Of a stretch of DNA of 41,657 nt, positions 1 through 41,657 are shown one piece after another. Where the stretch lies: the IMG/VR virus record IMGVR_UViG_3300025876_000045, positions 1-41,657 of that record, one strand, 5' to 3'. This DNA is from a virus. The translations under genes and the position numbers were made by a program. Under the pieces are notes generated by a model. It did not search any database. It was given only the letters and a program-made list of their open reading frames with translations, and had not been told where the DNA came from. How positions within the stretch are numbered: the first letter of the stretch is position 1; every line of letters starts with the position of its first letter.

Positions 1-29
1 GCGCGGATTTTTTAAGGTCCGCGCTTTTT
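1..29 (+). terminator. Rho-independent terminator, left-end copy
   Basis: Stem GCGCGGA/TCCGCGC (1-7 with 18-24) encloses a 10-nt loop and is followed by six T. It is the same sequence as 41458-41487, where it closes the GP88 operon, so this copy comes from the overlap of the window ends. It stands directly before the 17-bp array. Confidence 0.85.
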
Positions 30-32
30 TGT

Positions 33-151
33 GCACCGGGTAGAGCATGGCACCGGGTAGAGCATGGCACCGGGTAGAGCATGGGACCGGGTAGAGCATG
101 GCACCGGGTAGAGCATGGCACCGGGTAGAGCATGGCACCGGGTAAAGCATG
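33..151. repeat. 17-bp tandem array A (left-end copy), 7 units
   Basis: Seven head-to-tail copies of GCACCGGGTAGAGCATG start at 33, 50, 67, 84, 101, 118 and 135. The fourth begins GGACC and the seventh has GTAAAG. Each unit carries an interrupted palindrome ACC-G-GGT. The array is the continuation of the one at 41490-41657, but the unit order differs: the right end has one extra variant unit and more copies. Array length is therefore unstable or badly resolved. The minus strand is free of stop codons in all three frames, while the plus strand has an in-unit TAG in one frame. I regard it as non-coding. Confidence 0.95.
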
Positions 152-165
152 AAGCCAAAAAAAGT

Positions 166-279
166 GTAAATGTAAAAAAGTGTAAATGTAAAAAAGTTGT
201 AAATGTAAAAAAGTTGTAAATGTAAAAAAAATGTAAATGTAAAAAAGTTGTAAATGTAAAAAAGTTGTAAAAAAAATCC
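166..279. repeat. A-rich tandem array B, 17-bp units
   Basis: Repeats of GTAAATGTAAAAAAGTT start at 166 (16 bp), 182, 199, 216, 233 and 250, with a degenerate seventh at 267. The motif is unrelated to array A, yet the period is again 17 bp. The tract is extremely AT-rich and would melt easily, which is what one expects of a DNA-unwinding element. No unwinding or origin function can be shown from sequence alone. Confidence 0.9.
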
Positions 280-280
280 A

Positions 281-317
281 GTAGGGTAGGGTAGGGTAGG
301 GGAGTGGTGGGGGAGTG
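281..317 (+). repeat. GGGTA repeat with G-quadruplex potential
   Basis: Four runs of three or more G (284-286, 289-291, 294-296, 299-302) are separated by two-base TA loops and followed by more G-runs (GG, GGGGG, GG) up to 317. This fits the canonical intramolecular G4 pattern with short loops on the plus strand. It lies between A-rich array B and the GC-richer array D. Confidence 0.85.
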
Positions 318-348
318 GCCCGGTGTGTGTAAAAAAAATCGGCAAAAA

Positions 349-518
349 GCCAGACGGTCCCAAATGCCAGACGGTCCCAAATGCCAGACGGTCCCAAAAG
401 CCAGACGGTCCCAAATCGTTGTGGCCTCCAAAAGCCAGACGGTCCCAAATGCCAGACGGTCCCAAATGCCAGACGGTCCCAAAAGCCAGACGGTCCCAAA
501 TCGTTGTGGCCTCCAAAA
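349..518. repeat. Array D: two 85-bp super-repeats, each five 17-bp units
   Basis: Units of GCCAGACGGTCCCAAAT start at 349, 366, 383 and 400, then a different 17-mer, CGTTGTGGCCTCCAAAA, at 417. The whole 85-bp block repeats exactly at 434-518. Each main unit has an interrupted palindrome GAC-G-GTC. The odd fifth unit preserves the 17-bp phase. It is related to the element at 759-796, which also starts GTGGCCTCCAAAA. Both strands are free of stops in all frames through the main unit, which explains the many overlapping spurious reading frames here. Confidence 0.95.
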
Positions 519-951
519 AACACCCCTTTTTTTAGCGGCCAGGATACCAAGTTTATAAAGCCCACACAACTAACAAGTTACAAACCTCTGTCCTCTCAAC
601 CCCTAAAATGGGGGGAAAAGCTCTCCCCCCCTGTGTGTAATTTTTTTATCTAACTTTTTTAATTTTACTCACATATCCTATTTATGACCTATTTGAGAGG
701 TTGAGAGGCCACCACTACTACAACACAATGATTATCAGATACTTATAAAACCTAAAAGGTGGCCTCCAAAATGACCCCCCATTTTTTAGCGGCCACCTTC
801 GACAGATTATATCATCTTTTTCCACGATATAATTTTTTAAAAGGGTTTTATTTCCTAAAAGGAAAATATATCTTCAAAAATGACGAAATCACAAAACCCT
901 ATTTTTTTCCTGAAAATCAATCGACTAAAAGGCAAAAATGAAGATAACAGG
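519..951. other. Non-coding region between array D and terS with strong inverted repeats
   Basis: No convincing gene is visible. The region contains a G6A/TC6 hairpin at 610-630, and a 9-bp inverted repeat CCTCTCAAC (592-600) with GTTGAGAGG (700-708). At 756-764/791-799 a 9-bp stem, AAGGTGGCC with GGCCACCTT, has a loop that contains a second AAAATG/CATTTT stem. A TTTCC-TAAAA-GGAAA palindrome lies near 850-868. The segment 506-541 (GTGGCC...GCGGCCA) is a diverged copy of 759-795. Its place next to terS makes it a candidate for the packaging initiation site. Confidence 0.6.
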
Positions 952-1560
952 TTAGCCATCGACATTTACATCATCAGCCTCATCCGCCTCATCCGCTTCG
1001 ACATCAATCGACCCATCCTTCAAACCCCCCTGCTGGGAAATTGCCATCTTCTCCCAAGAGTCTAAAGTGTCACCTCCTGTAGGGATGAGCATCACGCCAC
1101 CGCTAAGCTTGTGCTCGATGACATCCGGCTGGTTCTCCCCGGTCATCTTGTTGTCCATCTCTAGGGCCTGTAGCTTAGAAGGTAATTTGACAGTGGTACG
1201 CACAAGGTTCCCCTCTTTATCATACTGGCGTACTACAGACTCCACAAGCCACCCACTCGGGTCATCAGGGTTGTCTGGGTCGATCTCGAGAACATTGGCC
1301 CTGACAACACCTGCTAGGTATTTGCGCTTCTCATTCCTGGTGAGTAGGTTCTCATGATCGCTTACATCCCTGGTGATTGCCTGTAGTCGCTTGATCTCCA
1401 TCTGGATGGACTCGATACGCATTAGGTTATTACCGGCGGTCCTCGGCTGGTTCTCATCAAGCTCGTAAGCTTCAGCGTAGGCTTCGGGCACTGAGTACCC
1501 GCTTGCTATAAGCTGACAAAATTTTGATCGTTTTGGGTTGAGACCTGCATTGAGTTTCAT
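952..1560 (-). CDS. terS: Terminase small subunit (DNA-recognition subunit of the packaging motor)
   Basis: A 202-residue protein on the late strand. The N-terminal ~60 residues (NPKRSKFCQLIASGYSVPEA, then an alanine/tyrosine-rich helix) have the helix-turn-helix layout of Terminase_2-type small subunits, which bind the packaging site and hand DNA to TerL. The middle is helical and polar, and the C-terminus is strongly acidic (about the last 15 residues are mostly D, E and A). I chose the ATG at 1560 over a TTG at 1569. A promoter-like TTGAGC-N16-TATATT ends only 7 bp upstream of that ATG. terS is separated from terL (39415) by about 3.2 kb of arrays and cassette across the ends, whereas in most phages they are adjacent. 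The assignment rests on pattern and position, not on a catalytic motif. Confidence 0.75.
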   Translation of the reverse strand: MKLNAGLNPKRSKFCQLIASGYSVPEAYAEAYELDENQPRTAGNNLMRIESIQMEIKRLQAITRDVSDHENLLTRNEKRKYLAGVVRANVLEIDPDNPDDPSGWLVESVVRQYDKEGNLVRTTVKLPSKLQALEMDNKMTGENQPDVIEHKLSGGVMLIPTGGDTLDSWEKMAISQQGGLKDGSIDVEADEADEADDVNVDG

Positions 1561-1567
1561 TCCGACC

Positions 1568-1595
1568 AATATACAGTTTTCAGTTTGTAGCTCAA
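1568..1595 (-). promoter_or_regulatory. Promoter of terS, near-leaderless
   Basis: On the minus strand, TTGAGC (1590-1595), a 16-bp spacer and TATATT (1568-1573) match sigma70 boxes. The -10 ends 7 bp before the ATG at 1560, so the transcript should start at or next to the start codon. Confidence 0.55.
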
Positions 1596-1643
1596 GCCTA
1601 TAACAATGCTACTTTCTGTTTAAATAAATTTAAACTAAAAGGC

Positions 1644-1673
1644 TTGACGGTCTCTAAAACATGGGTCTATAAA
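1644..1673 (+). promoter_or_regulatory. Early promoter for the plus-strand arm
   Basis: TTGACG (1644-1649), an 18-bp spacer and TATAAA (1668-1673). The first candidate ATG is at 1686, leaving a leader of only a few bases. It fires divergently from the terS promoter about 70 bp away and is the most likely entry promoter of the early arm. Confidence 0.6.
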
Positions 1674-1685
1674 CCACCCCCCACT

Positions 1686-2114
1686 ATGTTAACTACAAAG
1701 AAAATTGGTCGCCCAAAAAACTCCACACGGAGAAAACCAATGAATGACCTTACGGTCGCTGACTTTAGGCATAACTTCCGCCTCGACTGTGAGAAATGGA
1801 CCAAGCAAAACCCGATGCCTAAAGCACAGATATACTGGAAGCGTTCGGTAGAGGGTAGGCTCGAAGGTGCCAAGGCGGGATATATTATAGGTAGGCAGTG
1901 CTTCATATCTTTATATGGCACCAAGTATATTCCGGCAATGTTTGTAGCATACGTCCTGTACTTCCGCAAATTTCCGGAGTATGAGATACGTCCACGCAAT
2001 GGCCTGAGCTCTTATTACCATCCCGCGAACATCATGGAGATAGACCTTGATATGAATCTAGAGATGACACCTGAGCATACCATCAGTGGACCATGCGGTA
2101 ACTTACTGAAATAA
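1686..2114 (+). CDS. Small DNA-binding-like protein with a degenerate HNH/AP2-type endonuclease core
   Basis: A 142-residue protein, first gene of the early arm. The start is basic and contains an AT-hook-like KKIGRPKN. The C-terminal half looks like phage HNH nucleases of the homing type: a tyrosine/aromatic helix, then FPEYEIRPRNG, then YHPANIMEIDLD. This lines up with the family pattern wP...IDHiNG...dNR..NLR. The catalytic Asp-His of IDH is replaced by Arg-Pro, and the first His is not evident, so nuclease activity is doubtful. An in-frame ATG at 1740 has a GGAG six bases upstream and is a real alternative start. The relation to HNH proteins is my inference from the spacing of conserved positions. 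Its position suggests an early regulator or a decayed homing gene. Confidence 0.55.
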   Translation: MLTTKKIGRPKNSTRRKPMNDLTVADFRHNFRLDCEKWTKQNPMPKAQIYWKRSVEGRLEGAKAGYIIGRQCFISLYGTKYIPAMFVAYVLYFRKFPEYEIRPRNGLSSYYHPANIMEIDLDMNLEMTPEHTISGPCGNLLK

Positions 2115-2150
2115 ATTCAACGCAACAATAACCCCCAGAAAATAACAACA

Positions 2151-4769
2151 ATGCCAAAAGGAAATAATCCATTCTTCGGAGCCGACCCAGGTAGAACTTC
2201 ATTCAAGTTTGCCTATCGTTTGAACATCACAGATTTCAAAGAGTTTTTTGATACACAGATCAACTACCCTGTGCGGATTAACAAGAGTTATTCGGAATTC
2301 CACAATATGGATCCTGAGGATCAGAAGAAGTATAAGTGCGTGAAGTACTTCACACCGGCAGCATTCAAGACGGACCAGGAGGACAAGGCTGTAAAGACAA
2401 TAGCCAACTGTGAGTCGATCTCACTGGTGTGTATCGATGTGGATGACAACGAGGATGCCGCCACGATCATATCGAACATCGGCGTGGTCTATGAGATGCT
2501 GGGCAACTACAACTTTGCGATCTACAAGACGGCTTCTTATAAGCAGGAGAACCCTAGGATCCGAGTTGTGGTGGAGGCTGATGGTTTCTCACCTGATATG
2601 TATAAGAGTGCTGTATCGTGGGTAGCTGGCAAGCTAGGCATCAGCAAGATCACGGTGGAGTCATGCATACCAAGCCAGGCCATGTACAGGCCCACCACCT
2701 TTATTGATACAAACATTGAGAACGACCACCCTGTATTGGCCCACAGGCACACCGGAGTCGCGCTGGGTGAGGATGCTTTCATTGGTACTGAGCTTCTAGA
2801 CACTGTGTCGAAGTCGGGTGGCCGCAAGCAGTCACTCAGTGATAACCTGTCAGGTCTCGAGTTCCTCATGCCTAGGCTTGACTCAGTGACCTTGGATGAC
2901 GTTAAGGATGCGCTCTCACAAACTGACCCAGACCTGGACATGATGTCATGGGTGAAAGTGGGGATGGGCATGCGGCACCAGTTCGTTGACTGTGACGAGG
3001 ATGCCTTTGATGCATTCGACGAGTGGTCATCTAAGGGCAGTAAGTATACAAGCCGTGAAGACGTAGAGAAGCGTTGGCAGTACTTCGCTGCGAATACAAG
3101 CGACCGAGTGCCCGTGACAATCCGCACCACTTTGTTAATAGCGAAGTCTTTCGGTTGGGACAATGAGGAGATTCAGCAAAGGTACTTTAAGGACATCCAG
3201 AAGTGGCTGGAGGAGTCTGAAACATTTGCGTCATTGGTTGGTAAGGGCGTGGACAGGATCGCAGGATGTCCCCTCCTGACGCCAACTTTGCAGGACTCGC
3301 TTTTGTCTCAGATATGCCGGATTGGCTCACAGAAATTTGAGCAGAAGGTTTTAATCACGACCCTCCGCAAGTCTCTAAAGAAGAAACACTCGTCGGTCCG
3401 TCAGGCTGAGAAGGATCAAAAGGAAAAGGACAAACCAATCCCAAGCTGGGCACGTGGCCTGTGCTTTGTAGGTGAGACCAAGAAACTATTCCGTGTTGGC
3501 ACCGGGGAGGCCATGGACCGAGATGCTTTCGACTCATTGTATGCTCGGTACCTTCTGCCGACCAAAGAGCAACTCGAGGAGATTGGAGAGGCTGATAACA
3601 TCCGTGCTAAGAACACGCCACTTGTACGGCCCCAAGACTTTGTGCTCAATGACCTGCAAGTGCCAACGGTCTTTTCAGATGTCTACGACCCGGCTAACCC
3701 CGACGAGAGCTTTGTTAAGAAGGATGGCATCAACTACGTTAATACTTACCGGATGACTCACCCCGAGGCATCCACCAATGAGGCAGACATCAAGAAGGCT
3801 GGTGACATTATAAGGTCACACATTGCCATCCTGGCCAAGGAACCTGAGCTTCAGGACATGCTGATACAATTCATTGCTGTGCTGGTGCAAAGGCCAGGTC
3901 AGAAGATCCGGTGGGCACCACTCTCGCAGGGCCAGGAAGGTAATGGTAAGGGCCTACTCGCAAAGTTGATTCGGTCGGCCCTGGGTTATGGTCATGTGAA
4001 GGTGGTCGATCCAGAGAAGATTTTCTCCGCTTACAATGACTGGGCCTATGGCACACAGTTGGCCGTACTCAACGAGATCCACTCGAAAGGACACTCACGC
4101 TATGAGGTTGAGAATAAGCTTAAAGAGCCGATTGCGGATGACCACGTATCGATAAATCAGAAGTACCGCGATCACCGTGAAGTTGATAACGTGACCAACT
4201 ATATCTTGTTCACCAACTTCCCGGACGCACTCGCGATCAGTGCCGGTTCGCGCCGCTACCTTGTGATAAAGTCTTGGGTACAAACCAAGGCACAAGTACT
4301 TCAGCTTAATGCTTCAGGCCACTTTGATCGTGTAGGTCATTTGATAAAGAATTATCCTAGGGCGATCCGTGCGTTCTTCGAACGTGTTGAGATACCTGAT
4401 GACTTCCCAATCGACGGGCCTCCACCGGTCACACGTTACCAACTCGAGATGCAACAGGCCACAATGCCTGAGGCTGAGCTACTGACCGACCAGCTACTCG
4501 AGGATGGCGATCACCCATTGATCCAGTCGGACTTAATATCATCAACCTCATTGCTAAATGCACTCAATGCTGAGTTGGGTAACAGGACCAACAGTAAGTA
4601 CCTTGCAAACGTCTTACGTCAGATGGGATACGTCCAGGCTGGCCGCTACCGGTTGAATGGCGAACGCCACACATTGTGGCTTGAATATGACTCGATGCTT
4701 AAGGGTTTAGACCTTCAAAGTATCGCTGAAGAAAGATTTAAAGAAAATTCTTCAAATTTACTTGACTAA
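2151..4769 (+). CDS. Primase-helicase: DxD primase-like N-terminus, PriCT-2-like linker, SF3/D5-like helicase
   Basis: An 872-residue replication protein that should make primers and unwind DNA at the phage fork. Residues ~90-100 hold CIDVDDNED, an acidic motif like the metal site of archaeo-eukaryotic primases, followed by RIRVVVE and PSQAMYRPT. Residues ~240-330 resemble the PriCT-2 domain that follows many phage primases (DALSQTDPDLD, WVKVGMGM). The helicase part has Walker A GQEGNGKG near 595, Walker B LAVLNEIH near 635 and a sensor-like NYILFTN near 685, as in DUF5906/D5-type SF3 ATPases. The start is the ATG at 2151 after an A-rich leader without SD. The stop overlaps the -35 box of the next promoter. 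The helicase call is firm and the primase call likely. Confidence 0.88.
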   Translation: MPKGNNPFFGADPGRTSFKFAYRLNITDFKEFFDTQINYPVRINKSYSEFHNMDPEDQKKYKCVKYFTPAAFKTDQEDKAVKTIANCESISLVCIDVDDNEDAATIISNIGVVYEMLGNYNFAIYKTASYKQENPRIRVVVEADGFSPDMYKSAVSWVAGKLGISKITVESCIPSQAMYRPTTFIDTNIENDHPVLAHRHTGVALGEDAFIGTELLDTVSKSGGRKQSLSDNLSGLEFLMPRLDSVTLDDVKDALSQTDPDLDMMSWVKVGMGMRHQFVDCDEDAFDAFDEWSSKGSKYTSREDVEKRWQYFAANTSDRVPVTIRTTLLIAKSFGWDNEEIQQRYFKDIQKWLEESETFASLVGKGVDRIAGCPLLTPTLQDSLLSQICRIGSQKFEQKVLITTLRKSLKKKHSSVRQAEKDQKEKDKPIPSWARGLCFVGETKKLFRVGTGEAMDRDAFDSLYARYLLPTKEQLEEIGEADNIRAKNTPLVRPQDFVLNDLQVPTVFSDVYDPANPDESFVKKDGINYVNTYRMTHPEASTNEADIKKAGDIIRSHIAILAKEPELQDMLIQFIAVLVQRPGQKIRWAPLSQGQEGNGKGLLAKLIRSALGYGHVKVVDPEKIFSAYNDWAYGTQLAVLNEIHSKGHSRYEVENKLKEPIADDHVSINQKYRDHREVDNVTNYILFTNFPDALAISAGSRRYLVIKSWVQTKAQVLQLNASGHFDRVGHLIKNYPRAIRAFFERVEIPDDFPIDGPPPVTRYQLEMQQATMPEAELLTDQLLEDGDHPLIQSDLISSTSLLNALNAELGNRTNSKYLANVLRQMGYVQAGRYRLNGERHTLWLEYDSMLKGLDLQSIAEERFKENSSNLLD

Positions 4770-4791
4770 AACCTAAAATCGGTTTTTTATG
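4763..4791 (+). promoter_or_regulatory. Promoter before the small-gene block
   Basis: TTGACT (4763-4768), a 17-bp spacer and TTTTAT (4786-4791). The spacer holds AACCTAAAA and CGGTTTTT, elements that recur at other intergenic sites. The -35 lies inside the last codons of the primase-helicase gene. Confidence 0.5.
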
Positions 4792-4817
4792 TTGCTTCAC
4801 TTAACCAGAAAAAAATT

Positions 4818-5060
4818 ATGACAATCGAACAACAAGAAAAATTACTAAATGACCTGGCTGAAGATTTCTTACCTTTTGTAAGAGAAGTGGAGGCTAGCAT
4901 CAAAACAACCAAGGACCACTACGGTAGGTATTGGTCGATGCTTTCTCAGCTAAGTAAAGGCAACGAAGATGTCGCTAAGATGTTTGCTCTTGCAATGCGT
5001 CGAGCTGGAGCCAATCCAAAGGGAGTAGCATCTGCTCTTAATCTTTGCCTACAAAAATAA
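4818..5060 (+). CDS. Small helical protein, unknown function
   Basis: 80 residues, predicted mostly alpha-helical from its pattern (QQEKLLNDLAEDFLPFVREV and onward), with no Cys/His cluster and no membrane segment. It ends GANPKGVASALNLCLQK. It is the first gene after the 4763 promoter and has an A-rich, SD-less leader. I do not recognise the family. Its place right after the primase-helicase suggests an early host-interaction or replication accessory role, but nothing in the sequence proves that. Confidence 0.6.
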   Translation: MTIEQQEKLLNDLAEDFLPFVREVEASIKTTKDHYGRYWSMLSQLSKGNEDVAKMFALAMRRAGANPKGVASALNLCLQK

Positions 5061-5082
5061 ACCTAAAAAATAAACCTAAAAA
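5057..5082 (+). repeat. Two direct copies of ATAAACCTAAAA before a start codon
   Basis: The motif AACCTAAAA occurs at 5060-5068 and 5073-5081, just before the ATG at 5093. The same nonamer is also at 749-757, 4771-4779 and 10001-10009, and in reverse orientation at 39546-39554 and 40087-40095, always outside genes in the copies I found. Confidence 0.6.
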
Positions 5083-5092
5083 GAAAACACCC

Positions 5093-5380
5093 ATGGAAGA
5101 AAAGTACAAATCAATCGAAGTAGAAGTAGAACTCAGCATCGGAAATGCCACTGTGCAAGTTGATGTTTATTATTACAGCAAGGAATGTAAATGTGACACA
5201 CACAGAGGTGTAGAAAGCTGGGAAGAAATCGAAATTGAGCATGTGGATATTGTGGATGCGAAAGTCTATAATCCAGACACTGGGGATTTTTTCAAATTGA
5301 ACGGCCCAGTAATGAATCATCTAACATTTACGGATGTGAACATGATCGAATCCGAAGTCGCAACTTACATGTATAACTAA
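5093..5380 (+). CDS. Small acidic beta-rich protein, unknown function
   Basis: 95 residues, alternating polar/hydrophobic strands (KSIEVEVELSIGNATVQVDV) and strong acidity. A pair of cysteines (KECKCD) and one His follow in the middle, too few for a clear zinc site. An upstream in-frame TTG at 5045 would add 16 residues over the AACCTAAAA repeats. I prefer the ATG at 5093 because the repeats look like a leader. Unrecognised. The acidic, beta-rich make-up would fit a DNA-mimic or inhibitor, but that is speculation. Confidence 0.6.
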   Translation: MEEKYKSIEVEVELSIGNATVQVDVYYYSKECKCDTHRGVESWEEIEIEHVDIVDAKVYNPDTGDFFKLNGPVMNHLTFTDVNMIESEVATYMYN

Positions 5381-5409
5381 TAGAAAAATGGATAACATCG
5401 AGCTGAATC

Positions 5410-5601
5410 ATGAATGAGCCTAAGCGAAATACATTGAATCGAGCGACTGGTTCTCGCACAGGCGGGGACTATCGGAAGCTGATCCGAAATCTAAGAAAGG
5501 GAATGGAGTCGGGAGAGTTTCGATTCTGCAAACGGTGTCGGGTGCATTATCACGCGCACAACGCCGAACACCACGAACAATGCGAGAACGATAAGGACTA
5601 G
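5410..5601 (+). CDS. Small basic zinc-knuckle protein
   Basis: 63 residues. The N-terminal ~35 are basic (KRNTLNRATGSRTGG, RKLIRNLRKG). The C-terminus has FCKRC followed by HYHAH, HH and a final C, giving a CxxC...H...C arrangement that can hold one zinc ion. Such mini-proteins usually bind nucleic acid or a host protein. One base separates its stop from the next ATG, so the two genes are co-translated. The family is not recognised and the zinc ligand choice is inference. Confidence 0.6.
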   Translation: MNEPKRNTLNRATGSRTGGDYRKLIRNLRKGMESGEFRFCKRCRVHYHAHNAEHHEQCENDKD

Positions 5602-5602
5602 C

Positions 5603-5881
5603 ATGAATGAAGTGAGGAACGAACGAAATGAATTGTCTAGCTCCGCCTTGTTAGAGGCAGAGCGTAAAGACTACTACGCAAGGCGAGAAGCCCTTGACCG
5701 TGCAATAGCTCCGCTGGTGCAAATCTTGATGGAGATAGATATACCAGTGAGAATCATCTACAACCCAAAGACTCACGAACTCAAGCGGGAGTATTCAGGT
5801 GAGACGCAGGAGCTAATGGATAAGGTGAATAAGAATATCGAAATGTTTCGAGAGCATTTCTTTCCCTCTAACACCAAGTAA
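5603..5881 (+). CDS. Small charged helical protein, unknown function
   Basis: 92 residues, highly charged, with a long helix (LLEAERKDYYARREALDRAI) followed by a short beta-like part (IPVRIIYNPKTHELKREYSG) and another helix. No motif is recognised. It starts one base after the preceding zinc-knuckle gene. Its stop codon opens a strong hairpin at 5881-5907 that separates this pair from the next genes. Confidence 0.6.
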   Translation: MNEVRNERNELSSSALLEAERKDYYARREALDRAIAPLVQILMEIDIPVRIIYNPKTHELKREYSGETQELMDKVNKNIEMFREHFFPSNTK

Positions 5882-5916
5882 TCACGCGCCGTATTCGGCG
5901 TTGTGATCTACGCTTG
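5875..5916 (+). other. Strong intergenic hairpin without T-tract
   Basis: Inner stem CGCCG-TATT-CGGCG (5887-5900), flanked by ATCAC/GTGAT (5881-5885/5903-5907) and CCAAG/CTTGG (5875-5879/5912-5916). There is no run of T, so it is not a standard intrinsic terminator. It may be an mRNA stabiliser, an RNase site or a protein-binding hairpin. Confidence 0.6.
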
Positions 5917-5943
5917 GTTATCAACCCTAAACGATAAAACACT

Positions 5944-6324
5944 ATGGACACTAGAGAAACACCGAGAACTAACTACGCAGCATACCGAGAGCATCTACCG
6001 CAAACGGGTGACTTCGAGGGCACACAAGAGCGCAATGCGGCTAGGTGGTGTAATCTACTAAACGAGGCGCGAAAAATGGAACGAGAGCTGCAAGACCTCA
6101 AGTGCATCAAGGGACTTCGCTCTGATAACTTAGATAAAATGATGCAGTTCGAAGCTGGGGAATTAAATAGCATGGAAGTGCTTGAGTTGTTTTCCAATTT
6201 AATAAAAACAGGTCAGATAAATCACCTCCAGGGTTACTACCAACGGACGGCCTTGGATCTAATTGACACAGGTTTGATAAATGGTGAAGGGGAAATTAAC
6301 AGCGAACTAACTGAAATATTATGA
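5944..6324 (+). CDS. Small helical protein, unknown function
   Basis: 126 residues, rich in charged helices (NAARWCNLLNEARKMERELQ) with a second helical part that ends in an acidic tail. No motif is recognised and there is no membrane segment. The stop TGA overlaps the next ATG as ATGA at 6321-6324, a sign of translational coupling with the conserved small protein that follows. Confidence 0.6.
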   Translation: MDTRETPRTNYAAYREHLPQTGDFEGTQERNAARWCNLLNEARKMERELQDLKCIKGLRSDNLDKMMQFEAGELNSMEVLELFSNLIKTGQINHLQGYYQRTALDLIDTGLINGEGEINSELTEIL

Positions 6325-6557
6325 TAAAAGATACAGAATATTACTTAGAAAGTGCGGACCCCGAGGCCATTCGATTTACAGGGCTTGACAGTGCCATAGT
6401 TGGCAACGATCAAAATGGGAACCTGGTCTATGAATACAATTTAATGCATAGAGAATTTATGGCTATGGGGATGAGCAACGAGGAAGCCGATGAGTGGATG
6501 GACTACAATGTCTTGCCAATAAATGCAGGTTCCGGATTCACAATAATATTTAGATAA
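6321..6557 (+). CDS. Small conserved phage protein of the EA-x-E/D-W/Y-x-D/E-Y/F-N type
   Basis: 78 residues. The pattern LDSAIVGNDQNGNLVYEYN, then MGMSNEEADEWMDYNVLPIN and a final beta strand, matches a widespread small phage protein. In that family an 'A(I/F)IG...G..VY.Y' start is followed by 'GM...EA.E(Y/W)..(Y/F)N' and a hydrophobic end. Family function is unknown to me. It is translationally coupled to the upstream gene. The match is by recollection of the pattern, not a search. Confidence 0.65.
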   Translation: MIKDTEYYLESADPEAIRFTGLDSAIVGNDQNGNLVYEYNLMHREFMAMGMSNEEADEWMDYNVLPINAGSGFTIIFR

Positions 6558-6654
6558 CCTTCAGCTCAAGTAAAATCAAGTCAAGGAAATCCAACACATC
6601 AAAACACCTAACTGATATATTAAAACCACCAACCAGCCCGGTAGGGCGCACATT
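6558..6654 (+). other. Short intergenic leader with TATATT box and small hairpin
   Basis: It contains TATATT near 6616-6621 without a good -35, and a GCCC-GGTA-GGGC hairpin just before the ATG at 6655. The hairpin could modulate access to that start codon. No strong promoter can be claimed. Confidence 0.35.
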
Positions 6655-6900
6655 ATGACTAAGAAATACACAAAGAACGATCACATGCACCACCTTAATG
6701 ACGGCGAGAAACCACTTGACCCCGAAGCAAACCAGTTGATTAAAGACAGGCTGGCAAGGGCAGGGTTAGATGGACAGAAACGCAACACCGCACCGCAGCA
6801 CATAGGCCAGTGGCTACAGGTCACACACCGGGCTGTCTTTAACCGGGACTTCGACCTATACGTTGGGTCTAATAAAATCGAGAAGCACTTCAGAAGCTAA
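6655..6900 (+). CDS. Small basic protein, unknown function
   Basis: 81 residues, basic, with a His-rich stretch (NDHMHHLNDGEK) and a middle helix (PEANQLIKDRLARAGLDGQK). No family is recognised. It is followed after three bases by the lysozyme-like gene, so the two probably share a transcript. The C-terminal VGSNKIEKHFRS is basic and may touch nucleic acid, but this is weak inference. Confidence 0.55.
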   Translation: MTKKYTKNDHMHHLNDGEKPLDPEANQLIKDRLARAGLDGQKRNTAPQHIGQWLQVTHRAVFNRDFDLYVGSNKIEKHFRS

Positions 6901-6903
6901 GCC

Positions 6904-7257
6904 ATGACATACATGACACTTATACTTGCACTTATAACGATTGAATCCGGTGGCAATGACTTTGCAATAGGAGATGACGGGAAAGCGTACGGTTGCCTTC
7001 AGATGCATGCCGCATACGTCCAGGATGCCGCTGAATATGCCGGGAAGGATTGGATCCATGAGGATGCTTTTCAAAGGGATGTGGCTATTCAGATCTTTGA
7101 GGCTTACATGGCTCGCTATGCAACTAAGGAGAGGCTAGGCAGGGAGCCAACAATTGAAGACATCGCAAGGATCCACAATGGTGGCCCCAATGGCTACAAA
7201 AAACCCTCCACAGATAAATATTGGAAAAAAGTTAAAAAATTATGGCAAAAACAATAA
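6904..7257 (+). CDS. Lysozyme-like / SLT-type transglycosylase (candidate endolysin)
   Basis: 117 residues with the fold signature of goose/SLT-type muramidases, which cut the glycan chains of peptidoglycan. Glu14 in ITIESGGND is the expected catalytic acid, YGCLQMH follows as the usual G-x-x-Q motif, and IARIHNGGPNGY supplies the conserved 'HNGG.NG' loop. The start MTYMTLILAL is hydrophobic but leads straight into the catalytic helix, so I do not call it a signal peptide. The length is that of a single catalytic domain with no wall-binding module. It is encoded in the early arm, far from the holin-like genes on the other strand. It could be the endolysin, or an early-made muramidase with another task. 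Its 3' end overlaps the next gene by 16 bp. Confidence 0.8.
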   Translation: MTYMTLILALITIESGGNDFAIGDDGKAYGCLQMHAAYVQDAAEYAGKDWIHEDAFQRDVAIQIFEAYMARYATKERLGREPTIEDIARIHNGGPNGYKKPSTDKYWKKVKKLWQKQ

Positions 7258-7496
7258 TAACTGAGGAGGCAACAACCTTGTTAATGAACAAAGCATTGTT
7301 TTTCATGCATAGTGAAGAACCAAATGAAGAACGTGCCGAGGTCATGTTCGAGCTTCTTTGCGACGAGCTACTTGAGATATTACCAGGGTATGAAAACAAT
7401 TCAAATAGAGCCAAGGTAGTTGCTGAAGTTTTAGTGCAGTTAGCAATACAGTCGGGGATTGATTTAAGTGGAACCCCCTGGGGATTAGAAGAATAA
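7242..7496 (+). CDS. Small acidic helical protein, unknown function
   Basis: 84 residues, strongly acidic and helical (EERAEVMFELLCDELLEILP). It overlaps the lysozyme-like gene by 16 bp in another frame, which suggests coupled translation. It is the last gene before the hairpin/terminator leader at 7513-7630. Given the overlap it could act with the lysozyme, but no motif supports this. Confidence 0.6.
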   Translation: MAKTIITEEATTLLMNKALFFMHSEEPNEERAEVMFELLCDELLEILPGYENNSNRAKVVAEVLVQLAIQSGIDLSGTPWGLEE

Positions 7497-7512
7497 AAGA
7501 CCCACCCTTTGC

Positions 7513-7594
7513 TTGACACGATTACAATAAACGGTTTCCGTATTAACTCATTCAATTTTTCTTGCTCACTTTGGGGTAATGTGAGTGAGAAATA
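7513..7594 (+). promoter_or_regulatory. TTGACA plus conserved ATAAACGGTTT box and leader hairpin
   Basis: TTGACA at 7513-7518 is followed by ATAAACGGTTTCCG and TATTAA (7527-7546). The same ATAAACGGTTT(T/C)C plus T-rich hexamer occurs on the minus strand at 29718-29737, next to TTGACA. Here the distance from TTGACA to TATTAA is 22 bp, too long for a simple sigma70 promoter. ACGG-TTT-CCGT forms a mini-palindrome, and CTCAC/GTGAG (7565-7569/7581-7585) a leader hairpin. Confidence 0.45.
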
Positions 7595-7630
7595 CCCGGC
7601 ACCGCAGCGGGTTATCTGCGGTACTTTTTT
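7595..7630 (+). terminator. Intrinsic terminator, possibly an attenuator with a competing anti-terminator stem
   Basis: ACCGCA (7601-7606) pairs with TGCGGT (7617-7622), followed by AC and six T. An alternative stem CCCG (7595-7598) with CGGG (7608-7611), extended by ATA/TTAT, would use the loop and part of the terminator. The two folds exclude each other. It lies in the leader of the replication gene block (7658 onward). Confidence 0.65.
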
Positions 7631-7657
7631 AAACTAAAACCAAACAAGATAAAAAAT

Positions 7658-8056
7658 ATGTCACTAGAAAATAAAATACAGATGCTTCTTGAAGCACTCG
7701 AAAGAAACACCGATGCACTTTTAAATGCATCTCTTACTAAACAGGTTGAACCTTTGATCGTTAAGGTACAAGAGCCCGAGCCAGTAGTTGAAGAGCCCGA
7801 GCCGGTAGTTGATGAGCCCGAGCCAGTAGTTGAAGAGCCCGAGCCAGTAGTTGAAAGTAAATCAACTGCAACTATTGAGGAATGCCGTGTTGTTGCTACA
7901 TACATAATCAAAAATAATAAAGACAAAACCGGCCTCTCATCTGTTCTACAAAAGAATGGTGTTACAAACTTATCATCATTTAGCGGGGACATGGATTCAT
8001 TCTTAAAAGATCTTGAGGATGCCGCTGGAGTTAAACTTGAGGACTGCCCAAACTAA
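7658..8056 (+). CDS. Acidic repeat protein preceding the DUF2800 nuclease
   Basis: 132 residues in three parts. A helical N-terminus (ENKIQMLLEALERNTDALLN) is followed by four copies of a seven-residue E-P-E-P-V-V-[ED] repeat (~residues 39-66, 21-bp units in the DNA), and then a helical C-terminal domain (TIEECRVVATYIIKNNKDKT...). Small proteins with a proline/acid linker and such a C-terminal domain often stand at the head of DUF2800/DUF2815 modules, but I cannot name the family. The repeat is an extended spacer. The stop TAA shares its last base with the ATG at 8056, so translation is coupled to the nuclease. Confidence 0.65.
   Translation: MSLENKIQMLLEALERNTDALLNASLTKQVEPLIVKVQEPEPVVEEPEPVVDEPEPVVEEPEPVVESKSTATIEECRVVATYIIKNNKDKTGLSSVLQKNGVTNLSSFSGDMDSFLKDLEDAAGVKLEDCPN
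7774..7857 (+). repeat. Four in-gene 21-bp repeats (EPEPVV[ED])
   Basis: Four near-identical copies of GAGCCCGAGCCAGTAGTTGA(A/T) encode a Pro-Glu linker. The high DNA identity implies recent expansion and possible length variation between relatives. Confidence 0.8.
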
Positions 8057-9291
8057 TGAGCACTCACTCAAAACTAGCACCTAGTGCCTCCAAGAGATGG
8101 ATGGAATGCACAAGGTCCGTAAGCTTTATCGATGAGTTAGCCGCCGAGGGCAGAATCAAACTCGGTGGCACCTCTTCATATGCTGAGGAGGGTACCCTTG
8201 CTCATGAGTTTGCTTCAAATGTACTCGAGGGTTTAATGGACCTGGATGACATACCTTTCCACCCTGAGATACTTGAGAGCGATTATGATGGCGAGGAGAT
8301 GTGTGAGGCCATAGGTAGCTATGTAAACCTAGCTAAGAGGCTTGTGAAGGAGGGAGATAAGGTGCTTATTGAAAGCTCCGTACCTCTCTTTTACAAACCC
8401 GAGGACACTGGTACAGTTGACTATGCTGTGGTGTCACAGAAAAGCGTTCAGATCTTAGACCTAAAATATGGTAAAGGTGTTGAGGTTGAAGCCAAAGACA
8501 ACTCACAGTTAGCAATCTACGCTATGTCTTTGATTGAAAACCTCTGGTCTGAAATTGATTTTACTCCGGACACAAGTGTTATCATATCGATTCATCAACC
8601 ACGCACAAGGGGTGACAACCCTACCCGTGTTTGGTCACTAAACCTAGGCGAACTAATTGAGTTCTGTAAGCCAATTACAAATGCCGTTGTAGATATTACT
8701 GAGGGCCATGACTTAGATTTCTATCCGAGCCAGGAGGGTTGTCAGTTTTGTCCTGCCAAAGGTGTTTGTTCCGCAAGAGCTGATTATGCCACAAATAATT
8801 TTAGCCGCGCTTCAATTGATGCGGTTGCTCAGCTCTCAGATTTAAAAGAAGAGCCAACTGATAAATTTGTGGGCCCAAGCTTTGAGACTCTAAGCGATAA
8901 ACAAATTGCTACTGTTGTAAACCACGGCAAAGACTTAATTAAATGGGTCAATTCTGTAACCGACGATGCCAAAGAAAGAATACTAAAAGGTCTCCCGGTA
9001 GAAGGTTTAAAAATTGTTCAAGGTAATAGGGGCCAAAGAAAATGGACTAACGAATCCGAGGCTGACAAACTTATTAAAACTAAGATCAAGTCTCAGGATC
9101 GCTACACCAAGAAACTAATTTCTTTGGCACAAGCCGAGAAGCTTCTCAAAAAAGAAACTCTATCAACTAGGTTTAAGAATCGCTTTGAGGATTTAACTGA
9201 TCGCAAACCCGGTTCACCAATACTTGTAAATGCCCAGGATGAACGTGATTCAATTATTACAGAAATCACAGATAACTTCGAAAATATCTAA
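8056..9291 (+). CDS. DUF2800 family PD-(D/E)XK nuclease with Cys cluster (RecB/Cas4-like)
   Basis: 411 residues. The start SKLAPSASKRWMECTRS, then EEGTLAHE near residue 45, GTVDYAVVS near 119 and ILDLKYGKG near 133, gives the H...D...DxK core of RecB/Cas4-like nucleases. CQFCPAKGVC near residue 228, with the early Cys, is the cluster that binds an iron-sulphur centre in this superfamily. The remaining C-terminus is basic and typical of DUF2800. In phage modules this gene sits with DUF2815, polA, VRR-NUC and SNF2 genes, as here, pointing to replication or recombination. The start overlaps the previous stop by one base. Nuclease fold and family are well supported; the in vivo role is not established. 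Confidence 0.88.
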   Translation: MSTHSKLAPSASKRWMECTRSVSFIDELAAEGRIKLGGTSSYAEEGTLAHEFASNVLEGLMDLDDIPFHPEILESDYDGEEMCEAIGSYVNLAKRLVKEGDKVLIESSVPLFYKPEDTGTVDYAVVSQKSVQILDLKYGKGVEVEAKDNSQLAIYAMSLIENLWSEIDFTPDTSVIISIHQPRTRGDNPTRVWSLNLGELIEFCKPITNAVVDITEGHDLDFYPSQEGCQFCPAKGVCSARADYATNNFSRASIDAVAQLSDLKEEPTDKFVGPSFETLSDKQIATVVNHGKDLIKWVNSVTDDAKERILKGLPVEGLKIVQGNRGQRKWTNESEADKLIKTKIKSQDRYTKKLISLAQAEKLLKKETLSTRFKNRFEDLTDRKPGSPILVNAQDERDSIITEITDNFENI

Positions 9292-9297
9292 AAGTAT

Positions 9298-9325
9298 TTG
9301 ACAACAATTAAACATAAAGTATCTC
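9298..9325 (+). promoter_or_regulatory. Promoter for the DUF2815 ssDNA-binding gene
   Basis: TTGACA (9298-9303), a 16-bp spacer and TATCTC (9320-9325). A perfect TTGCCA-CTC-TGGCAA hairpin (9331-9345) follows at about the start of the RNA, and an A-rich unstructured leader runs to the ATG at 9384. Confidence 0.5.
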
Positions 9326-9330
9326 TCTCA

Positions 9331-9345
9331 TTGCCACTCTGGCAA
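9331..9345 (+). promoter_or_regulatory. Perfect 6-bp hairpin/operator in the DUF2815 leader
   Basis: TTGCCA and TGGCAA are separated by CTC, immediately downstream of the predicted -10. It can be a DNA operator or a 5'-end mRNA hairpin that protects an abundant message. Confidence 0.5.
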
Positions 9346-9383
9346 TAAATAGTAAAAAACAAAAACAAAAACAAATAATAAGT

Positions 9384-9947
9384 ATGCAAATCGTAATCAA
9401 GAATGTCCGCCTCTCTTTTCCTAGCCTTTTCAAGGCAAGTAGCTTCCAAGGAGCGGGTGGAGAACAAACAGATCCTAAGTATTCCGCTACGTTCATTATG
9501 GACAAAGAGGAAAACGCACAGGATATCAAACGTATCCAAGATGGTATTGATTCACTAGTGAAGGAATACTTCAAGGGTAACTCAAAAGCACTCAAGGGTG
9601 TTTGCTTGCGTGACGGTGCTGAGAAGACAAATGATGATGGTTCTCCAAAGGACGGCTTTGGTGAAGGTATCATGTTTGTATCCGCATCAAACAAAAACCG
9701 ACCTCAGATTGTGGACAAGATTAAGTCCGTTCCATTAACTGAGGATGACAACAAAATGTACCCTGGGTGTTATGTTAACGCAGTTATTACACTGTGGGCA
9801 CAAAACAACAAGTTTGGTAAGCGTATCAACGCAAACCTCTTGGCCGTACAGTTTGTCAAGGATGGCGACCCATTCGGTGAAGCTCGTGTAGACGTTGGTT
9901 CTGTCTTCGATGATATCGAAGATGATTCCGATTCAATGCTCGATTAG
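9384..9947 (+). CDS. DUF2815 family ssDNA-binding protein
   Basis: 187 residues. The start IVIKNVRLSFPSLFKA, then KYSATFIMDKE and a YPGCYVNAVITLWAQNNKFG core, is the DUF2815 signature, an OB-fold-like ssDNA-binding protein of phage replication modules. The last 20 residues are very acidic and end in a hydrophobic pair (DDSDSMLD), like the partner-docking tails of SSBs. It has its own promoter and a strong terminator right after the stop, so it is probably made in excess of its neighbours. The family call is firm; the SSB role comes from the family. Confidence 0.88.
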   Translation: MQIVIKNVRLSFPSLFKASSFQGAGGEQTDPKYSATFIMDKEENAQDIKRIQDGIDSLVKEYFKGNSKALKGVCLRDGAEKTNDDGSPKDGFGEGIMFVSASNKNRPQIVDKIKSVPLTEDDNKMYPGCYVNAVITLWAQNNKFGKRINANLLAVQFVKDGDPFGEARVDVGSVFDDIEDDSDSMLD

Positions 9948-9961
9948 TATCTATAAACTTT

Positions 9962-9991
9962 GCCCTCCTCAAATCGAGGAGGGCATTTTTT
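9962..9991 (+). terminator. Strong intrinsic terminator after the DUF2815 gene
   Basis: Perfect 9-bp stem GCCCTCCTC/GAGGAGGGC with a five-base loop, followed by A and six T. It ends the monocistronic SSB-like message. Confidence 0.92.
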
Positions 9992-10022
9992 AACACTTCA
10001 AACCTAAAAACGTTTAACAGTT

Positions 10023-10265
10023 ATGAACATAATTAATAAAGGATTAGAAATATCTGAGCTACTAAATGCCAACCATGGCCTAGCTCAGGAGGTCGGTAAC
10101 TATCTTGAAATCGAAACAGCCTCAAAAATAATTGCAAGAACCCCACTGCACTGTGACTTTGATGACATGGTATCTTCGGTGGCAAAGGGTCTTGCTAAGG
10201 CATCCGGGGATAAAAGTGGGTATGACAAATACCTAGATCAAGCTTTCTATTTGCTGGACGTTTAA
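10023..10265 (+). CDS. Small helical protein upstream of DNA polymerase
   Basis: 80 residues, helical, with no recognised motif (GLEISELLNANHGLAQEVGN, then HCDFDDMVSSVAKGLAKASG). Its stop is one base before the polymerase ATG, so it is co-translated with polA. The leader holds AACCTAAAA at 10001-10009. Its position hints at a polymerase accessory role, but nothing in the sequence proves it. Confidence 0.6.
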   Translation: MNIINKGLEISELLNANHGLAQEVGNYLEIETASKIIARTPLHCDFDDMVSSVAKGLAKASGDKSGYDKYLDQAFYLLDV

Positions 10266-10266
10266 T

Positions 10267-12285
10267 ATGGCCCTATACCACTTAGACTTTGAGACCTTCA
10301 GTTGTGCCGACCTTAAGAAGTATGGTGCTTACAGGTATGCTGAGGACCCCTCAACTAAGATCCTCCTCTGCGCTATTGCGGAGGGGGATTCAGAGCCTGT
10401 GCTTTGGTCAGTAAACGCAAGTGATAAAGAAAATGAACCAGCATTGAAACTCTTGCGTGAGGTATCTGAAAACAAAGATGCTCTGATCTATGCACACAAT
10501 TCACAATTTGAAAATGCCATCTCTAAGTACAAATGGGAGAGTACATTTTCTTTACCTGTACCGGATGTAACACAATGGCGTTGTACGGCTTCCATGGCTC
10601 GACGTGCCGCAATACCCTCAAGCCTTGCAAAGTGCGCTTCCTTCCTAGGTCTTGACCAGTTAAAGGACACTTCCGGTATGAAGCTTATTCGTATGTTTAG
10701 CATCCCAGCTTCAACGGGTGAAAACAAAGGTCTTAGATTGATGCCTGAGGATAGACCCGATGAGTTTAAAGATTTCGGATACTACTGTCTCCAGGATGTC
10801 AGGACCGAACAGAAGGTCCACAAAGCTTTAAAGAAGTTTGATCTTAAAGGTGATCCGCTAGAAGGATTTTTGTTTGACGCAAAAATGAACGACCGTGGTG
10901 TGCCAGTGAACGTAGAAGGTCTTTTGTTTACAGACAAACTAGTAAATGAATTGAACGAAAAGCTTTCGGTACAGTTTGAGAAAATCGTTGGCCTTAGACC
11001 AACCCAAACAATAAAATTTGTTGAGTGGCTCCAGTCCAAGGGATATCCTGGTAAGAACCTACAGGTTGCAACGGTCTCAGGTGTTTTGGGAACTGACCCT
11101 AAGGCAATCGGAATGGAACAGATTGCCTATGAAGCTTTAAAGATACGATCACTTCTAGGATTCGCCGCTCTCAAAAAGATACCAACCATGTTGTCGGCGG
11201 TTAACTCCGATGGGCACGTCCGTGGTGCACTGATGTGGTCCGGTGCCGAAAGGACGCACAGATGGGCTGGCAGAATTATCCAACCACAAAACTTTAAACG
11301 GCCCGAAATCAAGGACACTGAGAATTTTTACAATACCCTCTGTTCTGGTGCACTCGAGCTAGATACCTTAGAGATGCTTTATGACAACCCGCTTCTGGCA
11401 ATTGCATCTTGTATAAGGCACTTCATTCAGCCCAAGGGGGAGCGTGGATTCTTTGACGCTGATTATGCCTCGATTGAGGCAAGGATCGTTTGCTGGCTCT
11501 GTGATCAGGAGGATAGCCTTGATCTATTCAGGGCCAATAAAGATATATACAAGGTTATGTCATCACACATCTTTGGCATAGAGCCCGAGGAGGTCACCAA
11601 AGAACAAAGGTTTGTTGGCAAGCAAGCGGTCCTAGGTTGTGGTTTCGGTATGGGCGAGGACAAGTTCAAGGGTACTTGCGAGGCATATGGACAAAATGTC
11701 AGCACAGACCTAGCCAGCCGCGCAATCAAAACTTTCCGGAAGGTAAACAACAGGGTCTCAGCATCTTGGAAGTCAATCAATGAAGCTGCTAAGGCCGCTA
11801 TTAAGGCCCCAGGGACTAAGTTCAATGGCACTGACAAGGTAGTATTTTGCTACGGCAATGAGTGTGGTTTCCCCGCTCTAATAATGCGTGTACCAAGTGG
11901 CCACTGCTTGATCTATCCAAGAGCTCGGTTGGATATGGTCGAGAAGACTTACAAGGGGGACACCTATAAAAGCCAGGAGATAATATTCTGGGGTAAGGTG
12001 CCGGGTAAGTCTAACATGTGGGGCTGGGTATCAACCTATGGTGGTAAGCTTTTGGAGAATGCAACTCAAGCCGTGGCCGGTGACGTTATGTCAAACGGTG
12101 CTGTGAAGGCACAGGCCAAAGGCTATGAGATATTCATGCTGGTTCACGACCAGGCCCTTGCAAAGATCAAGCCTGGTCAAAGCATCGAAGAGTTCTGTGA
12201 GATACTATGTGATTTACCAGAATGGGCGGACGGTCTTCCAATTGAAGCGGAGGGTTCTGAGGTACCATTCTATCGCAAAGACTAA
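10267..12285 (+). CDS. polA: Family A DNA polymerase with 3'-5' exonuclease domain
   Basis: 672 residues. The exonuclease part opens with HLDFETFS (Asp7, Glu9), has AHNSQFE near residue 77 as motif II, and YCLQDVRTE as motif III near 175. The polymerase part has motif A DADYASIEARIV near 398, the O-helix region RFVGKQAVLGCGFGMG near 453, and motif C MLVHDQ near 626. All catalytic carboxylates expected of phage PolA are present. There is no 5'-3' nuclease domain, as usual in phage versions. It is the replicative polymerase and works with the primase-helicase, the SSB-like protein and the SNF2 helicase. The start follows the previous stop by one base. Confidence 0.95.
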   Translation: MALYHLDFETFSCADLKKYGAYRYAEDPSTKILLCAIAEGDSEPVLWSVNASDKENEPALKLLREVSENKDALIYAHNSQFENAISKYKWESTFSLPVPDVTQWRCTASMARRAAIPSSLAKCASFLGLDQLKDTSGMKLIRMFSIPASTGENKGLRLMPEDRPDEFKDFGYYCLQDVRTEQKVHKALKKFDLKGDPLEGFLFDAKMNDRGVPVNVEGLLFTDKLVNELNEKLSVQFEKIVGLRPTQTIKFVEWLQSKGYPGKNLQVATVSGVLGTDPKAIGMEQIAYEALKIRSLLGFAALKKIPTMLSAVNSDGHVRGALMWSGAERTHRWAGRIIQPQNFKRPEIKDTENFYNTLCSGALELDTLEMLYDNPLLAIASCIRHFIQPKGERGFFDADYASIEARIVCWLCDQEDSLDLFRANKDIYKVMSSHIFGIEPEEVTKEQRFVGKQAVLGCGFGMGEDKFKGTCEAYGQNVSTDLASRAIKTFRKVNNRVSASWKSINEAAKAAIKAPGTKFNGTDKVVFCYGNECGFPALIMRVPSGHCLIYPRARLDMVEKTYKGDTYKSQEIIFWGKVPGKSNMWGWVSTYGGKLLENATQAVAGDVMSNGAVKAQAKGYEIFMLVHDQALAKIKPGQSIEEFCEILCDLPEWADGLPIEAEGSEVPFYRKD

Positions 12286-12288
12286 ACC

Positions 12289-12317
12289 TTGACTAAAAAG
12301 ATTAAAAACCATTTATT
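12289..12317 (+). promoter_or_regulatory. Promoter for the 12327-14430 block, near-leaderless
   Basis: TTGACT (12289-12294), a 17-bp spacer and TTTATT (12312-12317), nine bases before the ATG at 12327. The same -10 hexamer and spacing are used by the minus-strand promoter at 29718-29746. Confidence 0.55.
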
Positions 12318-12326
12318 ATATGCACC

Positions 12327-12632
12327 ATGAAAAATTTTAAACCATTCCCGGAAACTCCTGAGGTTACTCAAGAGGACAGACTGCGCTTGAAAAGCGCGGG
12401 TTATTTAAACTGCTGGAATGCAATGAATTCCGCTCTTTCTAGCAATCCACCATCAGCGGAAGACCTAAAAAAGTTAATCCTTATTGAACTCGAAAGGAAG
12501 AGACCACGCTCCCCAATGATCAATAAATTTATAATCCGATTGCAAAAGGCGGAGAGGGTCATTATCATGGGGAAGATTATAGAATCTAATCCCAAGAAAC
12601 AAATGATACCGGTTAATTTGTCCTATGCTTGA
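12327..12632 (+). CDS. Small basic helical protein, unknown function
   Basis: 101 residues, basic and helical, without Cys/His motifs (RLRLKSAGYLNCWNAMNSAL; LKKLILIELERKRPRSP). It is the first gene of the nuclease/helicase sub-operon and overlaps the VRR-NUC gene by 8 bp. It may be the partner of the nuclease or helicase. No family is recognised. Confidence 0.6.
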   Translation: MKNFKPFPETPEVTQEDRLRLKSAGYLNCWNAMNSALSSNPPSAEDLKKLILIELERKRPRSPMINKFIIRLQKAERVIIMGKIIESNPKKQMIPVNLSYA

Positions 12633-12903
12633 AAAGGAAGTTGAGAAGAAAATAGGTAGTTACGCCAAATCGAGAGGTTGCATATACTATAAGTTTTCAT
12701 CCCCAAGCAACAGAGGTGTACCGGATAGAATAGTAATATCACCATCAGGGGAGGTTCTTTTTCTTGAGCTTAAAGCCCCCGGTAAAAAGCCAACTAAACT
12801 TCAACTTCGTGAAATTAATAAGCTAAAAGAAAACAACGCTAGGGCTGCCTGGTGTGACGATGTTATTTCGGGGAAGCTTCTCATTGATTCAATTTGCAAA
12901 TGA
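12625..12903 (+). CDS. VRR-NUC domain nuclease
   Basis: 92 residues, a complete stand-alone VRR-NUC (PD-(D/E)XK superfamily) module. GVPDR at 31-35 gives the catalytic Asp, and LFLELKAPG gives E-x-K (48-50), followed by the usual Q-x-x-x-I helix (LQLREINKL). Such phage nucleases are thought to act on branched DNA and often neighbour SNF2 helicases, as here. It overlaps the genes on both sides (8 bp and 4 bp), so the four genes are translated as one unit. Confidence 0.93.
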   Translation: MLEKEVEKKIGSYAKSRGCIYYKFSSPSNRGVPDRIVISPSGEVLFLELKAPGKKPTKLQLREINKLKENNARAAWCDDVISGKLLIDSICK

Positions 12904-13085
12904 AGAACCCGCCAAACTTTTTTGAATTAAAGTCTGTGCTTTATAGGCTTAAGAAACCTAAGTTCTACAAGTTGATGAGCAGAGAAGATCGTAAGTTTGT
13001 TAAAAAAATGGATACCCTTAGATCCTTTACCCGTAATCAGAAAGAAAGAATAGTCAGAATATCAGATGAAATTCCAGCCCCTTAA
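12900..13085 (+). CDS. Small very basic protein, unknown function
   Basis: 61 residues, Lys/Arg-rich (SVLYRLKKPKFYKLMSREDRK), with no other motif. The ATG overlaps the VRR-NUC stop (ATGA), and the 3' end overlaps the helicase gene by 20 bp. The charge suggests nucleic-acid binding, and the tight packing suggests that it acts with the nuclease-helicase pair. Confidence 0.6.
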   Translation: MKNPPNFFELKSVLYRLKKPKFYKLMSREDRKFVKKMDTLRSFTRNQKERIVRISDEIPAP

Positions 13086-14430
13086 ACACCAGGACATAGG
13101 AATCAAATGGTTGAAAGATCGGAATGTAGCCGCACTCTTTGCCGGGATGGGGTTGGGCAAGTCATCAATGACACTCTCGGCACTGGACGATCTTTTTTGT
13201 GAGGGTGCCACAAAGGGTGCGCTAATTGTGGCACCTCTTAGAGTGTCTGTATTGACTTGGCCGTACGAAATCCGGAAGTGGGATAGGTTTAAATGGATGA
13301 GGGTTGCCTTGCTGAGAACCAAGGAAGGTATGCAAGCATGGAAGGACGGCTCCGCTGATATCTATTTGCTGAACTACGAAAGGATACCACAATTCTGTAA
13401 GTCTTGCCTTGAGGGCGTTAACAAAGAAGACATGCCAGTGGACACCATCATATGGGACGAGCTCTCTAAGGCTAAATCACATAGCAGCAAACGGATAAAC
13501 ACCATCCGCAAGTATCGGGACCTCTTTGACCGCCACTGGGGCCTTACCGGCACCCCAAGACCGAATGGTATAATTGACTTGTTCTCTCAAATCCGCCTTT
13601 TAGATGGTGGTGGTCTTTTGGGCAAATCATTCTATGGGTTTCGCCAGGCTTATCTAAAACCCGACAATGCTTTTTCACAGTTCCCAAAATGGCTAGCACG
13701 TCCTGGGGCTGATGAGGTTGTAACCGAGAAGCTTTCCGATCTCTCTTTGGTACTTAGGTCCGAGGATTGGCTGGACATACCACCAACAAGCGTTGAGGAC
13801 ATTGAGGTTTCTTTGCCAAAGGAGGCGGCCAAGATATACAAAGAACTTCAGAAGGAGTTTCTGGCCGAGCTGGAAGATGGGAAAGAAGTGGTGGCGGTAA
13901 ATGCTGCGGTGAAAATGAACAAACTTTTACAGGTAACCTCCGGGGCTGTATACGATGAGAATCGTTCTGTCGGCCTAGTCCATGACAACAAGATCAAAGC
14001 ACTAAAGAAGTTTCAAAAGGACAACCCTGGGCCGATCCTAGTGGCCACTGCCTTCAAGCATGAGCAGTCAAGAATCTTGAAATCCTGCAAGGGGGCTGAG
14101 CTATTTCGTGGAGATACCCTTGATAGGTGGGTCGCCGGTAAGATACCCATGCTTGTAGCCGATCCCCGATCAATCGGACATGGTGTTGATCGGTTGCAGG
14201 ACGGTGGCCGTATAGCGGTTTGGTTTTCACCGACATGGTCCAGGGAACTGTATGACCAGTTCAACGCCCGGCTTGCAAGAACAGGTCAAAAAGAGGAGAC
14301 AAGGGTTGTGAGGATTGTCTGCCCCGGGACTGTAGATGACGCAGTCCTAGAGGCACTGAGGGCACGTGGCGAGGGCCAAGATGGTTTCCTAGCCGCTGTT
14401 AAAAATCTGCAAGATCTCGCAAGAGTTTAG
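13066..14430 (+). CDS. SNF2/DEAD-like superfamily 2 helicase
   Basis: 454 residues. Walker A is GMGLGKSS (27-34), motif Ia LIVAPLRV, motif II WDELSKAK (~131), motif III LTGTP (~160-164) and motif VI QFNARLARTGQ (~399-409). It is the phage-type short SNF2 helicase found beside VRR-NUC and DUF2800 genes, likely a translocase for replication-fork or recombination intermediates. The start at 13066 lies within the preceding gene. Its stop overlaps the stop of the converging minus-strand gene, so no terminator fits between the two arms. Confidence 0.92.
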   Translation: MKFQPLKHQDIGIKWLKDRNVAALFAGMGLGKSSMTLSALDDLFCEGATKGALIVAPLRVSVLTWPYEIRKWDRFKWMRVALLRTKEGMQAWKDGSADIYLLNYERIPQFCKSCLEGVNKEDMPVDTIIWDELSKAKSHSSKRINTIRKYRDLFDRHWGLTGTPRPNGIIDLFSQIRLLDGGGLLGKSFYGFRQAYLKPDNAFSQFPKWLARPGADEVVTEKLSDLSLVLRSEDWLDIPPTSVEDIEVSLPKEAAKIYKELQKEFLAELEDGKEVVAVNAAVKMNKLLQVTSGAVYDENRSVGLVHDNKIKALKKFQKDNPGPILVATAFKHEQSRILKSCKGAELFRGDTLDRWVAGKIPMLVADPRSIGHGVDRLQDGGRIAVWFSPTWSRELYDQFNARLARTGQKEETRVVRIVCPGTVDDAVLEALRARGEGQDGFLAAVKNLQDLARV

Positions 14431-14741
14431 ATTTCAACAGCGTCCGCAAAGAATGGATCATTTGCCAAGATGTATGCATAAGCCTGAGAGTTAAATGAAT
14501 TACCTTCTTGCTTAAGAACCTCGTCGGAGAAGTAGGTGTTGAAGTCTTCAACGCTAACATAGTAATCACGGGTCGCCTGGTGTACGTATCCTGAGCCACC
14601 GTCCCTGGTTGCTTTACTGATCCATGCTAGAATCCACAAGCGGCAGACCTGAGCGTGATAATCAAACTCAGTGGACTGTTTGACTGCCCAGTATTCAATG
14701 GGGATACCATTTTCTAATGTGTGTGTTTTTAGTAGTGCCAT
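14427..14741 (-). CDS. Small protein at the end of the late operon, downstream of the tip protein
   Basis: 104 residues, soluble, with a conserved-looking start (ALLKTHTLENGIPIEYWAVK). Genes of this size and start are common directly after receptor-binding or tip genes in phages of aquatic bacteria, but I do not know their role. It is the last gene of the late arm, and its stop codon overlaps that of the early helicase on the other strand by three bases. Confidence 0.6.
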   Translation of the reverse strand: MALLKTHTLENGIPIEYWAVKQSTEFDYHAQVCRLWILAWISKATRDGGSGYVHQATRDYYVSVEDFNTYFSDEVLKQEGNSFNSQAYAYILANDPFFADAVEI

Positions 14742-14749
14742 AATTTTTT

Positions 14750-17700
14750 TTACCAGTTGCTGATTTGTAAAGATATCGATAAACTATATTGCTCCCAATT
14801 GTTATATGTCCGATATTGTACGTATCCGGTTCCTAACTGTCCGGGCACAGAATCAATGTAGGTTAATGATCCAATTGAAGCTGTATCAAAATCATCCCCA
14901 GAGCGGTAGCGTACCGATAGAGTTTGTCCTGTATAGATTGTAACCCAACCAGCCCCATTCAAATTCCGTTGTAGTAGAAATCCATTACTCCCGTCTCCAG
15001 TACAGGAACCAGTAAGGAATACCGTTGGGCTTGATTTGATAAACCGATTTTCTGTGGTAGCTCCCGGAGCATTCCAAGCGTATATTGTTAGCACAGGACT
15101 AACGGCGGAATAAGAAGCTATCTCATGTTTATATAAAGTAGGCACCGCAGGTTTCGTTAGAGCATCGCTACGATAAAGGTAAACATCATTATCAACCACA
15201 ATCTGACTGCCCTCAATTCGACCGTGGAATACACCATTGTTCATGACTACATCATTAAACTGCGCGTCACCGTTGCCCCGAATCTGGAACCCTGTAAGAT
15301 TTGTTGCGTTAAAGTTATCAGATTTAATCTGACCGCCGGTCCCGCTTAGGTTAAACACAGCGGAGTCAATTGTACCCGTTGTGATGTCACCCGCAGATAT
15401 ACTTGAAACAGATAGGTCATCAATCACAGCCTGGGACAAGTTGGCCAGGGTAGCAACAATCTCGTTGGTACCTATCGCATCGGCGGTGATTGCACCTGCT
15501 GAAATTTGGGAAGCTTCAATAGCTCCGTCTACTATCAAGCGCGTGTCTATAGCTTTTTTAAAATATGTGTCCCCAAAGTATGCACGGAGTGGGCCATCAT
15601 TAAGTTTGACCATCCTGATTTTTGCAAATCTGTAACCGGTGGGGACTGGTGCAGCTTTACCTTCGACAGTTGTAAGAACATTATATGGGATCTGCCCATT
15701 TGAGAAGTAACCGTACGATAAGGTACCAGTGAAATCTTCATTCTGGGAGTACTTAATGTCCATATATACAGTCCCCGCAGTGCCGGAATTTATATATGCT
15801 TTGTATCTTGCACTTATTACATCACCTGGCTCAACCTCGAAAGTTTTGCCGTCTACAACTATAACATTTGCATTGTCGCCCAACTTGGCAACCTTAGTAG
15901 AATTCCAAGTGACCGGATTGGAAGGGTTTTGAAAAGTTAAATTTGTACCCTGTACAAGAGTCCAGTAGGAATAATCGGTCAGGTTAGAGGTTCCTACAAT
16001 GTTACCAGTAGTCCCACCAAGTGTAAGTTTTGATGCGGTTATACTATTAGCTGCAATCTTATCGGCAGTTACAGAATTAGCTAAGATCTTATCGGCAGTT
16101 ACGGCATTAGCCTCAATCTTATCGGCAGTTACGGCATTAGCCTCAATCTTATCGGCAGTAATCGCCCCGTCCACTATCAACTCACCATTGATTTTCTCTT
16201 CTATACGAAGATCTTGAGCCTCCATGTACCCAATAGTACCATTATAACTAAGGATAATTAAAGGTGCCATCGTTCTGGCATTAGCTGGGAAGGTTTTGGT
16301 CGTATCAAAGCCAAACTCATCGGAGCGAAGTGTAAAATCAGTACCTGGGAGAAAACTCCCACCACCTGCATAAAACCACTGGGTGCCATCACCATTTATG
16401 TTGGTCCCACTAGAATCAAACAATGCGACCCCAAGGTAGCATGTCCCATTAGCGGTGGCGGAAGACCTTCTAACTACACCACGGACACGATACGTTTTGT
16501 TTGGGTCGAACGGCAAACGGTCGGCCCCGTTATACCATGCCCTGTTTGAACCTCTTATTACATTGTTACCTACTAGACCGTCAGTGATAGTCGTAAAAGT
16601 TGCATTCGATAAACTATTAGGATATCTAACCCACGCCGAAGAGTCTTGGCATCCTGGATCAGCATTAAGAGCCGCGCCACGGCCACTGACCAAAAGTTTA
16701 CTTGTTGTAACAGCATTAGCCGCAATCTTATCGGCAGTTACAGCATCGGCCTCAATCTTAGTTGCCGTGATAGAATTAGCTAAGATCTTATCTGCAGTTA
16801 CAGCATCAGTCGCAATAGAGCCAGCGGTTACAGCACTATCTCCGAGTTTACCAGCTACGATTTCTCCATCGACGATGTTAGCTGCAACTACAGCATCATC
16901 CGCAATCTTACCCGCTACAACGGCACCATCTATAATCTTGATATCGGTGATTGCATCATCTTCGATCTTAATGGTGGTGATCGCGCCGGTGTCGATCTGT
17001 TCTGTATTTACTGAGTAGTCCCAGGTGCCACCGTTGTTACGGTAAAGTCTGTAGTCATCTGTGGACAAGGTTACCTGTGCCCCCACAGGGTAATCGCCAT
17101 CTGGTAGTGTTGGGAGTGCCGATACAATCTGAATTGGGCGGATACCAAGACCAAAGTCATCCGCCTCCAAGACTTTTTGAACGTCTACCCAAGCGGTGCC
17201 GCTCCAACGGTACATTCTATTACCATCGTCAGTATCGAACCAAAGTGCACCTTCCGCTGAGGTGCCACCAGGGTCTGGTGGTGCGGTTGGTCCGTAGTAA
17301 TTTTGACCTATAACGACATTAGTCGTACCCCCAACAGGGTTTGACCAAGCGGAATAAAGCAGTGTCCCAGTTGTTAGTGTTTTGACGGCTCTAACTCGGA
17401 AATATATTAGTTCATTATCACCCAGCCCAACTAGTAAGTAATTGTTTATCTCACTTGTGGCATCTGCTGATGGTGTATCATTTGCAAACGGTTTAGCTGA
17501 AATTTCATAGAAGTCGGCACCAGCTTGGGTATCCCAGTATACTTGCAACGAGCCATAGCCAGAAACAACATTTACATTGGACGGGAGAACTGGAACCGCG
17601 GCCTCCGTAGCACTTTGTGACAAAGTAACACCTGACCACGGTCCTTGACCTAAATCAGTTACGGCAGCTACACGGATATACATTGGGGTGTAAGGTACAT

Positions 17701-20065
17701 CCAATGTGAGAGTATTGTCAGTAACCTCTACCGAATCAATGTATGTTGTTAAATTATCAGACCACTGGACAATGAACAATCTCGCGGATCGAATTGCGTT
17801 CCAGAGTATCGTGACACGACTTGCATCATTGCTTAAACTGTAGCCAAGGCCATTGACCTTGGGAAGGCTCCATGAGTCGATTACACTCGGGCCAGGTAGC
17901 GGAGGTGCAGGGGATTGTGTGTCGTAGTAAAAAACTCTAGAGTCATAGTTGACCCCGGTTATCGAGATTTCTTCTTCACCATTGGTTGAAACATCAACAA
18001 CGGTTAAAAGTTTGCCTTCAAGGTTCTGCACACCAAATGCAAAGATTGGTAGCTCATGTGTACTAGAAAAATCAAATACACTTAAGTCTATAGAACTTTG
18101 GAGCTCAACTTTATAAGGGTCACCGACTACTTCTGTTACTATGTGCGGCCCAGAGGCAGCACCTGTTTTATCTTTCAATACCACTTGGTGCACCTCACCA
18201 GTTGTGAAGGTAACCTCACTATCAAGTTGTAGTACTAAACCCTGGAAAGCTAACAACCTGCCGCCTTGACCCCACTTTGGTAAATCATGCTGAACAAGTA
18301 TCAAGTCACCCCAAGTTGGTATGTGACCCTCAAGTCCGGTCGAGAAGGTTACATTCTCTCTATTGTACCTTCGCTTACTTTCCTCGTACATACCTTCGCG
18401 ATAAGCAATGTCCCTGTTGGTGATACCAGGGAACTTCATTGGCTCTAGGTAATCCGCACCGGAATCTGGCAACGCACACACCAGGACTTCTGATTTCCAA
18501 GTTATGGGATCAACGTACTCCGCCTCGATACCATCGTACTCGTTCTGATTGTAGATTTTTATGTCCCATTCAAGTGACCCACTTACAATATTGTTTGGAC
18601 CAAAAACAGCCGTTGGTATTGTTTTTGATCTCTCTAAAGCGATTGTTATAATCGAGCCCCTTAAGAGTGGCCTCCCACGAACAGCTCTACAAACCGTTGC
18701 GGCATCCTCCCAGACGGTCCCTCTAGTATCAAAGGTCCAGTCGAAAGTTCTGCCTTCTGCGTTAAGCTGTTGATCCTTTAAAAGGAAATCATCAAGATCG
18801 AAGAACTTATCTTCAGTGACGTTGCCTCCATAGATTGACCTAAAGATGTTGGCCATGGCCCAAACGGCTGACCGAGTTGCGACAGGGTTGGACCATTGTA
18901 CACCGTTCCAGATTGGCAGTTTACGGGTTGCAAACAAATTGATCTGGCTTCTTGAGCTATCATTAAAGTTATTACTAGCCCGTGCTCTTATAGCAAGTAG
19001 TGTTACGTCACCATAGTTGCCAACATTTGGCAAAAAAGCTCTGAGACTTTCCCACTTGATTGTGTTATTTGCCCGGAAGTTAGTGTCCTTGTTATTAGTT
19101 CTTCTGGCACGAACCTCATATCTGCCGGAAGGTACTACCTTCGTCAGGGTGTATCTTTGTGGGGTCACAGTTCTCAATGTCTTTGAGAAATCACTTAATA
19201 CTAGCCAATTCCCAACAGGGTCACCATTTTGATCAATTTGCCGATATTGAAACGATGCAGTTATAGTACGGCTATCTAGGCCGCCCTCATCGTTTGAATA
19301 GTTTAGGCCCTGTGGGATAATGACATCAACTTCAATGATGTCAGATGAACTTTGTGGCCCACCAGCGGCGAAGGGTCCAACCCAACTGTCATATTCAGGC
19401 TCATTGGGACCAAACATTTCAATCCCGGCAACCTCGTTAGAAGTTTCAACATTGTCCCTAAACAAATCAACTGTTTCACCTGGCTCGTAGACTACATACT
19501 CAGTATCGTCAAAGTTATTGATATTGGTATCCTCAACAAATACATTCTCAATTTCGAACTCGCCTTGACCAAGACAAAACAAAGAATACAGATACTGTTC
19601 ATTGTTTATGTACTTGTTATAAGATATGGCGGCGTATGAAGGGAAAATTCTGACACGACCATAATGGTCTTCAATTGGATCACCCAGCTTTACTTTATTA
19701 GTTTGGCCCCGTAGGGTGAACACAGGGTCAGGTTCAGGTATCGCTCCCATTTTGGGAGGTGTCACAACCATTAACAAACTGACCGCAATAGAAACAACGA
19801 CAGCTATGATTACGTAGATAACCCAATCAGCTCCAGTGACCGCAACAAAGCTTACAATTTCGGAGTCCTCCGGTACATAAGACCCCCACTCTTTTCTCAA
19901 TAATGGTTTGTCCCCGACTATGCAAATTGTTGGAATTACAAAATCAGAATTACCATCTCCGTACAACTTCGCAGCTACATCCAAAACGGTCTCGTTTTTC
20001 TCGAAATCAAAGATTGTTTCGATTTTTTTCGAGAACGGATTAGTTATGTGTATCGCTTTGGCCAT
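14750..20065 (-). CDS. Tail tip attachment protein (lambda J-like, fused to an I-like N-terminus) with fibre-like C-terminus
   Basis: 1771 residues, the largest gene. Residues 1-80 look like the beta-grasp part of lambda gpI, followed by a hydrophobic segment at ~81-101 (WVIYVIIAVVVSIAVSLLMV). The J part starts near 110 (DPVFTLRGQTNKVKLGDPIE) and includes the Phage-tail_3-like baseplate hub region. Fibronectin III-like modules lie at ~730-930, then long stretches of ~10-residue repeats of the type A-D-K-I-x-A-N-A-V-T (~1025-1110, 1300-1345, 1515-1560), separated by beta-rich carbohydrate-binding-like segments. I chose the ATG at 20065 rather than 20122, because it begins the recognisable domain and reduces overlap with the NlpC gene to 26 bp. 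It should contact the host receptor. The repeat stretches are prone to recombination. Confidence 0.88.
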   Translation of the reverse strand: MAKAIHITNPFSKKIETIFDFEKNETVLDVAAKLYGDGNSDFVIPTICIVGDKPLLRKEWGSYVPEDSEIVSFVAVTGADWVIYVIIAVVVSIAVSLLMVVTPPKMGAIPEPDPVFTLRGQTNKVKLGDPIEDHYGRVRIFPSYAAISYNKYINNEQYLYSLFCLGQGEFEIENVFVEDTNINNFDDTEYVVYEPGETVDLFRDNVETSNEVAGIEMFGPNEPEYDSWVGPFAAGGPQSSSDIIEVDVIIPQGLNYSNDEGGLDSRTITASFQYRQIDQNGDPVGNWLVLSDFSKTLRTVTPQRYTLTKVVPSGRYEVRARRTNNKDTNFRANNTIKWESLRAFLPNVGNYGDVTLLAIRARASNNFNDSSRSQINLFATRKLPIWNGVQWSNPVATRSAVWAMANIFRSIYGGNVTEDKFFDLDDFLLKDQQLNAEGRTFDWTFDTRGTVWEDAATVCRAVRGRPLLRGSIITIALERSKTIPTAVFGPNNIVSGSLEWDIKIYNQNEYDGIEAEYVDPITWKSEVLVCALPDSGADYLEPMKFPGITNRDIAYREGMYEESKRRYNRENVTFSTGLEGHIPTWGDLILVQHDLPKWGQGGRLLAFQGLVLQLDSEVTFTTGEVHQVVLKDKTGAASGPHIVTEVVGDPYKVELQSSIDLSVFDFSSTHELPIFAFGVQNLEGKLLTVVDVSTNGEEEISITGVNYDSRVFYYDTQSPAPPLPGPSVIDSWSLPKVNGLGYSLSNDASRVTILWNAIRSARLFIVQWSDNLTTYIDSVEVTDNTLTLDVPYTPMYIRVAAVTDLGQGPWSGVTLSQSATEAAVPVLPSNVNVVSGYGSLQVYWDTQAGADFYEISAKPFANDTPSADATSEINNYLLVGLGDNELIYFRVRAVKTLTTGTLLYSAWSNPVGGTTNVVIGQNYYGPTAPPDPGGTSAEGALWFDTDDGNRMYRWSGTAWVDVQKVLEADDFGLGIRPIQIVSALPTLPDGDYPVGAQVTLSTDDYRLYRNNGGTWDYSVNTEQIDTGAITTIKIEDDAITDIKIIDGAVVAGKIADDAVVAANIVDGEIVAGKLGDSAVTAGSIATDAVTADKILANSITATKIEADAVTADKIAANAVTTSKLLVSGRGAALNADPGCQDSSAWVRYPNSLSNATFTTITDGLVGNNVIRGSNRAWYNGADRLPFDPNKTYRVRGVVRRSSATANGTCYLGVALFDSSGTNINGDGTQWFYAGGGSFLPGTDFTLRSDEFGFDTTKTFPANARTMAPLIILSYNGTIGYMEAQDLRIEEKINGELIVDGAITADKIEANAVTADKIEANAVTADKILANSVTADKIAANSITASKLTLGGTTGNIVGTSNLTDYSYWTLVQGTNLTFQNPSNPVTWNSTKVAKLGDNANVIVVDGKTFEVEPGDVISARYKAYINSGTAGTVYMDIKYSQNEDFTGTLSYGYFSNGQIPYNVLTTVEGKAAPVPTGYRFAKIRMVKLNDGPLRAYFGDTYFKKAIDTRLIVDGAIEASQISAGAITADAIGTNEIVATLANLSQAVIDDLSVSSISAGDITTGTIDSAVFNLSGTGGQIKSDNFNATNLTGFQIRGNGDAQFNDVVMNNGVFHGRIEGSQIVVDNDVYLYRSDALTKPAVPTLYKHEIASYSAVSPVLTIYAWNAPGATTENRFIKSSPTVFLTGSCTGDGSNGFLLQRNLNGAGWVTIYTGQTLSVRYRSGDDFDTASIGSLTYIDSVPGQLGTGYVQYRTYNNWEQYSLSISLQISNW
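15999..16160 (-). repeat. In-gene 30-bp repeats coding A-D-K-I-x-A-N-A-V-T
   Basis: Nearly identical 30-bp units (ATCTTATCGGCAGTTACGGC and variants on the plus strand) recur here and again at about 16715-16820 in the same reading frame. They form a repetitive stalk and are substrates for recombination between fibre segments. Confidence 0.8.
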
Positions 20066-20477
20066 ATCTGTAATAGAATATTTTGTTGTACATTTGAATT
20101 TTAAGTTGGGACCTAGTTTCAAATACTACCCCCGAAGCTTCAGAGCAATGTACAACACCGCTACCAGATCCATCTGTAAATATCCCAACATGATGGGAGT
20201 TATTAGATCTGCCGAGTAATGCTATGTCAAACTCTTGTGGCTGAGTGACTTCATAAAACCCCATGTGGGTGACCGACTCTAATTTTTTTTGTTTTGCTAT
20301 TTCTTTATATATCTCAACAGGGTTCCCGCGATCAACACCAGCCATCCTAGGTAGTTTTACACCTTTTAATTTTGAGTAAACATCTATAACTAGGCCCCAG
20401 CAATCAAACTCATCAGGTCCTACTCCCCCGGCTACCCAAGGTAAACCTATATAATCAATCGCCCAGTGCTTGTCCAT
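20040..20477 (-). CDS. NlpC/P60-type tail assembly peptidase (lambda K-like)
   Basis: 145 residues. Cys26 in EFDCWGLV and His96 in SHHVGIF are the catalytic pair of NlpC/P60 cysteine peptidases, with YIGLPWVAGG at the N-terminus as in phage tail versions. In lambda the equivalent (K) lies between L and I/J, exactly as here between the DUF1833 gene and the I/J fusion. It probably matures the tail tip or cuts cell-wall peptides during entry. The lambda K N-terminal Mov34-like domain is absent, giving a single-domain enzyme. Confidence 0.85.
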   Translation of the reverse strand: MDKHWAIDYIGLPWVAGGVGPDEFDCWGLVIDVYSKLKGVKLPRMAGVDRGNPVEIYKEIAKQKKLESVTHMGFYEVTQPQEFDIALLGRSNNSHHVGIFTDGSGSGVVHCSEASGVVFETRSQLKIQMYNKIFYYRYGQSDTHN

Positions 20478-20481
20478 TTCT

Positions 20482-20997
20482 CTATGAGCCCCCCAAGCTT
20501 GGAAACCTCGCTCTGGTGTACATCTCTAGTGGGTGCTTCTTATTTAAAAGGTCGGCGAATGTCGCTCTTGCAGTCACTTTAAATACGTCTGCTTTGACAT
20601 CCGTTAAATTCAGAACCAAAGGGGGGTCCAACTGTGGTGCGGTTAAATCTGTAGACAAGTACGGTCGGTAGGTGAGCTTGACGGGATCTTTTGAGTCTTT
20701 TACCGCATCCATGAAATCACTGACACGCCTATCAACATTGTCTATTACAATGTCTAGCTCCTGAAGACCATTCTCCCCCGCCGCTGGCAGTTTAAATTCA
20801 AAACCAGTTGCGCTGAAGAGCTGATTGGTTACTCCATCCTCAAGTGTTAAAGTGTAGTCAACCAGGGTTTTTGATAACCACATAGTCCCCCCAGGTAAAG
20901 AGGGGTGGCTTATCTCAAGTGTATCAATTATGACTATGTCTGTTGGGGCGGAGGCATAAGCCTCTTTAATTGCTTCGCTGTAGGCATCGTTTGGCAT
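20482..20997 (-). CDS. DUF1833 minor tail protein (lambda L-equivalent position)
   Basis: 171 residues. The start AYSEAIKEAYASAP, then IIDTLEISHPSL, matches the DUF1833 tail family (sheet-rich tip proteins). The middle has LDIVIDNVDRRVSDFM and LTYRPYLSTDL. Gene order DUF1833-NlpC-J is the common L-K-I-J tail-tip order. It is expected to form the ring between tape measure and hub. Confidence 0.82.
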   Translation of the reverse strand: MPNDAYSEAIKEAYASAPTDIVIIDTLEISHPSLPGGTMWLSKTLVDYTLTLEDGVTNQLFSATGFEFKLPAAGENGLQELDIVIDNVDRRVSDFMDAVKDSKDPVKLTYRPYLSTDLTAPQLDPPLVLNLTDVKADVFKVTARATFADLLNKKHPLEMYTRARFPSLGGS

Positions 20998-21021
20998 ACA
21001 AGATGTTTAAACTATAAAAGG

Positions 21022-21549
21022 TTAAATTGGAAGGATTATATTTACAGAATTTTGAATGTCACCCGCATCAAGTTTGTAGTCTATCAAATTCTCAGGCAGT
21101 GGCAATTCACTGTCGTGCCCTTTTGTATATTCAATCCCTTCCCGAAACAAACAAACAACCTTACCCCCATTAGACTTAACCCAGTCGGCCTCATTTGGAA
21201 ACCTACAATCATCTATGACTACAATTAAATCATCCGGTCTCTTGGAATTGTAAACCAGTTCATCAATTTGTCTGCCCATAGCCCACAGCCAAACTGACTC
21301 ATTGACCATTTCTCGGCCCCATTCCGTACCAAGGGTGCAAAGCATTTCCCTTGCTGACTTTCCAAGACCGGGGACCGGCTCCTCTTTATCTAAATTCAAA
21401 TATCGGTCTTCAACACCTATTGCCTTAAGCATTGCACGTAAAGGGGTCGCAAAGGATAAAATTTTAACATCCCTACTTCGAAATTGTATTGCTTTGGCGA
21501 TTGTTGTTTTACCAACTGTTTTAGCTCCATTGAGCGCAATTAATTTCAT
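21022..21549 (-). CDS. Deoxynucleoside monophosphate kinase
   Basis: 175 residues. P-loop GAKTVGKTT at 8-16, then LSFATPLRAMLKAIG, a lid-like WGREMVNESVW, and VIDDCRFPNEAD followed by REGIEYTKGHDSE. This order of motifs is that of phage dNMP kinases (T4 gene 1 type), which raise dNTP pools for replication. It is unusual that it is embedded in the late tail block between lysis-like and tip genes. Its ATG overlaps the stop of the upstream phosphoesterase gene (ATGA). Confidence 0.88.
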   Translation of the reverse strand: MKLIALNGAKTVGKTTIAKAIQFRSRDVKILSFATPLRAMLKAIGVEDRYLNLDKEEPVPGLGKSAREMLCTLGTEWGREMVNESVWLWAMGRQIDELVYNSKRPDDLIVVIDDCRFPNEADWVKSNGGKVVCLFREGIEYTKGHDSELPLPENLIDYKLDAGDIQNSVNIILPI

Positions 21550-22670
21550 ATAGATTTAAAATATCTTGTAGTTAGTCCTTCAGTCTTGTGATACTCAAAC
21601 GCACTTGCCCCTTTTTGGCTCCCAACAAATCCAGCTCCAGAGTGCCATGCATCTGTGGCACATAGTGCCTCTAGGTACTCAACCACCAAGCCCGACTGTT
21701 CGTCAATAACAACTGGTGCAATTGTCTTCTTATGGTGTATGTGGCCCATCTTAAGATGTCGGTACTTTGTTTGGCCCCACTCCTTGGCAAACTCAGCGGC
21801 GATAATCAATGGCCACTTTTGTGCCGCAATCCTGTCGCCGTGCGCCCACAATAATAAATTGTCGCCGAACACCATGTGTTTTCTAGGGGAGGGATCGGAT
21901 TTGACCTTAATGTTTGGGCATTGGCTGTAATAGGCATCTAGAACCCGCGAAAGCCACACCTCGGAGTGCCAAGAGTGATTACCCTCTAGCACTACAATCT
22001 CTACCTCGGCGGCAATAGAGGCAGCAACTTGTACAACATCTCTGCAAGCACGGATCAAATACTCTACTACCCTATGGTACCGGGTATCAACGTCGAGCAC
22101 GTGCCCACTGGCCTCTGTCTGATTGCTTCGGTTGTCGCTGTGCATCATGTCACCTCCGAATACTAGGACGCATTTTCCTGGCCGTCTTGCTCTTGCGGCT
22201 AAACCCTCGGCGGCCTGTACCATTCGGGCCGCTGCAACATCACAGTTGTAGTCAGCGTCTTTGGTTTCTTTTTCGTCGGCGTACATACCAACGTGTGCAT
22301 CGAAAATATCTAGTTCAAAAAGTAAATCCTCGGTGTCTGTCTTTTTAGCCTTTCTTACGGGTGCTTTACCCAAGCCTTTGACTTGATCGCACAGCCCATC
22401 CACAAAATCCTGCATGCCCTGCGCTTCCGGGTATAGCCTTCTCCACTCCTGGATAACATTGCCAGCACCATCGTATTGTACAGTTGTTTTTCCAACTGAC
22501 AAGTGGGCCGGTGTTGGTGCCCCTGACTTCCAAGGAACTTTACCTAGTTTCTCTAGCCGCTTTATCTTATTGCGGACAGTCGATTCGTTCTGTCCTAAGA
22601 TTTTAGCAGCCTTGCGATAAGATCCGGCTTCTAGATATACGTCTACGGCGAGCTGTTGCGAAGGAGTCAT
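21546..22670 (-). CDS. Helix-turn-helix metallophosphoesterase
   Basis: 374 residues. A DNA-binding N-terminus (YRKAAKILGQNESTVRNKIK, ~residues 15-34) precedes a calcineurin-like phosphoesterase domain with all metal motifs: DIFDAHVG, VFGGDMMHSDN, VLEGNHSWHSE, LLWAHGD and KMGHIHH. I start it at 22670, since the reading frame upstream overlaps the preceding gene and looks unrelated. The HTH suggests that the enzyme acts on DNA at particular sites, or that the domain reads a repeated element. Related proteins occur in phages, but substrate and purpose are unknown. It is coupled by ATGA overlap to the dNMP kinase. Confidence 0.85.
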   Translation of the reverse strand: MTPSQQLAVDVYLEAGSYRKAAKILGQNESTVRNKIKRLEKLGKVPWKSGAPTPAHLSVGKTTVQYDGAGNVIQEWRRLYPEAQGMQDFVDGLCDQVKGLGKAPVRKAKKTDTEDLLFELDIFDAHVGMYADEKETKDADYNCDVAAARMVQAAEGLAARARRPGKCVLVFGGDMMHSDNRSNQTEASGHVLDVDTRYHRVVEYLIRACRDVVQVAASIAAEVEIVVLEGNHSWHSEVWLSRVLDAYYSQCPNIKVKSDPSPRKHMVFGDNLLLWAHGDRIAAQKWPLIIAAEFAKEWGQTKYRHLKMGHIHHKKTIAPVVIDEQSGLVVEYLEALCATDAWHSGAGFVGSQKGASAFEYHKTEGLTTRYFKSI

Positions 22671-22722
22671 ATTTTTTACTGTTGATCGACGTTTAGAGCA
22701 GTCGATCTTTAGCTCTCTCCCC

Positions 22723-23118
22723 CTATTTGACTTGTGAGGATCCGAAGTAGAATCCCACAATCGCCAAAGCTGTCTGGCGTATCTCCGGTAGGATAACAAA
22801 ACCCTGTACAGTGGACCACTCTAGACGCTTAAATAGCCCTAGGAATCCCTTGGATTCCGATTGTATGCTAACACCTATGTCAGTAAACGCGAAGACAAAT
22901 GGGGCTATTACAATGGCAAAGATAACTGCTGCAGTAATTGCACGCCGCATATAGACACCACCCCGTGCCGCTGCTTTGTCCGCTGATTCATCCGCTATTG
23001 TTTGCCGGGCAATCATACGCTCAAAAAGACGAGCCTGATTATCAGCCTGTGCTGCGATCATTTTCATGACGAATCCGCTTACGCCGCCGCCTAACATTGC
23101 TAATAGTTCTGGTGTCAT
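22723..23118 (-). CDS. Membrane protein, candidate holin
   Basis: 131 residues. The N-terminus MTPELLAMLGGGVSGFVMKMI is followed by a charged helix (~25-55), a strong membrane helix (AITAAVIFAIVIAPFVFAF, ~59-77), and a weaker hydrophobic end (QTALAIVGFYFGS). Proteins with this start and layout accompany tail fibre genes in many phages, where they are annotated as holin-like. Together with the 54-residue protein immediately upstream, it forms the only membrane-active pair in the late arm. The lysis role is inference. Confidence 0.65.
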   Translation of the reverse strand: MTPELLAMLGGGVSGFVMKMIAAQADNQARLFERMIARQTIADESADKAAARGGVYMRRAITAAVIFAIVIAPFVFAFTDIGVSIQSESKGFLGLFKRLEWSTVQGFVILPEIRQTALAIVGFYFGSSQVK

Positions 23119-23122
23119 AATA

Positions 23123-23287
23123 TTATTTCTTAAAGATGTGCCACCAAGCGATGGCTAAGGATGCTACTCCTCCGCAAAGTAATGCGAAGATACTAGCTAG
23201 ATCGTTTGCACTGGACAGAGTTGCTGTAAACTGAGCTACTCCAAGAGTACCCCAAATTTTAAAATGTTCTAACAATTGATCGTTCAT
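23123..23287 (-). CDS. 54-residue membrane miniprotein, possible holin partner
   Basis: This short gene begins MNDQLLEHFKIWGT and has hydrophobic stretches SIFALLCGG and VASLAIAWWHIF, ending in two lysines. It is the size of small holins or antiholins. Its ATG overlaps the stop codon of the preceding gene (TAATG), and four bases separate it from the next. It resembles the short membrane proteins that pair with a larger holin, but no family motif is available. Confidence 0.65.
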   Translation of the reverse strand: MNDQLLEHFKIWGTLGVAQFTATLSSANDLASIFALLCGGVASLAIAWWHIFKK

Positions 23288-23604
23288 TAAAAGCGGATTT
23301 GGCAGTGTTCAAGTGTTTCGGGCTGGCGGCAATTGATAATGCCGTTGCCACTAGGTAGAAAGACTGTTGCAGAAATGAGGTTGTTACCCTCCATTTTCTT
23401 TTCGTCGTAAATTGCTTGTGCCGCTTCCGCGTCTGCTGCGTCTGGTGTAGAATATTGACTAGCTCTCCAAGCAGTAACTGCCGTGAGCTTTTCTTGCTCG
23501 TCAGCATTCTCGTCGTGTATCAAATCCTTTATCTCTTGGGGCATTTTACTTGGCTGCGATAGCATCCAGACTGAGTCTTTTAAATGTAATATTTTATTTT
23601 CCAT
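23287..23604 (-). CDS. Small protein following the tail fibre, unknown function
   Basis: 105 residues, acidic and helical in the first two thirds (SVWMLSQPSKMPQEIKDLIH; TAWRASQYSTPDAADAEAAQ). Its position straight after the fibre gene suits a fibre chaperone, but it lacks known chaperone motifs. AGGATA upstream of its ATG is one of the few weak SD-like sequences in the genome. It overlaps the miniprotein gene by one base. Confidence 0.6.
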   Translation of the reverse strand: MENKILHLKDSVWMLSQPSKMPQEIKDLIHDENADEQEKLTAVTAWRASQYSTPDAADAEAAQAIYDEKKMEGNNLISATVFLPSGNGIINCRQPETLEHCQIRF

Positions 23605-23605
23605 A

Positions 23606-26056
23606 TTATCCTATGTTTACCTCATTGAAATTTTCATCTAAGCAAAGTCGAACCACGCCAGAGCCTGTGGAGGGAAATGAATATTGTCCGCCTCTGCATC
23701 TTAAAATAGCACCTTCATTTGAAGAATTTTTTTGACCAAAGCTGTTATCTCCAGCAGTGCAGTTTTCAATTATTGCACCAGCTTCAATTGTCCCTGTCCC
23801 ATTTAATGCACACACAAATGATTGAATACCTGCTTCACAATTAATGGCTTTTCCTTTAAAACTAGTTGAACTTAAACTAGAATTTAAAAAGCCAAATGAT
23901 TTGTCCCCAGCTTTGCAACCAATGTAAGTTGCGTTTATATCTCGCGTCACATTAACATCAAAATTTCTAGCGAAAAAGGATTGCAACCCAGCAGTGCAAT
24001 TTTTGTATGTCCCATAAACGCCGCTAGTCGCACCCCATACAATTTTGTTTGAATTACTAGCGAAGGCATAAAGACCAGCAGTGCAATTTTCAGTTACTCC
24101 AAGTGCATTTTGTTGCCCGAAAGACCCATTTCCTTTTGCTGTGCAGTTTTTAATTGTGCCGTTATTCTCTGAGACACCATTACCGCCAAATGCTCTAGGA
24201 GCAGTGCCTGTGCTGTGGCAATTATCGATGATTCCGTCATTGTATAAATCTTCTAGAAACGGGTTGCCAGAACAGTTTTTAATTGTGCCAGTATTGCCAT
24301 TGCCAAGATGATACCAATCATTCGTTGCATTTGCATTATCAACAGTTCCATAATTAGCCTCAACATAAACAGTTGCAGCAGTTACGTTTTTAATTGTTCC
24401 GTAATTACCACCAATGTCTAATTTGAAAAATGTGCCGCACGTTATATCTTTAATTGTCGCAGCCTCACGAGCCTCGTAGACAGTAAAGGAACTAGTTGTT
24501 GTTATGTTTTCAATATTTCCCTCTGCAATATTTAAGAAAAAACTATTGCAAGTAAAATCTCTGTATGTTGCATTTGTTGAAACAAAAGTTGCATTGTCAA
24601 TAATCGAGCCAAGGGTTGGATTCCCAATGCCAATAATATTTACTGCTGGAAAAAAGTTATCATCAGTAAATTCTACATTTCCATAAGTTCCAGCCATCAC
24701 AATTAACGTTTTGGTGTTGCCCGTCAATAAAGCCGCTTCGTCATACTTGTCTTGGATATTATCGCCTTGATTGCAGATGATTACTGAGTCCGTATTGTGC
24801 GGCACGGTTTGCTCAAGCTCATAAACAGATGCTTCATTATTTATGAAAACACCAAGCGTCCCATTGTTTTGCCCCAAGCGTAGAGCATGACCAATTTCAA
24901 CTTCAATTTCTGGCTTTATTGGAGTTAATGCGCCAGCAGTTGTGTCACTAAGATAAACCAAGCCGCCCTCTGTAAATCCATTTAACAGCCGCAGGTCTAA
25001 GCCGCGAACCTTACCCACTAAAGTGATGAATCCTTTGCCACTGTTTGCTGAAATTGTTTGAGTGGCAACACCGAGTGTTCTGTGCGCTTCTTCAGCATTT
25101 GACGCAATTGCCAATTCAATGTCTGGAGTGTCACCTTGCGCACCGACAATTTTTACAACTTGCCCATTAAGAATGTCAGTGCCAGTTTTGTTTCGGCAAT
25201 ACATCACAGTTTCTTGACCAACCTGAATAGTTGTGTCCGCTCCAGTAACAAGGTTCAGTGTCCTTTCTTGATTGTTCCAACTAAGCTCTCCACCAGTTGC
25301 ACCCGCATTGAAATCCGCAGTCGTGATGTTGGCAGTTGTGATGTTACCAGTTGTGATGTTACCAGTTGTGATGTTGGCAGTTGTGGTGTTGGCAGTTGTG
25401 ATATCCGCAGTCGGAATTGTGGCTGTCCCGGTAAATGTAGGATCGGCAATTGGGGCCTTGTCTGCGACACTTGCAAGTGTTGATTGTGTTGCGGTATCAA
25501 GTCCGACAGTGATATCACCGGAAAGTGTAACTGGTCCCCCGCTTGATGTAATACCGTTCCCATCAGTGATGCCAATGGAAGTGACAGTTCCCTGTGAATT
25601 TGTATCGGTATTTTTCCAAGCCGTTGTGTCAGAATCCCAAGTCCACACGGTGTCGGTTTCGCCAACAACGGCGTACCATCCATCTTGACCTGTTGGGTAC
25701 TCGGCCACCAATGCGGCCTCTGTTAGGAAAAAACCCTTATCGCTTGGCCCTACTGAAGAGTCAACATAAGCTGTTGTTGCAATTTTTGTTGAGTTATCAA
25801 GGGGACTCTGTGTTGGGGCGGTTGGGTTTCCAGTCAAAGCTGGGGATTCAAGTGTTGCTTTTAACGCCAGGAAGTCATCCACCTCCTGCTTGGTGTAAGC
25901 AGTAGAAAGGTCACTTGTAAGTTTAGCAAGTGACGGGTAAGGGCCACCGGCACCGTTGACTACAGTGTTAATATCACCATTTACAAACGTATATAGAAGA
26001 ATCTCGTCCTCAGATATTTTGTCAATTATTGCTTGTAGTTCAGTTGCTAAAGACAT
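23606..26056 (-). CDS. Tail fibre/spike with tail-repeat stalk and beta-helix C-terminus
   Basis: 816 residues. The N-terminus is helical (attachment), then ALTGNPTAPT...STKIATTAYVD (~72-103) is the repeat found in many phage fibres. A low-complexity stalk of five-residue units (ITTAN/ITTGN, ~225-255) follows. The C-terminal ~350 residues carry short repeats N-x-G-T-I-x-N-C and, at ~630-800, at least six copies of an [N/G]C-x-A-x2-x-SF pattern. This is a right-handed beta-helix-like design typical of host-binding or polysaccharide-degrading spikes. No catalytic site can be named. It is followed by accessory and holin-like genes. Confidence 0.82.
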   Translation of the reverse strand: MSLATELQAIIDKISEDEILLYTFVNGDINTVVNGAGGPYPSLAKLTSDLSTAYTKQEVDDFLALKATLESPALTGNPTAPTQSPLDNSTKIATTAYVDSSVGPSDKGFFLTEAALVAEYPTGQDGWYAVVGETDTVWTWDSDTTAWKNTDTNSQGTVTSIGITDGNGITSSGGPVTLSGDITVGLDTATQSTLASVADKAPIADPTFTGTATIPTADITTANTTTANITTGNITTGNITTANITTADFNAGATGGELSWNNQERTLNLVTGADTTIQVGQETVMYCRNKTGTDILNGQVVKIVGAQGDTPDIELAIASNAEEAHRTLGVATQTISANSGKGFITLVGKVRGLDLRLLNGFTEGGLVYLSDTTAGALTPIKPEIEVEIGHALRLGQNNGTLGVFINNEASVYELEQTVPHNTDSVIICNQGDNIQDKYDEAALLTGNTKTLIVMAGTYGNVEFTDDNFFPAVNIIGIGNPTLGSIIDNATFVSTNATYRDFTCNSFFLNIAEGNIENITTTSSFTVYEAREAATIKDITCGTFFKLDIGGNYGTIKNVTAATVYVEANYGTVDNANATNDWYHLGNGNTGTIKNCSGNPFLEDLYNDGIIDNCHSTGTAPRAFGGNGVSENNGTIKNCTAKGNGSFGQQNALGVTENCTAGLYAFASNSNKIVWGATSGVYGTYKNCTAGLQSFFARNFDVNVTRDINATYIGCKAGDKSFGFLNSSLSSTSFKGKAINCEAGIQSFVCALNGTGTIEAGAIIENCTAGDNSFGQKNSSNEGAILRCRGGQYSFPSTGSGVVRLCLDENFNEVNIG
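25315..25402 (-). repeat. In-gene 15-bp repeats coding ITTAN/ITTGN
   Basis: About six copies of a 15-bp unit (GATGTTGGCAGTTGT / GATGTTACCAGTTGT on the plus strand) code a pentapeptide stalk. Near-perfect DNA identity indicates recent expansion and likely length polymorphism. Confidence 0.85.
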
Positions 26057-26106
26057 GGTTTGTTTATTTGATATTTAAAATTGGTTCTTGTCAATTGATA
26101 TAGGGC

Positions 26107-26469
26107 CTACAATACGCCTAAAACCTCAAGCTGTGAGGTTATGACCCAATTGAAATTACCTTTGGCTTTCGCTTTGTACTCACCCTCCACTATACGCGCC
26201 GTGACTACTTCCACACCGGACCCCGTTGGTAACTCGATATCAAAGAAGTCATTACCATTGTTTATCGCCAACCTGTGGAAAGCGTCAAATGTTGAGTACT
26301 CGTCATCAGTAAACACCCAGCTCACACTGTAAAAGGTGTTCTTACTTTCGAACCTGGACCTTTGCCGGGACCTACCCGTGTCAAAAACTTGACGAATTGT
26401 TGCATCCTTCAAACCCAGACTGAGTTTATTTGAGACCCTTGGGAGGCTGACTGGGAATTGTACTGGCAT
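26107..26469 (-). CDS. Minor tail protein (lambda M-like), paralogue 2
   Basis: 120 residues. The layout is an N-terminal W/F-P-x-S-LP strand, an Arg-rich middle (RSRQRSRFESK), SVSWVFTDDEYSTFDAFHR, then FDIELPTGSG...TARIVEGEY and a final WVITSQLEVL. This is the common small tail protein that follows the tape measure, similar in pattern to Phage_min_tail. It is clearly homologous to the upstream gene (26482-26862), so the pair arose by gene duplication. The role is in the tail tip, next to the tape-measure end. Confidence 0.72.
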   Translation of the reverse strand: MPVQFPVSLPRVSNKLSLGLKDATIRQVFDTGRSRQRSRFESKNTFYSVSWVFTDDEYSTFDAFHRLAINNGNDFFDIELPTGSGVEVVTARIVEGEYKAKAKGNFNWVITSQLEVLGVL

Positions 26470-26481
26470 TATTTTTTAATT

Positions 26482-26862
26482 TTATGGGTAAGAAGTATAC
26501 CCGTAGCTGTTTTCAATTTCAAGTGAAGCACTTACAGACCAGTTTAAAACCCCTTTGTTTGAACTCTTATACTCACCTTTAACAAATCTAGCAAGTGCTG
26601 TTTGGAAGCCCTGGGTAACCGGTAAATCAATTTCAAACCATTGATTACCATTGTTTAAATTGACCCGGTGAAAAGTTTCGAAGGTATTTAACTCAGCATC
26701 TGTAAGCAGCCAGGACACATTGTACACAGAAACTTGATTCTTAAATCGATTCCTTTGCCTAGGCAGACTGTTTTTAATTTTTGTTCTGGCAACGTTGGTG
26801 CTTACCTTAACAGAAATCTTACTAGAAATTGGGGGGATAGATGTTGGCCATTGTGGTGCCAT
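26482..26862 (-). CDS. Minor tail protein (lambda M-like), paralogue 1
   Basis: 126 residues. It shares with its neighbour RQRNRF, YNVSWLLTDAELNTFETFHR, WFEIDLPV, ALARFVKGEYKS and a WSVSASLEIE end. The ATG overlaps the last base of the tape measure gene. Two diverged copies in tandem suggest two distinct positions in the tail tip, or a heteromeric ring. Confidence 0.72.
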   Translation of the reverse strand: MAPQWPTSIPPISSKISVKVSTNVARTKIKNSLPRQRNRFKNQVSVYNVSWLLTDAELNTFETFHRVNLNNGNQWFEIDLPVTQGFQTALARFVKGEYKSSNKGVLNWSVSASLEIENSYGYTSYP

Positions 26863-29015
26863 TATGAGTTACCTCTCTTTAACCCATAAGTACCCTCAAA
26901 AGATTTGCTGAACATATTTCCACCCTGTTGAACTTTACTGGTCATATTCTTTTCGACTTTGGATACAATAATCTCGATCATCTTCTCGCCATTTCTATCC
27001 TCACTCTCTTGTACATCAATTTCAGATCCAGAATTGTTTATGACATTTACACTTACACCACCCCCGGAAGAGCGGCCATTACCCTTGGCCACATCCAAAA
27101 GCTCCTTCTGTTGGGCAAAGTTCAGGATCATCTCACCTGAGTTAACGCTGGCGGTAACATTGTCACTGTTGAAGCTACCACCGGGAACGATGCCACCCTC
27201 GGCGAAACTCCCGGATGAACCCTGGGCAATTGTTTGCCCCATCATCAACCCAACCGAGGTGTAACCTAAAGCCCTGATTGCAGTTGCCATTGGTATGCCT
27301 AGGATTAGCCCTCCCTCAGCCATCGCCCTTGTGGCAGCAAGCTCAGTATTAATAATTGCCTGGGCGATTGCTATGCCTTTGGAAGCATAGAACAAAGCCT
27401 TCTGGGCTGACGAACCCTCCTCTGCCATACCCTGCAATTGAGCGGTTATATCACCAGTCATGCCAAGGAGTTGGTTGTAGTTTTGTAACTGTTGCCTTTG
27501 GGAAGACAATGCCTCTCTTCTGGCTAGGTCCGTCATGTCTTTATCTAATTTCACGGCGGACTTCTTTTTAAGGTCATTGTATTCCGAATCCAAAAGCATC
27601 TTGTCCTCATAGGATTTTTTAAGTAGCTCAAGTTCCCTCGCCTGTTTGTCTTGTATTTGAAGTTCTTCCTCAACAAAGGCAGCATCGCGAGCCTCCCACT
27701 GGGCGTTTAGATACTTTTCAAGGCGTATTAGTGCTGGGGATTTTTCAACCGAAGATGTTTCACCAATGTCTATAGCTCCTGCTTCAGCCTCATCTTTTTT
27801 TTGTGCCGCGATTGCTTCCAATTGGATTACATACTCTCTGAGATATTTATTTCTTTGCTCTAGGTATATTATCTCGCGCTCTTCTTTTTGAGTAAGATCT
27901 CTGGTCGTATTATTCAGAAGCCTCAACGCTTTTTCATTTTCATAAATCTGAAACTCAACTTTCATTAAACTGGTCGCAAAAGCATCATGATCCATTGATT
28001 TTGTAAGCTCCTCAAATTCTTTTATCAAAGCATCAAACTTTCTTTCATTCATCAACTTTAGACGGTCACCAAATATTAAAATATTTGCATTTGCGTTGCC
28101 CATGTCCTCGGCTATCCTAACGAATGCCTCGGCCTCGTAACTATCTTTAAGAAATCTTATCGCGTCACTAATGCTATTAGCCCCGGATGCGATTGTGTCT
28201 ATGATATACTTTATTGATACAAATTGGCCAATTGTATCGGCAGAAAATTCAAAAATCTCTTTGGCCAAAATATCAAATGCATTTCCCGCCCTTATTGCCG
28301 AGGCCGCAAGTGTATCTGTTTTGCGCTCTAAATTACCACCAAATTCCTGTTTCATTAACGCCCCGAACGCGGGAAGAAAGTCTTTGGCCAGTAATTGACC
28401 AGTCTCCAACATTTTCTGTAGCTCTTCATTTGTAACACCCGCAGCTTGTTCTGCTAAAGCTAAAGCACCTGGTATACGCTCGGCAATTTGGTTTCTCAGC
28501 TCCTCCGCCTGTACTTTCCCTTTCGAAGCAACTTGTGTAAAAGCAACAAGTACACCGTTAACCTCATGTGCGGTTAAGCCAAAAGTTGCGGCCGCATTTG
28601 AGACCCCCTCAAAAATATTTTTTGTGGTTTGCGCTTCAAGCCCGAGCCTCCTCATCGACTCTTTCATACGGACGTATGGTTTAATTGAGCTGGTTAGTTT
28701 TACGGCATTTCTGTCCGCAACATCAGCCAGATAATCCAGTTCCGCCGTTGCGAGTCTTGCGGTACCGGTTACCGCATATAGCTGCTTCTCAAAAGTCTCG
28801 AAGGCCATCCCGGTCTGTATAACATACTTCGTGACCTTAACTAGCAAAGCTCCTACCGCAACAGGTCCCGCGAATCTCATAAAGGCCCTTGTAAGCGCGT
28901 CGGTGGCCTTTGTTGTTTTACGGGAACTTCTACCCAATCGGTCAACACGGTTGCTTGCCGTACCAACCTGGTTACTATTTACCTTTATTAGTAGTTGTGT
29001 TACATCTGTTGCCAT
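26862..29015 (-). CDS. Tape measure protein
   Basis: 717 residues, helical and Ala/Lys/Gln-rich, with hydrophobic patches. Residues ~30-210 show the TMP_3-type conserved block (LADVADRNAVKLTSSIKPYV..., SNAAATFGLTAHEVNGVLVA, EELRNQIAERIPGALALAEQ). The centre is coiled coil (~400-520) and the C-terminus is Gly/Ser-rich with membrane-like helices (~555-600). It sets tail length and is threaded through the tube. It is short for the class, predicting a tail of roughly 100 nm at 1.5 angstrom per residue. The 5' end lies inside the frameshift extension of the chaperone gene, the usual arrangement. Confidence 0.92.
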   Translation of the reverse strand: MATDVTQLLIKVNSNQVGTASNRVDRLGRSSRKTTKATDALTRAFMRFAGPVAVGALLVKVTKYVIQTGMAFETFEKQLYAVTGTARLATAELDYLADVADRNAVKLTSSIKPYVRMKESMRRLGLEAQTTKNIFEGVSNAAATFGLTAHEVNGVLVAFTQVASKGKVQAEELRNQIAERIPGALALAEQAAGVTNEELQKMLETGQLLAKDFLPAFGALMKQEFGGNLERKTDTLAASAIRAGNAFDILAKEIFEFSADTIGQFVSIKYIIDTIASGANSISDAIRFLKDSYEAEAFVRIAEDMGNANANILIFGDRLKLMNERKFDALIKEFEELTKSMDHDAFATSLMKVEFQIYENEKALRLLNNTTRDLTQKEEREIIYLEQRNKYLREYVIQLEAIAAQKKDEAEAGAIDIGETSSVEKSPALIRLEKYLNAQWEARDAAFVEEELQIQDKQARELELLKKSYEDKMLLDSEYNDLKKKSAVKLDKDMTDLARREALSSQRQQLQNYNQLLGMTGDITAQLQGMAEEGSSAQKALFYASKGIAIAQAIINTELAATRAMAEGGLILGIPMATAIRALGYTSVGLMMGQTIAQGSSGSFAEGGIVPGGSFNSDNVTASVNSGEMILNFAQQKELLDVAKGNGRSSGGGVSVNVINNSGSEIDVQESEDRNGEKMIEIIVSKVEKNMTSKVQQGGNMFSKSFEGTYGLKRGNS

Positions 29016-29337
29016 GGTTGCGATTAATATAAAGCCTATTTAGGGTTAAAAGCAACTCTGTTTCGAAGGCATTGGTTTTAAAACCACGCATGGCCACCCA
29101 GGCATGTAAGGTCTGCCAGTTTATCTCCCCAAACTGGATCAGCTCAATGAACCAATCCCAAATGTAGAGGAGCTCTTTGGGAGGCTTGGGAGCTTTCTCA
29201 AGCTCATCCGGTTTTTTACCTGTCTGCTGCCAAACTTTATTTAAGTGTGTTCTTTTTGAACAACTGGAACCCTCGAGGGGCGAAGAAAGATCAAATTCTG
29301 ACTGAGCAAAATTCTCTAACTCTCTTGCCCTAGAGCT
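28975..29337 (-). CDS. T extension of the tail assembly chaperone, made by -1 frameshift
   Basis: This frame has no start of its own that fits. It is open from the slippery site T-TTT-TTA (29343-29337) on the minus strand to a TAG at 28977-28975, 120 codons. Read after a -1 slip it gives a G-T fusion of about 245 residues. The extension contains KELLYIWDWFIELIQFGEIN and WQTLHAWVAMRGF, the W..F.EL....G.I....I..W...RG pattern of lambda gpGT-type extensions. It fills the otherwise empty gap before the tape measure and overlaps its start by 41 bp, as GT extensions do. Such fusions carry the tape measure protein during tail assembly. The slippery site is seen directly; the efficiency is not. Confidence 0.85.
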   Translation of the reverse strand, partial: SSRARELENFAQSEFDLSSPLEGSSCSKRTHLNKVWQQTGKKPDELEKAPKPPKELLYIWDWFIELIQFGEINWQTLHAWVAMRGFKTNAFETELLLTLNRLYINRNHGNRCNTTTNKGK

Positions 29338-29711
29338 AAAAAAAGTTTCCTGTCCCCAGAAATGTTATTGATCTGGTCCCCAATCTGGGGGGCATTCTTC
29401 ACAAAGTGGATTTTATTCTCCATTGTGCATTCCATTTCGAAAGTCCAATCTTTAATTAGGTGACCTAAAACGGCGTACTCAGACTCGCGTTGCTTGTCAT
29501 TAATGTATTCAAGTCGTTCTTCCCCCTCTAGACTGTTTGCCGCGATCTCAATCCCGGATAGTTTGCGTTTTTCAATTTGCAAAGCACGGTAAAACTCATC
29601 GGAGTCAACCCCGTAGATGGTGATTGTGTGCTCCGATTTACCACCGGTTGGCAAGTGTAGGGGAATTACTATTCCCTCGTTGGCTGCTTCTTTAGTAAAA
29701 AATTCTTCCAT
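29316..29711 (-). CDS. Tail assembly chaperone (lambda G-like)
   Basis: 131 residues in the 0-frame. N-terminal strand-rich part (GIVIPLHLPTGGKSEHTITI), middle helices and the end NNISGDRKLFLALGQES. The codons CTT TTT TTA, seven before the stop, form the heptamer for -1 slippage into the T frame. With its extension it forms the G/GT chaperone pair that coats the tape measure. It has its own promoter directly behind the terminator of the tail tube gene, so its level can be set independently. The -10 box ends six bases before the ATG. Confidence 0.85.
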   Translation of the reverse strand: MEEFFTKEAANEGIVIPLHLPTGGKSEHTITIYGVDSDEFYRALQIEKRKLSGIEIAANSLEGEERLEYINDKQRESEYAVLGHLIKDWTFEMECTMENKIHFVKNAPQIGDQINNISGDRKLFLALGQES

Positions 29712-29717
29712 ACTGGT

Positions 29718-29746
29718 AATAAATGAAAACCGTTTATGTATGTCAA
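29718..29746 (-). promoter_or_regulatory. Promoter for the chaperone/tape-measure segment, near-leaderless
   Basis: On the minus strand: TTGACA (29741-29746), a 17-bp spacer with ATAAACGGTTTT, and TTTATT (29718-29723). Six bases then lead to the ATG at 29711. It directly abuts the T-tract of the terminator at 29747-29778. Confidence 0.65.
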
Positions 29747-29778
29747 CAAAAACCCCTCACTTTTTACAGTGAGGGGTT
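29747..29778 (-). terminator. Intrinsic terminator after the tail tube gene
   Basis: Perfect 10-bp stem AACCCCTCAC/GTGAGGGGTT (29751-29760/29769-29778) with an 8-base loop. On the minus strand it is followed by Ts. It ends transcription of the abundant tail tube message. Confidence 0.88.
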
Positions 29779-29812
29779 AAGTAGACCTGGCTGGCAGGGT
29801 ATCGGGTTTTTT

Positions 29813-30733
29813 CTATGAACGGGTAATCACAATTTGACTCTCATCAATGCTGTCATACAGAGCTTGGAATGGCAGGGACAATGTAATTGCACCTTGGCCT
29901 GAAACATCAGGCTGGCCACCATTATAAACGATCTTCGGGATTTCGAATTGAAGGGAGTTACCAGCAGCATCCGCTAGTGTAAACGTGAGACTTGATTCTG
30001 TCTCATTCAAGAATTTTTCAAGAAGAACCGAATTCTCAAAATATGCCGTCATGTTACCGGTCAAGTTTGAACGGCCAATTGTTGGGCGAATTGTTTCATC
30101 CGAACCAATAACATTACGAGGTGCCAGACCATTTTCCAAGGATAACGAGATCTCAGTAACAATACCAATTGCAACGCCACCCTCCGTGATTGTACCAGTG
30201 AAGCTATCAAAAGGAGCCGTGGTTTCGGGAGTTCCATAAGTTGGGGTGCCATAGGCTGACATGTCCGAATTGACTTCCATGTTCTGACCAATGGAAGCAA
30301 ACGAACCAGTTACGATCCCTGAAGCAGGTACCGACAAACTAAATGTGTTAAACTCAACACCTTTAAAAAGATGGAAAGGTTTATCACTAGCTGTCAGGTC
30401 GGTAAATTGACGTAGCAGACTGAAAGATCGACGAGTGACACCAGCTTTCAAAACATCGCCGGTCCATGAACCCATAAAGGTGCCCTCTAACAAATCATCA
30501 AAAGAACTTGAGGAAAGTTCAAAACTTACATCACCCGCTACTGCACGAACACCATGTCGGAAGTCTCGGATCTGTCGGTCGGCGTGTAGCTCCTCGGATT
30601 GGAAAGCCTCTTTAGTAATTGCCAGGGTTGTACCAGTGTGGCGTACATCGGCAAACGATGGATCAACCGATGGTGTTACACCATAAGTTGTTTCGGGAAC
30701 GAAGAATAGATTGTGACGAGATGAATCAGCCAT
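29813..30733 (-). CDS. Major tail tube protein
   Basis: 306 residues, beta-rich. The start SRHNLFFVPETTYGVTPSVD and the later SFEVSSSSFDDLL-like and GNMTAYFENSVLLEKFLNE patterns fit the phage tail tube family that polymerises into stacked hexameric rings. Its own downstream terminator and its place between the tail terminator gene and the G/GT chaperones match the standard order. No extra Ig domain is evident beyond the core. Confidence 0.85.
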   Translation of the reverse strand: MADSSRHNLFFVPETTYGVTPSVDPSFADVRHTGTTLAITKEAFQSEELHADRQIRDFRHGVRAVAGDVSFELSSSSFDDLLEGTFMGSWTGDVLKAGVTRRSFSLLRQFTDLTASDKPFHLFKGVEFNTFSLSVPASGIVTGSFASIGQNMEVNSDMSAYGTPTYGTPETTAPFDSFTGTITEGGVAIGIVTEISLSLENGLAPRNVIGSDETIRPTIGRSNLTGNMTAYFENSVLLEKFLNETESSLTFTLADAAGNSLQFEIPKIVYNGGQPDVSGQGAITLSLPFQALYDSIDESQIVITRS

Positions 30734-30749
30734 GATATTTTTATTATTT

Positions 30750-31178
30750 TTAGATTAAAGCCCTGGGCAGATCAGCCCTGTATGTTATTGTTATAGATTT
30801 TCTAAACCAATTGTCAAACATTGTCCCTGAATTAACGCCGGTGTTCAAGACTAAAGCAGAACTAGTTCCAAAGGTCAAAGGTTTTCCCGCCGGGAACTGT
30901 TGTCTAAAGGCATCAATCCAAACATCCATAGCACCGTCACCTGAGTCCTGGGTAGTGTTTAGGTCAATTTGTACATACCCGGTTAGCCTATCATCGCCCC
31001 CCTGCCCAAGCGTGACAACAAATGGTTCTGTAGAAACAAATGTAAAGCCAGCCCACTGAGGCGAACCACTTGGGTCAAAGTCGCGGTTTTCCCATTTGAT
31101 TTTATCACCAAACCCCAAACCATCTAAAGTGCTTTTTACCTCAGTTACAAAGGCTTTTCTGATATTTGATATGCTCAT
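30750..31178 (-). CDS. Tail terminator / completion protein (DUF4128, lambda U-like)
   Basis: 142 residues, alpha/beta. Its start IRKAFVTEVKSTLDGLG, then WENRDFDPSGSPQWAGFTFV and a basic-strand C-terminus (RKSITITYRADLP), fits the DUF4128 tail-terminator family. It caps the tail tube and joins it to the head. It is encoded just before the tail tube gene, as usual. Confidence 0.78.
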   Translation of the reverse strand: MSISNIRKAFVTEVKSTLDGLGFGDKIKWENRDFDPSGSPQWAGFTFVSTEPFVVTLGQGGDDRLTGYVQIDLNTTQDSGDGAMDVWIDAFRQQFPAGKPLTFGTSSALVLNTGVNSGTMFDNWFRKSITITYRADLPRALI

Positions 31179-31195
31179 TACTTAAGTATTAAATA

Positions 31196-31597
31196 TTAAG
31201 AAGTCCTAGCTTTCAACAACTGTGTTATCCTTGTGAAATTTTTCACAACCATCCCACCGGGGGCTTTTATCTTAGAGTGGCCAAGATATTCAATTTTGTA
31301 AGCATATGGGAGACTGTTTGTCATATACACCTCGACATCTTTACCAAGGGGGAGTGAAGATACCAATTTCCCAATATTGTACGTGGCATTGTTCCCGCTC
31401 GGGTCTAGTACATCTAAAACGCCAAACCTAGGTGCCATCGAAGATATTATCCAATTACCTCTCAGCCTACCTGTTAAAACCGGTGTGTCTTTTATGATGG
31501 CCGAAAACAATTCCAAAATCACGCCCGATAGTAAATCATGAATCTCCTTGGTGGACTTAGTACACCATTTACTCATCTGTACATCAAATTTTTGCAT
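31196..31597 (-). CDS. Neck protein, HK97 gp10-like
   Basis: 133 residues. IIKDTPVLTGRLRGNWIIS is the signature of HK97 gp10/lambda Z-type neck proteins (P-V-x-T-G-x-L-R-x-x-W), followed by VYMTNSLPYAYKIEYLG. It probably completes the head-tail interface. Its ATG overlaps the end of the duplicated adaptor gene by one base. Confidence 0.82.
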   Translation of the reverse strand: MQKFDVQMSKWCTKSTKEIHDLLSGVILELFSAIIKDTPVLTGRLRGNWIISSMAPRFGVLDVLDPSGNNATYNIGKLVSSLPLGKDVEVYMTNSLPYAYKIEYLGHSKIKAPGGMVVKNFTRITQLLKARTS

Positions 31598-32583
31598 TAG
31601 AAATCCTTTAAATATGCGTGGAAAGTTTCATTAACAAAAACTCGAAGTCTGTTTTCTTGGAAAGATAATTCTGACAAAGAGCCAATGTCTGTTCCCGCTT
31701 CCGGATCTTTACCGGACAATCTGCAACCAACTGTGAAAATTATGTTTGAACCCATAATTGGGCTTAGTGGCATGACCCCCGTATTTATATCCTCAGTGCC
31801 AATATCCCAAAGCTTGCCACCGTAGAATATCTGGCCACCAATCTTTGGCTCAAAATCCTGGCCCAGCCCTGAAATGAGGAATACCTTGGTCTTGCCTAAT
31901 ACTAGGCCAGCCATAAACGCCTCATCAAAGAACTTCATACCACTCTCAACAGATGGTAGACATACCCCGGTCCTATATGATTTTAAGTAGCCAACATTCT
32001 GCGAACCTAAAATTGGGTCATAGTCATCCCTTATTCCAAAACGCAATTGTATTGGTTCACCATAGTTTGCTAGAAGGCTTTCCGCCCTAGCTTGTATACC
32101 ATTATAATCAAATCCGGTAGCTGGCTCTTCCTGGGCAATTTCACCCCCTATAGCGGTACCAACGGTCGGGTCCCTACCGGATAATCTACAACCGATTGTG
32201 AAAATTATATTTGAACCCTCTATTGGGCTTAAAGGCATTACACCTGTGTTTATATCCTCAGTACCAATATCCCAAAGCTTTTCTTCATAGAATATCTGGT
32301 CACCAACTTTTGGCTCAAATCCTTCCCCTAAACCTGATACAATGAAAACCTTTGTCCTGCCTAATACTAATCCCGCTAAAAATGCTTCATCAAAGAACTT
32401 AAGGCCACTTTCAACAGATGGTAAAGATACACCAGTCTGGTAAGACTTAGTGTACTCAATTTCTTCTATACCGGATACAGGGTCGTAAGCTACCTCTGTA
32501 TTAAGACGAAACTCTATGCGCTCCCCGTAGTTTGCTAAAAGCCTTTCGGCTGTAGCTTGCATAGAAGTATAGTCAAAACCCAT
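31597..32583 (-). CDS. Head-tail adaptor with internal tandem duplication
   Basis: 328 residues made of two homologous halves. Residues ~1-155 and ~157-305 share FDY..[IM]QA.AE.LLANYGE, then TGV.LPSVESG.KFFDEAF.AGLVLG.TKVF, WDIGTEDINTGVMPLSPI and GCRLSG.DP. The second half starts with no new initiation codon, so the halves are fused. Single-copy relatives are small beta-rich neck proteins of about 120-150 residues. The fusion predicts a pseudo-repeated subunit (half the usual copy number, or a ring of two kinds of domains). DNA identity between halves is high, so recombination could add or lose a copy. Confidence 0.75.
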   Translation of the reverse strand: MGFDYTSMQATAERLLANYGERIEFRLNTEVAYDPVSGIEEIEYTKSYQTGVSLPSVESGLKFFDEAFLAGLVLGRTKVFIVSGLGEGFEPKVGDQIFYEEKLWDIGTEDINTGVMPLSPIEGSNIIFTIGCRLSGRDPTVGTAIGGEIAQEEPATGFDYNGIQARAESLLANYGEPIQLRFGIRDDYDPILGSQNVGYLKSYRTGVCLPSVESGMKFFDEAFMAGLVLGKTKVFLISGLGQDFEPKIGGQIFYGGKLWDIGTEDINTGVMPLSPIMGSNIIFTVGCRLSGKDPEAGTDIGSLSELSFQENRLRVFVNETFHAYLKDF

Positions 32584-32584
32584 A

Positions 32585-33088
32585 TTAACCCCTCACTACT
32601 TCCATAAAGGAACCGCTGGCCGATTTCATAAGCGGGGAAAGTAGATCAAGAGCCTTGTAAAAAGTTGGGGTATTTGAGCCGCTACCTGTTTCGGAATACT
32701 GTGTGCTGATTGGCCCAACCTTCTCCATTAGGACTTCGCGCCCGGAACCATTTGGTCGTAAGGCTACCCCCGCCGATGACTCAATGCCGAGTTCGATCTG
32801 AGCCTCTTTAAGCTGGCTTGGTATGTCTGTCTTTAGGATTAGGGTGCCGAACACGTTAACCGGGTACCTTGGGTACGGCAGACGCTGTGTTGTGGTCGCT
32901 CTCGAACCCTTCAGGTTCTTTTCATAACGGAACATATAGTCACCCGCTTTAATGAGTGCCTTCTCAACGTCAACATCAGCCGCTGGCAATGTAATTCCTC
33001 TGTCAGTTGCGTAGGCTCGTGCCTCTGCAACAGTAACAAAGGAATTAGCATTCGCTAGACCAGTACCATCTTCAACTATAATAGCCAT
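32585..33088 (-). CDS. Neck/connector protein (DnaT-like ssDNA-binding-fold family)
   Basis: 167 residues from the ATG at 33088. AIIVEDGTGLANANSFVTVA is the start signature of the DnaT-like phage connector family, followed by ALIKAGDYMF and RLPYPRYPV. I rejected the longer start at 33127, which would add a hydrophobic leader without a family counterpart. It likely binds the portal ring as head completion protein 1. Confidence 0.75.
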   Translation of the reverse strand: MAIIVEDGTGLANANSFVTVAEARAYATDRGITLPAADVDVEKALIKAGDYMFRYEKNLKGSRATTTQRLPYPRYPVNVFGTLILKTDIPSQLKEAQIELGIESSAGVALRPNGSGREVLMEKVGPISTQYSETGSGSNTPTFYKALDLLSPLMKSASGSFMEVVRG

Positions 33089-33127
33089 ACCAAGAAGGAA
33101 ACATAGTAAGGCTGGAATGGCAAGCAA

Positions 33128-33469
33128 TTAAGATTGCTCTAACATCTCTTCCTCTAAAAGCGTTTTAAGGGTCTTAACTGAGTTGTTATTTTTAAAAGCT
33201 ATCCCTTTTTCTGTTAAAAGTTTTTTTAATTCTTCCGCTTCAGTTAGCTTCTCCGGCTCAGGCTCCGTCTTAAGATCAATAATTGGAAAACCCTGGTATT
33301 CCTTTGGTACCTCACCGCAAACGGCATCGCATTTTTCTAAGGATTCATTTTCACCTATAAGGGCGGCATTCCTAAAGGAAGCACCGATTTCCATTGCTTG
33401 TTTGATCTGCTGACCGCTTGGAGCTGGACCGCTGATAAAGTATAGTATTTTTTTGGTTATTTTTTTCAT
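33128..33469 (-). CDS. Small head-region protein with HeH/SAP-like C-terminus
   Basis: 113 residues. The basic N-terminus (MKKITKKILYFISGPAPSGQQ) is followed by ASFRNAALIGENESLEKCDAV and a short acidic linker. The C-terminal ~35 residues (AEELKKLLTEKGIAFKNNNS) look like a HeH/LEM-type helix-extended-helix that often ends phage head proteins. It lies behind the capsid terminator, so it is expected at low level. It may be a minor head or neck protein. Confidence 0.6.
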   Translation of the reverse strand: MKKITKKILYFISGPAPSGQQIKQAMEIGASFRNAALIGENESLEKCDAVCGEVPKEYQGFPIIDLKTEPEPEKLTEAEELKKLLTEKGIAFKNNNSVKTLKTLLEEEMLEQS

Positions 33470-33489
33470 AATTGATTTTGTATTTGGGT

Positions 33490-33525
33490 AAAGAAAAGCC
33501 CCACCAATTAATAACTGGTGGGGCT
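33490..33525 (-). terminator. Intrinsic terminator after the major capsid gene
   Basis: Perfect 10-bp stem AGCCCCACCA/TGGTGGGGCT (33497-33506/33516-33525), 9-base loop, T-rich tail on the minus strand (TTTTCTTT). It separates capsid from neck genes. Confidence 0.88.
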
Positions 33526-33555
33526 CGTGTCTTTCAAGACTTTATTTACTGGATA

Positions 33556-34512
33556 CTACAGAGACTGCAACATGACACCTGCTGTGTCCTTGATGTCAGT
33601 CGCGGTCTTGTCCCAGTTTGTTGCTGTACCAATTGCAGCGTTGTTTGGTGACTTACCACCGTTTGTGCGATCCCACTCGAAACCCTTGATTCCAAGGTTG
33701 TAAGACCACTCAGCTTGGTAAGTACGAAGGAGATTTTCATCACCATTGATAACTTGTACGTTATCGGTGAAATCACCATTCATCTCGACGTTTACTGCAC
33801 CACGTACGAGACCCATTGTCAGGTACTGATCTTCTACGCCAGCGGCTGAAACAACCAAGCTTGGGCTGTCTGTTACCACGAACGGACGGCCAGATGCATC
33901 TTGCATGATTGTAACATTCTCGAATGTGAACAAACGAGAGGAGTTAGCAAGGCCAGCTTGCTCAAGATCGTGGAAGACCTTACTGTGCATGACCCAACCA
34001 CCGAGAGCTTGCGAGCGATCTCCGAAGAGTGCTGTTGCTTTCGACAGGTTAGACAACGAGGCAACAGCAGCACTGCCATCATAGACAACGTCAGCTCCAA
34101 CACCTTGCATAGCGGCAGCGGCACCGGAGATTGCTGTATTAAGCAAGTCCTGTGTCTGTGCAACACCGAGTTGGCGGCCAAGAATAACACCAGCTTCTTC
34201 TGGGCTCTTCTGCATCCAAGTCCACCAGCTTGGTGGGTGGTTGATTGGAGGAGTACCAGCACCGACCTTGACAGAGCTCTCATTGAGCTGTGCAATATCA
34301 GAAGCAGTAACTGCACCCGAACCATATTGATTACGGCGGCGAACTAGGTCACCAATAGCGGTATAAAAGGCTTCTACATTGTAGTCGCCTTGGTTAGCTC
34401 CAGCGGAGAGGGTAACTGTGCCATTAGAAGCGGCGTTGAACTTGTCAACGGCTTGAGCAACAACCTCTGTGCGGGATGTGTTAAGATATTCATTGAATAC
34501 TTGTAGAGACAT
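33556..34512 (-). CDS. Major capsid protein
   Basis: 318 residues. N-terminal arm helix (LQVFNEYLNTSRTEVVAQAV), then NAASNGTVTLSAGANQGDYN and an alpha/beta core with LNTAISGAAAAMQG, GWVMHSKVFHDLEQAGLAN and GRPFVVTDSPSLV, the order of HK97-fold capsid proteins of the major-capsid-like type. Position directly after the scaffold gene and a strong terminator behind it confirm the role. A weak promoter (TTGTTC-N18-TAAATT) may lie within the last 30 bp before the ATG. Confidence 0.88.
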   Translation of the reverse strand: MSLQVFNEYLNTSRTEVVAQAVDKFNAASNGTVTLSAGANQGDYNVEAFYTAIGDLVRRRNQYGSGAVTASDIAQLNESSVKVGAGTPPINHPPSWWTWMQKSPEEAGVILGRQLGVAQTQDLLNTAISGAAAAMQGVGADVVYDGSAAVASLSNLSKATALFGDRSQALGGWVMHSKVFHDLEQAGLANSSRLFTFENVTIMQDASGRPFVVTDSPSLVVSAAGVEDQYLTMGLVRGAVNVEMNGDFTDNVQVINGDENLLRTYQAEWSYNLGIKGFEWDRTNGGKSPNNAAIGTATNWDKTATDIKDTAGVMLQSL

Positions 34513-34552
34513 AATAATTTACGGTTTGTTTGTTAAGTAGAACAACTCCAAC

Positions 34553-35245
34553 TTACTTGGCTCTTTGGCTGATTGCCTTCACCAAGTCTTTTGGACTTGC
34601 AGTTAGAACGTCGATTTCCTTCCCAGCACCGCTGAAATTTCCTCCTTTTTCGCTCTTTTCAGCACCGCTGCCAGAACCCAAGGATGCTTTGATAATAGGA
34701 GAAAACTCTTTATTATCAAGAAATTCTTTCTTTAAATCTTCAACAGACTTAATAGAGGGTGTGCCGTCCAATTCTTTTGTACGGATTACCGGCTGTCCAT
34801 TTACTTCCTCAACCGCCAGACGGTCGGAAAAAAGACGGCGAATAGCTGACGGAACAATGAAATGCTCCTGGGCAAATTTCTCCGATTCAAGCTCGACCAT
34901 AGTCTTATATGATTCCTGCTTACTGAGATTTTCTTTTTCTTGATACTCAGCTCGAATTTTATCTAGTTCGCTGATGTGTTGATTCCGAATCAACTCAATC
35001 TCATCTTTACCACCCTTGGACTTCTCAATATCCTTTAGTAGTTTAGCTTCACGGGCCTCGGCCTCCTGAAGTCTACTTTCGGCATTTTTACGATGCGTCT
35101 CAGCAATATCTTTTTTCTCTTTTGAAACAAAGTGGTCCTCAAGTCCATCGACTTGTAGAATGAATGAATCATTTTGCTCCGAATAAAAACCCTTGTTTGA
35201 TTCGTCTAGGGCCGAGTGTTCTTCCGATGTTAGTTTATATTTCAT
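34553..35245 (-). CDS. Capsid scaffolding protein
   Basis: 230 residues, charged and coiled-coil rich in the middle (residues ~40-120, HRKNAESRLQEAEAREAKLL), with a C-terminal domain rich in Gly/Ser and Lys. Its size, composition and position just before the capsid gene fit phage scaffolds, which template the procapsid and leave before packaging. There is no protease motif. Confidence 0.82.
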   Translation of the reverse strand: MKYKLTSEEHSALDESNKGFYSEQNDSFILQVDGLEDHFVSKEKKDIAETHRKNAESRLQEAEAREAKLLKDIEKSKGGKDEIELIRNQHISELDKIRAEYQEKENLSKQESYKTMVELESEKFAQEHFIVPSAIRRLFSDRLAVEEVNGQPVIRTKELDGTPSIKSVEDLKKEFLDNKEFSPIIKASLGSGSGAEKSEKGGNFSGAGKEIDVLTASPKDLVKAISQRAK

Positions 35246-35260
35246 AAGTTTTGATCTTTT

Positions 35261-35279
35261 CTAGGATTACAAATCCTAG
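35261..35279. other. Perfect 8-bp inverted repeat between head morphogenesis and scaffold genes
   Basis: CTAGGATT-ACA-AATCCTAG in the 77-bp gap. No T-run follows on the minus strand, so it is not a usual terminator. It may be an mRNA processing hairpin or an operator. Confidence 0.6.
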
Positions 35280-35322
35280 GTTCGAGACAAAAGTGTACAA
35301 AAACTGGTTTCTATGCAAGAAA

Positions 35323-36396
35323 TTAAATTCCAGCTCTTTCAAATGCTTTTGGATCCTTCAAACGCATCTCATCAAGGGTCAAAGGCTGGAAAGTTCTACC
35401 TAAGTTTAATTCAGAAAACTTCTCAGCAGTTAACCCACCATCCCGGAAAAGACGAGCCCTCGTCGGCCCAAGTACTTCATTTTGAAAAGAAGCAGATTGG
35501 TCCTTCAACCAGGAGTAATAAGTTTTCTTTGCACTGACCGGGCCAAACTCAGACGACCTGGTGGCACCTTCTTTAAGAAAATCAAACTCACTTCCAAGTA
35601 CCGCCACCGTTGTTGATCTACAATTCAAATGGATCGGCGGTACCGGTCCCTTGCCTAATTCAAATTTTGAACCATCCAGGCTTCGACAGGTTGCCGTTGT
35701 TCTGCTGTCCAATGTTGAAAGCCATTCATACCCTTCAACCACAGAACTGTTGGCTTCCCAAAGGGCCATCCTACCCGCGCTCGCGGCATGCTGTACGGAG
35801 GTTGATACCAGGGTCTTAGCATTCCTACGGGATATCTCCAAAATCCCATTCTTGAAGTTAGAAGCTTTGGTGCCCACCACATCTCTTATTGTCTGCTGGC
35901 TAGTTCTACCTTCTTGGAAAGCCTTACGAATCGTATTTACTAACCTCTTGGTCTCTGTGGCAGCAAAGGAACTAATAAAGTCCTCAAGTAATATTCCGGA
36001 GTGGCCCATGGCCATAACTTTGGCTTTTGCAAATGCTTGCTTTGCCGTTATAGTTTTTAGTTTTAAATCACCCGTTACAGAGTCTATTAAATCCTTTGCC
36101 TCAATCCCGGCATACAATGCTGATATACTTTGAAGCTCAGAATTAAGATCCGAGTTGGCAACTTTAAACTCTTTCGAAATAGACTTATCAAGTTTCGAAA
36201 GCAGCTTCTTAGATTGTGCAACACTTGCCTCACTTAAATCATAACTGAGCCCATTTAAAGTGGACCTTACCAAAGTTGCTTCCTTAGCAAAGACACTATT
36301 AAATTTAAGCGCAAACCCAGCCTTAAGCCTCTCTAGGGTGACCTGAGCAAGTATAGCTGCTTCCTCTAAAGGCTTTCGGTCTTCCTTTTTTGGCAT
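35323..36396 (-). CDS. Minor head protein / head morphogenesis (SPP1 gp7-like)
   Basis: 357 residues. Helical N-terminal two-thirds, then the conserved C-terminal block LDSRTTATCRSLDGSKFELG and GPVPPIHLNCRSTTVAVLG (~residues 225-270), the signature of the phage Mu F/SPP1 gp7 family. It associates with the portal and is thought to be injected or to stabilise early heads. Its ATG overlaps the portal stop by one base. Confidence 0.88.
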   Translation of the reverse strand: MPKKEDRKPLEEAAILAQVTLERLKAGFALKFNSVFAKEATLVRSTLNGLSYDLSEASVAQSKKLLSKLDKSISKEFKVANSDLNSELQSISALYAGIEAKDLIDSVTGDLKLKTITAKQAFAKAKVMAMGHSGILLEDFISSFAATETKRLVNTIRKAFQEGRTSQQTIRDVVGTKASNFKNGILEISRRNAKTLVSTSVQHAASAGRMALWEANSSVVEGYEWLSTLDSRTTATCRSLDGSKFELGKGPVPPIHLNCRSTTVAVLGSEFDFLKEGATRSSEFGPVSAKKTYYSWLKDQSASFQNEVLGPTRARLFRDGGLTAEKFSELNLGRTFQPLTLDEMRLKDPKAFERAGI

Positions 36397-37829
36397 TAGA
36401 TCAAGTTAACATCAATTGTTTCTACCTTGGTTCTCGCGGCCTCATTCTCTTCGGTTACAACACCAGTTGTTCGAAGAGTCTCTCTAGCTTCATCCCATGT
36501 GATTAGGCCACCCTGCCATTCGGCCACCAACTGCTGGCGATCCTGGGCTGTCATGCTGGTTACCGTGTAATCAGTATTCAATGAGAAGTTTATCTCATTG
36601 AGACTTGTTTCACTTATAAACATTCCCATGTTCATAAGTACTTTCCGGTAGGCCGCCGAAACATTGTTTGCAGTGCTTGTCAGAATCGAAGATTCCGAAG
36701 CAGCTTCCATCAAGACCTCGGTTGCAGTAACCTTAGAGAAGTTGGGTTCAATCAGTTTAGCACCGACCGCCTTCATTTGTTGCTCCTTGTGCTCCATGCC
36801 CTCCTTTGGCATTACATTGGGGTGGGGCTGCAACATCTCAGCACGTCCATCCTTTGGTAGAGTGATAGCCGACCGAGAACCAAGGATTACCTTGCCATTG
36901 ATGTTTTTGTCCGCCCAATCCTGAGTCAGACCAGAGATGACCAGAGTCGGTTGCCCGACCAAGAACAAACTCTCCTCATAATCAGCACTGTTGCGATAGT
37001 GCGCGATGTTCATGTTGGCCAAGTCGAGCATCGGTGCTTTGTCAATCACCGGCTCATTGTTTGTGCTACCCATGAACTCGAAAGGGATCCGCTGCAACGG
37101 CAAACCGCTGTAGTCGGTCATTATCGAAGGGCCTTCCTCAATATAGAAGTCATCAGTCGTTTCAAAGTCTTCGCCAGGGGCTCTCCAAAGGGTTACCTCA
37201 ACCTGGTAGCCATTCTCACCGTCAATCAACCGGAACACGCGCCAGCGATACTCTTTATCGAACTCGAAGCCATCGTCCTCAACGATCTTCTCCTCTTCGA
37301 TCACCAGCAAAGAAAGAAGCGACTCGCCACCGACCGTCTGCATACGCCAGTTGATTATGTCCTCCGGATCAATGTTTAGGATCCTTGGGCGGATCAAATT
37401 ACTTTCAATTTGAGCAAGTGACACAAACCCCTGGTTATTTGGGAAGTCCGCTAGTAGGCCGCCGTGGCCTTTTGCCAAAACTGTCTGAAGTGCCAGTTTT
37501 GATTGCTGCTCGAGGCTTGTCCCGGCACCATCGATGTTGTCCACGTAGCGATCAATATTCTCAGGTAGATCAATCTCTTGGTCCTTAGAGAATACCTGCC
37601 CAACAAGCCCGTCCAAAGTACGAGCTGTCACATTATAGAACATCGCCCTTTTCAGGTACGAGGCATAACGCGATAGCATTTGGTCCGTATCGGACTCAGC
37701 CACCGGCATTGGTAGGTAGTCCTGTGTTTTTGATTTAATTTGCTGTTCACCAGCTACACAGTCATCAATGAGTTGCCAGATCTTCCTGGCCTGGACAACT
37801 TCTTCGCGTACGTAATTTACATTTGGCAT
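36396..37829 (-). CDS. Portal protein (DUF4055 family)
   Basis: 477 residues. Features include YLPMPVAESDTDQMLSRYAS, KRAMFYNVTARTLDGLVGQV and PFEFMGSTNNEPVIDKAPML, the pattern of DUF4055 proteins, which stand where portal proteins do (between terL and the gp7-like gene). It forms the dodecameric ring for DNA entry and exit. No SD precedes the ATG at 37829. Confidence 0.85.
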   Translation of the reverse strand: MPNVNYVREEVVQARKIWQLIDDCVAGEQQIKSKTQDYLPMPVAESDTDQMLSRYASYLKRAMFYNVTARTLDGLVGQVFSKDQEIDLPENIDRYVDNIDGAGTSLEQQSKLALQTVLAKGHGGLLADFPNNQGFVSLAQIESNLIRPRILNIDPEDIINWRMQTVGGESLLSLLVIEEEKIVEDDGFEFDKEYRWRVFRLIDGENGYQVEVTLWRAPGEDFETTDDFYIEEGPSIMTDYSGLPLQRIPFEFMGSTNNEPVIDKAPMLDLANMNIAHYRNSADYEESLFLVGQPTLVISGLTQDWADKNINGKVILGSRSAITLPKDGRAEMLQPHPNVMPKEGMEHKEQQMKAVGAKLIEPNFSKVTATEVLMEAASESSILTSTANNVSAAYRKVLMNMGMFISETSLNEINFSLNTDYTVTSMTAQDRQQLVAEWQGGLITWDEARETLRTTGVVTEENEAARTKVETIDVNLI

Positions 37830-37879
37830 GTGGGAAAATTGGTAATTTTATAATCTAAATATAGGCAAACCTCTTGCCG

Positions 37880-39415
37880 TTATACTGGCATTCGAATATT
37901 TACATACTTTGCCCATTGCGGCCTCGCGTCAAGAACCATATATCGCGCCTCATCGTAAACGTGGTCCTCGGCATCGGTGTCAACATCGTCCAGCTTTTTG
38001 TCATCTCTTGGCAAGCTTGGGATTGTATTTATGAACGCATCACAATTGTTCATAATGTAAAGCCCGGCACCCTCGCGGTCTGTCGATCTTTCCATCATAT
38101 CCCGCATTATCTGAAAACCATTTGCTCTTGACCCAGCCTTCTTGTCAGATCGTGTCCATTCAACTCCCTCATCCTCCATCATCGAAGCAATCGAACCTGA
38201 CTCGTCTTCACTGACATTGTAAATCTGATTATCCGCCGGTCCCGGCTCAGGTTTAGTTTTTATCCACCCCAGCATGGTCAACTCTTCCTCGACCTCTAAA
38301 ACCTCCTGCGCTAATCTCCGTGCTGAAAGCTTACGGCCTTTGTTGTGGCCAAACTGCTCACCATTCACCACATCCGCGCCATAAAGCTCCGCAATTCTGA
38401 TAAGTGAATCCTTTGGAAAACATACTGTCCTATCCTCAGATATAGCAACCTCCTCACCATTCGATATCGCCCACCAGCCGACAGAGAACGGGTGACTCGA
38501 GCCCCAGTCCATCGAACGGCATATTCTCCACGAACCTGGCACCTGAAACCTCGGCACAATGTGCAAATTGCTGTTCCAAACATCATCGAACGCACCACCA
38601 GCGGTGATATCCCAGTCGCCCTCGAGCCAAGCTCGTTTACGATTCTGGTCCGTGATATTCTCCAACTCCGCAACGTACTCAGGCGATAAATACCGGTTCT
38701 CTTTGTACGAACCAAACAAACGCACCTGGGTTTTTGTGATATTCTCCTTTTTCCGAGTCCTAGGGTTGAAAATCTCAGTTGTCATCCTCTTCACCTCACC
38801 TGCCGGGACCGGGTCGATGAATCTACGCTTCACCCAATTGTGCCCGGCTCCAAATGGATTGGTCGTTGAGAACACAATCATCGGGATCGGGTCGAGCGGT
38901 TTGCCATTGGGGGTTTCGTACTGACCAGTCTTTGAATTTCGTGGCGTGTGCTCCTCGGGAACAAACGAAGAACGGTTTGTGGACATCATCACATCATAGC
39001 AAGCCGAGGTTGGATACTTTGTCAGCTCATTCCAGCCGATGAAAGGGTACTCGTGCCCGTGGTACTGATCGTAGTCGGTCTCGTCATGCATATGGCGAAA
39101 TAGCAGCTCTTCCCCAGTCGGCCACACCCACTTCAACGCTGATTGTGATGATAGAAACCTGGCACCATCATTAAACTGTGGAAACCACCGCTTTGACTTC
39201 GCAATCAAGTCATCCAGCGACTTATACTGCCGATCAAAGATAATACCACGCCAAGCTTGTCCATATCCCATTCCGACATACCGCCGAAACCTCATAAGCT
39301 GTGCATCCGTCTTACCGGGGCCACGTGTACCCTCAAATAGGATGTGATTGCACGGCGCATTCATTGCTAGTGCCTGTGAGCCTGGGAGAGGTGACCAAAT
39401 GACTTTCTGTTTCAT
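37880..39415 (-). CDS. terL: Terminase large subunit (packaging ATPase and nuclease)
   Basis: 511 residues. Walker A GTRGPGKT at 29-36 and Walker B FIGWNEL at 125-131, then MVIVFSTTN-like coupling (PMIVFSTTNPFGAGHNWVKRR). The nuclease part has RSMDWGSSHPFSVGW (first Asp) and a final DAEDHVYDEARYM, where Asp/His and Asp complete the RNase H-like site. The usual Asp of Walker B is an Asn (W-N-E) while the catalytic Glu is kept. The gene opens the late operon. Upstream lie about 270 bp of palindromes and then arrays instead of terS. Confidence 0.93.
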   Translation of the reverse strand: MKQKVIWSPLPGSQALAMNAPCNHILFEGTRGPGKTDAQLMRFRRYVGMGYGQAWRGIIFDRQYKSLDDLIAKSKRWFPQFNDGARFLSSQSALKWVWPTGEELLFRHMHDETDYDQYHGHEYPFIGWNELTKYPTSACYDVMMSTNRSSFVPEEHTPRNSKTGQYETPNGKPLDPIPMIVFSTTNPFGAGHNWVKRRFIDPVPAGEVKRMTTEIFNPRTRKKENITKTQVRLFGSYKENRYLSPEYVAELENITDQNRKRAWLEGDWDITAGGAFDDVWNSNLHIVPRFQVPGSWRICRSMDWGSSHPFSVGWWAISNGEEVAISEDRTVCFPKDSLIRIAELYGADVVNGEQFGHNKGRKLSARRLAQEVLEVEEELTMLGWIKTKPEPGPADNQIYNVSEDESGSIASMMEDEGVEWTRSDKKAGSRANGFQIMRDMMERSTDREGAGLYIMNNCDAFINTIPSLPRDDKKLDDVDTDAEDHVYDEARYMVLDARPQWAKYVNIRMPV

Positions 39416-39624
39416 TACCGGCAGAGTTAATCCGTTTTTAAGTTTTCACACAAGTTTAATCCTGTGTTTATCAAAACCGAAAAAGAGTTAAAACTTGATT
39501 TCTGAAAATTTCCCCCCAGATTTTTTGGGGTCTAAGTTTAACTGTTTTTAGGTTAATTCGGTTTTTGCAAAATTGTCAGGACTTTTTCAGATGGGGGAAC
39601 ATCGTCGAACGGCAGGGTAGGTCG
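39416..39624. other. AT-rich regulatory region upstream of terL
   Basis: No gene is visible. It has several CGGTTTT-type boxes (on the minus strand near 39475-39485, on the plus strand near 39559-39566), TTTTAGGTT at 39546-39554 and CCCC/GGGG short hairpins near 39515-39532. The late promoter for terL should lie here, but no clear -35/-10 pair can be assigned. Confidence 0.5.
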
Positions 39625-39667
39625 GGGGTGCACCCCTGTTCACTAGTGAGCACCTGTTCACTAATGA
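39625..39667. other. Palindrome cluster upstream of terL
   Basis: GGGGTGCACCCC (39625-39636, perfect 12-bp palindrome), TCACTAGTGA (39640-39649, perfect 10-bp) and a near copy TCACTAATGA (39658-39667). The latter two lie in a TGTTCACTA...GAGCACCT direct repeat. They are candidate sites for a dimeric regulator or for terminase. Confidence 0.8.
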
Positions 39668-39687
39668 TCTTTTGAGCACCTATTTAT

Positions 39688-39762
39688 CTTGATATCAAGG
39701 CAAGTTGTCTTGAAGTCAAGGCAAGTTGTCTTGAAGTCAAGGCAAGTTGTCTTGATATCAAG
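39688..39762. repeat. Four 12-bp palindromes at exact 21-bp spacing
   Basis: CTTGATATCAAG (39688-39699), CTTGAAGTCAAG (39709-39720), CTTGAAGTCAAG (39730-39741) and CTTGATATCAAG (39751-39762), separated by G(C)AAGTTGT-type 9-bp spacers. The outer two are perfect palindromes, and the inner two keep both CTTGA/TCAAG arms. 21 bp equals two helical turns, so all four sites face the same side. This looks like an operator or iteron cluster for a dimeric protein. Confidence 0.9.
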
Positions 39763-39819
39763 GTAAATACGGACAATCGCACATTGTGCATTATGTCTAA
39801 TTATTAGTTGCTTGCATGT

Positions 39820-40066
39820 GCACCCGGTGAAGCATCGCACCCGGTAAAGCATGGCACCCGGTGAAGCATCGCACCCGGTAAAGCATGGCACCGGGTAAAA
39901 GCATTGCACCCGGTGAAGCATCGCACCCGGTAAAGCATGGCACCGGGTAAAAGCATTGCACCCGGTGAAGCATTGCACCCGGTGAAGCATAGCACCCGGT
40001 GAAGCATTGCACCCGGTGAAGCATTGCACCCGGTGAAGCATCGCACCCGGTGAAGCATGGCACCCG
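39820..40066. repeat. 17-bp tandem array A', 14 units plus a partial
   Basis: Consensus GCACCCGGTGAAGCAT(C/T/G), related to array A (GCACCGGGTAGAGCATG) and in the same orientation. Units start at 39820, 39837, 39854, 39871, 39888 (18 bp), 39906, 39923, 39940 (18 bp), 39958, 39975, 39992, 40009, 40026, 40043, and a partial at 40060. Most units hold CACC-C-GGTG. Higher-order order is visible: the trio 39854-39905 is repeated at 39906-39957. It flanks the GP88 cassette on the left, as array A does on the right. Confidence 0.95.
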
Positions 40067-40109
40067 TTTGTGATAAAAAAAACCGTTTTTAGGTTGCTTT
40101 ATTCAATTA

Positions 40110-40271
40110 ATGCCGCGAAAATGTGCGCTTATGAATAATAAATACACGCTGTTCGAATTGTTTTCCATTATTGCGCTTTCAGCTTTTATAGCAGGTGCAA
40201 CGCTGTACGGATTAAAACTTAGTGACGAAAGGCAGGAAAAAGAAGTCTTACGGTGGAAAGCTGGCAAGTAA
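40110..40271 (+). CDS. Small single-span membrane protein of the GP88 cassette
   Basis: 53 residues from the ATG at 40110 (or 46 from the in-frame ATG at 40131). The segment ELFSIIALSAFIAGATLYGL is a clear membrane helix, followed by a charged tail (SDERQEKEVLRWKAGK) with Nin-Cout or anchored orientation unknown. It stands directly after array A' and before the GP88-like gene. It could anchor a partner or act as a small lysis or exclusion protein. No family is recognised. Confidence 0.55.
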   Translation: MPRKCALMNNKYTLFELFSIIALSAFIAGATLYGLKLSDERQEKEVLRWKAGK

Positions 40272-40290
40272 AAGTCGTTTTCCACTTTAT

Positions 40291-40322
40291 ACATAAACAC
40301 ATAAACACATAAACAGATAAAC
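40291..40322 (+). repeat. Four 8-bp direct repeats ACATAAAC in the GP88 leader
   Basis: ACATAAAC at 40291, 40299 and 40307, with AGATAAAC at 40315, ending ten bases before the ATG at 40332. It forms an A-rich unstructured leader or a regulator-binding track. Confidence 0.8.
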
Positions 40323-40331
40323 AAAAAAAAT

Positions 40332-41213
40332 ATGAATCGTAAACAATGCATGCAAATCGTTAACGCGATAAACGACACAAGGGCAATTAAAAGCCTTTTA
40401 AATGACTGCCTGGATGAAAGGCCCAAAGCTTTAGAAAAGCGGGGAACCTGGCAATATTACGCTGAAAAGATGCTTTCCTATTTAGAGGGCGATTTGTCAG
40501 GAATTCCGCCTTTTTCAATTTTCGCGGAAAAAGGTAATAAAAAATTACCATTTGCGGCTTTCTCTTCTTTAGCTTTGGCTGATTGTCCCGGTAAAGGTGA
40601 TTGCGTCAAGTTTTGTTATTCTCTTAGGGCATGGCGATATCCAGCGGCATTTTTTAGACAGTTACAAAACAGTTTGTTGATGCGACTTAATCCCGAAGTA
40701 ATTGAAAAGGCTTTTTTAAGCCTAAAGACTGGCCGCACTGTTCGCCTATTCGTCGACGGTGACTTTAAAGATGTTAAAACTTTAAAAATGTTTATGGACC
40801 TTTGCAAAGCGCGGCCAGACCTTGACGTTTACGGTTACTCGAAAAGCTGGATGGAATTCGTAAAACTTGACGCAACTGGATATCAATGGCCGTCAAATTA
40901 CCTGACAAATGCATCTTCAGGAAGTCGACACGAACGCACGGGCCTTGCATATGCTTTCTTGAAATTGCCGGTGGTACGCGGTGATTTCTTAGCTGTCAAA
41001 GTCGATAAAGCGCATATAAGAAAAAGAGCATATCAAGACAAGACGAAACCCGGGTCTAAAGAATACCGGCGAGATGTTTTAGCAAAGCTGAGACAGATAC
41101 AAACTAAGGCCTTTGCTTGCCCCGGCAATTGCGGCAATTGTTTACCACAAGGGCGGCACGCTTGCGGCTCTAAAGACTTTGCCGGTGTTGCTATTGGTAT
41201 TGGTATTCACTAA
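40332..41213 (+). CDS. GP88-like cysteine-rich protein (putative metal/Fe-S protein)
   Basis: 293 residues. ADCPGKGDCVKFCYSLRAWRY (Cys85, 91, 95) matches the CPG...C...CY motif of the phage GP88 family. VRLFVDGDFKD (~138-148) matches its 'vR.h.sGDF' motif, and PDLDVYGYSKSW (~162-173) its 'P...f.gYTKS' motif. A second cluster CPGNCGNC...C (263, 267, 270, 278) lies near the C-terminus. Such spacing suggests an iron-sulphur or zinc site. Family function is unknown. The gene is on the plus strand within a late minus-strand region and is bounded by 17-bp arrays, so it looks like an acquired module. The GP88 match is from recalled motifs, not from a search. Confidence 0.75.
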   Translation: MNRKQCMQIVNAINDTRAIKSLLNDCLDERPKALEKRGTWQYYAEKMLSYLEGDLSGIPPFSIFAEKGNKKLPFAAFSSLALADCPGKGDCVKFCYSLRAWRYPAAFFRQLQNSLLMRLNPEVIEKAFLSLKTGRTVRLFVDGDFKDVKTLKMFMDLCKARPDLDVYGYSKSWMEFVKLDATGYQWPSNYLTNASSGSRHERTGLAYAFLKLPVVRGDFLAVKVDKAHIRKRAYQDKTKPGSKEYRRDVLAKLRQIQTKAFACPGNCGNCLPQGRHACGSKDFAGVAIGIGIH

Positions 41214-41220
41214 AAAAAAT

Positions 41221-41451
41221 ATGGAACATCTAAGCTATTTATCAACGCTGATCATAGAAAAGTATTTACCTGATTCCGAAAAAGCAAATTTGCTTTTTTT
41301 GGAAGAGTTAAGGCAAATCCTAAAAACAAAAAAAGGCGAAAAAGACCTTTTAAATTGGTTAAAAGATGACCCGGAAAGCTTCCATCTATGCATCTATGAA
41401 ATGGAAATAAGGCTTTTAAATAGGGCCGAAAGAGAAAAGGCTTTTTATTGA
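41221..41451 (+). CDS. Small charged helical protein, third gene of the GP88 cassette
   Basis: 76 residues from the ATG at 41221, seven bases after the GP88 stop. It is helical and charged (MEHLSYLSTLIIEKYLPDSE; LFLEELRQILKTKKGEKDLL) with no motif. The longer reading frame upstream only overlaps GP88 and is not needed. A terminator begins six bases after the stop. It is probably a partner of GP88. Confidence 0.6.
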   Translation: MEHLSYLSTLIIEKYLPDSEKANLLFLEELRQILKTKKGEKDLLNWLKDDPESFHLCIYEMEIRLLNRAEREKAFY

Positions 41452-41457
41452 TACAAA

Positions 41458-41487
41458 GCGCGGATTTTTTAAGGTCCGCGCTTTTTT
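41458..41487 (+). terminator. Intrinsic terminator closing the GP88 operon
   Basis: Stem GCGCGGA/TCCGCGC (41458-41464/41475-41481) and six T (41482-41487). It is the same sequence as 1-29. Array A starts two bases later. Confidence 0.92.
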
Positions 41488-41489
41488 GT

Positions 41490-41657
41490 GCACCGGGTAG
41501 AGCATGGCACCGGGTAGAGCATGGCACCGTCTAAAGCATGGCACCGGGTAGAGCATGGGACCGGGTAGAGCATGGCACCGGGTAGAGCATGGCACCGGGT
41601 AGAGCATGGCACCGGGTAGAGCATGGCACCGGGTAGAGCATGGCACCGGGTAGAGCA
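41490..41657. repeat. 17-bp tandem array A (right-end copy), 9 full units plus partial
   Basis: Units of GCACCGGGTAGAGCATG start at 41490, 41507, 41524 (variant GCACCGTCTAAAGCATG), 41541, 41558 (GGACC variant), 41575, 41592, 41609 and 41626, and a cut unit at 41643. The copy at 33-151 lacks the 41524 variant and has fewer units, so the array is longer or more variable than either end shows. Confidence 0.95.

Follow-up and report, generated by a model that had tools for sequence, protein, structure and literature searches.

Operator and iteron arrays of phages and plasmids are direct repeats in noncoding control regions. The arrays of the phage locus reported here resemble them as noncoding direct repeats of 15–21 bp with dyad cores, but in this case the copy number drops to zero in one relative. 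Phage moron, or accessory, hot spots have their own operon against the late direction, a terminator, and a variable presence and content, as does the present locus. It differs in that several distinct short tandem arrays bracket the slot and in that one address, beside the terminase, is used in several lineages with GP88-family genes as the recurrent cargo.

The vrRNAs of VIPR carry 9–16 YNNGG repeats (PMC13142463). Like VIPR, the locus is phage-borne and has repeat-bearing noncoding flanks, but the window (the whole stretch of DNA analyzed, 41,657 nt) has neither GGY/NN pentanucleotide repeats nor a RAMP protein. The start-associated sequences of cluster K mycobacteriophages (PMC3203893) have a parallel in L021-type phages, where a conserved element lies 8–10 nt before the starts of the slot genes. 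That element (CAGTTTGCGGANCTGTAAAACCGC) differs from them in sequence and in its pseudoknot-like pairing potential, and the window has ATAAACAC octamers in its place. The element is found in L180, L189, L220, and 11 other loci; its GCGG/CCGC and CAG/CTG segments could pair in the manner of an H-pseudoknot, and a comparison with Rfam gave no match. For PF17338 (GP88, gene product 88), both a protein of the window and a slot protein of L189 score above the Pfam cut-off. A literature search found no paper naming the Pfam accession PF17338 or a GP88 family.

The interval between terL and terS

The window belongs to a marine tailed phage of ~41.6 kb, with a TerL 55%–61% identical to those of the best-matching isolate phages (Variovorax, Pseudomonas, Stenotrophomonas, Sulfitobacter, Escherichia, and others). 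TerL lies to the left of the cassette interval and TerS to the right, both on the minus strand (Table 1). In the isolated relatives examined, terS (or the gene replacing it) is adjacent to or overlaps terL and runs in the same direction, whereas in the window the two are ~3.2 kb apart and the cassette is oriented against both. The cassette module would therefore be an insertion or an expansion at the terS–terL junction. The minimum of the cumulative GC skew (at 39334) adjoins the repeat region, but gene direction switches there too, so that it is not decisive for an origin. No tRNA or tmRNA genes and no Rfam families were found in the window, and a scan of genome contigs returned five MAG loci only. 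In L051, positions 8919–8987 (minus strand) give a borderline tmRNA match in Rfam (47.9 bits for a threshold of 47) over only 69 nt, with ARAGORN negative; the match is probably spurious.

Table 1. Coordinates of the terminase genes, the cassette, and the repeats in the window
Feature	Position	Strand	Basis or remark
Terminase large subunit, TerL	37880..39415	-	Pfam Terminase_6N 1.7e-6; PHROG phrog_2 5.5e-31
Two TTCACTA copies, 18 bp apart	39639..39663	+	Sequence
21-bp array, dyads CTTGA-NN-TCAAG, ~3.7 copies, operator-like	39687..39763	+	Sequence
Array A′, GCACC-S-GGTRAAGCATN, 17–18-bp units, 14 full and one partial	39820..40066	+	Sequence, TRF
Membrane miniprotein, 53 aa	40110..40271	+	Relatives favor inner start at ~40131
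Octamer microsatellite, (ACATAAAC)n	40291..40323	+	Immediately before the GP88 start codon
GP88-family protein, 293 aa	40332..41213	+	PF17338 1e-15; alignment; AF2 model
Small charged protein, 76 aa, helical	41221..41451	+	No family match
Intrinsic-terminator-like hairpin, GCGCGGA...TCCGCGC then T6	41458..41487	+	Read directly; loop exceeds scanner limit
Array A, 17-bp units GCACCGGGTAGAGCATG	41490..41657	+	Sequence, TRF; reaches right record end
Array A continuation at left record end, 7 units	33..151	+	Record ends overlap
Array B, 17-bp A+T-rich units AAAAAAGTTGTAAATGT	158..271	+	Sequence
Array C, 17-bp units AAATGCCAGACGGTCCC	345..501	+	Sequence
Terminase small subunit, TerS	952..1569	-	PHROG phrog_51 1.1e-12

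A preliminary description of this DNA had placed a plus-strand operon (membrane miniprotein, GP88, helical protein, terminator, in that order) between terL and terS, bracketed by arrays A′ and A in the same orientation and with the same 17-bp period. The arrangement and its coordinates are confirmed, with the qualification that two A′ units are 18 bp long. The two bracketing arrays are both real, but the count was too low, as the 21-bp array and arrays B and C share the interval. In A′, 12 units are GCACCCGGTRAAGCATN and the two 18-bp ones GCACCGGGTAAAAGCATT; all copies in A and A′ are direct. The record ends overlap imperfectly within array A, so that its copy number is an assembly estimate (a near-identical contig, L009/L089, has 8 units). 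Array C presents homogenization within the array, from CCC to CTC. The dyad CTTGA-NN-TCAAG occurs four times in the window, always inside the 21-bp array, and L021-type phages have an 18-bp array of the word TTCACTA at the site equivalent to that of its two copies in the window. TRF gave scores of 367, 308, and 224, but none above 63 when 50 random windows (dinucleotide model) were scanned, which excludes a chance origin of the arrays. Both L051 (at 9440–9530; ATTGAGACTCAAT, three times) and the window (at 39687–39763; CTTGANNTCAAG, four times) have TTGA...TCAA-armed palindromes next to the first array, on the side that faces terL.

The window protein belongs to PF17338, with 58.7 bits for a curated cut-off of 24.4. 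Seven cysteines in two groups (85, 91, 95 and 263, 267, 270, 278), invariant in the alignment, are kept across 38 GP88 homologs together with a set of charged residues. For the confident AF2 model (pLDDT 92.8), no solved relatives were found, either by sequence or by fold at E ≤ 0.001. In a viral structure library, Foldseek matched the model with GP88 proteins, one Gp37/Gp68-like protein, and, weakly, radical-SAM proteins; the cysteine spacing is C-x5-C-x3-C (radical-SAM motif, CX3CX2C). GP88 may be a metal-binding enzyme, perhaps with an Fe–S cluster. Close GP88 proteins were not found in phage and plasmid records, the cassette proteins match none of the known defense families of PADLOC, and no sigma-70-like promoter reached the threshold on the plus strand of the region. 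Octamers of the (ACATAAAC)n type directly precede cassette-gene starts also in L090, L092, and L093, with varying copy number.

Arrays in relatives with and without GP88

Six records share 97%–99% TerL protein identity with the window phage. In L010/L092, 15-bp arrays lie on both sides of a GP88 that is 95% identical to that of the window; the left one has 12 units in L092 and 6 in L091. The start of such an array is present in L108, and L093 has a composite array made of other units. In L090 (TerL 99% identical), there is no A′ array but GCACCCGTTTGTG only, and the miniprotein is kept with the first 50 residues of GP88 (76% identical). A further phage, L168 (TerS 97.5% identical), has a 15-bp array A beside arrays B and C. 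Extra genes between array and GP88 vary from record to record. Since phages with nearly identical TerL or TerS differ in the unit length, copy number, and presence of the arrays, the arrays change at a far higher rate than the terminase genes, as far as can be read from metagenomic contigs that are non-independent and in which array lengths may be mis-assembled. In L010/L092, a stretch with a gene for a small acidic protein is tandemly duplicated between the miniprotein and GP88.

Around GP88, arrays are clearly enriched. In a set of 60 GP88 loci from other lineages than that of the window, the share of bases in tandem arrays is 3%–5% up to 300 bp from GP88 and ~0%–0.2% beyond 1.5 kb, and, on the same contigs, 14/105 noncoding gaps near GP88 hold arrays versus 0/109 far gaps. 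The enrichment misleads, since GP88 and the arrays have their address in common. In 36/36 loci with an identified terL, GP88 lies beside the terminase genes and diverges from terL, and the terminases belong to at least two PHROG groups (phrog_2 and phrog_9). Arrays accompany GP88 in 17 of the 25 loci with terL at <3.5 kb and in 3 of the 15 with terL farther away or not found. Among 25 loci with an L021-type TerL, they occur upstream of terS in 7/9 with GP88 and in 13/16 without it (absence called by HMM over whole records), and their share of the 4.5 kb upstream is 1.85% and 2.50%, respectively. The late genes on the downstream side, 63 kb in all, contain 0 bp of array. Because junctions free of GP88 carry arrays too, the arrays go with the junction address and not with GP88 across the ~40 loci compared, which are non-independent, so that these figures are counts and not probabilities. 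The preliminary description had proposed searching relatives for GP88 with arrays on both sides; this holds for L010/L092 (15 bp), but not for L090, which lacks A′, nor for five loci with GP88 and no arrays (L017, L019, L026, L044, and L086). In L297 (phage C75C1, TerL 74% to the L021 type), the junction at 5150–7831 has neither arrays nor GP88, and its neighbors carry the annotations amidoligase and gamma-glutamyl cyclotransferase.

Among 2.9 million contigs, no more than three viral records contain a certain 23-mer of array B; two of these records are from phages whose terminases are unrelated. In L051, which has a phrog_9 terminase and a GP88 54% identical to that of the window, copies of the 17-bp unit (TGTAAAAAAGTTGTAAATG) are found on both sides of GP88, at 9531–9630 and 11356–11566, in opposite orientation. 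In L169, the 23-mer is present in a record without GP88.

Exchange of the genes between the arrays

The TerL proteins of L180 and L189 are 98% identical. The two loci align over the left flank and the left arrays, and again over the right flank and the right array, with unrelated genes in between. The preliminary description had suggested a search for swapped cassettes; this pair, with the same arrays around unrelated genes, is the one clear case examined. The slot protein of L189 (297 aa) is also a GP88 by Pfam (1.3e-25, above the cut-off), but BLASTP gives no alignment with the window GP88 (E = 1.8). On the other hand, the GP88 of the window is 91% identical to that of L180/L021, yet the two are flanked by unrelated arrays. 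Different GP88 proteins thus stand between the same arrays, since L180 and L189 share arrays while their GP88s do not align. In the loci aligned here, array sequence follows the phage backbone and not the GP88 allele.

The joints of the swap lie within the bracketed interval, near the promoter side and the terminator. As the L180/L189 alignment extends 60 bp past the left arrays and resumes ~190 bp before the right array, the exchange joints are not in the arrays themselves. Slot gene content differs also in L090–L093 and among L180, L189, and L220. The bracketed interval therefore stands as a module, with a content that changes between close relatives, but the idea that it recombines through its arrays does not, the joints of this one swap being outside them.

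Readings of the slot and of its arrays

We favor, with a probability of roughly 0.55, a reading of the terL–terS interval as a hypervariable slot for accessory genes, in which the flanks carry repeats that are predicted multi-copy binding sites and GP88 is cargo. The cassette is a separate operon with a terminator and is replaced or changed in close relatives. The slot would be part of the noncoding control region that adjoins the packaging genes, at the terminase/late–early junction. An operon of exchangeable genes, frequently with GP88, runs in it against the late direction; it is closed by a terminator and has the arrays outside it on both sides. The arrays would be putative cis-acting sites in multiple copies (operator- or iteron-like) for a phage or host protein acting at the junction, and would grow, shrink, and homogenize by slippage or unequal recombination. 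GP88 would be carried as cargo and would not be the array-binding protein; genes may be exchanged via homology in the promoter, the terminator, and the backbone flanks rather than in the arrays.

Fixed arms around a free center are typical of dimer-binding sites. In the units of the window lineage, the arms ACC-N-GGT are kept with C, G, A, or T at the center (the left arm is GCC in the 15-bp arrays), and, in the 21-bp array, the arms CTTGA/TCAAG are kept across the lineage with the centers TA, AG, or CG. Because the arms are fixed while the centers are free, the arrays are probably binding sites for a protein, present in multiple copies within a divergent control region. Such a site is unlikely to be vital, since A′ is dispensable in L090.

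The main rival takes the arrays as neutral satellites, functionless products of slippage in a long noncoding stretch. It would fit the range of copy numbers (0–14) and of units (15 bp, 17 bp, composite) at ~97%–99% TerL identity, the many unrelated unit sequences, and the homogenization in array C, and purely neutral arrays would look much the same as the predicted binding sites. The other noncoding gaps of the GP88 contigs are array-free, however, and both the dyad-symmetric cores with a free center and the rare array-B 23-mer shared by phages with unrelated terminases argue against neutrality, which we regard as possible but rather unlikely. Given their position next to terS and terL and their absence from the late structural genes, the arrays could also be sites (pac or cosB-like) at which TerS binds to initiate packaging. 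A TerS-specific site should drift slower than is seen, as array A has 15-bp or 17-bp units where TerS is 97.5% identical, without the conservation expected, and A′ is missing in L090 despite the nearly identical TerL; a packaging site is thus very unlikely.

The preliminary description had favored a cassette that recombines through its arrays, or whose GP88 or another protein binds them. The motif and period shared by left and right arrays in each genome (17/17 in the window, 15/15 in L010) point that way, as does the enrichment of arrays within ~1 kb of GP88 over the rest of the same contigs. But the shared junction address accounts for the enrichment, array type is independent of the GP88 allele, and the swap joints are 60–190 bp away from the arrays, which makes this reading highly improbable. 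GP88 as the array-binding or array-recombining protein was rejected on the GP88-free junctions with arrays and on the allele and joint comparisons. Three sequence comparisons refute the idea of an array-linked GP88 system: arrays occur in 13/16 junctions without GP88, array types are independent of the allele, and the joints of the one clear swap are outside the arrays. GP88 without arrays, arrays elsewhere without a cassette, and a lack of binding or recombination at the arrays had been named from the outset as contrary to the proposal, and most of this is now seen in the sequences. A guide-like RNA encoded by the repeats, as in the phage-encoded VIPR (PMC13142463), would fit a protein gene that a phage carries between long noncoding flanks with repeats, and A′ RNA folds somewhat better than shuffles (z = −2.36); the window and six related loci have no GGYNN run >4 (the longest in the window is 3), GP88 has no RAMP match, and its model matches no solved fold at E ≤ 0.001, so that we give this reading hardly any credence. 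A restriction-site decoy (CCNGG in every unit) was rejected, CCSGG and CCWGG being not depleted elsewhere in the window, and so was CRISPR, the units running head-to-tail with no unique spacers between them.

Beyond the accessory slot favored above, the junction might be a locus of inter-phage competition or immunity, with dyad arrays that evolve in concert on its two sides and are read by one fast-evolving phage or host protein, and with GP88-family enzymes (possibly Fe–S, radical-SAM-like) as exchangeable effectors that many unrelated phages have beside their terminase genes, although we hold this to be quite unlikely. With the tempting but wrong lead of a GP88 acting on arrays removed, two testable regularities are in place. 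In several lineages of marine phages, the terminase/late–early junction is marked by hypervariable short arrays. GP88-family genes occur at this junction and diverge from terL, next to terminases that belong to at least two groups. The remaining interest lies in this recurring address of GP88 and in the fast evolution of the dyad arrays. The fixed address suggests that GP88 may act as infection begins or in phage–phage conflict, and it offers a handle on a large protein family.
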